NCBI GenBank assembly: GCA_945883425.1
Contig: CAMCXM010000017.1
Span: forward strand, 1-36,717
Source of the DNA: Spirosoma fluviale
GTDB lineage: Bacteria > Bacteroidota > Bacteroidia > Cytophagales > Flexibacteraceae
Reading direction: 5' to 3'
DNA: 36,717 bases
Position numbers and translations under genes: made by a program. The notes below the pieces were generated by a model, which was not told the origin of the DNA, did no database searches, and saw only the letters and a program-made list of their open reading frames with translations. Of this stretch, positions 1-36,717 are shown one piece after another (within the stretch, counting starts at the first letter, position 1; each line of letters opens with the position of its first letter).

Positions 1-165
1 CAACCAATGCTCATGCCGAATCTTTCAACGCTAAAATCAAACTATACAGGGCCAATCTGAGAGGTGTTTCAAACACCAGATTCTTCCTGTTCAGACTTGA
101 AAAACTATTCTCCTAAAATCAACCCCTCCCCAGCTTTTTCCGCTGACCCTTCGTGACCCCACGAA
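1..165 (+). mobile_element. 3' end of an ISL3/ISAon1-like insertion sequence (truncated by window edge)
   Basis: The window opens inside a transposase reading frame (3-116). It is followed by a C-rich/T-rich stretch around 120-150 that is a plausible place for the right terminal inverted repeat, and by a small perfect hairpin TTCGTG-accc-CACGAA at 150-165. The left end lies outside the window, so the terminal repeats cannot be paired and the exact right boundary is a guess. Confidence 0.55.
3..116 (+). CDS. ISL3/ISAon1-family transposase, C-terminal fragment
   Basis: Frame 3 is open from the first base to a TAA at 114-116 and encodes about 37 residues. They include AESFNAKIK followed by an RG-V segment and a hydrophobic FFLFRLEKLFS tail. 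This is the characteristic C-terminus of ISL3-type DDE transposases, where the glutamate of AESFNAKIK is the third catalytic acidic residue. The 5' part lies beyond the window, so it cannot be told whether the full gene is intact. The enzyme would catalyse cut-and-paste transposition of its own element. The call rests on the recognisable motif only. Confidence 0.75.
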   Translation, partial: TNAHAESFNAKIKLYRANLRGVSNTRFFLFRLEKLFS

Positions 166-337
166 TCAACAGTCGTTTTCCCGATATCCTTCTCATTTTC
201 CATTAATATCAACTGTTTCAACATCTCAAAACTCTGCCCGAAAATCCTGCAATATCCGGGAGGCTGTCATAATTAATCAAAATACCATTCGATGAAAACA
301 TGTAACCATAATGCCTTTGACCCGCCATATCACGAAA
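117..337. other. Non-coding flank between insertion sequence and DUF5615 gene
   Basis: No convincing gene is seen on either strand. The stretch holds the presumed right end of the insertion sequence and AT-rich sequence downstream of the DUF5615 stop codon. No clear terminator hairpin was found for the minus-strand pair. Confidence 0.5.
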
Positions 338-691
338 TCAAATCAGTTCGATTACCCGGGCCTGTCTTGAGGTGAGGGTGGTGTATTTCATTTCAAAATC
401 CCATTCCAGCTTTTTGAACCAATTCAAAGAAAACCGTATCCGTTCTTCGGAATTTACATCTTCCATCCTGAGTAGAATCACTCCTTTTGATGGTATCCGG
501 GCTTTGAAAACAAGCTCACCAAAATCTTTGTCTTTTGTCAGAACAACAAGACTGTTATCCCAGGCATATTGAAGCAACACTTTGTCCTGAGTTCCGAATT
601 TTGATTCGGCTACATACTCCACATCAAACCCAAGGGTTCTGAGTTCAATGACAAGCTTTTTGTCGATGCCTTCATCGGCAAGAAATTTCAT
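338..691 (-). CDS. DUF5615-family PIN-like protein (putative toxin/nuclease)
   Basis: A 117-residue protein with the DUF5615 (Mut7-C-like, PIN-fold) signature. The N-terminal MKFLADEGI places an acidic pair after beta-1 (D6, E7), the segment LRTLGFDVEYVAE follows, and a later LTKDKDFGELVF supplies a second acidic patch. These acidic residues are the expected metal-binding site of a PIN-like ribonuclease. The gene overlaps the upstream DUF433 gene by four bases (ATGA, 688-691), so the two are almost certainly translationally coupled. DUF433/DUF5615 pairs are widely regarded as toxin-antitoxin-like, with DUF5615 the likely effector. Nuclease activity is inferred from the family and not visible directly. 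The pair lies beside an insertion sequence end, which fits an accessory module. Confidence 0.85.
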   Translation of the reverse strand: MKFLADEGIDKKLVIELRTLGFDVEYVAESKFGTQDKVLLQYAWDNSLVVLTKDKDFGELVFKARIPSKGVILLRMEDVNSEERIRFSLNWFKKLEWDFEMKYTTLTSRQARVIELI

Positions 692-918
692 GCGGTCGCC
701 GGATAGACCATCGTTCGTTTCAAAGCCCAGGCTCCATATTGCAATGCTGCAAAAACGTCAGCTTTCTCCAAACGAGGATAGTTCTCCAGCAAATCCTCCA
801 TTGAATTTCCGGAGCCCAATTCCTCCAGAATTAGTTCAACTGAAATCCGGGTTCCTTTGATGACAGGTTTTCCCACCAGCACTTCAGGATTTATTTCAAT
901 TCGATCGGTTAATTCCAT
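688..918 (-). CDS. DUF433 domain protein (putative antitoxin)
   Basis: A 76-residue protein beginning MELTDRIEINPEVLVGKPVIKG, the classic DUF433 start (I--NP-V--GKPVIKGTRI), followed by a helical region with EDLLENYPRLEKADVFAALQYGA. DUF433 proteins have a winged-helix/UPF0175-like fold and usually act as antitoxin and autoregulator of a downstream DUF5615 protein. The frame stays open upstream to an ATG at 1062, but the extra 48 residues are low-complexity and unlike the family, so the start at 918 is preferred. A TAnnTTTG-type box lies three bases upstream of that ATG (922-929). Last bases overlap the DUF5615 start. Function is by family analogy. Confidence 0.85.
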   Translation of the reverse strand: MELTDRIEINPEVLVGKPVIKGTRISVELILEELGSGNSMEDLLENYPRLEKADVFAALQYGAWALKRTMVYPATA

Positions 919-921
919 GTT

Positions 922-929
922 CAAAAATA
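922..929 (-). promoter_or_regulatory. Putative Bacteroidota -7 box for the DUF433/DUF5615 pair
   Basis: The minus strand reads TATTTTTG, an exact match to TAnnTTTG, three bases before the DUF433 ATG. If used, the transcript would be leaderless or nearly so. No good -33 TTTG element is seen at the expected spacing, and the region is AT-rich, so chance is possible. Confidence 0.35.
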
Positions 930-1070
930 ATCCAATTTTGAGAATAATGAATGCCGTATCTGAGGAAGACCCAGGGTTGTCATTCTCTTTCTGGGTTTGT
1001 GTGTCGCCAAGGCGCCAGAGCCACGCACCCCGGCGGTAGTTCTTTTCGGGCCACGGTTGCATTAATCCAC

Positions 1071-1103
1071 CAAAAAAATAGGCCAGCCACAGGATGGCTG
1101 ACC
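1071..1103 (-). terminator. Rho-independent terminator of the four-gene envelope cluster
   Basis: Read on the minus strand, GGTCAGCCA (1103-1095), loop TCCTG, TGGCTGGCC (1089-1081) form a 9-bp stem with one G-U pair. TATTTTTTTG follows at once. It lies about 80 bases after the stop codon of the last gene of the cluster (1184-2107), as expected for its terminator. Confidence 0.8.
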
Positions 1104-1112
1104 CTCTTTACA

Positions 1113-1175
1113 TTCCTTTGAAGTTCAAACGTTGAAAGTTGACCGAATTCCTTTGAACTTCAAACTTTGAACTTT
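1113..1175. repeat. Tandem pair of imperfect 28-bp repeats (TTCCTTTGAA... type)
   Basis: Positions 1113-1140 and 1148-1175 are two copies of a 28-bp unit starting TTCCTTTGAA and differing at only a few positions. Both are made of TTTGAA/TTCAAA half-sites that are themselves inverted repeats. They sit between the cluster's last stop codon and its terminator. Low-complexity repeats of this sort are common between genes in Bacteroidota; no function is known to me. Confidence 0.6.
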
Positions 1176-1183
1176 GGCCCCCC

Positions 1184-2107
1184 CTACCTCATCCAGCCGT
1201 TGAAGTCATAGATTTTCGGTCGGTTGGCGGCATCGACAAGGGCGTATTCTTTGATGAATTTCAGGATGTCTTTCTGCAGATCGAGCTGGGCCTGATACTT
1301 CCGCATGTGCTGCTCGTTGAGCTTTTTCACCGTTTTCTGGGCTTCGTCGAAGCATTTTGTGCCCGGCAAAATTTGTCCGAGATACAAGGCCGCCTCGTCT
1401 TCATGACCCGCCGCCATTTCGGCATTGGCCTTCTGCAATAAGGTGCCGCATAGAAACTCCTGCTTTTGTTTGAAAACGATGGGCAACTGGATCATGGCCT
1501 TGTCGTAGCAGGTTGTGGCTTCCGGTGGCACGGAAAGCAAATCTTCCAGGGCTGCGTCAAACTGTTGGCTGGCCGCTTTTGCGCTCACATCTTTGAGGAT
1601 CCGGTCGCAGTTGTTGTTGTAGTAATCCACAATCTTCATTTTCCCCTCCGATATAAAACCGGCAATTTCAGCACTGGAAGACGGCAGATTCTGCACCCCG
1701 TTCAGGTAGGCTTCCTGCTCATTTTTCCCGATACCGGTTGCTTTGAAGGTCTTCGAGGTGAACACCTTTTTCTGACTGGCATCGGCGATAAAAAGGACAA
1801 TGTCCATTTTCGCCAATACCTTAGGCGGTGCAGACGGTGTGTTTTCAAACTGGGTGACCAGTATTTTAGGCAACAGCACAAACCGGGACGAAACCCCAGC
1901 CTCTCCTCCCATTCCATTGGAAGAAGCAATCTGGATCATTTTGGTTTTCAGCCGGCTGGTGAGATCTTCGCTGGTAATGTTTCCCTGATCGGGCACCATG
2001 GCCGACAAAATAAAATAGGGATTGGAAGGTGTGGTTCCCTTGTTTTCCTGTGCCCTGACAACGAAAGAGGAAATCAGAAGCAATCCGGTAATGAATATCG
2101 TTTTCAT
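1184..2107 (-). CDS. Exported protein of unknown function with C-terminal helical repeat region
   Basis: A 307-residue protein with a clear signal peptide (MKTIFITGLLLISSFVVRAQ, cleavage near residue 19). Residues about 25-145 look like an alpha/beta domain with a segment ADASQKKVFTSKTFKATGIG, reminiscent of lipoprotein/curli-assembly (LpoB/CsgG-like) folds. The segment after residue 160 (NNNCDRILKDVSAKAASQQFDAALEDLLSVP and similar) looks like TPR-like helical hairpins, each with a cysteine. It is the last gene of a four-gene minus-strand cluster, starting two bases after the DUF6175-like gene stops. It is probably periplasmic and functions with the other three exported proteins. I do not recognise the family by name. 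The domain descriptions are inferences from sequence feel, not from alignment. Confidence 0.6.
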   Translation of the reverse strand: MKTIFITGLLLISSFVVRAQENKGTTPSNPYFILSAMVPDQGNITSEDLTSRLKTKMIQIASSNGMGGEAGVSSRFVLLPKILVTQFENTPSAPPKVLAKMDIVLFIADASQKKVFTSKTFKATGIGKNEQEAYLNGVQNLPSSSAEIAGFISEGKMKIVDYYNNNCDRILKDVSAKAASQQFDAALEDLLSVPPEATTCYDKAMIQLPIVFKQKQEFLCGTLLQKANAEMAAGHEDEAALYLGQILPGTKCFDEAQKTVKKLNEQHMRKYQAQLDLQKDILKFIKEYALVDAANRPKIYDFNGWMR

Positions 2108-2109
2108 GG

Positions 2110-3081
2110 TTATTTGGTTTTAGCGCCCAGGTATAAATCGACTCCGCCCAAGCCTCTTGCCTGCAACTTGATTTTCGCTTGTGCCGGACAAGTGGTTTTC
2201 AGGTATTTCTCCAGTTCTTTTCCAAAAGCTTTGGCGTCGTAGGCCTTTTCGTCTTTGATGAGATCAATCCGCACATTGGTGAACTGCAGGCGGGTTTCGG
2301 TATTGGTACCGGCCTTGAATTCTCCGCCTTTGGCGTGGGCCGTGAGCCAGTCTTCGATGAGGTCGTTTAGTTCCTTGCCGTTGCACTCAGTTTCGAAATC
2401 GAATCCGGCTCCTTCCGCTATGCGCAGACGCAGTACAATTTCGCGTCCTCTTGTTTCAATGCTTTCGCGGTATTCCGTCAGTGATGTAATCAGATTGTCG
2501 ATGTGGGTAAGTACACCTTCCTGCAACATGGCGGCTGTATTGTTGGATAAGCTGGGCTCTCCTACCCCACTTTTGGCGGCAATGGTTTTTTTGGTATAGG
2601 CATCTACCGCCAGCAGTGTAAACGAAATTTGTCGTTTGGGTGCCTGTCCGGTAATGTCCCACAACACATATAAGGCCACATCGGGCCGGGCGGTTTCGGT
2701 GACTTCGTCGTACGGACTTTTGTCCACCGTTTTACCGGCCTTTCCCAGGACGACTGCCTCTTCGGCCCGGTCCTGTTTGATTCCGTCCAGCGTCGCTTTC
2801 AGGTTTTCGAGGGGAAAGCCGCGGTCAGCAAAAATGCCCTCGATTTTGGCGATCACCTGAATGAGATCGGGATCGTTTTGAAAGGCTTTGTTGTAGTCCG
2901 GCACTGTGGAAACCACACCTGAAACCGGATCTTTGTAATCAATGGAATATCCCTTTGCGATGCAATACTGATCGTGCGGAAACACCATGATGGACGAAAC
3001 TTTTGCTCTTTGAGCTACTGCCTGAAATGATGCGGACACAAAGCCGATCAGCAGGATGATAAAAAATGAAATGCGTTTCAT
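2110..3081 (-). CDS. DUF6175-like exported protein
   Basis: A 323-residue protein with signal peptide MKRISFFIILLIGFVSASFQ, likely cleaved after AVAQ. The mature part begins with a beta-strand segment KVSSIMVFPHDQYCIAKGY. It continues through a region DVALYVLWDITGQAPKRQISFTLLAVDAYTKKTIAAKSG, typical of a surface-exposed alpha/beta (CsgG/TolB-N-like) fold. It ends with a second alpha/beta domain that contains paired cysteines (CNGKELND, TTCPAQAK). The arrangement recalls DUF6175 proteins of Bacteroidota, which have no known function. The gene is third in a same-strand run of four exported proteins. Spacing is 21 bases from the lipoprotein gene stop and 2 bases to the next gene, so an operon is likely. 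The family assignment is from memory and moderately sure. Confidence 0.6.
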   Translation of the reverse strand: MKRISFFIILLIGFVSASFQAVAQRAKVSSIMVFPHDQYCIAKGYSIDYKDPVSGVVSTVPDYNKAFQNDPDLIQVIAKIEGIFADRGFPLENLKATLDGIKQDRAEEAVVLGKAGKTVDKSPYDEVTETARPDVALYVLWDITGQAPKRQISFTLLAVDAYTKKTIAAKSGVGEPSLSNNTAAMLQEGVLTHIDNLITSLTEYRESIETRGREIVLRLRIAEGAGFDFETECNGKELNDLIEDWLTAHAKGGEFKAGTNTETRLQFTNVRIDLIKDEKAYDAKAFGKELEKYLKTTCPAQAKIKLQARGLGGVDLYLGAKTK

Positions 3082-3102
3082 AGGAATGAAAATGTGGTGA
3101 GA

Positions 3103-3672
3103 TTAAAATTCGAATTTCTTAATGATACCGTCCTGCTCGAGGCGTCTGCGGAGAAGACTCACGTTAACGGCCACGGCGACACCGACTTTGTACCGGTTAT
3201 CGACCTTCATGCGGTCGTTTGGATTGACGGAACCGTCGCCGGAGAAACCGACGTATAAACGGTAGGGTCCGTTGGCATAACCGGGGAGCAAACGAACCCG
3301 GCCAAAGATGGAAACCGCTGTGGTGGAGATGTCTTTTACGTCTTTGATGCCGAAGAATTTGGCAAAGTATTCACGGTTTTTGTTGAAGGCATCCAGATCC
3401 GGAATGAGTGGTTTTTCCTGGTTGCTTCCCGGAATTCCTTTGAAAAGGACGGCATGCACGGCATCCATTTTGCAGCGTTCGATGGCATCATCGGGATCAT
3501 ATCCATAACTGAATACTTTGAAATTGACGTTGCCCTGGGTGCTTTGAACCATGGGGACAACTTCATAATTGAGGGCGACACCGGTGTTGTTTTTCCGGTA
3601 GCAGGAGGCGAGGCTGAGGAGAATAAAACCGGCTCCAAATAGGATGAGGTTTTTCATAAATCGGTTTTTCAT
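3103..3672 (-). CDS. LpoB/LPP20-like lipoprotein
   Basis: A 189-residue lipoprotein starting MKNRFMKNLILFGAGFILLSLASC; LASC is a good lipobox with the lipidated cysteine at about residue 24. A second possible start is the ATG at 3657. The longer frame to 3756 overlaps the upstream gene and would bury the signal peptide, so it is rejected. The mature part has the pattern seen in LpoB/LPP20/FlgT-N-like envelope proteins. These are GYDPDDAIERCKMDAVHAVLFKGI, then a YFAKFF segment, then R-YKVGVAVAVNVSLLRRRLEQDGIIKKFEF with an amphipathic C-terminal helix. In other systems such domains occur in lipoproteins that activate or scaffold envelope machines. It is the second gene of the four-gene cluster. 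The role is not known. Confidence 0.6.
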   Translation of the reverse strand: MKNRFMKNLILFGAGFILLSLASCYRKNNTGVALNYEVVPMVQSTQGNVNFKVFSYGYDPDDAIERCKMDAVHAVLFKGIPGSNQEKPLIPDLDAFNKNREYFAKFFGIKDVKDISTTAVSIFGRVRLLPGYANGPYRLYVGFSGDGSVNPNDRMKVDNRYKVGVAVAVNVSLLRRRLEQDGIIKKFEF

Positions 3673-3730
3673 CGGCTTGAAATTTATATGGTCAAAACTA
3701 AAGGATAAAGAATATGTGTGGTGATGCCTG

Positions 3731-5587
3731 TTAGATATCGTAACGAAGTTTAACATTTACCATCAGGCCCATTTTGATGCGGTTGGACTGCTCGTCGGTA
3801 GCCTTAGTAGCTTTTCCCAGAATCGGCAAATTCCATGAAGGATTCTTGCTCAGGGTATTGGCATATCCCGAAAACACAAGCTTGAATTTATGGGTGAGGT
3901 TGATGCCCAGATCGGCACCCGCTTTAAATGAAAATGTCACCCCCCAATCTTTCCCTAAAACGGCATTGGCCCGCTTGTTCAGATTGGTGTCGGAATAGGT
4001 TATGTTATTGAAATTGACCGAGGCAAAAGGAGAAAACTGAAAATGGTGAAGGAAATGAAAATCCCGCTGCACACCCAAGCCAGCACCAATAGTGGCCAGA
4101 TCGTTGCTTTTATAATTCGATCCAAAGTATTTCTGTACCGTAGAACTATCGGCCCCTTTCTGATGATATACATCAAAATCGATAAAAATCCGGAGTTGGG
4201 AAGGCGGACCTTTAGTGCCGTCAGAATGGGCGGTTGCCGCCAGATTCACCGACAACCTGCCATTGAACCAGTTTCTGTTTTTGGTGGTTGGAATAGAGGA
4301 CCCGGCAAAAAAGGAAAAACCAATATCCCGTTTCTGCTCAATGAGCATGCCCGGAGTAAGGCGACCGCCGGCCACCTGATAAAACTTGGTTTGTCCACTC
4401 TGACCGGTTGCAATGGTCCGGTTGTCGGGCACCCGTTTTGCACGGATCACCCCTCTTCGAACCGTTGCCGGCTGGCCGTTTTTCATAACGTTTTCGTACA
4501 CAAAGAAGCGCTGGTCGAGAAAGACACCTTCCTTAAGTCCGACTTTGGCTTCGGGCGGATGCACCGAAACCAGCGGGGCACGAACTCTGAAATCACTCAC
4601 CGAAAGTTCAAATTCCCGCAATGCTTTGGAATGAATATCGCTCATGAGTTTGTTCAGTAAAGCTATATCCGTCGATGGATACTGCATTTTCCGGGATTCG
4701 AGTGATTCGACCGTAAACGTTGTTTTACCAAGCAGTTCAAGCGGATACGACATGGAATCGCGTTTGGCTTTGGATCCATAGTTCATCCACATTTCATTCA
4801 TCAACGTATCGTTCATATTGATCCGGTAACACCAGGCCTGAACAGAACCTTTGTATCCTCTCAACAACCGATTGACAGGTTTGTACTGAATTCTTCCTTT
4901 CGATCGCCTCGACATCTCTGCATTGCGGGCGTCCTGACGGTCGTAAATCTCCTCCATCGATAGAAAGTTTTGAGGCGCAAAAGCAATGACAAAGGATTTC
5001 TTAATGATCCGTTCGCTCCAGATGGCATTCTCACTTCCGGCGGTAAATCCCTTTGCGCTGTTTTTCAGTAACATTACCTGGTCGTCGGTCATGTTGTACT
5101 GTCCACGTTTCAACAGGGAATCCAGTTTCCAGGTCTTTCCATCCGAGGCGAAAATGATGTCCATTATTTTGTTGGGCAACTTCTGCATCCGGATGGCCTG
5201 GCTGATTTGGTCTTCTTTTAATCCGGGAGAAACGCTTGAAATCACACTTCGCCGAATGACATCGTCGGCAATGCGGTTGTCGAAAAACTTATCGGGTACC
5301 AACAAAGTGGAATGATACGATGAAATAAGCTCTTCGAACCGGGGTTCAGATAAGGCATCGACCAAAACATAGGTAATTCCACACCGGTCATAGTCGGCCG
5401 AAATAAACTTTGCAGGAACAGATATTGGTTGCTTGGGTTGTGATGGACTTTGCGCTAATAGCGGAATCGAATCAAAATTGCAAAATACAAGCGATGTAAA
5501 AACGAGCAAAGAGCTTGCCTTCAGTTTGATAAAGAAAGATGTAACATGAAAACCGATCACTACATTTGCTTTTTTAGCATGATGCAT
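3731..5587 (-). CDS. Exported protein with probable C-terminal outer-membrane beta-barrel
   Basis: A 618-residue protein, the first gene of the four-gene cluster. A long N-terminus precedes a hydrophobic stretch (ASSLLVFTSLVFCNF) ending near PLLAQS, a probable signal peptide. The first half (about 50-430) is alpha/beta and rich in YD-R and GYKGSVQAWCYRINMNDTLM-type strands. The last 190 residues alternate polar and hydrophobic residues (RLSVNLAATAH, RIFIDFDVYH, FSPFASVNFNNITY, GLMVNVKLRYDI). They end close to an aromatic residue, as in outer-membrane barrels. I infer an outer-membrane component with a large soluble domain. The family is not recognised. It could also be a soluble beta-sandwich protein. 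The other three genes of the cluster follow on the same strand. Confidence 0.55.
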   Translation of the reverse strand: MHHAKKANVVIGFHVTSFFIKLKASSLLVFTSLVFCNFDSIPLLAQSPSQPKQPISVPAKFISADYDRCGITYVLVDALSEPRFEELISSYHSTLLVPDKFFDNRIADDVIRRSVISSVSPGLKEDQISQAIRMQKLPNKIMDIIFASDGKTWKLDSLLKRGQYNMTDDQVMLLKNSAKGFTAGSENAIWSERIIKKSFVIAFAPQNFLSMEEIYDRQDARNAEMSRRSKGRIQYKPVNRLLRGYKGSVQAWCYRINMNDTLMNEMWMNYGSKAKRDSMSYPLELLGKTTFTVESLESRKMQYPSTDIALLNKLMSDIHSKALREFELSVSDFRVRAPLVSVHPPEAKVGLKEGVFLDQRFFVYENVMKNGQPATVRRGVIRAKRVPDNRTIATGQSGQTKFYQVAGGRLTPGMLIEQKRDIGFSFFAGSSIPTTKNRNWFNGRLSVNLAATAHSDGTKGPPSQLRIFIDFDVYHQKGADSSTVQKYFGSNYKSNDLATIGAGLGVQRDFHFLHHFQFSPFASVNFNNITYSDTNLNKRANAVLGKDWGVTFSFKAGADLGINLTHKFKLVFSGYANTLSKNPSWNLPILGKATKATDEQSNRIKMGLMVNVKLRYDI

Positions 5588-5999
5588 ATTGGTACTTTTA
5601 AAGATGCAATTAAATATTCCCGCCGGATTATACCAATGTCGTCATTCATTAAGCTTGGATCCGGAATCTCATGCAAAACCGTCAGAAAAACTCAGATTGC
5701 CATTCCATCTCAAACTTTTTAACAAAGATTCAGAAACCGATGGTATAAAGTGGACGCGGTTCAAAAAACCACAATGCCGCCGAAGAATTGAAGTTAATGG
5801 GTCGCTGAATTCACCATGGACCAAACCTTGATGCGATACCGTCCTTTTTACGTCTTTCTCCCATTTTATGCATTGGAAATTTACAACGGATCCTAACTTT
5901 TTGATTTTCTTTTTTTTACAACCTCTTCCGTAGTTTCTCCAGAGAAGAAACGAAAGATGTGAAAATCAAAAAGTTCCACATCTATTGAATAAAATGGGT
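5588..5999. other. Gene-free gap with nested inverted repeats
   Basis: No credible coding sequence: short frames on both strands have no family signature, start context or codon pattern. The gap lies between the start of the 618-residue gene and the end of the acyltransferase gene. Its main visible structure is the inverted repeat at 5895-5975. No -7 promoter box with good spacing was found for the 618-residue gene. Confidence 0.55.
5895..5975. repeat. Perfect 15-bp inverted repeat enclosing a smaller hairpin
   Basis: AACTTTTTGATTTTC (5895-5909) and its exact reverse complement (5961-5975) enclose 51 bases that contain a second small palindrome, GTTTCT...AGAAAC (5934-5952). On the minus strand it follows the acyltransferase stop codon by about 25 bases, so it may act as a transcription end structure. 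A T-rich tract occurs on the plus strand after the left arm. Alternatively it is a small mobile repeat; its arm end TTGATTTTC recurs in the arms of the element at 34839-34968. Confidence 0.7.
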
Positions 6000-7217
6000 T
6001 TATTTCCTTCCTCCGGTGAGTACCCAGAAAACCGGATAGACGGCTTTTTCCAGAACATATCCGACCAGAATGGCTGTGGCAGAAACCACCAGCGGCAGGC
6101 AGCAAAAGATGGCAAAACGGACGGAATCGTCTTTTCCATATTGAAAGAAAAGCAGATCGGTGAGGTAATAGACCAGGGGAACATGTGCTCCGTACACGAA
6201 GAAATTGTACCGGCTAAGTTTTTCCAGAGGTGAATTCTGAACCTGACCCAAAAGAAAATCATATCCAAACCAAACCGAAAGAACCAGCAAAGGCTGTGCG
6301 ATTTTATGCAGGAGATATACCGGTAAATGGAGGTAATCGAACTGAAACGAAAGGAAGGTTTTCAACAAAACCACACCTAAAGCAATCCAATACAGACGGT
6401 AACGAAGGAAAAAATCCCGTATCCTGTCCTCACTGAAACCGCCTTTGAAATAGTATATCCCCAAAGTGAAAAAGAAGATTCCTTCGCCTTCGATAAAACC
6501 GATTCCACCAAAACTGGATACCCAGAGAAAGCCGAAAACACCCAGAATCCATTTTGGCTTCCAGGTGAGACCTTTGACCAACAACGGATACAAAATGCTG
6601 TAGATAAACAAACTTCGAAGAAACCATAGTTGAAACGAAATGGGATGAAAAAGCGCACTTTCAAACCATTGGCTCAAATCCCATTTGTGCACAGGCAGAT
6701 TACCAAACGGACGGAGCCAGGATGATTCAGCAAAAGGAGCCAGATCGGCCTGGGATTCAAAATAATACGTAACCAGAATTCCAAACAGCGACCAGGCCAG
6801 ATAGGGAATGAGCAAAGTCTGACTTCGTTTTTTCAGTCTGGTGATGGGTGTGTATTTCTCTTCAGTAGCCGCCATCAGCATGCCGGCCCGAAAAAAAAAG
6901 AGGGGAACACCAAACCGAAAGAGCCCGTTGGTGATCATGAGCTGAAGGAAAGTGAACAGATTCATTTCTTCAAAAAAAGGACGACCGACCCAGAGGTAGC
7001 GATCATCAAAATTGAAAGAATGCACATAAACCACAGTGAGCATTCCCAGAAAGGAAAGCCGGCTGAGTTTGCAGCTGAGGTAAGGCGAAATGGCCAAGGC
7101 TTTTTTTATTGCAAGAACCGGAACGGTGGCACAAAATACTACATAAATCGGGTGAACGGAACGCCTACGGAAATGAACCGACAAATGAACTAAGCTAACT
7201 GCAACCGGAATAAACAT
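6000..7217 (-). CDS. Acyltransferase 3 (OafA/YrhL-type) integral membrane protein
   Basis: About 405 residues with some ten hydrophobic membrane segments, the pattern of acyltransferase family 3 (PF01757). The core begins ISPYLSCKLSRLSFLGMLTVVYVHSFNFDD, with the conserved histidine in the first membrane helix. Later come FRFGVPLFFFRAGMLM, LIPYLAWSLFG, LWFLRSLFIYSILYPLL and a last FFVYGAHVPLVYYL segment. Members transfer O-acetyl or other acyl groups to surface sugars or lipids at the inner membrane. The substrate here is unknown. The start is uncertain: ATG at 7217 is used, ATG at 7334 would add 39 unlikely residues, and the family core only starts near 7095. A run of seven T at 7101-7107 lies just upstream of the core and is a possible frameshift site. 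The gene stands alone between two gene-free gaps. Confidence 0.8.
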   Translation of the reverse strand: MFIPVAVSLVHLSVHFRRRSVHPIYVVFCATVPVLAIKKALAISPYLSCKLSRLSFLGMLTVVYVHSFNFDDRYLWVGRPFFEEMNLFTFLQLMITNGLFRFGVPLFFFRAGMLMAATEEKYTPITRLKKRSQTLLIPYLAWSLFGILVTYYFESQADLAPFAESSWLRPFGNLPVHKWDLSQWFESALFHPISFQLWFLRSLFIYSILYPLLVKGLTWKPKWILGVFGFLWVSSFGGIGFIEGEGIFFFTLGIYYFKGGFSEDRIRDFFLRYRLYWIALGVVLLKTFLSFQFDYLHLPVYLLHKIAQPLLVLSVWFGYDFLLGQVQNSPLEKLSRYNFFVYGAHVPLVYYLTDLLFFQYGKDDSVRFAIFCCLPLVVSATAILVGYVLEKAVYPVFWVLTGGRK

Positions 7218-7482
7218 GTCTCCTTTCTTGAATGCTGTTTCATCGAAACATCCGACACATTTTGCTTTTGATTTTGCTACCCGCCTGGCAGTGTTTTGCA
7301 AAGTCGTATAGCATCTGGCTGAAGCCGTACTCATCCGACATTAATGATTTCAGCATTCAAAATGAAGAAGACAAGGTTTCCATTATATCACAGATACCCT
7401 TGATTGGTAAAAGACAGTGCATCTCAAAACCGAACAGTGTGAAAAGCTAAAATCTTTGTTCCACTGAATCGCACAAAAACCG

Positions 7483-7596
7483 ATGTCGGTACAAGAAAAA
7501 GTGGTGGAATTCACCATGAAAGAATGGATCGGAGATGGCCGCCAGCTGGACGATCTGATGGTAATTGGGATTCGGCCAAACGAGCCAAGGGAATAA
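7483..7596 (+). CDS. Possible small protein, 37 residues, unknown
   Basis: ATG at 7483 opens a frame reading MSVQEKVVEFTMKEW and ending RPNEPRE before TAA. It is preceded by an in-frame stop at 7465. The composition is protein-like (alternating charged and hydrophobic residues, few rare amino acids). There is no family match that I recognise, no ribosome-binding site and no promoter box at good spacing. It lies about 90 bases before the efflux adaptor gene on the same strand, so it could be a leader peptide, a gene remnant or nothing. Low confidence. Confidence 0.2.
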   Translation: MSVQEKVVEFTMKEWIGDGRQLDDLMVIGIRPNEPRE

Positions 7597-7650
7597 AAAA
7601 AGCCTCATTTCATTGATGTGAATCATTATATCCCCAAATTCGGGCCGCTG

Positions 7651-7681
7651 AAATAACTGCCGCCTGATTTTCAGGTTATTT
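7651..7681 (+). promoter_or_regulatory. Imperfect hairpin/operator-like palindrome before efflux operon
   Basis: AAATAA (7651-7656) pairs with TTATTT (7676-7681) and CCTGA (7663-7667) pairs with TCAGG (7671-7675), leaving a 6-base bulge on one side. It ends six bases before the adaptor ATG at 7688. It could be a protein-binding palindrome or an mRNA structure affecting translation; the sequence alone cannot decide. Confidence 0.3.
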
Positions 7682-7687
7682 TGAATC

Positions 7688-8782
7688 ATGACTGAAACGC
7701 AACTCAACAAGCGATCCTCTTCATCCATCTGGGTATTCCTTATTTTTCTGGCCATCATCAGTGCCCTGATTTACTGGAAAATGAGTCAGCCCAAACCCGG
7801 GGGCGGACCTCCTGGTGCCGGTGGACCCGGAATGAAACCTCCGCCGCAAAAAGTAACCGGCTACGTCGCCCGAAGTGAAAGTATCCCGATGAATCTGGAA
7901 AGCAGCGCTACTCTTCTGGCCTGGAATGAAGTCCTGCTGATGCCCGAAGCCGGAGGTCGTGTCACACAAATCAATATTTCGGAAGGAGCGAAAGTCACAC
8001 AAGGTCAGGTTCTGCTTGCGTTGTACGACGACGACCTCAAAGCACAGGTAAAAAAGCAGGAATTGCAGGCCGAAATCGCCCGGAAAAATGTGAGCCGTTT
8101 GAAAGAACTCGTGAAAATAAACGGAGTGAGCCAGCAGGAACTCGATAATGCCGAAAACCAGTTGAACAACATTCAGTCGGACCTGAACCTGATTCAGGCA
8201 AACCTGCGAAAAACCAAAATTCTGGCGCCTTTTTCCGGAACCATTGGCCTCACCAATGCAAGTCTGGGAAGTTATGTCACTCCCGGAACTTCGGTGGCCA
8301 GCCTTCAGCAGATGGATCAACTCAAAGTCGAGTTCTCCATTCCGGAAAAATACACACGGCTGTTGCAAAACGGCGATCGGGTGCTGTTTACGATTGAAAG
8401 TCAGCCTGATACGTTCACAGCTACCGTTTACGCATTTGAACCGAAGATCGATGCCGCCAGCCGTACGCTCAAAGTCCGGGCGAAATTCGACAACAGCCGA
8501 GCCTCCCTCCTACCCGGTACATTTGCCAAAGCAGCCCTTCGCCTGAGGGAAATCAAAAATGCCGTCCTGATTCCAACACAGTGCGTGATTCCGGAAACCC
8601 GCGGTAAAAAAGTGATTGTCGCACGAAATGGCGGAGTCGAATTTGTGAACGTCGAAACCGGCATCCGAAACATGGACCGGATCCAGATCATCAGCGGCAT
8701 CAAGGCAGGCGATACCGTCCTGACCAGCGGATTGATGTTTGTGAAACCGAAGGGAGAAATCGTATTGACCTCTATTCAGTAA
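7688..8782 (+). CDS. RND efflux periplasmic adaptor subunit (membrane fusion protein, HlyD/AcrA family)
   Basis: 364 residues. One N-terminal membrane segment (WVFLIFLAIISALIYWKM, about residues 15-33) anchors it in the inner membrane, with no lipobox cysteine. A proline/glycine-rich linker follows (about 37-55). The adaptor domains come next: a first lipoyl half (VLLMPEAGGRVTQINISEGAKVTQGQVLLAL), an alpha-hairpin with LKELVKINGVSQQELDNAENQLNN, and a second lipoyl half (KTKILAPFSGTIGLTNASLGSYVTPGT). The beta-barrel domain (LKVEFSIPEKY) and a membrane-proximal domain (VLIPTQCVIPETRGKKVIVARNG) complete it. It bridges the pump (8825-11899) and TolC channel (13211-14569). First gene of the efflux operon, 42 bases before the pump. 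Substrates cannot be predicted. Confidence 0.93.
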   Translation: MTETQLNKRSSSSIWVFLIFLAIISALIYWKMSQPKPGGGPPGAGGPGMKPPPQKVTGYVARSESIPMNLESSATLLAWNEVLLMPEAGGRVTQINISEGAKVTQGQVLLALYDDDLKAQVKKQELQAEIARKNVSRLKELVKINGVSQQELDNAENQLNNIQSDLNLIQANLRKTKILAPFSGTIGLTNASLGSYVTPGTSVASLQQMDQLKVEFSIPEKYTRLLQNGDRVLFTIESQPDTFTATVYAFEPKIDAASRTLKVRAKFDNSRASLLPGTFAKAALRLREIKNAVLIPTQCVIPETRGKKVIVARNGGVEFVNVETGIRNMDRIQIISGIKAGDTVLTSGLMFVKPKGEIVLTSIQ

Positions 8783-8824
8783 TCATTTCAGTTCGATCAA
8801 TTTTCATTACCAACCAAAAACTGA

Positions 8825-11800
8825 ATGAGTCTTTCTTCCATTAGTCTTCAACGCCCGGTACTGGCTTTTGTGATGTCGATCATCATAGTGCTGTTTGGTG
8901 CGTTGGGCTATTCGTTCCTCGGTGTGCGGGAATACCCGGCCATCGACCCGCCGGTGATTACGGTGCGGACCAGTTACACCGGCGCCAATGCCGAAATCAT
9001 TGAAAACCAGATCACCGAGCCACTCGAAAAAGCCATCAACGGAATTGCCGGTGTCAAAACCATTTCTTCTTCCAGCAACCTGGGCTCCAGCACGATCACG
9101 GTGGAGTTTAATCTGGATGTGGAAATGGAACAGGCCGCCGCTGATGTTCGGGACAAGGTTTCGCAGGCCGTTCGCCAGTTGCCGCAGGACATAGACGCAC
9201 CGCCCGTGATTTCGAAAGCCGATGCTTCCGGCGATTTCCTCATCATCATGCCAATCCAGAGCCGGACCCGGAGCATGCTGGAAGTGACCGATTATGCCAC
9301 CAATGTGATCCTGGAAAAACTCCAGACAATCCCAGGTGTGAGTACCGTCAATGTGTTTGGCGATAAACGGTTCTCCATGCGCATCTGGCTCAATCCGGCG
9401 AAAATGGCGGCATTCAAAGTGACCGCCACCGATATCAAAGCTGCCATTGACCGCGAAAATGTGGAATTGCCGGGTGGTAAAATTGCCGGGAACGCGACTG
9501 AACTCACGGTCAAAAGTTACGGACGGCTCGTTACAGAAGACGATTTTCAAAACCTGATTCTTCGTCAGGATCAGGGACAGACCATCCGCCTTGGTGAAGT
9601 GGCCAACGTAGAGCTGGGTCCGGAAAACGAAGAAACCGCCATCAAAAAAAACAACATCAACTCGGTCGGTCTGGCCATAGTTCCGCTACCGGGCGCCAAC
9701 TACATTGAAATCTCCAAAGAGTTTTACAAACGATACGAGCAGATCAAAAAAGAACTGCCCAGTGATTATGTGATTGACGTGTCGGTCGACAAAACCAAAT
9801 TCGTCAAAAACTCCATCACCGAAGTAGAAGAAACACTGGTGATTGCCTTCATTCTGGTGGTGATCATCATCTACCTCTTTTTCCGTGACTGGATGATTGC
9901 GTTCCGTCCGCTGATCGACATTCCGGTGTCGCTGATTGGGACTTTCTTCATCATGTACATCATGGATTTCAGCATCAATGTACTGACTCTTTTGGGCATT
10001 GTACTGGCGACCGGACTGGTGGTGGATGACGGAATCGTGGTGACGGAGAACATTTTCAAAAAGATGGAAGAAGGCAAGGACCGGAAAACCGCTGCTCGGG
10101 AAGGTTCGGATGAAATCTATTTTGCTGTTATTTCTACGTCCATCACACTTGCCGTTGTATTTCTGCCGATTGTGTTCCTGCAAGGTTTTGTGGGAAGTCT
10201 GTTCCGTGAATTCGGGATTGTGGTGGCGGGTGCAGTTCTCATCTCTGCATTCGTTTCCCTTTCCCTCACTCCTGTACTGAACGTATTGCTTTCCAAAAGT
10301 GACCACAAACGTTCCTGGTTTTACACTTTCTCAGAGCCCTTTTTTGTGGGAATGGATGTCCGATACAGAAGTGGACTGGAATCTTTCATGCAGCAACGCT
10401 GGCTGGCCTGGTTCATTCTGATTTTTTGTTTCGGGATGATTTTCTTCGTGGGAAAAATGCTCCCATCAGAATTAGCGCCGCTCGAAGACCGAAGTCTTTT
10501 CCGGATTTCTGCCCAGATGCCAGAGGGAACCAGCTACGATTATTTTGAGCAATACATGGATCAGGTAAGTCAGTTCGCCATCGATTCCATCCCCGAACAA
10601 CGCATTGTGGTGAGTCTGATCGCTCCATCCTTTGCCGGAACCGGGGCTGTGAATTCCGGTATCATCAGTATGGTTTTGAAGGACCCTGATAAACGGATGA
10701 AAAGTCAGAAACAAATCGTCGAAGGCTTGAACAAAAAGCTCAGCAAATTCCCGGATGGCAAACTTTTTATGCTGCAGGAGCAAACGATTTCCGTTGGAGG
10801 CTCAGGGCGATTTGGGTTGCCGGTTCAGTTTGTGCTTCAAAACCTGAACTTTGAAAAACTACGTGAAAAACTTCCGTTGTTTCTGGAAGAAGCCAATAAG
10901 CATCCGGTCTTTCAGGGTGTAGATGTGAATCTGAAATTCAACAAGCCTGAAATTCAGGTAACCATCGACCGGTTGAAAGCAGCCGAACTCGGCATATCCG
11001 TATTTGATGTCGCCAATACACTCCAACTGGCTCTCAGCGGACGGCGCCTCGGGTATTTCATCATGAACGGAAAGCAATATCAGATCATCGGACAGGTAGA
11101 CAGAGCCAATCGTGATGAACCGCTCGATCTGAAATCGTTTTACGTCCGAAGCAAAAGTGGCGAACTGGTGCAGCTCGACAATCTGGTGAAGATGGACGAA
11201 GTGAGTTCCCCTCCGCAAATTTACCATTTCAACCGGTACAAATCGGCAACGGTTTCGGCGGGATTGGCTCCCGGCAAAACCATGGGCGACGGAATCGCCG
11301 CCATGCGGGAGATCGGGGCGAAAGTGCTGGACCCAAGTTTCACCACCGATCTGAACGGACCGAGTCGTGATTTTGCCGAGAGTTCGGGCAACACGATGTT
11401 CGCTTTCATTCTCGCACTGATCCTGATTTATCTGGTTTTATCGGCTCAGTTTGAAAGTTTTATTGACCCCGTCATCATCATGATTACCGTGCCTCTGGCC
11501 ATTGCCGGGGCGGTTTTCTCCTTGTTTATGTTTGGCCAGACGATGAACATTTTCTCCCAGATCGGGATCATCATGCTGATCGGACTTGTGACCAAAAACG
11601 GAATTCTGATTGTGGAATTTGCCAACCAGAAACGGGAACAAGGACTTGGAAAAAGAGAGGCTGTTCTGGAAGCGGCCGCCGCACGACTCCGTCCGATTCT
11701 GATGACAAGTCTGGCCACAGCGCTGGGTGCCTTACCGATCGCACTGGCTTTGGGCGCAGGTGCCACGAGCCGGATTCCATTGGGGATTGTTATTATTGGC

Positions 11801-11899
11801 GGACTGATTTTCTCGCTGGTTCTCACCTTGTTTGTGATCCCGGCGATGTACAGTTTTATTTCGAGAGGTGGGGTTCGAAAACCAAAGGAAGTGGAGTAA
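8825..11899 (+). CDS. RND-family efflux pump permease (AcrB/MexB-like, HAE1 type)
   Basis: 1024 residues, full length for an AcrB-type proton-driven multidrug exporter. It starts [29 protein letters not shown] (first membrane helix) and has the typical [19 protein letters not shown] and GVKTISSSS segments of the porter domain. The membrane helix [18 protein letters not shown] carries the proton-relay aspartates D401 and D402 (D407/D408 in E. coli AcrB). The second half repeats the fold and ends with [21 protein letters not shown] and a glycine-rich last helix. The pump takes compounds from the periplasm or outer leaflet and passes them through the adaptor to TolC. Its stop is followed 41 bases later by a fic gene rather than directly by tolC. 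No truncation is seen. Confidence 0.95.
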
Positions 11900-11940
11900 A
11901 TTGTGATGAGTTTAACCGATCATATTTCGAAACGGAAGGC

Positions 11941-12495
11941 ATGAAAAACATTGATAAGAAGAGTCTGGAAAATGCATTCCGCCTGTTTGAATCCGGGGAT
12001 ATCGGAACGATTGAAATTGGTTCGACCCTCGGGCTTCAGCAAATTCATCTGTATCTGTTTGACGGACTCTACGATTTTGCTGGTCAGCTCCGTTCTCTGA
12101 ATATTTCCAAAGGTGCCTTCCGGTTTGCCAACGCCTTGTATCTGAAAGAGATTCTGGTCAAAATTGAACAGATGCCGGAAGGAAGATTTGAAGAGATTGT
12201 TTCCAAATATATTGAAATGAACATCGCCCATCCTTTTCTGGAAGGCAACGGCCGATCGATGCGCATCTGGCTTGATCTCATCCTGAAAGCCCGGCTTCAG
12301 AAAGTGGTGAACTGGCAGTTTGTCGGAAAGGAACTTTACCTGCAGGCAATGGAACGAAGTCCGGTGAACGACCTGGAATTGAGAACTTTGTTGTCCCAAA
12401 ACCTGACAGACGAAATCAACAACCTGGAAATTCTGTTTAAAGGAATTGAGCAATCGTATTATTATGAAGGATATAAAAGAGAAGAGGAAGAATAA
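11941..12495 (+). CDS. fic: Class III Fic protein adenylyltransferase (NmFic-like, self-inhibited)
   Basis: 184 residues, a single Fic domain. The catalytic loop H97[11 protein letters not shown]108 is a complete HxFx(D/E)GNGRxxR motif, so AMP transfer from ATP to a target hydroxyl should be possible. The flap region is [12 protein letters not shown]. The whole protein follows the Neisseria meningitidis NmFic sequence closely as I recall it ([40 protein letters not shown]). The C-terminal helix S172-YYYEG-177 fits the class III inhibitory motif (S/T)xxxE(G/N), with E176 the residue that obstructs ATP binding and Y173 matching the tyrosine auto-modified in NmFic. In NmFic the inhibition is released by oligomer dissociation and auto-AMPylation, and gyrase is a reported target. 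Whether the target is shared is inference. The gene lies between pump and tolC genes. Confidence 0.93.
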
Positions 12496-12553
12496 ACGTC
12501 GAGTTTTCAATTCTTAAGAAATGATGATAAAGTAACCCTTAACGAGTAATCTG

Positions 12554-12760
12554 ATGGCAAAAAAGAAAATCACTTTTTACAACCACCCGGGCGATCCGCA
12601 CAAGGACCAGATTCTCATGGCAGTTGACTGGACTCCACGCCAGATTCTGGAATATCATGAAGCGTACAAAGCATGGCATACAAAAGCATTCGGAGAAACA
12701 GAAAAGCAACGATTAACGAAAGGTAAAAAGATCGTGATATGGAAAAGGGAGGAGAAATAA
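12554..12760 (+). CDS. Small protein of unknown function paired with a nucleotidyltransferase
   Basis: 68 residues, lysine-rich, no signal peptide or membrane segment. It contains MAVDWTPRQILEYHEAYKAWHTKAFG, a helix with aromatic residues, and ends in basic/acidic KGKKIVIWKREEK. Its last 22 bases overlap the start of the nucleotidyltransferase gene in another frame, so the two are probably translated in a coupled way. The arrangement of a small protein followed by a minimal nucleotidyltransferase is like type IV/VII toxin-antitoxin or MNT/HEPN-type modules. The sequence is not an obvious HEPN domain (no R-x4-6-H motif seen) nor a known antitoxin. It may be the partner or antidote of the enzyme. 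The function is unknown. Confidence 0.65.
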   Translation: MAKKKITFYNHPGDPHKDQILMAVDWTPRQILEYHEAYKAWHTKAFGETEKQRLTKGKKIVIWKREEK

Positions 12761-13221
12761 CGACGACCGAATTCTGGAGATTTGCTCAGCTGGCAGCGGA
12801 GCACCAATTTGAATATCTGGTCATTGGAGGGCTTGCTCTGAATTTTCATAAAATACTTCGGAACACCATTGATTCTGATCTTTGGATAAAGCCGACGAAA
12901 GAAAATTTCAACAAACTAAAAACGATCCTCATTGAAATGGGTCATGAAGAAGCAGATGTTGATTTCATTGACACGTTAACGATAACAGAAACCTGTTCAT
13001 TTTGTATTGACGGACCCATTGATTTATTAACACAAGTTCATCGCTCATTTGTGTTTGATGAATGCATTGAGAGAGCCTATTTTTACCAGATAGACAATAT
13101 ACAAATTCCGATTATTGGATTGAACGATTTAAGAGATCTGAAAATCAGGGCTAAGCGTCCACAAGATCTGAGGGACGTGATTTTAATTGATGAATTCATA
13201 GAAAAGAAAGGTGAAGAATAA
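12739..13221 (+). CDS. Minimal nucleotidyltransferase (DUF6036/MNT-like)
   Basis: 160 residues. LVIGGLALNFHKILRNTIDSDLWI gives the nucleotidyltransferase signature: a GG pair at residues 30-31 followed by a D-x-D metal site (D45, D47). A likely third acidic residue is D94 in DGPIDLLTQV. The family (DUF6036-like/AbiEii-related/MNT) transfers nucleotides to proteins or RNA; some members are antitoxins that AMPylate HEPN toxins and some are toxins that modify tRNA. It overlaps the upstream 68-residue gene by 22 bases and the downstream tolC start by 11 bases. It looks more AT-rich than its efflux neighbours (for example around 13020-13100), which hints at separate origin. Which partner is toxin and which antitoxin cannot be told. 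Confidence 0.75.
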   Translation: MEKGGEITTTEFWRFAQLAAEHQFEYLVIGGLALNFHKILRNTIDSDLWIKPTKENFNKLKTILIEMGHEEADVDFIDTLTITETCSFCIDGPIDLLTQVHRSFVFDECIERAYFYQIDNIQIPIIGLNDLRDLKIRAKRPQDLRDVILIDEFIEKKGEE

Positions 13222-14569
13222 AAAAACCTCAAAAGCACCATGTTCAAAACATGAGTCTGTTAATTTCAGTCGCTTTCTTTTAGTAAGTATTTTCTTCATT
13301 TGTTATGGATTCCTTGTGGAAGCACAGCCCATCCTAACCCTGAAAGACGCCCTCCAAATCGGACTGGAAAACAACTTTGATATCCGCATTGCGAAGAACG
13401 ATGCCGAATTTGCCAAAGCAGCCAATACCTACGGAACAGCTGGATTTCTACCAACCGTTTCCGCAACTGGTTCCCGCAATTTTCTTTGGAACGACATCAG
13501 CCAGAAATTTGCTTCGGGTCTGGAAGTGAATCGTTCCGGTGTGGCGACCAATTCCACCAACCTGGGTGTGGCGGCCAACTGGGTATTTTTCGATGGTGGC
13601 AAAATGTTCATCACCAAAAAGAAACAAGATGCCCAGCAGTCGGCTGCCGACATCCGGATTCAGAACCAGATTCTCAACTTCAGCGATACGCTCTCTGCCG
13701 CTTACTATCAGCTTGTGCTTTCCCGACTCGATCTTGATGTCAGTCGACAAGATGAAAACCGGACGGCGGAAAGACTGAAAATCGCCTCCGAGCAATTCCG
13801 GATTGGAACCCGTCCGAAATCTGATCAGCTCATCGCTCAGATCGACCTCAACACCATACGGAACCGTATCCAAAACCAACAGCAGCAGATTGAAATCCGG
13901 AAAGGAGCCTTCAACCAGTTGCTGGGTCGTGATCCGGAAGTTGCCTTTGAAGTGGTGGACACCGTCGGCAATGTAAACGGCTACGATTTCAGTCAGCTCA
14001 AGACCAAAGTGCTGGGCGAAAACCTGCAACTGAAATACCAGCGACAGAATCTGGAAGTAACGAAACTTGGCGTCAAAGAAATCAAATCGAGGGGCCTTCC
14101 GCAGGTGAGTCTGAATACCGCTTACAATTTTGGCCGCACACGTTCGGAAGCCGGTTTTGCGTTGTACAACCAGAGTCTGGGACCCAATATTGGCATCAGT
14201 GCGGCCATTCCAATTTTTACCGGCACATCGGTGAATCGGCTGGTGAAGCTGGCCAATCTGGATCTGGAAACCCGCAACCTGCAACTGAAACTGGCCGAAA
14301 GCCGGTTGCTTTCCCAATTGTGGCGGGCCTTAAAAACGCTGGACCTTCATCTGGAAAGTGCGGAGATCGAAAAACAAAACATTGCCCTGGCGACGGAAAA
14401 CAACCAGATTGTACAAGGACGGTTTCGTTTGGGACAGGCAACGAGTCTGGAACTGAAAGATGCCGAATTCCAGCTGAGCAATGCACAAAGCCGGTTGTTG
14501 CAGGCGAAGTTCAATGCGAAAATTGCGGAGAATCAGGTTCTGCGATTGAGTGCTGAACTGAAATTGTAA
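13211..14569 (+). CDS. TolC-family outer-membrane efflux channel
   Basis: 452 residues with a hydrophobic signal segment (FSRFLLVSIFFICYGFLVEAQ) and two outer-membrane efflux repeats. These are ILTLKDALQIGLENNFDIRIAKNDAEF at the start and a second half with LNLQ/LKLAESRLLSQLWRALKTLDLH and LGQATSLELKDAEFQLSNAQSRLLQA. Such proteins form a trimeric outer-membrane barrel with a long periplasmic alpha-helical tunnel, docking to the adaptor of the RND system. The start is a GTG at 13211 that overlaps the nucleotidyltransferase stop; no in-frame ATG is available before the signal segment. It therefore depends on upstream translation, in line with co-transcription with the whole cassette. In most Bacteroidota operons this gene would directly follow the pump gene. 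No terminator was recognised after it. Confidence 0.92.
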   Translation: MKNKKTSKAPCSKHESVNFSRFLLVSIFFICYGFLVEAQPILTLKDALQIGLENNFDIRIAKNDAEFAKAANTYGTAGFLPTVSATGSRNFLWNDISQKFASGLEVNRSGVATNSTNLGVAANWVFFDGGKMFITKKKQDAQQSAADIRIQNQILNFSDTLSAAYYQLVLSRLDLDVSRQDENRTAERLKIASEQFRIGTRPKSDQLIAQIDLNTIRNRIQNQQQQIEIRKGAFNQLLGRDPEVAFEVVDTVGNVNGYDFSQLKTKVLGENLQLKYQRQNLEVTKLGVKEIKSRGLPQVSLNTAYNFGRTRSEAGFALYNQSLGPNIGISAAIPIFTGTSVNRLVKLANLDLETRNLQLKLAESRLLSQLWRALKTLDLHLESAEIEKQNIALATENNQIVQGRFRLGQATSLELKDAEFQLSNAQSRLLQAKFNAKIAENQVLRLSAELKL

Positions 14570-14600
14570 ACCGGAAACGGGAAGGGAAGAAACAAAAAAT

Positions 14601-14689
14601 GGCAGGCTAATATCGCACCGCTCAACCTTCTACCCTTGCTGCATTCCTGCCCTGGGGGAGTCGAAAGGAGCTGGTCGTACCAGACTGCC
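14601..14689 (-). ncRNA. ffs: Signal recognition particle RNA (small bacterial 4.5S type)
   Basis: On the minus strand the RNA starts GGCAGTCTGGTA (14689-14678) and ends TATTAGCCTGCC (14612-14601); these ends pair in a near-perfect 12-bp helix with one mismatch. The apex reads CAGGGCAGGAATGCAGCAAGGG. It has a GGAA tetraloop closed by GCA/TGC and flanked by the conserved CAGG...AGCA internal loops that bind Ffh. ATTTTTTG follows the 3' end as a terminator tail. With Ffh and FtsY it targets nascent membrane and secreted proteins, of which this window encodes many. A -7 box lies four bases upstream of the 5' end. Confidence 0.93.
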
Positions 14690-14693
14690 GCTG

Positions 14694-14701
14694 CAAAACT
14701 A
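14694..14701 (-). promoter_or_regulatory. -7 promoter box of the SRP RNA gene
   Basis: The minus strand reads TAGTTTTG, an exact TAnnTTTG match, separated by four bases (CAGC) from the predicted first base of the SRP RNA. This spacing agrees with the known Bacteroidota -7 element. A -33 element is not obvious. Confidence 0.7.
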
Positions 14702-14722
14702 AGATAATTCCCTCCTCCTTTC

Positions 14723-14730
14723 TACTTTTG
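14723..14730 (+). promoter_or_regulatory. Putative -7 promoter box for the PlsC-type gene
   Basis: TACTTTTG on the plus strand fits TAnnTTTG. It would give a leader of about 85 bases before the ATG at 14822. It lies back to back with the SRP RNA promoter, about 20 bases apart. No clear -33 element is seen. Confidence 0.45.
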
Positions 14731-14821
14731 CGCCCCAAGTTTTTTCTATCCTATTGAAAGTCTTAGTTTTAAATTTGAAAATAATCAGTTCTTCATAAGA
14801 AAAACCCCATCCTGAACCAAA

Positions 14822-15556
14822 ATGAAGCGGTTTTTCGAACTTGTCTATCTTTATACAGGCTTTTTTATTTTCGGCATTGCCATGCTGATTGTCTTCCCGA
14901 TTGTGGGACTGGCGCAACTTCTGCCATCCAGGAAACTTCAGGAGAACATCAAACTTTGGTGCATGAAGTTTTGGGCTTCGTCCTTTTACACATTTGGCGT
15001 TTGGTTTTATCATAAAGGAACCATTCAAGCCCAGGAACAATGGCCCAAAGGTTCGCTCATCATTGTCGCCAACCACAATTCTCTCCTCGACACACCGGCA
15101 TTGTATTTAATGCTGAAACGGTTTGCTTTACCTCTGGCCAAAATCGAACTGACCAAAGCCCCGGTTTTCGGACACCTTTGTGCATGGATTACGCTGGCCG
15201 TTGACCGTAAAAGTGCAGAGAGCAGAAAGAGGGCCATGTCTGATATGACTTCTTATCTGGCAGACGGTGGCTCACTGGTGATTTTCCCGGAAGGAAAAAC
15301 CAATAAGTCGGACAAACCGCTTCAGCCGTTTGAACCCGGTGCCTTCCGTTTGAGTTTTGAATCGGGTGTACCGCTGGTTCCGGTTTTAGTGCGCAATTCC
15401 CGATACTGTTTGGCCGCCACCAAACCGATGACGCTCCGTCCCGGAATCGTGACCACAGAGCCGGGTCCGGTTTTCAATCCGGCTCAATATCCAGACGCTC
15501 TGTCCTTTCAAAAGGCGGTCGTGAACTGGTATGAAGTGAAGCTGGGGATGGCTTGA
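14822..15556 (+). CDS. plsC: 1-acyl-sn-glycerol-3-phosphate acyltransferase (PlsC family)
   Basis: 244 residues with an N-terminal membrane segment (YTGFFIFGIAMLIVFPIVGL, about 11-30). The acyltransferase motif I is N84-H85-NSLLD90, the catalytic HX4D. Motif III is FPEGKTNKS (155-163), which binds the glycerol phosphate; the threonine usual after FPEG is a lysine here, as in some family members. The enzyme adds the second acyl chain to lysophosphatidic acid in the inner membrane, giving phosphatidic acid for phospholipids. It stands alone downstream of the divergent SRP RNA promoter region. Related acyltransferases act on ornithine lipids or aminolipids, so the acceptor is not certain. Confidence 0.85.
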   Translation: MKRFFELVYLYTGFFIFGIAMLIVFPIVGLAQLLPSRKLQENIKLWCMKFWASSFYTFGVWFYHKGTIQAQEQWPKGSLIIVANHNSLLDTPALYLMLKRFALPLAKIELTKAPVFGHLCAWITLAVDRKSAESRKRAMSDMTSYLADGGSLVIFPEGKTNKSDKPLQPFEPGAFRLSFESGVPLVPVLVRNSRYCLAATKPMTLRPGIVTTEPGPVFNPAQYPDALSFQKAVVNWYEVKLGMA

Positions 15557-15670
15557 TCATTGAGTCTTCATCTGGAGGTAGTTTTAGCAAGTCGTTAAAT
15601 AACATAAACTTGGCTCGATTTAGATTTTTCGTTTCTTTTATGTGGCAGAATTTACCTGTCCAGAAACACA

Positions 15671-18034
15671 ATGCTATCAATCCGACATCTTTTTCTGATT
15701 TTTATCGCCTTCCTGATTTCTTCAGAAACGAATGGTATTGGTAAAAAATCAGATAGATACTCTCTCTTTCGAGTCATATCTAAAAAGAGCAAGTCTGAAA
15801 GAAAGAAAAATGCCTCTCTGCCATTTATACTTGGAAATTCTGACGGTTCTCTCATTACCCTGAATGGTACAGCTGATTTTCCTCTTATTTTCGAAGGTTG
15901 CTATGTGATTGTTGGCCCCATTCGGATTGAAGGATGGGTTCGGTTTCTACCAGGCACCATAATTTCAGTAAACGGAGCCAATAAAATGATTCTTCACAAC
16001 ATGCCCTATTTCTCAATTTCTCCTTTTCAAAGTCTACCCTACAATTTCATATCTTTTGCTGAAAACAGCCATGTTTCCATCGAAAGCACATCCTTCCAAA
16101 GCTCCTGCGCTGGAATGTGGCAAGGTTTAATTGTTTCGCCGGGTTGTAGATTTACTATGAAAGGTTCAACTGTAAATGATGCCATTGCTGGCATTACCTG
16201 GGTAGGGACCAAAGCCTGCGGGGGAAGTGAAATGCATGAAAGTACCGTGCAGATTTCAAAGTCGAAATTCGGAAATAACCTCATTGGTATACTGGCTGAA
16301 AATCTCGCCGAGCCTCCTTTATGCCGGATCGACAGCAACTCTTTTGTAAATCAACGATGGGGGCTCAAACTTCCGTTCTACAACGATGACAGCCTTCGGT
16401 ACATACCTCTGTGTGGAATAGCCTTTCACCAGACGGACTACGACAGCACCAATTTTGGCAGCATGAGTCTGAAAAACAATGTATTTGAGGAAATGAAACT
16501 GGGTATAGCCGGATTAAGACCTACAATGCGGATTTTCCGGAACCATTTTAAAAATTGCCACAAAGCAGCCATGACAACGCATGATTTCCGGTTCAATGCA
16601 TCCACATTTGCCGAGCAATTATCGGAGCCATTGTATCTGGAAAACAATAACATTGAATTGCCCGACCACCGATGGTTTGAAACTAGACCGTTAGAGGGAT
16701 ATTCGCCATTAGAATTGGAGGCCGATCATTTCAGAATTTACAGACCAACTGCCAGCTTGAATCTGACAGGAGAACCGGATGTGTATGGCATTTACAGCAC
16801 TGCCCCACTTTCGGTACAGGGAACACCCGGCCAGGCATACATCCGCGGGTTTTCGGAAGAATTACCAGAAGCACTCCTTTCATTTCCACAATACAGAATA
16901 ACACCCAGGACAACTTTTGGGATTTTGTCTCAATTGCAAGATGCAGAATCGCTTACGGAATCAGGCTATTCTGCCGACAAATTAACGGTGAATGGATACC
17001 AGATCGACAGCGTAAAATATGGGGTGTATGGCTTTAAAATTCAATTGAATCATGGTTTGAATAGTGCACCAATCGAAATTGAAAACAACTGGTTCCGGTT
17101 GTGCGATACAGCGTTTGCATATAATAAATGGAACGTCAACACCAACTTGGCAACCGTGCCTTTGTTGGTGCGGGGAAACAAAGTAGATTCATGCCGGGTG
17201 GCGTTTAGTCTTGACCATCTGGGAAATGCATCTCCTACCAAGCTGACATTCAGCTGCAACGATCTGCGTTATGCCAAAAAAGAATCGAGCAACTACCCGC
17301 ATATTGGACTGTTGCTGAAAAGTGGGTTTCGCTTGCCTGAGGATGTAAATGGTGTTGGAAAAATTGGTGGTATTGGAGGAGGATCAAATGAAAACCCCAA
17401 CTCAAACGTCTGGCCTATTTTGAATCACCCCAATCGGGAACACAATCCATGCACTACAACTGATGATGCCGAAGGGTGCACCACCTGGGCAAGCCCTTCC
17501 AATTGGCTTTCCATCATCAATCAAACGGGTGAGAAAGTTGTTTACTACCGATACAAAAATGAGTTTCTGGGTGAAATATCACCAGCAGTAACACAAAGTA
17601 TCCAACTTAAACAGTTATCTTCATTTAAATGCTATACAGAGAACAATATACCAGTAGACTCAACCAATTATGTACAAGTTTGTTCCGCAGTAACGGATTT
17701 GGATGATCCGGTTTTTCCTGTCAGGCCAGGAGCTCCAGCCTTGACTTCCGTAAAACAGAAGATCAATGATTCCTTTTTCGGCAACCCGGTTCCCAATCCA
17801 GCCAGCGGGAACACCATTATTCAGTATCGGTTGCCGGAAGAATGGAGAGGATTGCCAACTTTGGAAATAGTTGAAGTCGGAACGGGCAAGGTAGTTGATT
17901 CGAAATCCATCTCACAACCATATGGCGAACTGGCTCTGGATGCCAGCCGTTTTCCATCGGGTGTGTATGTTTGCCGCATCCGCAACCATCAAGGTCTGAT
18001 ATGGAAATGGAGAAAACTGGTGGTGGTAAAATGA
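15671..18034 (+). CDS. Secreted T9SS type A protein, beta-helix-like
   Basis: 787 residues. The signal peptide MLSIRHLFLIFIAFLISSETNG is followed by a long region of short beta-strand repeats. Examples are ITLNGTADFPLIFEGCYVIVGPIRIEG, VSIESTSFQS, MTMKGSTVNDAIAGITW and SLKNNVFEEMKLGIAGL, which suggest a right-handed parallel beta-helix. The last about 85 residues form a T9SS type A sorting domain: GNPVPNPASGNTIIQYRLP, a middle strand LEIVEVGTGKVV, and FPSGVYVCRIR ending in KLVVVK. The C-terminal signal sends the protein through the type IX machine across the outer membrane, where it is trimmed and anchored or released. The cargo function is unknown; no catalytic motif was recognised. The stop overlaps the next gene by ATGA (18031-18034). 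Confidence 0.85.
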   Translation: MLSIRHLFLIFIAFLISSETNGIGKKSDRYSLFRVISKKSKSERKKNASLPFILGNSDGSLITLNGTADFPLIFEGCYVIVGPIRIEGWVRFLPGTIISVNGANKMILHNMPYFSISPFQSLPYNFISFAENSHVSIESTSFQSSCAGMWQGLIVSPGCRFTMKGSTVNDAIAGITWVGTKACGGSEMHESTVQISKSKFGNNLIGILAENLAEPPLCRIDSNSFVNQRWGLKLPFYNDDSLRYIPLCGIAFHQTDYDSTNFGSMSLKNNVFEEMKLGIAGLRPTMRIFRNHFKNCHKAAMTTHDFRFNASTFAEQLSEPLYLENNNIELPDHRWFETRPLEGYSPLELEADHFRIYRPTASLNLTGEPDVYGIYSTAPLSVQGTPGQAYIRGFSEELPEALLSFPQYRITPRTTFGILSQLQDAESLTESGYSADKLTVNGYQIDSVKYGVYGFKIQLNHGLNSAPIEIENNWFRLCDTAFAYNKWNVNTNLATVPLLVRGNKVDSCRVAFSLDHLGNASPTKLTFSCNDLRYAKKESSNYPHIGLLLKSGFRLPEDVNGVGKIGGIGGGSNENPNSNVWPILNHPNREHNPCTTTDDAEGCTTWASPSNWLSIINQTGEKVVYYRYKNEFLGEISPAVTQSIQLKQLSSFKCYTENNIPVDSTNYVQVCSAVTDLDDPVFPVRPGAPALTSVKQKINDSFFGNPVPNPASGNTIIQYRLPEEWRGLPTLEIVEVGTGKVVDSKSISQPYGELALDASRFPSGVYVCRIRNHQGLIWKWRKLVVVK

Positions 18035-19485
18035 GGACCCTGAAAATTAGAATTGCGTTAATCATGTGGCTGGGATTATTGTACATTTCCAGCCATATGG
18101 TGACAGCCCAACAAGTCATTTGGGAAAAATATTTGCCTGCCTATGCTGGCGGTACAGTTGTATCAATTTCCAAAGCTGAAAACGGAGGTTACTGTTTTAC
18201 AGGCTATTCAAACAAAGAGTATATCTATTGGAATACAAATGTTTATCCCAGAGTTTATTTTGGCAAAATCGATGAAAACGGTGATACCCTCTTTATCCGT
18301 CCCACGAATATCTATTCACAGGAAGTAACCATGGTAAAAGGCCGGTTCCAGACCTTTTATGTGATTGCCCAAAGAGGAGCACAATGGCCATCAGCCCTTT
18401 CCATTCAACAGTTTACTGAAGATGGTTTTCTGCTTTCCAACACTGAATTACCAGGCTACTTTACATATCCTTATGATGCAACAGTTGACATAAACGGAAA
18501 CATTCTCATTGCCGGTGAAATAAAACCAACCCCCAACACCTGGCAAATGGGTTTGCTTAAACTCGACCCCATGGGCAATTTTAAATTTCATGTGGGTTAT
18601 TATCCGTCTGGGTTTACGGGCGTTAGCACAGCACAATCAGTGGAAAACATGAGAGGCGGAGACCGATATTTTTTATCAGGCACAAGGGGCAGCTATATCT
18701 CTTCCTATGAAATAGATACAAATGGGGTTGAAATTTCACATCACGATTGGTACCGGAATAAACCACACGTAGCCTACTTTTATGGACGTGCCGGTCAAAG
18801 CTCTGATTCAACATTAATGGTAAGGGGAAACTACTATGTCAACGATGTTGGATTTATTGGACTTTCTAAACATAAGTGGAATGGAGATACCGTCTGGTCA
18901 ACAGTAAATAAATATGGCATGAATAATAATTTCAAATGCTTATCAGACGGAAGTTTCATTGGTATATTTGATTCATTAGCAGTTGGTGAATTCTATCCGA
19001 ATAGCTATTTCAGGAAATACAACAAAAACAATCAACTGATTTTCAGCGTGCCATTTGCTATACAATCTAGCGGAAACGGTGGCCGAACTTTTGAATCATT
19101 TGATTCCGATGATTCTGGCAATGCGGTAATTGCAGGTAGTTATGGTTCATCTTCTGTATCTGTCTGCTTCAACTTCATCAAAATCGCCAATGTCGGCCGG
19201 GAGTTTGATCCGCTGGTGGATACGATCAACACATCAGTGAAGCCCCACAAAAAAGAAGCCCGGCTCAGCTATGCCATTCCCAATCCCACGACGGGTATTT
19301 TTCATGTGGCGGGGATGGGCACCGGCCTTTTTACGCTCCTGGATCCACAGGGAAAAATTCTGTACTCCACACAAAAATCAGGCGGAGAGCCTTTCGATAT
19401 TTCGCTCTATCCGCCAGGTATTTATACCTATACCCTCGAAACGGCCTCCAGTTTTACCAGCGGCCGTGTGCTGAAAGAGAAATAA
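18031..19485 (+). CDS. Secreted T9SS type A protein, beta-propeller-like
   Basis: 484 residues from the ATG at 18031, which overlaps the preceding stop by four bases. The frame extends further upstream to 17971, but only this start gives a clean signal peptide (ALIMWLGLLYISSHMVTAQ). The mature part has repeated strands such as NGGYCFTGYSNKEY, GKIDENGDTLFIRP and LDPMGNFKFHVGYYPSG, as in propeller-like secreted proteins of Bacteroidota that narrate measured values. The C-terminal about 75 residues are a T9SS type A domain: YAIPNPTTGIFHVAGMG, FTLLDPQGKILYS, and YPPGIYTYTLET ending GRVLKEK. It shares an operon with the preceding T9SS protein. The biological role is unknown. No terminator is obvious after it. 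Confidence 0.85.
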   Translation: MRTLKIRIALIMWLGLLYISSHMVTAQQVIWEKYLPAYAGGTVVSISKAENGGYCFTGYSNKEYIYWNTNVYPRVYFGKIDENGDTLFIRPTNIYSQEVTMVKGRFQTFYVIAQRGAQWPSALSIQQFTEDGFLLSNTELPGYFTYPYDATVDINGNILIAGEIKPTPNTWQMGLLKLDPMGNFKFHVGYYPSGFTGVSTAQSVENMRGGDRYFLSGTRGSYISSYEIDTNGVEISHHDWYRNKPHVAYFYGRAGQSSDSTLMVRGNYYVNDVGFIGLSKHKWNGDTVWSTVNKYGMNNNFKCLSDGSFIGIFDSLAVGEFYPNSYFRKYNKNNQLIFSVPFAIQSSGNGGRTFESFDSDDSGNAVIAGSYGSSSVSVCFNFIKIANVGREFDPLVDTINTSVKPHKKEARLSYAIPNPTTGIFHVAGMGTGLFTLLDPQGKILYSTQKSGGEPFDISLYPPGIYTYTLETASSFTSGRVLKEK

Positions 19486-19599
19486 TGTCTGGGTGAAAAC
19501 TTTGTGTCTTTTTTCGGGATTTTTAAGTTAATCCGATGACAAGAATGCCAGAATCTCTGTTCCACAAAAATGATACAGGAAATTATGGCGCAGACCTGT

Positions 19600-19621
19600 A
19601 AAAAAACCGCCTTTTGAGCGG
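19600..19621 (-). terminator. Rho-independent terminator after hemE-ribF
   Basis: On the minus strand CCGCT (19621-19617), loop CAAAA and GGCGG (19611-19607) form a 5-bp stem with one G-U pair, immediately followed by seven T. It begins ten bases after the ribF stop codon. The stem is short but the T tract is good. Confidence 0.65.
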
Positions 19622-19630
19622 ATCCAATTT

Positions 19631-20563
19631 TTATCCTTTCGCCAGAATCATCCGGCTTAGTTTTTCATCGAGTGTCAATTGTTCTTTCAAAGCATCGAGT
19701 CCGACAAATTTCATTTCCTCGCGGATCGGGCTCACAAACTCAAGCGTCAGAGTCTTTCCGTACAGATCTCCCTCAAAGTCAAACAAGTGAGATTCTATTT
19801 TATGATGGAGACCGTCGACTGTCGGACGGAATCCTATGTTGGTCATCGATCCAAACTTCTGCCCGTCGACTATTGCCCAGGTTGCATACACGCCGTCTGC
19901 CGGCACGAGCTTACTGGTTTCGGAAACATCGAGATTGGCTGTGGGGAAACCGAGTTGCCGTCCCCGTTGATCGCCCTTTACGACAGTACCGCAAATCGAA
20001 TAGTTCCGTCCTAAAAACTGAGCAGCTGTTTCGATGAGTTGATGCTGGAGAGAATACCGGATTTTGGTGGAACTGATGGCGATGTCTTCAATCTCTTGTT
20101 TTCCGATTTCAACTACATCAAATCCCAGTTCCTTGCCAACCTCTTTCAGGTAACCCACGTTTCCCAAACGGTTCAACCCAAACCGGTGGTCATAACCGAT
20201 GATGATTTTGCGGGTGTGAAGTTTTTCGGACAGGATTTCTTTGACAAACTTCTCATGGCTGATTCTGGAAAAGGCATAGTTAAATGGAATCACCAGCATA
20301 TAATCGATTCCCTGCCGGGCTACGATTTCGGCCTTTTCTTCCAGGGTTGTCAAAATTCGCAACCGGTCTCCTTTTTCCGGCAACACATGGCGGGGATGAG
20401 GCCAATAGGTTAACAGAACTGAAGGCAGTCCCATTTCCTTCGCTTCGTTCACCACTTGTTTCAAAATGCGTTGATGGCCCATATGGACACCATCGAACAT
20501 TCCGTCCGTTACAACAGAGCCGGAAAGAGCAGGAATTTCATTGAGGTCGTGAATCAGCTTCAT
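19631..20563 (-). CDS. ribF: Bifunctional riboflavin kinase / FAD synthetase
   Basis: 310 residues, normal length. The N-terminal half is the FAD synthetase (nucleotidyltransferase) domain with [11 protein letters not shown] (residues 21-31, HxGH motif), a central [13 protein letters not shown] and the ISSTKIR motif (163-169). The C-terminal half is the flavokinase domain with [15 protein letters not shown] (196-210), the PTAN motif that binds magnesium-ATP, then NIGFRPTV and [14 protein letters not shown]. It turns riboflavin into FMN and then FAD in the cytosol. Its ATG overlaps the hemE stop as ATGA, so it is translated from the hemE mRNA. A terminator follows at 19600-19621. The residue before GMFDG is an aspartate where isoleucine is more usual, but the HxGH motif is intact. 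Confidence 0.95.
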
Positions 20564-21600
20564 TCACCCAAACTGGAAATATCAAACGACTGAACCGTTT
20601 CCACAAAATGCTTCACTTTCATCGGGTCGGTATCCGGATATACGCCGTGTCCGAGATTGGCAATGTATCGTTGAGAACCAAAAGCCTTGATCATGGCTTT
20701 GGTTTCTTTGGCAATAAAATCGTGGCTTCCGTACAAAACACAAGGGTCCAGATTTCCCTGCAATGTTTTGTTTCCGACCAATGCTCTGCTTTCCTGCGGA
20801 TCCATGTTCCAGTCGGTTCCGATAACCTGACAGTTCAACGATGCCATACTTTTACGGGCATAGAATGCGCCTTTACCAAATAAAGTAACCGGCACATCAT
20901 TGATGGCATCGGCAATTTGTTTCATGTAGGGAATCGAAAATTCCTCATACGCTTGTGGAGATAAGATTCCGGCCCAGGAGTCAAATACCTGCACCAGATC
21001 GGCACCGGCGGCGACCTGTCCTTTTAAATAGTCGATGGTGGAATCCGTAATTTTCTGAAGAAGCATATGAGCGGCTTGCGGTTCAGAAAACAGGAGTTTT
21101 TTCGATTTACTGAATGTTTTGGATCCTCCTCCTTCGACCATGTAACAAAGCATGGTGAACGGTGCACCGGCAAATCCAATCAGAGGAACCCGTCCGTCCA
21201 ATGCTTTCTTGGTGATGCGGATAGCTTCGATGGTATACTGAAAATCGTTTTCAGCGGTACCGATGCGAAGCTTTTTGATGTCGTCAATCGTCTCGATGGT
21301 TTTGGGAAAGAATGGCCCTCTCTTTTCTTCCATTTCGTATGTGAGTCCCATTCCTTCGGCCACAACCAGAATATCGGAAAAGATGATGGCGGCATCCACA
21401 CCCAGAATATCAACAGGTTGAATGGTTACTTCTGCGGCTCTATCCGGCGTTTCGACCAGTTCTTTAAACCCAGAAAGTGAAGCTCTTACCGCTCTGTATT
21501 CCGGAAGAATTCTGCCTGCCTGTCGCATCAACCAGACCGGCACTCTTTCGGTCTTCTCCCCCCTCGCTGCTCTCAGAAGCAGATCGTTTTTTAGCATCAT
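20560..21600 (-). CDS. hemE: Uroporphyrinogen decarboxylase
   Basis: 346 residues, full length. [18 protein letters not shown] (R26 and R30 bind substrate carboxylates), [16 protein letters not shown] (catalytic D76) and the later FGKGAF/NLDP and [10 protein letters not shown] segments are all diagnostic. The enzyme removes the four acetate carboxyls of uroporphyrinogen III to give coproporphyrinogen III in haem synthesis. It is the first gene of a two-gene unit with ribF. A -7 box TAGTTTTG lies only four bases before the ATG, and two ATG codons lie side by side at the start (21595-21600), so the mRNA may be leaderless or start at the first ATG. The gene is divergent from the SRPBCC gene at 21783. 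Confidence 0.97.
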
Positions 21601-21604
21601 GGCA

Positions 21605-21612
21605 CAAAACTA
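21605..21612 (-). promoter_or_regulatory. -7 promoter box of hemE, four bases before the start codon
   Basis: The minus strand reads TAGTTTTG, the same octamer as at the SRP RNA promoter, followed by TGCC and then ATGATG. At the SRP-RNA spacing, transcription would start at or next to the first A of the hemE ATG. Confidence 0.6.
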
Positions 21613-21782
21613 ATGCTTGTTCGCAAAAGGTCGGTTTTCAACTGAAAAAACCACCAGACAAGAAAGGGTAACTGTGAATAGAGATTCTGAAAAATGAAAT
21701 CTTTCGAATTGACAATCAATCTATTTTGCTGGAACCGAAAAAAAAATTTCCTTTGGATTCACACATACAAACCAACCAAAAA

Positions 21783-22787
21783 ATGAAAACAATACTAAGC
21801 ATCGCAAAAATCCTGTTTGGAGTCGTCCTGTTGATTCTGGTGATCACGTTTTTCCTGCCATCCAAAGTACACGTGGAGCGGACAGCCCTGATAAAATCCT
21901 CTCCGGAAACAGCCTATCAACTGATTAATAATCTGGAAGAATGGAACCAATGGTCACCCTGGCATCGGTTGGATCCTAACATGAAAATTACCTATAGCCC
22001 CTCGAAAGAAGGAAAAGGTTCATTTTATGAGTGGACCTCCGAACACGATCAGGTGGGCAATGGCAAAATGACAATTGCAGAAACCAAACCCGTGGAGTAC
22101 ATCAAAACGGAAATGAATTTCATGGAAAATGGAGTGGCAACCGGCGAGTTTTTCCTTCGCCCGGTAGAAGGCGGAACGGAAGTGAAGTGGACCATGGATT
22201 CCGATATGGGCATGAACCCGATCGGTAAATTGATGGGCCTTTTTATGGAAAAATGGGTTGGTGGCGATTATGAGAGAGGGCTTCATTACCTGGATTCTGT
22301 TTCTCAACTTCAAAAACCCGCTGCCACCAAAATGGAGCTGGAGATGGGTCGGGTAGAAAGTTTAAAATTGATGCTTGTTAAAGGAACGGCCACAGAAGCC
22401 GAGGTTGGAAAGACACTGGAAGGTATTTTCGGCAGACTGGGAGAACTGGCTGTGAAAGAAGGCATCGCTATTACCGGAGTTCCAGTGGCTATTTATGAAG
22501 ATCCGTCAAACGGAACCTACGCATTTGAGGCAGGATTTCCAATCAGCAGCAAGCCCTCCAAAGCCCTGCCGGCGGACGTCATTTACATGGAAACACCCGC
22601 CAGTGAAGCCGCGATTTGCCATTTCAAGGGTAATCCAAAAAGCACTCCGGAAGCCTATCAGAAAATGATTGGTTTGATAAAAGAGAAAGGAAAAACAATG
22701 GCAGCCAGTCCGATGGAAAAATATCTTTCCGATGGCGATGAAAATTCAGCAGACATGGAGATCGATATTATCTGGCCGGTCCAATAA
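21783..22787 (+). CDS. Membrane-anchored SRPBCC / GyrI-like ligand-binding protein
   Basis: 334 residues from the ATG at 21783. An ATG 57 bases upstream gives a lysine-rich extension before the membrane helix and is less likely. The N-terminal segment ILFGVVLLILVITFFLP anchors the protein in the inner membrane. The next about 140 residues form an SRPBCC/polyketide-cyclase-like fold (HVERTALIKSSPETAYQLINNLEEWNQWSPW, YEWTSEHDQVGNGKM, GTEVKWTMDSDMG). The C-terminal about 150 residues resemble the GyrI-like effector-binding domain of AraC/MerR-type regulators (GIAITGVPVAIYEDPSNGTYAFEAGFP, DIIWPV). Such fusions are frequent in Bacteroidota and probably bind a small hydrophobic molecule. There is no DNA-binding domain. 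A strong terminator follows. Confidence 0.8.
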   Translation: MKTILSIAKILFGVVLLILVITFFLPSKVHVERTALIKSSPETAYQLINNLEEWNQWSPWHRLDPNMKITYSPSKEGKGSFYEWTSEHDQVGNGKMTIAETKPVEYIKTEMNFMENGVATGEFFLRPVEGGTEVKWTMDSDMGMNPIGKLMGLFMEKWVGGDYERGLHYLDSVSQLQKPAATKMELEMGRVESLKLMLVKGTATEAEVGKTLEGIFGRLGELAVKEGIAITGVPVAIYEDPSNGTYAFEAGFPISSKPSKALPADVIYMETPASEAAICHFKGNPKSTPEAYQKMIGLIKEKGKTMAASPMEKYLSDGDENSADMEIDIIWPVQ

Positions 22788-22806
22788 GAAAAAAACAAAT
22801 GAGAAG

Positions 22807-22838
22807 AAAAGCCCGTTTTATAGACGGGCTTTTTTTAT
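22807..22838 (+). terminator. Rho-independent terminator after the SRPBCC/GyrI-like gene
   Basis: GCCCGT (22811-22816), a 7-base loop and ACGGGC (22824-22829) are followed by a T run. An A-rich stretch precedes the stem, so it could work in both directions. It lies 20 bases after the stop codon and separates this gene from the T9SS type B gene. Confidence 0.85.
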
Positions 22839-22917
22839 TTCCTTTTTTGACAAGAATGGTTCTTCTTGTAACCCACTTTTCTTTTTTACTGAAACAATCT
22901 CCAACCAGACCGGCATT

Positions 22918-25900
22918 ATGTTGAAACGTGTACTGATTGCTCTAACGATACTGATTCTTTTCGCATGCCCTTCGGTGTTCGGGCAGCTCGAATTCATTGA
23001 AAATAAAGGCCAGTGGCCGGTTTCATATGGATTGAAAGCGAAACTCACACATGGCGAATTCTGGCTTTCCGGCAACAAAGCGGCATTTGTGTTAACTGAT
23101 TTCGGTGCCGCTGCTTCAGACCCTAAAAAGCATGCGCATGCAAATCCCGAAAACGCCCGCAATCATTTCTACACCATGGAATTTGTGGGTGCGTCAAAAC
23201 AGGTTTCTCTTTCAGGTGAATCCCGAAAGGATCACTACCATAATTACTATTTATCAAAAAACCCGAATGACTGGCATTCGCATGTTTCTTTATTTGAAAT
23301 GGCCCGTCATCAGAATCTGTATCCGGGCATTGATCTGGTTTGGAACGACGAAAAAGGAAACCTGAAATACCAGTTTGAACTGAAGAAAGGCGCAAATCCA
23401 TCCAGCATTTCAATTGAGTACAAGGGTTTGGATAAAATCAGTCTGATCAAAGGAAATCTGATACTGAAAACCAGCATCGGTACCATCACCGAAAAAAAGC
23501 CTGTCGCCTGGCAGGAAATCAACGGCCGCAAAGTTCCGGTTGCCTGCCAGTTTGAAATACAGAACGGCAATAAAGTTGGGTTTCGTTTTCCTCAGGGGTA
23601 CAATTCAAATGCCCCACTGGTAATTGACCCCGTACTGGTGTTTTCCAGCTTTTCCGGTTCACGAAGCGACAACTGGGGAATGACGGCTACCTATGGCGAA
23701 AACGGAACGGCATATGCAGGCGGCATTTGTTTGGGTACGAAATTCCCAACTACACCCGGGGCCTTTTCCTCCAGTTTTTCAGGGGACAGTACCGGAATCA
23801 ATATCTACTCCACATATGACATCAGCATTCTGAAATTCAGTGGAAACGGAAACCAGTTGTTATATGCCACCTATCTGGGAGGAAGTGAAGCGGACTCTCC
23901 CTCTTCGATGGTGGTTGATAAAGATAACAATCTGGTTATACTTGGTGCTACAGGCTCAAACGACTTTCCAACCACATCGGGTGCCTATGATGAAAGTTTC
24001 AATGGAGGCCAGAGTGTATCGCCATACGGCCCCGGAGAAGGAGTCGTTCGCTTCCGTACAGGTTCCGATATCGTGATTTCTAAATTTTCTACGGACGGTA
24101 CCCAATTGGTTGGATCCACATTTTTAGGGGGGGCTTTGAACGATGGCATCATCACGTTATCAGCCCAGGGCAACAGTGCACTGGTTAAAAACTATGGTGA
24201 CGCCTTCCGAAGCGAAATTGCGGTGGACACGGCTGGCCGGATCTACATTGCCTCACATACAGAAAGTACTAATTTTCCGGTTGCTCAGGCAATTCAAAGC
24301 ACAAAATCTGCCAGCTTCGATGGCATTTGTGCCCGATTCAGCGCTTCACTTTCCAATCTGGAATTCAGCACCTTTCTGGGTGGAAACGGAGACGATGGAG
24401 CGTACTCTCTTCAGGTAAGCAACGAAGGAAAAATATTCGTCAGCGGAGGCACAACCAGCACAAATTTCAGGACTTCCACCGGCACCATCAAACCCACTTT
24501 TGGAGGAAATGTGGATGGATTCGTTTGTTCCTTCACTCCGGGTTTGGGAGTTGCCGGTTACCGGGGAACCTACATTGGAACCACCGATTACGATCAGGCC
24601 TATTTCGTTCAGCGGGATATCAAAGGAAACGTTTATTTGTTTGGTCAGACACTGGGAAATTATCCGGTTACAGCGAATGTTTATTCCAACCCAAACAGCA
24701 GCCAGTTCATCCATAGTCTTACTGCCAATCTCGACACCACCCGCTTTTCCACCGTTTTCGGAACCGGGGCCTTATTGACCAATATTTCTCCTACGGCTTT
24801 TCTGGTGGACGATTGCGGACAAATCTATTGTTCCGGCTGGGGCGGAAGCACAAACAATGTCCCTGGTTATGTAAATGGATTCACTACCAACATGCCAACC
24901 ACACCAGGAGCCTACAGCCGTAACTCAGACGGTTCGGATTTTTACATTATGGTTCTGGCGAAAAATGCACAATCGCTGAGCTTTGCTACGTATTTCGGTG
25001 ATACCACCAACAACGGAAACGGCGACCATGTAGACGGAGGAACCAGCCGTTTCGATAAAAGAGGAATCGTGTATCAGTCTGTTTGTGCCGGTTGCGGTGG
25101 ACAGTCCAGTTTCCCTACAACCCCGGGTGTTGTTTCAAACACCAATCGTTCGAATAGTTGCAACAATGCCTTATTCAAATACGACTTCTCCTTGCTGAAA
25201 GCAAAATACCAGCCTTCCACATTGCAGGGGTGTGCACCTTTGGCGGTTGATTTCAATTCGGAATCCGTCTTTGCCACCAGCTACCAATGGGATTTTCAGG
25301 ACGGTCCAGTCGTGACCACAAATTTTGATACCATTCAGCATGTGTTCGATTCGGCCGGAACCTATCAGGTAAAACTGGTGGCCATCAATCCGGAAGCCTG
25401 CCCCGGAGCCGATTCAATCACACGAACCATCCTTGTTCAGGATGTTCCTGCCTTTGCAGGCGACAGTGTCAGTTTTTGTTCGTTGCAGGATACCATTTCA
25501 CTTCCAACGCTTCCGGCTGGTAATTTTTCCTGGAACTGGACACCCACGCAGTTTCTAAGCAACAGCCAGACCGCCAATGTTACCGTGCAGGCACCAACTC
25601 AGACAACGGTTTATACGGCATCCGTAACATCTTCATTGGGTTGCAGAAAAGAAGCGAAGTTCAAAATATCAAATGGAATTTTGAAAGCGAAAGCCGAAGC
25701 CGATACGCTGAAAGGGTGCAAACCTTTGACCATAAATTTTCAATCAGGGAGTTTCCAGGCGAAGCAGATCAGCTGGTTTTTTGGCGACGGAGATTCCACC
25801 ATCAACCTGACGCCCGACAGTATTCAATCGCATACATTTCAGAACGCCGGTTTTTATAAAGTCCGGTTGAAAGCAGAAAACGACACCACCTGTGAAAAGC

Positions 25901-27375
25901 AATCCTATGATTCCCTGGTCGTTCAGGTGCATGAACTTCCATATTTTGGCGATACGCTGATTCGATATTGCGAAGCAGGTTCTTTCGTTCTGAAAGCCGC
26001 CCGGAATAAGGGCGTAAAATTCACCTGGAGTCCTACCTTTTTTCTGAATGATTCCACTCTTGCCCAGCCAGTTCTGAGTGAGGCCGCTGCCCAAAAATTC
26101 AACTTAACAATTCAGGATTCCAACCAATGTTCTGCAAAAGCGACAATTGACCTGCGTGATGGAAGGTTGAAAGCGCAACTTGGACTTTCAAGCGATAATC
26201 TGTGTACACCGGTAAATCTGACACTAACCAACACCTCATTAAATGCCCAGAAAAGCCGGTACATATGGGATGGAGATTCCACTGAAACAAGTGGCACAGT
26301 GGTGATTCCACTAACCATTACAGAAAGTGGGGTTACAAGAGTTCGTCTCAAAGTACTGAGCGATACGGCCTGTCTTGATTTTGACGAAACGTTTCAGGAT
26401 ATTACCCTGGGCGGTATCAAACCACAGATTGCAATCAACCAAACGTTTTGTCCGGGCAACCCTTTTCAGGTGTCAGCTGTAAAAAAACCGGGTTACTCGT
26501 ACACCTGGCCTTCATTTGCCCAACCTGGCATAGATTCATCCAAGGCTACTTTCACTTTGGGAAATGACCCACTGCAATTTGTCATCGGTCTTGCCGATTC
26601 GTTTCAGTGTCCAGGTTCGCAGGAAGTGAACTTATCCCCATCCAAACCAAAAGCTGCCTTCTCACCATTGTCAAAATTCAATCCTTGTTTCGACATTCTG
26701 GATTATCAACTCAATGCAACCGACCTTCCGTCCACCAATTATTTCTGGAAAGTTGATACAACAATTGGTTTGGCAGGAAAATCAATAATCTACCGTTTTC
26801 CGGCAAGAGGAAGCTACCCTGTCCGCCTGATTGCGGATCAAAATGGATGTCGAGATACCACATTCCAAACCATTGTGATTAATGATCCTCCATTAAATCT
26901 GAAAGCGGATTTCGAATTTGAGAAATCATACAACAATTGCCAGGAGCTACCCGTCGTCAAAATCCGGAATACATCGGTCGGTGCCGATAAAACTACCTGG
27001 CAGTGGGATGGGAACTTTTCATTTGATAACGAGCCTGCGATTGTTGTTCGCGAACCCATGCTCCTGAAACTTCAGCTTTCGGCTTATCAGGGACTCTGTC
27101 TGGCCGAAGTTTCAAAAGAAATTGATCTTCAGCCCGTTTCACCACCTAATCTGATTACGCGAAATCAGGACGGTATCAATGATGTATTTGAAATCATCAA
27201 TCTGCCGGCCAAATCAAAAGTAGATATCCGTAACCGGTGGGGACAGTTGGTGTTCTCATCGGATGATTACCAGAACGATTGGGTGCCACCATCTGATTTT
27301 GGAACCGGTTTCTACGAATTGAAACTACCAAACGGACTGAGTTGCAAATCATGGCTGAAAGTAGCCAGTGAGTAA
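22918..27375 (+). CDS. Giant PKD-repeat T9SS type B (gliding-motility-type) surface protein
   Basis: 1485 residues from the ATG at 22918. The frame is open to 22732, but the upstream part crosses the previous stop and a terminator, and only this ATG gives a signal peptide (LIALTILILFACPSVFGQ). The N-terminal domain starts FIENKGQWPVSYGLKAKL (a DUF7948-like start). A propeller of SBBP-type repeats follows (GNQLLYATYLGGSEADSPSSM, STFLGGNGDDGAYSLQVSNEG, DDCGQIYCSGWGGS). Several PKD-like domains come next (FDSAGTYQVKLVAINPEACP, WFFGDGDSTINLTPDSIQ). The last about 70 residues form a type B sorting domain: NLITRNQDGINDVFEI, VDIRNRWGQLVFSS and GTGFYELKLPNG. The NQDGIND site is usually NGDGIND. It is expected on the cell surface, in adhesion or gliding. 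No catalytic motif was seen. Confidence 0.88.
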   Translation: MLKRVLIALTILILFACPSVFGQLEFIENKGQWPVSYGLKAKLTHGEFWLSGNKAAFVLTDFGAAASDPKKHAHANPENARNHFYTMEFVGASKQVSLSGESRKDHYHNYYLSKNPNDWHSHVSLFEMARHQNLYPGIDLVWNDEKGNLKYQFELKKGANPSSISIEYKGLDKISLIKGNLILKTSIGTITEKKPVAWQEINGRKVPVACQFEIQNGNKVGFRFPQGYNSNAPLVIDPVLVFSSFSGSRSDNWGMTATYGENGTAYAGGICLGTKFPTTPGAFSSSFSGDSTGINIYSTYDISILKFSGNGNQLLYATYLGGSEADSPSSMVVDKDNNLVILGATGSNDFPTTSGAYDESFNGGQSVSPYGPGEGVVRFRTGSDIVISKFSTDGTQLVGSTFLGGALNDGIITLSAQGNSALVKNYGDAFRSEIAVDTAGRIYIASHTESTNFPVAQAIQSTKSASFDGICARFSASLSNLEFSTFLGGNGDDGAYSLQVSNEGKIFVSGGTTSTNFRTSTGTIKPTFGGNVDGFVCSFTPGLGVAGYRGTYIGTTDYDQAYFVQRDIKGNVYLFGQTLGNYPVTANVYSNPNSSQFIHSLTANLDTTRFSTVFGTGALLTNISPTAFLVDDCGQIYCSGWGGSTNNVPGYVNGFTTNMPTTPGAYSRNSDGSDFYIMVLAKNAQSLSFATYFGDTTNNGNGDHVDGGTSRFDKRGIVYQSVCAGCGGQSSFPTTPGVVSNTNRSNSCNNALFKYDFSLLKAKYQPSTLQGCAPLAVDFNSESVFATSYQWDFQDGPVVTTNFDTIQHVFDSAGTYQVKLVAINPEACPGADSITRTILVQDVPAFAGDSVSFCSLQDTISLPTLPAGNFSWNWTPTQFLSNSQTANVTVQAPTQTTVYTASVTSSLGCRKEAKFKISNGILKAKAEADTLKGCKPLTINFQSGSFQAKQISWFFGDGDSTINLTPDSIQSHTFQNAGFYKVRLKAENDTTCEKQSYDSLVVQVHELPYFGDTLIRYCEAGSFVLKAARNKGVKFTWSPTFFLNDSTLAQPVLSEAAAQKFNLTIQDSNQCSAKATIDLRDGRLKAQLGLSSDNLCTPVNLTLTNTSLNAQKSRYIWDGDSTETSGTVVIPLTITESGVTRVRLKVLSDTACLDFDETFQDITLGGIKPQIAINQTFCPGNPFQVSAVKKPGYSYTWPSFAQPGIDSSKATFTLGNDPLQFVIGLADSFQCPGSQEVNLSPSKPKAAFSPLSKFNPCFDILDYQLNATDLPSTNYFWKVDTTIGLAGKSIIYRFPARGSYPVRLIADQNGCRDTTFQTIVINDPPLNLKADFEFEKSYNNCQELPVVKIRNTSVGADKTTWQWDGNFSFDNEPAIVVREPMLLKLQLSAYQGLCLAEVSKEIDLQPVSPPNLITRNQDGINDVFEIINLPAKSKVDIRNRWGQLVFSSDDYQNDWVPPSDFGTGFYELKLPNGLSCKSWLKVASE

Positions 27376-27449
27376 CCTGATCAATCGGCTTTCTTATTGA
27401 GTGAAAACAAAACCTTGTTGATTCAGATTTAGAGAAGGGAAACAAGTTG

Positions 27450-27457
27450 TAGTTTTG
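27450..27457 (+). promoter_or_regulatory. -7 promoter box of ispD, five bases before the start codon
   Basis: TAGTTTTG again, the same octamer as at the SRP RNA and hemE promoters, then CTGAC and the ATG at 27463. It lies in the gap after the T9SS type B gene, so ispD probably has its own promoter and a leaderless transcript. The -33 region is unclear. Confidence 0.6.
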
Positions 27458-27462
27458 CTGAC

Positions 27463-28167
27463 ATGGATGAGGAAAAAAGAGTCGCCATCATAGTTGCGGC
27501 GGGAAGCGGGAGCCGCATGGGAAGTGCTCTTCCAAAGCAATTTCATGAACTGTCAGGAATCCCGCTGGCCATTCATCCAGGACTGAAATTCAGGGAGTTT
27601 GATCCTGACATCGAACTGGTATATGTGATTTCCATCGGCTCTGCCCAAATTTGGGAAACCCTTCTTCAAACATATTTCCCAACCGGTGGATGGCGATTGT
27701 GCATGGGTGGTAAAACACGGTACGAATCGGTTCAGAATGGGGTGAGAAGCATCGTAAACCCGGACACATGGGTAGCGATTCATGATGGTGCCCGTCCGTT
27801 TATCGAACCATCTCAACTCAACGAAGCATTCCTGCAGGCCCGAACGTTGGGCAATGCGGTTTTTGCTGCTCCGGCGAAAGATTCACTTCGAATGTTGTCG
27901 GACGATGGAAACAGTCAGTTTGTAGACCGCAGCCTGTTTTTCTATGTGCAGACTCCTCAGATTTTCAGACAGAAAGATCTTCTTCCTGTGTACGAACAGG
28001 TTCCGGATCCGCGGTTTACAGACGATGCTACCGTGATGGAACTGGCTGGTTACCGGATCCACCTCTTTGAGGGCAACTATGAAAACATCAAAGTAACCAC
28101 ACCGGAAGACTGGATTCTGGCTGAGCGTATCCTTGAGAAAACCGGTAGGCCGGAGCCCCGTCTGTGA
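27463..28167 (+). CDS. ispD: 2-C-methyl-D-erythritol 4-phosphate cytidylyltransferase
   Basis: 234 residues. The nucleotide-binding start VAIIVAAGSGSRMGSALPKQF carries R18 and K25, which hold CTP, and VAIHDGARPFI and DDATVMEL are further IspD signatures. It couples MEP to CTP to give CDP-ME in the non-mevalonate isoprenoid pathway in the cytosol. A long-chain polyprenyl diphosphate synthase encoded at 33189-34172 uses the products of the pathway. The stop overlaps the GTG start of the MATE gene, so the two are translationally coupled. The preceding -7 box is described at 27450-27457. Confidence 0.95.
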   Translation: MDEEKRVAIIVAAGSGSRMGSALPKQFHELSGIPLAIHPGLKFREFDPDIELVYVISIGSAQIWETLLQTYFPTGGWRLCMGGKTRYESVQNGVRSIVNPDTWVAIHDGARPFIEPSQLNEAFLQARTLGNAVFAAPAKDSLRMLSDDGNSQFVDRSLFFYVQTPQIFRQKDLLPVYEQVPDPRFTDDATVMELAGYRIHLFEGNYENIKVTTPEDWILAERILEKTGRPEPRL

Positions 28168-29573
28168 ATCTGAATTCCTCTTCGCTTCTGGCTGAAAACC
28201 TCAACAAAACGAGGGACCGGGATCCGGGTGCACAGACCTGGATCATACTTCAGCTGGCCATTCCGGTGGTGCTGAGTCAGGTAAGCCACACACTGGTTGG
28301 TCTGGCCGATACCATTATGGTGGGGCAAACCGGCAATGTTACAGCTCTGGCTGCATCCGCTCTTGCCAACAACATTTTTTCATTGTCCATCGTTTTTGCT
28401 CTTGGCATTTCCTATGTTCTGACGCCCAAAATTTCCGAGTATTTTGCTCAGAAAGAAATTCTGACCTGCAAGTCTTTGTTGGTAAACAGCTTATTGAACA
28501 ACATGATCTGGGGTGTTCTCATTTCATTGGTTTTGGGATTGCTCCTCCCCTTCTCTGTCTTTCTGGAGCAGCCGGAAAAAGTTTTGGATCAGGCTCTTCC
28601 ATTTTTCAAACTTCAGATCTGGAGCCTCCCGGGAATTATGCTTTTCCAGACGTTCCGTCAGTTTTATGATGGCCTGGGGAATACCAAACCCGGAATGGTG
28701 GTGAGTATTGCCGCCAATTTGCTGAACGTTTTCATGAACTATCTTCTCATTTTCGGAAACTGGGGTTGTACGGAAATGGGATTGTACGGTGCCGGAATTT
28801 CCAATCTTATTGCCCGTTGGGTGATGGGTTTTGGAATGGCGGGATATTTCTACTTCAGCCAATCCGGCTCACTGTGGAAAGATAGTTTTCAGCTTTCCAA
28901 CATCCGCTACTCGACATTCTTGTTGCTCAACAAGCTCGGCATGCCGGTTGCCTTTCAGTTTCTTTTCGAAGTGGGAGCCTTCAGTTTTACAGCGCTTCTG
29001 GTTGGGAGGATGGGAGAATCGGCTCTGGCATCGCATCAGATTGTGATCACACTTGCATCCATCACCTATATGATGGCCAGTGGTTTATCATCGGCTGCTT
29101 CGATTCGGGTGGGGCATTTTTTCGGACTAAAGGATAAGAAAATGATCCTGCTGTCGGGCATCCGATCCTTTCAGATGGTGTCGGTTTTCATGTTTTGTAC
29201 GGCCATATTATTTCTGTTTTTCCGGAACGATATTCCGATGATGTTTATTCAAAACCGGATGGTGGCCGACACCGGCGCAGAGCTTTTGATTATTGCTGGT
29301 TTCTTTCAGCTCAGTGACGGTATTCAGGTAATCGGACTTGGATGTCTGAGAGGTTTGTCGGATGTTTTGATTCCCACTTTGATCACCATGTTTGCCTATT
29401 GGGTTGTGGCCATACCTTTTGGGTATTATCTTGGCTTAACACTTCACATGGGGCCGGCTGGAACATGGTGGGCATTGTGTGCCGGCCTTTCTGTTTCCGC
29501 AATTTTTATGTTTATTCGTTTTTTATCTTTGAGCAAATCCCTGGTATTTTCAGAACATGACGCACCAAAATAA
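28164..29573 (+). CDS. MATE-family multidrug/cation antiporter
   Basis: 469 residues with about twelve membrane segments in two halves. The N-terminal half begins IPVVLSQVSHTLVGLADTIMVGQTGNVTALAASALANNIF. This LADTIMVG segment is typical of MATE transporters (NorM/DinF type). The second half repeats it with LNKLGMPVAFQFLFEVGAFSFTALLVGRMGESALASHQI. MATE proteins export drugs or organic cations in exchange for Na+ or H+. The start is a GTG whose bases overlap the ispD stop (GTGA). The last 17 bases overlap the start of the NHL-repeat T9SS gene. The substrate is unknown; the operon position with ispD suggests no specific link. Confidence 0.92.
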   Translation: MNLNSSSLLAENLNKTRDRDPGAQTWIILQLAIPVVLSQVSHTLVGLADTIMVGQTGNVTALAASALANNIFSLSIVFALGISYVLTPKISEYFAQKEILTCKSLLVNSLLNNMIWGVLISLVLGLLLPFSVFLEQPEKVLDQALPFFKLQIWSLPGIMLFQTFRQFYDGLGNTKPGMVVSIAANLLNVFMNYLLIFGNWGCTEMGLYGAGISNLIARWVMGFGMAGYFYFSQSGSLWKDSFQLSNIRYSTFLLLNKLGMPVAFQFLFEVGAFSFTALLVGRMGESALASHQIVITLASITYMMASGLSSAASIRVGHFFGLKDKKMILLSGIRSFQMVSVFMFCTAILFLFFRNDIPMMFIQNRMVADTGAELLIIAGFFQLSDGIQVIGLGCLRGLSDVLIPTLITMFAYWVVAIPFGYYLGLTLHMGPAGTWWALCAGLSVSAIFMFIRFLSLSKSLVFSEHDAPK

Positions 29574-32400
29574 CGCTGTTTCCAATCTCTTGAAACTTGT
29601 CTTTTTCTTTTTCTTTCTGACCGCTTTTGTAGCAAACGGTCAAAGGAAAATAGTGAAAACAATCGCAGGAAGCACCGACCCGATTGATGGTCCTGCCTTG
29701 TCGACTTTATTTGGTAGCGCATGGCAAATCAAAACCAGAGATTCACTGGCCTTCATATCGGATAATGAATATGGGACAATCCGGTTATTGAACATAAAAC
29801 AGAAAACCATCAAGACAATCCTATCCAATCAAACGAAGGTAGCCGGCCTTTGCCTGAGCAATTCGGGCGATTCGGTTTTCTTTTCAACCAATGGCAACAT
29901 TCTGAATTTGTATCTGAGAAGTACCAGTCAGCTTTTTCAACTCGACACTCTTCCTGAAACCGAAATCGACGCCATTGAATGCGGCCGTAATGGTCAGCTT
30001 ATTATTGGCGGTGGTTCTGGTCATCGGGTTCTGCTTCGAAACACAGATAGTACATATAAAGTCCTTGCAGGCAAACTGGGAACAGCTGGAATTCAGGACG
30101 GGCTCGATACGCTTGCCCGATTCAATAAAATATCCAGTTTACTGTTTAGCCAGACAGAAGACACCATTTACATTTCAGATCGTTTCAACAGTAGAATCAG
30201 AAGACTCATCCGATCGACAAGACAAGTCATAACACTCCCAATAAACGGTTTACTAGGCCCAAGGCAACTGGCTTTTACGAAACGAAAAGATACGTTGCTG
30301 ATTGCCAATTCATCCGGCCACACCATTCACCGTTACCCAATTAAAGCCGCGGCAGGTCAGTTATGGTGCGGTGCCGCTGCAACTTCCGGATACATTGATG
30401 CCGCATTGACCGTCAGCCGGTTTAACTTCCCAATGGGAATTGCGCTCTGTGATTCAGGATGGTTGGTATGCGACAATACAAACCGTCGGATCCGGTTAAT
30501 ATCGTTGAACGGCCTCGTCAGAACCTTTGCTGGCGCTGGTGTACTGAGCAATGGAACCGGAGAACTCAGCCGCTTCAGCACTCCATATGACATTGTGAAG
30601 CATCCAATAAAAGACACAATTTATCTATCAGACCAAAACAATCACTGCATTCGGATAATGGACCTTCGTACCAACATTATCTCAACCGTGGCCGGTAACG
30701 GATCTTCCGGCAATGTGAATGGAATTGGGGGCGCTGCCCGACTGAACCGCCCAACCAATATGGCAATCAACCTGAACGGCGATACGATTTATTTTGTGGA
30801 ACCATTTGCCAATAAAATCAAAATGCTCCTCACCAAAACCAACGAAGTAAAGTGGTTTGTTGGGAGCGACACAGCGGGTTACGTAGACAAGCCCAATGGC
30901 AAATTCGCCCGATTTAATAAACCTCAGGACCTTTCTATCCATAATGGATATCTGTACATCACAGATGCATTTAATCATAAAATCAGGAGGGTCCATTTGA
31001 AAACGACAGAAGTCACCACCTATGCCGGAACAACCAGTGGATATGCCGATGGCCCATTGCTAACGGCAAAATTTAACAGGCCCAGCACCTTGGAATGGGT
31101 TGGTGACCATTTGTTTATCGGGGAAGATGCAGGCCTTCGTATCCGGAAAATTGATCCTTCGGCCGGAACTGTAAAAAACTGGGCTGGCAGCGGAAACATC
31201 GGAACCGTGGATGGATTTGGAACCGCCGCCCGATTCCGGGGAATCTTCAAACTATCATATGATGAAGTTGACAAACGTCTGTTTGTAGCAGGTTACCTCA
31301 ATGAAGGTGTCAGCCGATATGTTCTCACCGATACCAATTGGGTCGGAACGTTTACCGATTCCACTGGTTTTAAAGACGGAGAATTTAAAACCGCAAAATT
31401 TACCGGGCCACTGGGCTTTTGGGTCGATTCAGCCAATAACAGAATACTGATGACCGATGCCAACAATCAAAGGCTTAGAGAAATTCAATGGTTTCCCAAC
31501 ACAGCACCAACCTGTACATTTGACACATCCACTGTTTCGGTGAAGGAGGATATTTTATCGCCGGACATTGCCGGTGTGGCAACGGATGTTTCGGTCGGTG
31601 TAACGAGAGGAGATACTCTTCAAACGTATAGCTTTTTGATCACAGGCATGCCTGCTGGTAAAATTCAAACAGCCACCATCAACCCGGACGGTAGCCTGAA
31701 AGTTCTGGGCAAGCAAGATTCAACCGGACTTGTCACGCTCAAAGTTGTTCTGAAAGATAACGGAGGAACAGGAGCCAGAGGCGTTGATACAACCGTTTAT
31801 TACAAAAAAGTCATTATCCTGGGAGTCAATGATGGACCGATTGTTCAGGTTAAAAACGACTCCGCCTGGAATAATGCACCCCGCGTTGTAGATGACTTTT
31901 TTATCCGCCTCACTCCCGGACCAATTGACGAAAACACACAAAGCATCGTCAGCCATTCCATCCAGGTAAATGCTCCGGAATTATTTTCAGTTCTGCCGTA
32001 TATCGATTCATTAAAATTGAAATACACACCACTCCCAGGCGCTTTTGGTGTTGTCAATGCGTATCTTACGACCAAAGACAATGGTGGAATTTTGGATGGT
32101 GGCATCGACAGTACATTCACACCATTTACCATCACCATATCGGATCTGGTCGGAGCAAAACCATCTGTTCAACAAAAGATGATTGTGGTACCGAATCCAG
32201 TCAGCGATTCGTTCCGCATTCTGAATCTGCCTGCAGATTGTTCTATCATTCAGCTTATTAACTCACTGGGACAGACGGTCGTTGAATATCCGGTTGTTCA
32301 GGGAAAAAACCAATGGAAAATTCAGGGACTTGCAAAAGGACTGTACCGGATCAAATCCAACGGTTCAAGTCCGGCAACTTCTTCCATCCTGATCCAATAA
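29557..32400 (+). CDS. Secreted NHL-repeat T9SS type A protein
   Basis: 947 residues. It starts within the MATE gene, with a signal segment LVFFFFFLTAFVANGQ. Residues about 30-650 carry many NHL-type propeller blades with recurring units: AG....G..DG....A.FN.P and ISDRFNSRIRRL / LSDQNNHCIRIMDL / ITDAFNHKIRRV. A region with cadherin/VCBS-like feel follows (VSVKEDILSPDIAGV, GVNDGPIVQV). The last 75 residues are a T9SS type A sorting domain with VVPNPVSDSFRILNLP, IQLINSLGQTVVEYP and LAKGLYRIKSNG. NHL propellers usually bind other proteins or sugars. The protein is expected to be exported to the surface. The overlap with the MATE gene suggests co-transcription from the ispD promoter. The molecular role is unknown. 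Confidence 0.87.
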   Translation: MTHQNNAVSNLLKLVFFFFFLTAFVANGQRKIVKTIAGSTDPIDGPALSTLFGSAWQIKTRDSLAFISDNEYGTIRLLNIKQKTIKTILSNQTKVAGLCLSNSGDSVFFSTNGNILNLYLRSTSQLFQLDTLPETEIDAIECGRNGQLIIGGGSGHRVLLRNTDSTYKVLAGKLGTAGIQDGLDTLARFNKISSLLFSQTEDTIYISDRFNSRIRRLIRSTRQVITLPINGLLGPRQLAFTKRKDTLLIANSSGHTIHRYPIKAAAGQLWCGAAATSGYIDAALTVSRFNFPMGIALCDSGWLVCDNTNRRIRLISLNGLVRTFAGAGVLSNGTGELSRFSTPYDIVKHPIKDTIYLSDQNNHCIRIMDLRTNIISTVAGNGSSGNVNGIGGAARLNRPTNMAINLNGDTIYFVEPFANKIKMLLTKTNEVKWFVGSDTAGYVDKPNGKFARFNKPQDLSIHNGYLYITDAFNHKIRRVHLKTTEVTTYAGTTSGYADGPLLTAKFNRPSTLEWVGDHLFIGEDAGLRIRKIDPSAGTVKNWAGSGNIGTVDGFGTAARFRGIFKLSYDEVDKRLFVAGYLNEGVSRYVLTDTNWVGTFTDSTGFKDGEFKTAKFTGPLGFWVDSANNRILMTDANNQRLREIQWFPNTAPTCTFDTSTVSVKEDILSPDIAGVATDVSVGVTRGDTLQTYSFLITGMPAGKIQTATINPDGSLKVLGKQDSTGLVTLKVVLKDNGGTGARGVDTTVYYKKVIILGVNDGPIVQVKNDSAWNNAPRVVDDFFIRLTPGPIDENTQSIVSHSIQVNAPELFSVLPYIDSLKLKYTPLPGAFGVVNAYLTTKDNGGILDGGIDSTFTPFTITISDLVGAKPSVQQKMIVVPNPVSDSFRILNLPADCSIIQLINSLGQTVVEYPVVQGKNQWKIQGLAKGLYRIKSNGSSPATSSILIQ

Positions 32401-32449
32401 ATATTTTTCAATTCCGTAAAGTGCTGCTCACTTCCCCTGAAAAGTCTGC

Positions 32450-32457
32450 CATATTTG
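32450..32457 (+). promoter_or_regulatory. Weak -7-like box before purQ
   Basis: CATATTTG differs from TAnnTTTG at the first two positions but lies 17 bases before the purQ ATG in the 74-base gap after the NHL gene, where a promoter would be expected. Weak evidence. Confidence 0.25.
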
Positions 32458-32474
32458 CACCGAAATAATCTATT

Positions 32475-33152
32475 ATGAAAGCAGGTGTAATCGTTTTTCC
32501 AGGTTCCAATTGTGATCAGGATCTGGTGGATGCATTGAAAATGTCAGGGGTTGCAACCGTTGCTAAACTCTGGCACAAGCAGTCGGACCTTGAAAACTGC
32601 GACGCCATTTTTGTGCCGGGTGGTTTTTCGTACGGTGATTACCTAAGGTCAGGTGCCATCGCCCGGTTTTCACCCATTATGAAAGAGGTCAGCCGCTTCG
32701 CAGAAAAAGGTGGAATGGTGATGGGAATCTGCAACGGATTCCAGATTCTCACCGAGGCCGGACTTTTACCCGGTGCCTTGTTACGTAACAAAAACCGACT
32801 GTTTCGCTGCGAATACGTTTCGCTGGAAGTTGCCAGTACACAATCGGCCATCACCCAAAATCTGAAAAAGAACCAAACACTCACCATTCCAATTGCGCAT
32901 GGAGAAGGCCGGTTTTTTGCCTCTGCCGATGATTTAAAAGAACTCGAAGACAACGATCAGGTATTGTTCCGCTACACGGGCGAGGGAAATGAATACAATC
33001 CCAATGGTTCGCTGAACGACATTGCCGGAATCACCAATAAACACCGGAATGTATTTGGCATGATGCCACATCCAGAACGGGTGACCGATCCACGGTTGGG
33101 GAACAATGATGGTCGTAAGCTGTTTGAGAGTCTGATCGCCAGCTTGAATTAA
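32475..33152 (+). CDS. purQ: Phosphoribosylformylglycinamidine synthase, glutaminase subunit
   Basis: 225 residues, the stand-alone glutaminase partner of PurL. It starts KAGVIVFPGSNCDQDLVDAL, with the typical FPGSNCD. The nucleophile elbow is MGICNGFQIL (C86), and the catalytic His/Glu lie in MMPHPERVTD (H199, E201). The protein supplies ammonia from glutamine to make FGAM in purine synthesis. The presence of a separate PurQ implies the three-part PurLQS system, with purL and purS elsewhere. It lies 36 bases before the polyprenyl synthase gene on the same strand. All key residues are present. Confidence 0.97.
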   Translation: MKAGVIVFPGSNCDQDLVDALKMSGVATVAKLWHKQSDLENCDAIFVPGGFSYGDYLRSGAIARFSPIMKEVSRFAEKGGMVMGICNGFQILTEAGLLPGALLRNKNRLFRCEYVSLEVASTQSAITQNLKKNQTLTIPIAHGEGRFFASADDLKELEDNDQVLFRYTGEGNEYNPNGSLNDIAGITNKHRNVFGMMPHPERVTDPRLGNNDGRKLFESLIASLN

Positions 33153-33188
33153 GCCGAAATGGCGATGAAACTGAACGATTGACAATCA

Positions 33189-34172
33189 ATGACGACCTCC
33201 TTACAAACCATCCAGCAAATTCAGGAACCAATTACCGGTGAGCTGGCATTGTTTGAAAAGAACTTTAAAGAACAAATCAAGAGCAAAATCTTCCTGCTCA
33301 ACACCATCACCAACTATATTGTCAAAAGAAAAGGAAAGCAAATCAGGCCCATGTTCGTATTCCTCTCGGCGATGGCCTGCGGTGGAATTACCGATGCCTC
33401 TCATCGAGGAGCAGGACTAATCGAATTACTCCACACGGCCACACTGGTTCACGATGATGTGGTGGACGACAGCAATTACAGACGGGGATTTTTCAGCATC
33501 AATGCCCTTTGGAAAAATAAAATTGCTGTCCTTGTGGGCGACTATCTGCTCTCGAGAGGCTTATTACTTTCGGTGGACAACGGCGATTTCAATCTTCTGA
33601 AACTGGTTTCGGAAGCGGTGAAAGAAATGAGCGAAGGCGAATTGCTACAGATCGAAAAGGCCCGGCGGCTCGACATTACAGAAGAAGTTTATTACGACAT
33701 CATCCGCCAGAAAACTGCCACTTTGATTGCCTCCTGTTGTGCGGTTGGTGCGGCATCAGCGGGTTCTTCCCCAGAGACCATTCAACGTTTGAAAGAATTT
33801 GGGAGCCTCACCGGGATGGCCTTTCAGATTAAAGATGATCTGTTTGATTACGGTTCCGATGATGTAGGCAAACCTCTGGGCATCGACATCAAAGAAAAAA
33901 AGATGACCCTTCCTTTGATTTTTGCCCTGAACCAAAGTTCCTGGTGGGAGAAGAAAAAGATCATCAATATTGTAAAGAATCAATCCGACAAGCCAGACAA
34001 GGTGCGGGAAGTGATCCAGTTTGTGAAGGAAAAAGGTGGCCTCGAATACGCCACCAATGTGATGAACGACTTTGCCAAAAAAGCGATCGACCATTTAAGT
34101 GAAATTCCTGCCAGCATGGCCCGCCACCATTTACAGGGATTGGTTGAATTTACCATCAACCGAAAAAACTAA
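33189..34172 (+). CDS. Long-chain polyprenyl diphosphate synthase (IspB-like)
   Basis: 327 residues. First aspartate-rich motif D89-D-V-V-D93 in HTATLVHDDVVDDSNYRRG, second motif D216-D-L-F-D220, and the IPP-binding KGKQIRP (48-54) are all present. The residue five before the first motif is an alanine (A84), as in E. coli IspB. This small residue leaves room for a long chain, so the product is probably a C35-C40 side chain for menaquinone. It adds isopentenyl diphosphates to allylic primers in the cytosol or at the membrane. It lies 36 bases after purQ and 3 bases before the RNA methyltransferase gene. Exact chain length cannot be read from the sequence. Confidence 0.93.
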   Translation: MTTSLQTIQQIQEPITGELALFEKNFKEQIKSKIFLLNTITNYIVKRKGKQIRPMFVFLSAMACGGITDASHRGAGLIELLHTATLVHDDVVDDSNYRRGFFSINALWKNKIAVLVGDYLLSRGLLLSVDNGDFNLLKLVSEAVKEMSEGELLQIEKARRLDITEEVYYDIIRQKTATLIASCCAVGAASAGSSPETIQRLKEFGSLTGMAFQIKDDLFDYGSDDVGKPLGIDIKEKKMTLPLIFALNQSSWWEKKKIINIVKNQSDKPDKVREVIQFVKEKGGLEYATNVMNDFAKKAIDHLSEIPASMARHHLQGLVEFTINRKN

Positions 34173-34175
34173 ACA

Positions 34176-34730
34176 GTGGAAGAACAAACGTTCCGCAAAC
34201 GCTCGATGAGCGAACTCAACCGCCTCAGCGAAGAAGCCTTTTCGCAGGAAACCAAATTGTCCTTTGTATTTGTGCTCGACAGCATCCGAAGCCTGAACAA
34301 TGTTGGATCCGTTTTCCGGACGGCTGATTCGTTTAATGCGGCCCACATCTATTTATGTGGCGTTACCGGCACACCACCGCACCGCGACATCAACAAAACT
34401 GCACTGGGCGCAACGGATACTGTTGCCTGGAGTCATTTTCCTTCGATTGAAAATTGTCTGAAACAGCTGAAGTCCGAAGGCTATTTTCTTTACGCCATCG
34501 AGCAAACCCACGGCAGCATTGAACTTCACCAGATCCATTTTGAGTCTGATCAAAAATATGCATTTATCATGGGCAATGAAGTTTCCGGTGTATCAGATGA
34601 GGCCCTTCAGCTGGTAGACGGCGTGATTGAAATTCCCCAGTTCGGCACCAAGCACTCCCTGAACGTTTCGGTTTCGGCCGGCATTATTGCCTGGCACTAT
34701 GTGAACCAGATGTTAGTAGAAAGTAGGTAG
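34176..34730 (+). CDS. SpoU-family RNA 2'-O-methyltransferase (TrmH-like)
   Basis: 184 residues with all three SpoU motifs: VLDSIRSLNNVGSVFRTADSF (N42, R48), FIMGNEVSGVSDEAL, and IPQFGTKHSLNVSVSAGI. These form the deep trefoil-knot SAM site. The protein probably methylates the 2'-OH of a tRNA or rRNA nucleotide. It is short, with no extra N-terminal L30-like RNA-binding domain, which fits TrmH/TrmL-like tRNA enzymes. The usual last motif NVS.A is present. The start is a GTG three bases after the polyprenyl synthase stop; no in-frame ATG occurs before residue 11. The exact RNA target is unknown. The operon partners are purQ and the polyprenyl synthase, a mixed housekeeping group. Confidence 0.9.
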   Translation: MEEQTFRKRSMSELNRLSEEAFSQETKLSFVFVLDSIRSLNNVGSVFRTADSFNAAHIYLCGVTGTPPHRDINKTALGATDTVAWSHFPSIENCLKQLKSEGYFLYAIEQTHGSIELHQIHFESDQKYAFIMGNEVSGVSDEALQLVDGVIEIPQFGTKHSLNVSVSAGIIAWHYVNQMLVESR

Positions 34731-34772
34731 TAGCTGGGAGTTAGTAATCAGGAGCTAGTATTCAGGATTCAG
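34723..34772. repeat. Low-complexity GTAG/CAGG-type direct repeats
   Basis: Just after the methyltransferase stop, short imperfect units related to GTAGCTGGGAGTTAGTA and AGGAGCTAGTATTCAGG follow each other. This is simple-sequence intergenic DNA often seen between Bacteroidota genes; no function is proposed. Confidence 0.45.
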
Positions 34773-34838
34773 GTAGAACGTTTCAAGGTTAGACAAACCT
34801 TTAACCCAAAATCCGCAATAGAAAAAGCATTTGGTTCA

Positions 34839-34968
34839 TAAATGATTGATTTTCACCTTAAGTCCTCTACTTTGGAGAGCTTGTCCCGAGCCTGCCTCGG
34901 GAACCTGTCCCGAACTGGCTTCGGGAGGATTTAGGCGAGGTTATAAAACATAGAAAATCAATCATTTA
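34839..34968. repeat. 130-bp element with perfect 16-bp terminal inverted repeats and two internal hairpins
   Basis: TAAATGATTGATTTTC (34839-34854) and its exact reverse complement (34953-34968) bound the element. Inside are TCCCGAG/CTCGGGA (34884-34902) and TCCCGAA/TTCGGGA (34908-34926), two adjacent GC hairpins of almost identical sequence, and a smaller CTCT/AGAG pairing at 34865-34879. No reading frame is present. The structure resembles a MITE- or REP-like non-autonomous element. No target-site duplication was recognised. Confidence 0.65.
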
Positions 34969-34990
34969 CATCTTATTGCATAATTTGGGA

Positions 34991-35217
34991 TTAACTCTTA
35001 ACTTTTAACACTTCTATATAACTAATTTTAAATTATTGATAAAGAATGATTTACATATGGCGGACATGACCTCACCCCAACCCTCTCCAAAGGAGAGGGA
35101 GGAATTCAACCTTCCTAAGTTATCTGCCTTGAAATTGGTGTGAAGCCCCCCCTGACTTAACTCTTAACTTTTAACCCTTAACTTTTAACTTTTAACTCTT
35201 AGCTTTTAACCCTTAAC
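34991..35217. repeat. 19-bp direct repeat and TTAAC-rich array
   Basis: TTAACTCTTAACTTTTAAC occurs exactly at 34991-35009 and 35157-35175. The second copy leads into about 40 further bases of 7- and 8-base TTAAC-containing units up to the isomerase stop codon region. Such arrays are known as filler between genes in Bacteroidota. The array may also act as a weak bidirectional transcription end; no hairpin with a T tract was seen. Confidence 0.6.
35081..35099. repeat. CCCTCTCC-aaa-GGAGAGGG palindrome
   Basis: An 8-bp perfect stem with a 3-base loop, preceded by CTCACCCCAA. Sequences of this form are widespread intergenic repeats in unrelated bacterial genomes. There is no T tract after it, so it is not a classical terminator. 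Confidence 0.55.
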
Positions 35218-35221
35218 CAAC

Positions 35222-36142
35222 TCAGAAGCTGTACAAATAGTTCTCCGTCAAAAATTTGAGACTGGCTTTGGTGGCATCTGCCGGACTCATTTTCGTCACC
35301 GGTGTCTCTTCGGTTTCCAGCATGCACCACCCTTTGAATCCGGCTTTTTTTATGGCCGACAGTACCGCATCAAAGTCGATTCGGTTGCCTTTCCCCAAAA
35401 TCGTAAACTGATAATTGTGTTCCTTTTTTCCCTGATGGCCGGGCTTGGGACTCATCACATCTTTAAACTGCAGGAGCCGGATTCTCTTTTTGTATTGGCC
35501 GATCGCCTGTGCCGGATTTCCACCCGCCTGTGTAAAATGTGCTACATCGAAATAAAGGCCCACCAGTTTGGGATTGGTGGCCGACAACAATCCATCCAGT
35601 TCTGAGGGCGTCTGGCAATACTGATGCATCTGATTTTGAAGAACCAATTTGATTCCCTCCTTTTTTACCAATTCTCCCACAGCATTCAGACTTTCGGCCA
35701 GTCCTTTCAGTTTATCAGGACCGGGAGGATAGGCATCCCGCTTCGGAGTGGTGACGGCCAGAAATTTGCCGCCGATCGCTTTCACAAACCGGGCTTTCAG
35801 TACCATCAATTCCAATACCTGTTTGTTACTGACGGCATCCCAGGGCATTTCACCTGCCGACAAAACAGGAAACTTCACCTGGTTCTTCTCCAGAATGGCT
35901 TTGAGTTCCTCTGGCTTTCCTTTCCATGCTTCAAATACGTTGCTGCGAACAGAGACTCCTTTCAGTTTCAGTGCGGCAACATCTTCGAAAGCTTTCAGAT
36001 AATCGTCACTCCAGGCGGATATGGCCACGCCCCATTTTACCTTTGGTTTTGGCTTGCCGGAACCGGCGAAAACGGAGATTGAAAACAGGGTGCAACCCAA
36101 AAGGACGATGCACCAGGCCGGAATTAATTTCTGTGTTTTCAT
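35222..36142 (-). CDS. Exported sugar phosphate isomerase/epimerase-like TIM-barrel protein
   Basis: 306 residues from the ATG at 36142, where the signal peptide LIPAWCIVLLGCTLFSISVFAG starts well. An ATG at 36160 adds six residues. The mature part is a xylose-isomerase-like TIM barrel: VKWGVAISAWSDDYLKAFEDVAALKLKGVSV, GKFLAVTTPKRDAYPPGPDKL, LVGLYFDVAHFTQAG (D199, H202) and WCMLETEE (E276). Two usual metal-site positions look changed: LVLQNQMHQ (Q169/Q171) instead of an HNH/ENH form, and LQFKD (Q225) instead of HxKD. It therefore may lack the usual metal or use another reaction. Bacteroidota often export such proteins for sugar catabolism in the periplasm. The stop of the FMN reductase gene lies 25 bases upstream, so an operon is likely. 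Confidence 0.8.
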   Translation of the reverse strand: MKTQKLIPAWCIVLLGCTLFSISVFAGSGKPKPKVKWGVAISAWSDDYLKAFEDVAALKLKGVSVRSNVFEAWKGKPEELKAILEKNQVKFPVLSAGEMPWDAVSNKQVLELMVLKARFVKAIGGKFLAVTTPKRDAYPPGPDKLKGLAESLNAVGELVKKEGIKLVLQNQMHQYCQTPSELDGLLSATNPKLVGLYFDVAHFTQAGGNPAQAIGQYKKRIRLLQFKDVMSPKPGHQGKKEHNYQFTILGKGNRIDFDAVLSAIKKAGFKGWCMLETEETPVTKMSPADATKASLKFLTENYLYSF

Positions 36143-36167
36143 GGGTGTGAGCAGACTCAAAGCCGGA

Positions 36168-36717
36168 TCAGTTCCGTCCTTGAATCCATCGCTGGTTCAA
36201 TAGTAGGGAATAATCAACAAAATTGCGAACCGCTGCTTCAAATGCAGGTTGGCCAATGAACTCGGCTTCTTCATTCAGGTTTTTGGAAGCCTCGTGTACT
36301 TCCAGAATTTTGGTAGATATAATGCTGAATTCATTCAAAAAACTAATCACTTTCGACAATACTTTATTGATGTCAAGAGCGGGCTGCCTCCCTCCTCTTC
36401 CGGACGAAACTCCCACTGAAGCAAATACTTTATCCTGAAATAAATGCCTGTAATCAGAGCCACAGATGCGGTCGAATAGTATGAAAAGCTCAGCATTGGC
36501 TGTCCAGTTGTATTCAGGACTGCACAGAAAAATGAGATCCGCCTGTTCCCATTCGCTGATGAGCTTCTGCTGAAAAGTGGTGAGCGATCCTTTCCGGAAA
36601 TCGCCTTTCCCAATTGGCGGGATATCAAAGTTATCGAAATCGACTACGACAACCCGACTCGTTTCCTGACGGCCTTGCAGCATCTTCTGAAAGTATTGAC
36701 AAAACCGAAACGTAAGA
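36168..36717 (-). CDS. NAD(P)H-dependent FMN reductase / flavodoxin-fold protein, 5' end missing
   Basis: At least 182 residues, the frame staying open through the right edge of the window. The true start, which should carry the flavin-binding T-R-x-x-S loop of the family, lies outside. Visible are a beta-strand VVVVDFDNFDIPPIG, the typical ADLIFLCSPEYNWTANAELFILFDRIC (NADPH-dependent FMN reductase SPEYN motif, where N binds the flavin) and DKVFASVGVSSGRGGRQPA, the GG..GG-like loop. Such enzymes use NAD(P)H to reduce FMN, azo dyes or quinones in the cytosol. An ATG at 36683 is internal and not the start. The gene is 25 bases before the exported isomerase gene. Only the family, not the substrate, can be stated. 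Confidence 0.85.
   Translation of the reverse strand, partial: LTFRFCQYFQKMLQGRQETSRVVVVDFDNFDIPPIGKGDFRKGSLTTFQQKLISEWEQADLIFLCSPEYNWTANAELFILFDRICGSDYRHLFQDKVFASVGVSSGRGGRQPALDINKVLSKVISFLNEFSIISTKILEVHEASKNLNEEAEFIGQPAFEAAVRNFVDYSLLLNQRWIQGRN

Follow-up and report, generated by a model that had tools for sequence, protein, structure and literature searches.

A co-conserved four-gene envelope operon of Bacteroidota that possibly encodes an outer-membrane-anchored assembly of the CsgG/FlgT type

The H-ring of Vibrio consists of FlgO, FlgP, and FlgT; it fixes the flagellum to the outer membrane and assists its passage through that membrane (PMC7990780). An SHS2-like fold is common to FlgP, FlgT, and Lpp20 (PMC12222027), and the FapH ring of Helicobacter was shown to protect the outer membrane (PMC11756786). 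We analyzed here a four-gene operon (genes A to D) of Spirosoma fluviale, whose genome assembly comprises 3.75 Mb and is 94.5% complete; the window, that is, the whole stretch of DNA analyzed, is one contig of 36,717 nucleotides. We consider the chances about evenly balanced that the product of this operon is a CsgG/FlgT-type assembly in the periplasm, anchored to the outer membrane and likely forming a ring or scaffold.

The original prediction described four minus-strand genes, each with a signal peptide or lipobox, that are tightly spaced (2-58 bases) and share a single terminator, and this layout was confirmed in the sequence. The features are as follows, in the order of transcription (D-C-B-A).

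3731..5587, minus strand: gene D, an ORF of 618 aa with a signal peptide, a soluble part predicted to be FlgT-like, and a probable C-terminal barrel
3103..3672, minus strand: gene C, an ORF for a predicted outer-membrane lipoprotein, with the internal ATG at 3672 as its start
2110..3081, minus strand: gene B, an ORF of 323 aa with a Pfam match to DUF6175 (PF19672)
1184..2107, minus strand: gene A, an ORF of 307 aa with a signal peptide, an N-terminal domain, and a helical part with four cysteines
1080..1104, minus strand: an intrinsic terminator closing the operon, from hairpin prediction

With the start of C taken at the internal ATG, the intergenic gaps are 58 (D-C), 21 (C-B), and 2 (B-A) bases, and the terminator at 1104-1080 downstream of A has an 11-bp stem and a T-rich tail (-18.7 kcal/mol, z -3.49). 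Type I signal peptides were read from the sequence in A, B, and D, and a lipobox (..LLSLAS/C) in C. A, C, and D had no family match in Pfam or NCBIfam, and sequence and profile comparison revealed no homology among the four proteins. DUF6175 is unmentioned in the 5.39 million open-access papers searched, PADLOC returned no defense-system match for the operon, and as far as literature and database searches reach, the operon is undescribed. Two observations concern its surroundings in the window. Behind the terminator, at 338-1062 on the minus strand, a DUF433 gene (E=1.5e-22) precedes a DUF5615/PIN-like gene (E=3.8e-20), and the two are likely a toxin-antitoxin pair; upstream of D, at 6000-7334 on the minus strand, lies a gene for an acyltransferase-3 membrane protein (PF01757, E=2e-25).

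A related-locus search with the B sequence alone gave no relatives, and relatives were recovered when the B alignment served as the query: the alignment-based search of GTDB contigs found 428, of which the best 80 were fetched. These belong to Mucilaginibacter, Pedobacter, Flavobacterium, Aquimarina, Cellulophaga, Psychroserpens, Aequorivita, Bacteroidales, and others. With profiles of A to D, the order and strand of C-B-A were constant in all of these 80 best relatives, and D lay ahead of C in 78 of the 80, the contig beginning inside the cluster in the remaining two. The order D-C-B-A was also found at DUF6175 loci of distant Bacteroidota. Since the flanking genes at the 80 fetched loci vary by lineage, the gene order is not merely an inherited neighborhood; no flanking family recurs beside the operon throughout these loci, and a common flanking partner was accordingly rejected. 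One locus (L032, 8012-13807) carries a rearranged cluster of B, A, a WG-repeat protein (WG repeats E=1.6e-52), D, a barrel-like gene, and C.

The 80 loci represent the nearest relatives of a single B sequence, and a sample of 395 genomes across the phylum provides the fairer test. B was found in 19 of these genomes, C in 19, D (by a profile of its soluble part) in 17, and A in 15, so that the operon is sporadic, present in about 5% of phylum genomes, and the four families fall in nearly the same 20 genomes, which span 10 families. B and C share 18 genomes (19 each; Fisher p ~6e-29) and B and D share 16 (19 and 17; Fisher p ~1e-24), values that ignore kinship, and A and B share 14. The profiles were partly built from the same positive genomes, which boosts matches there and cannot create absences elsewhere. 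In nine genomes of one group (f30) the D matches lay outside profile training; in eight of the nine, D is on a different contig from C-B, and the association is therefore not only linkage. The family of the window showed the same co-occurrence pattern, except for one genome (G001) in which no D was found and B sits at the end of a contig. The four genes are thus one co-conserved unit. The proposed check of co-conservation across Bacteroidota came out in its favor, with order kept in 80/80 loci and near-identical presence in the 395 genomes, and the objection that the genes might be found apart in most genomes did not hold, as they are rarely apart.

B was originally read as DUF6175-like, and its match to PF19672 (E=2.8e-81; profile positions 4-292 of 293) reached 273.3 bits against a curated cut-off of 23. 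The protein consists of a signal peptide, a CsgG/PelC/FlgT-type domain at residues 25-212, and a second alpha/beta domain at 212-320. In a model built from 50 sequences (mean pLDDT 90.4), residues 25-212 aligned with CsgG (Z 9.7), PelC (Z 9.5), FlgT (Z 8.4), and the C-terminal domain of LpoB (Z 6.7), as well as with TolB-N and LptE, and Foldseek matched GNA1162 and CsgG at E ~1e-4. According to this confident model, the N-terminal domain of B has a CsgG-type fold; for the second domain, the matches were limited to small ribosomal proteins and a designed protein. At the level of sequence, the CsgG profile PF03783 had no match in any protein of the window nor elsewhere in the genome, hhalign to CsgG gave 0.9% for B and 0.1% for D with signal peptides removed, and alignment profiles searched against PDB sequences gave chance matches only. 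A sequence link of B to CsgG/LpoB, at 53% with the signal peptide and 1-21% without it, was discarded, which leaves the fold evidence unaffected. Folds of the CsgG/TolB-N type also occur in the non-ring proteins TolB, LptE, and LpoB, so that the fold of B is no proof of a ring.

C is predicted to be an outer-membrane lipoprotein. Profile comparison did not support the LPP20-like pattern suggested for C: a relation to LPP20 (PF02169)/FlgP, scored by hhalign at 62% with the signal peptide, fell to 1.7% for mature C, which means that the match was to the signal peptide. No Pfam match was found in 13 members of the C family. C is duplicated (C and C') in most of the 80 loci, and one locus (L073, 2324-3694) has a caspase domain (PF00656, E=1.8e-20) joined to the second copy. 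A single protein combines C and B in L028 and in genomes of groups f30 and f51; in group f32 (L042) the B protein is as long as the C-B fusion, and its N-terminal part has no match to C. The four proteins were originally seen as parts of one assembly: the co-conserved unit stands, and a physical complex is suggested, for C and B, by these gene fusions.

For D, a large soluble domain and a probable barrel had been predicted. Mature D starts at about residue 46, with an FlgT-like part at ~65-420 and a beta-barrel at ~421-618, and the model, built from 53 sequences, has a mean pLDDT of 68 (soluble part mostly 70-90, barrel <70). FlgT (3w1e) was the only Foldseek match of the soluble part below 0.001 (E=6.9e-4, prob 0.99; the next was 0.58), and FlgT in the LPHT flagellar ring (8z5n_0) was the best VIA match (Z 8.3, residues 66-420, rmsd 12.8). 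An rmsd of 12-13 over two domains suggests that the single modeled domains of D match FlgT and that their relative placement does not. With moderate confidence, the modeled soluble part of D resembles FlgT. For the C-terminal 200 residues, alignment to outer-membrane barrels gave Z 5-6.5 in a part of the model that has low confidence, and the barrel is supported mainly by its strand pattern and by homologues. The prediction of a barrel-like C-terminus was thus upheld at that level of model confidence, and the objection that the 618-residue protein might lack a barrel did not hold.

The barrel is found on D in the family of the window and in L098 and L036, and by reading also in the f30, f32, and f51 proteins; D lacks it in most other loci, and the barrel is an optional extension and not the core of the protein. 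In ten flavobacterial loci, a separate outer-membrane barrel gene lies directly upstream of a barrel-less D, with a gap of -1 to 30 bases, and two of the ten were tested and belong to OMP_b-brl_2 (E ~1e-22 and 1e-25). Kinship of these separate barrels with the fused one was rejected, as the two have no sequence similarity (0.5%); judged by sequence, a separate barrel gene is at most an analogous solution. An ORF joining D and C was observed in one locus (L100, 4743-6533), which may reflect a lost stop, an assembly error, or real read-through; it was not accepted as evidence of fusion, given that the C signal peptide lies inside the ORF and that a lost stop or assembly error is possible.

A barrel on D or beside it, together with CsgG and PelC as the best structural matches of B, would fit a secretion or export channel that carries either polypeptide or polysaccharide through the outer membrane and lets it exit via the D barrel or the separate barrel. 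We regard such a channel as rather unlikely: no substrate, polymerase, or chaperone gene is conserved in linkage with the operon, the barrel is small (~200 residues, narrow as in the OmpA/OmpW type) and missing from many D proteins, and CsgG forms its own pore, which makes an extra barrel unnecessary. A further observation in favor of the assembly of the CsgG/FlgT type concerns the three genomes positive for B and C and negative for D (G164, G168, and G328), each of which has a CsgG/LpoB match upstream of C. In L035, a CsgG/LpoB-related gene lies directly upstream of C and exceeds both cut-offs, LpoB (E=2.9e-9) scoring slightly better than CsgG; the match directly upstream of C in L033 is borderline, and that in L034, two genes upstream of C, is weak. 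The slight preference of the D-replacing gene in L035 for LpoB, and the alignment of B to the C-terminal domain of LpoB, bear on another alternative, namely that the operon regulates a cell-wall or envelope enzyme as LpoB does, its lipoprotein and B/D subunits spanning the wall to activate an inner-membrane synthase. This is improbable in our view, because an activator needs fewer parts than four to five co-inherited envelope proteins and a barrel, and the sporadic distribution speaks against a core role in the wall. The CsgG/LpoB analogy drawn originally holds for the fold of B and of the soluble part of D and for the gene replacing D; for C it is unsupported by profile comparison.

A had been described as a cysteine-containing helical-repeat protein, which agrees with the data: cysteines C167, C200, C220, and C252 are invariant in the alignment, and the TPR/ARM matches are weak and occur in relatives. 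The N-terminal domain of A matched the C-terminal domain of LPP20-family multidomain proteins (hhalign 79.6% and 95.2%), and Pfam detected the LPP20 domain itself in no protein of the window. In the f30 type, the gene adjoining C-B joins an LPP20 domain, a weakly Ig-like part, and a domain like the A N-terminus, and in L042 D, the B protein, and such an LPP20-Ig-A-type fusion are contiguous. Adjacent LPP20 and CsgG family matches were also seen in two genomes without a DUF6175 match (G055:C2:68919-69937 and G024:C84:28778-29547), which suggests other CsgG-LPP20 modules.

An FlgT-like protein and a CsgG-type protein share one cassette with a lipoprotein, and the reading best supported by this is a ring or scaffold beneath the outer membrane. 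D would be an FlgT-like subunit that its own C-terminal barrel fixes in the outer membrane; in other lineages this anchoring would probably fall to a separate barrel gene or to a CsgG/LpoB-related protein. C, as an outer-membrane lipoprotein, may work closely with B, and B may bring the CsgG/PelC-type domain, which is of the ring-forming kind in CsgG and PelC. A would be a helical periplasmic protein, probably disulfide-stabilized, that may link the assembly to something else. The product would likely be a ring or scaffold beneath the outer membrane that resembles the H-ring in its working, without a flagellum; complex formation, ring shape, scaffold role, cargo, and function are what we infer from the evidence above, and the fetched loci hold no conserved linked substrate or filament gene. 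More specifically, and more tentatively, the operon could be a non-flagellar outer-membrane ring machine, a stand-alone relative or analogue of the H-ring spread across Bacteroidota, in which DUF6175, a lipoprotein, and a helical protein with cysteines work together with an FlgT-like protein fused to its own outer-membrane barrel.

FlgH (L-ring) was found in only 2 of 24 carriers and GldM_1st in 8 of 24, and both are absent from the window's genome (94.5% complete); the operon thus serves neither a flagellum nor a gliding/T9SS motor in general. The same counts bear on an outer-membrane maintenance or stress module with an effect comparable to that of the FapH ring. Its accessory, sporadic distribution and predicted outer-membrane anchoring would suit such a module, for which FapH is a precedent as a barrier-protecting outer-membrane ring (PMC11756786), but the FapH phenotype needs the flagellum to rotate, and FlgH is missing from 22 of the 24 carriers; we hold this to be very unlikely.

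Three of the four proteins are without a family, yet all four are co-inherited in constant order across distant Bacteroidota, and the carriers include genera grown in the laboratory, such as Flavobacterium, Pedobacter, Mucilaginibacter, and Cellulophaga. The resemblance in fold to FlgT and CsgG offers a concrete and testable idea about an uncharacterized operon. This resemblance also bears on whether the outer-membrane rings of flagella originated in non-flagellar envelope machines or were their source, and a non-flagellar ring, if true, could show the role of such rings without, or before, flagella.

Among known systems, the Vibrio H-ring likewise combines an outer-membrane lipoprotein with periplasmic subunits; the modeled soluble part of D resembles, with moderate confidence, the middle and C-terminal domains of FlgT, and B has the fold class of the FlgT middle domain. 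The differences are the outer-membrane barrel of D and the second domain of B; the FlgP-likeness of C is unsupported by profile comparison, and we know of no H-ring counterpart of A. With CsgG and PelC, the operon shares the fold of the B N-terminal domain and, in the three D-less genomes, a CsgG/LpoB-related gene upstream of C, whereas its conserved neighborhood holds no CsgA/CsgE/CsgF or Pel genes and the B sequence does not match the CsgG profile. LpoB, GNA1162, and the TolB N-terminal domain share the fold class of the B N-terminal domain, but they are stand-alone lipoproteins or Tol-Pal parts, unlike the four-gene cassette here. The LPP20 family (PF02169) is approached through the N-terminal domain of A, which resembles the C-terminal domain of its multidomain proteins (80-95%), whereas the proteins of the window lack the LPP20 domain. 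By the tests made, the operon falls outside the CsgG, LPP20, and flagellar H-ring families, and it most likely works like assemblies of the CsgG/FlgT type.
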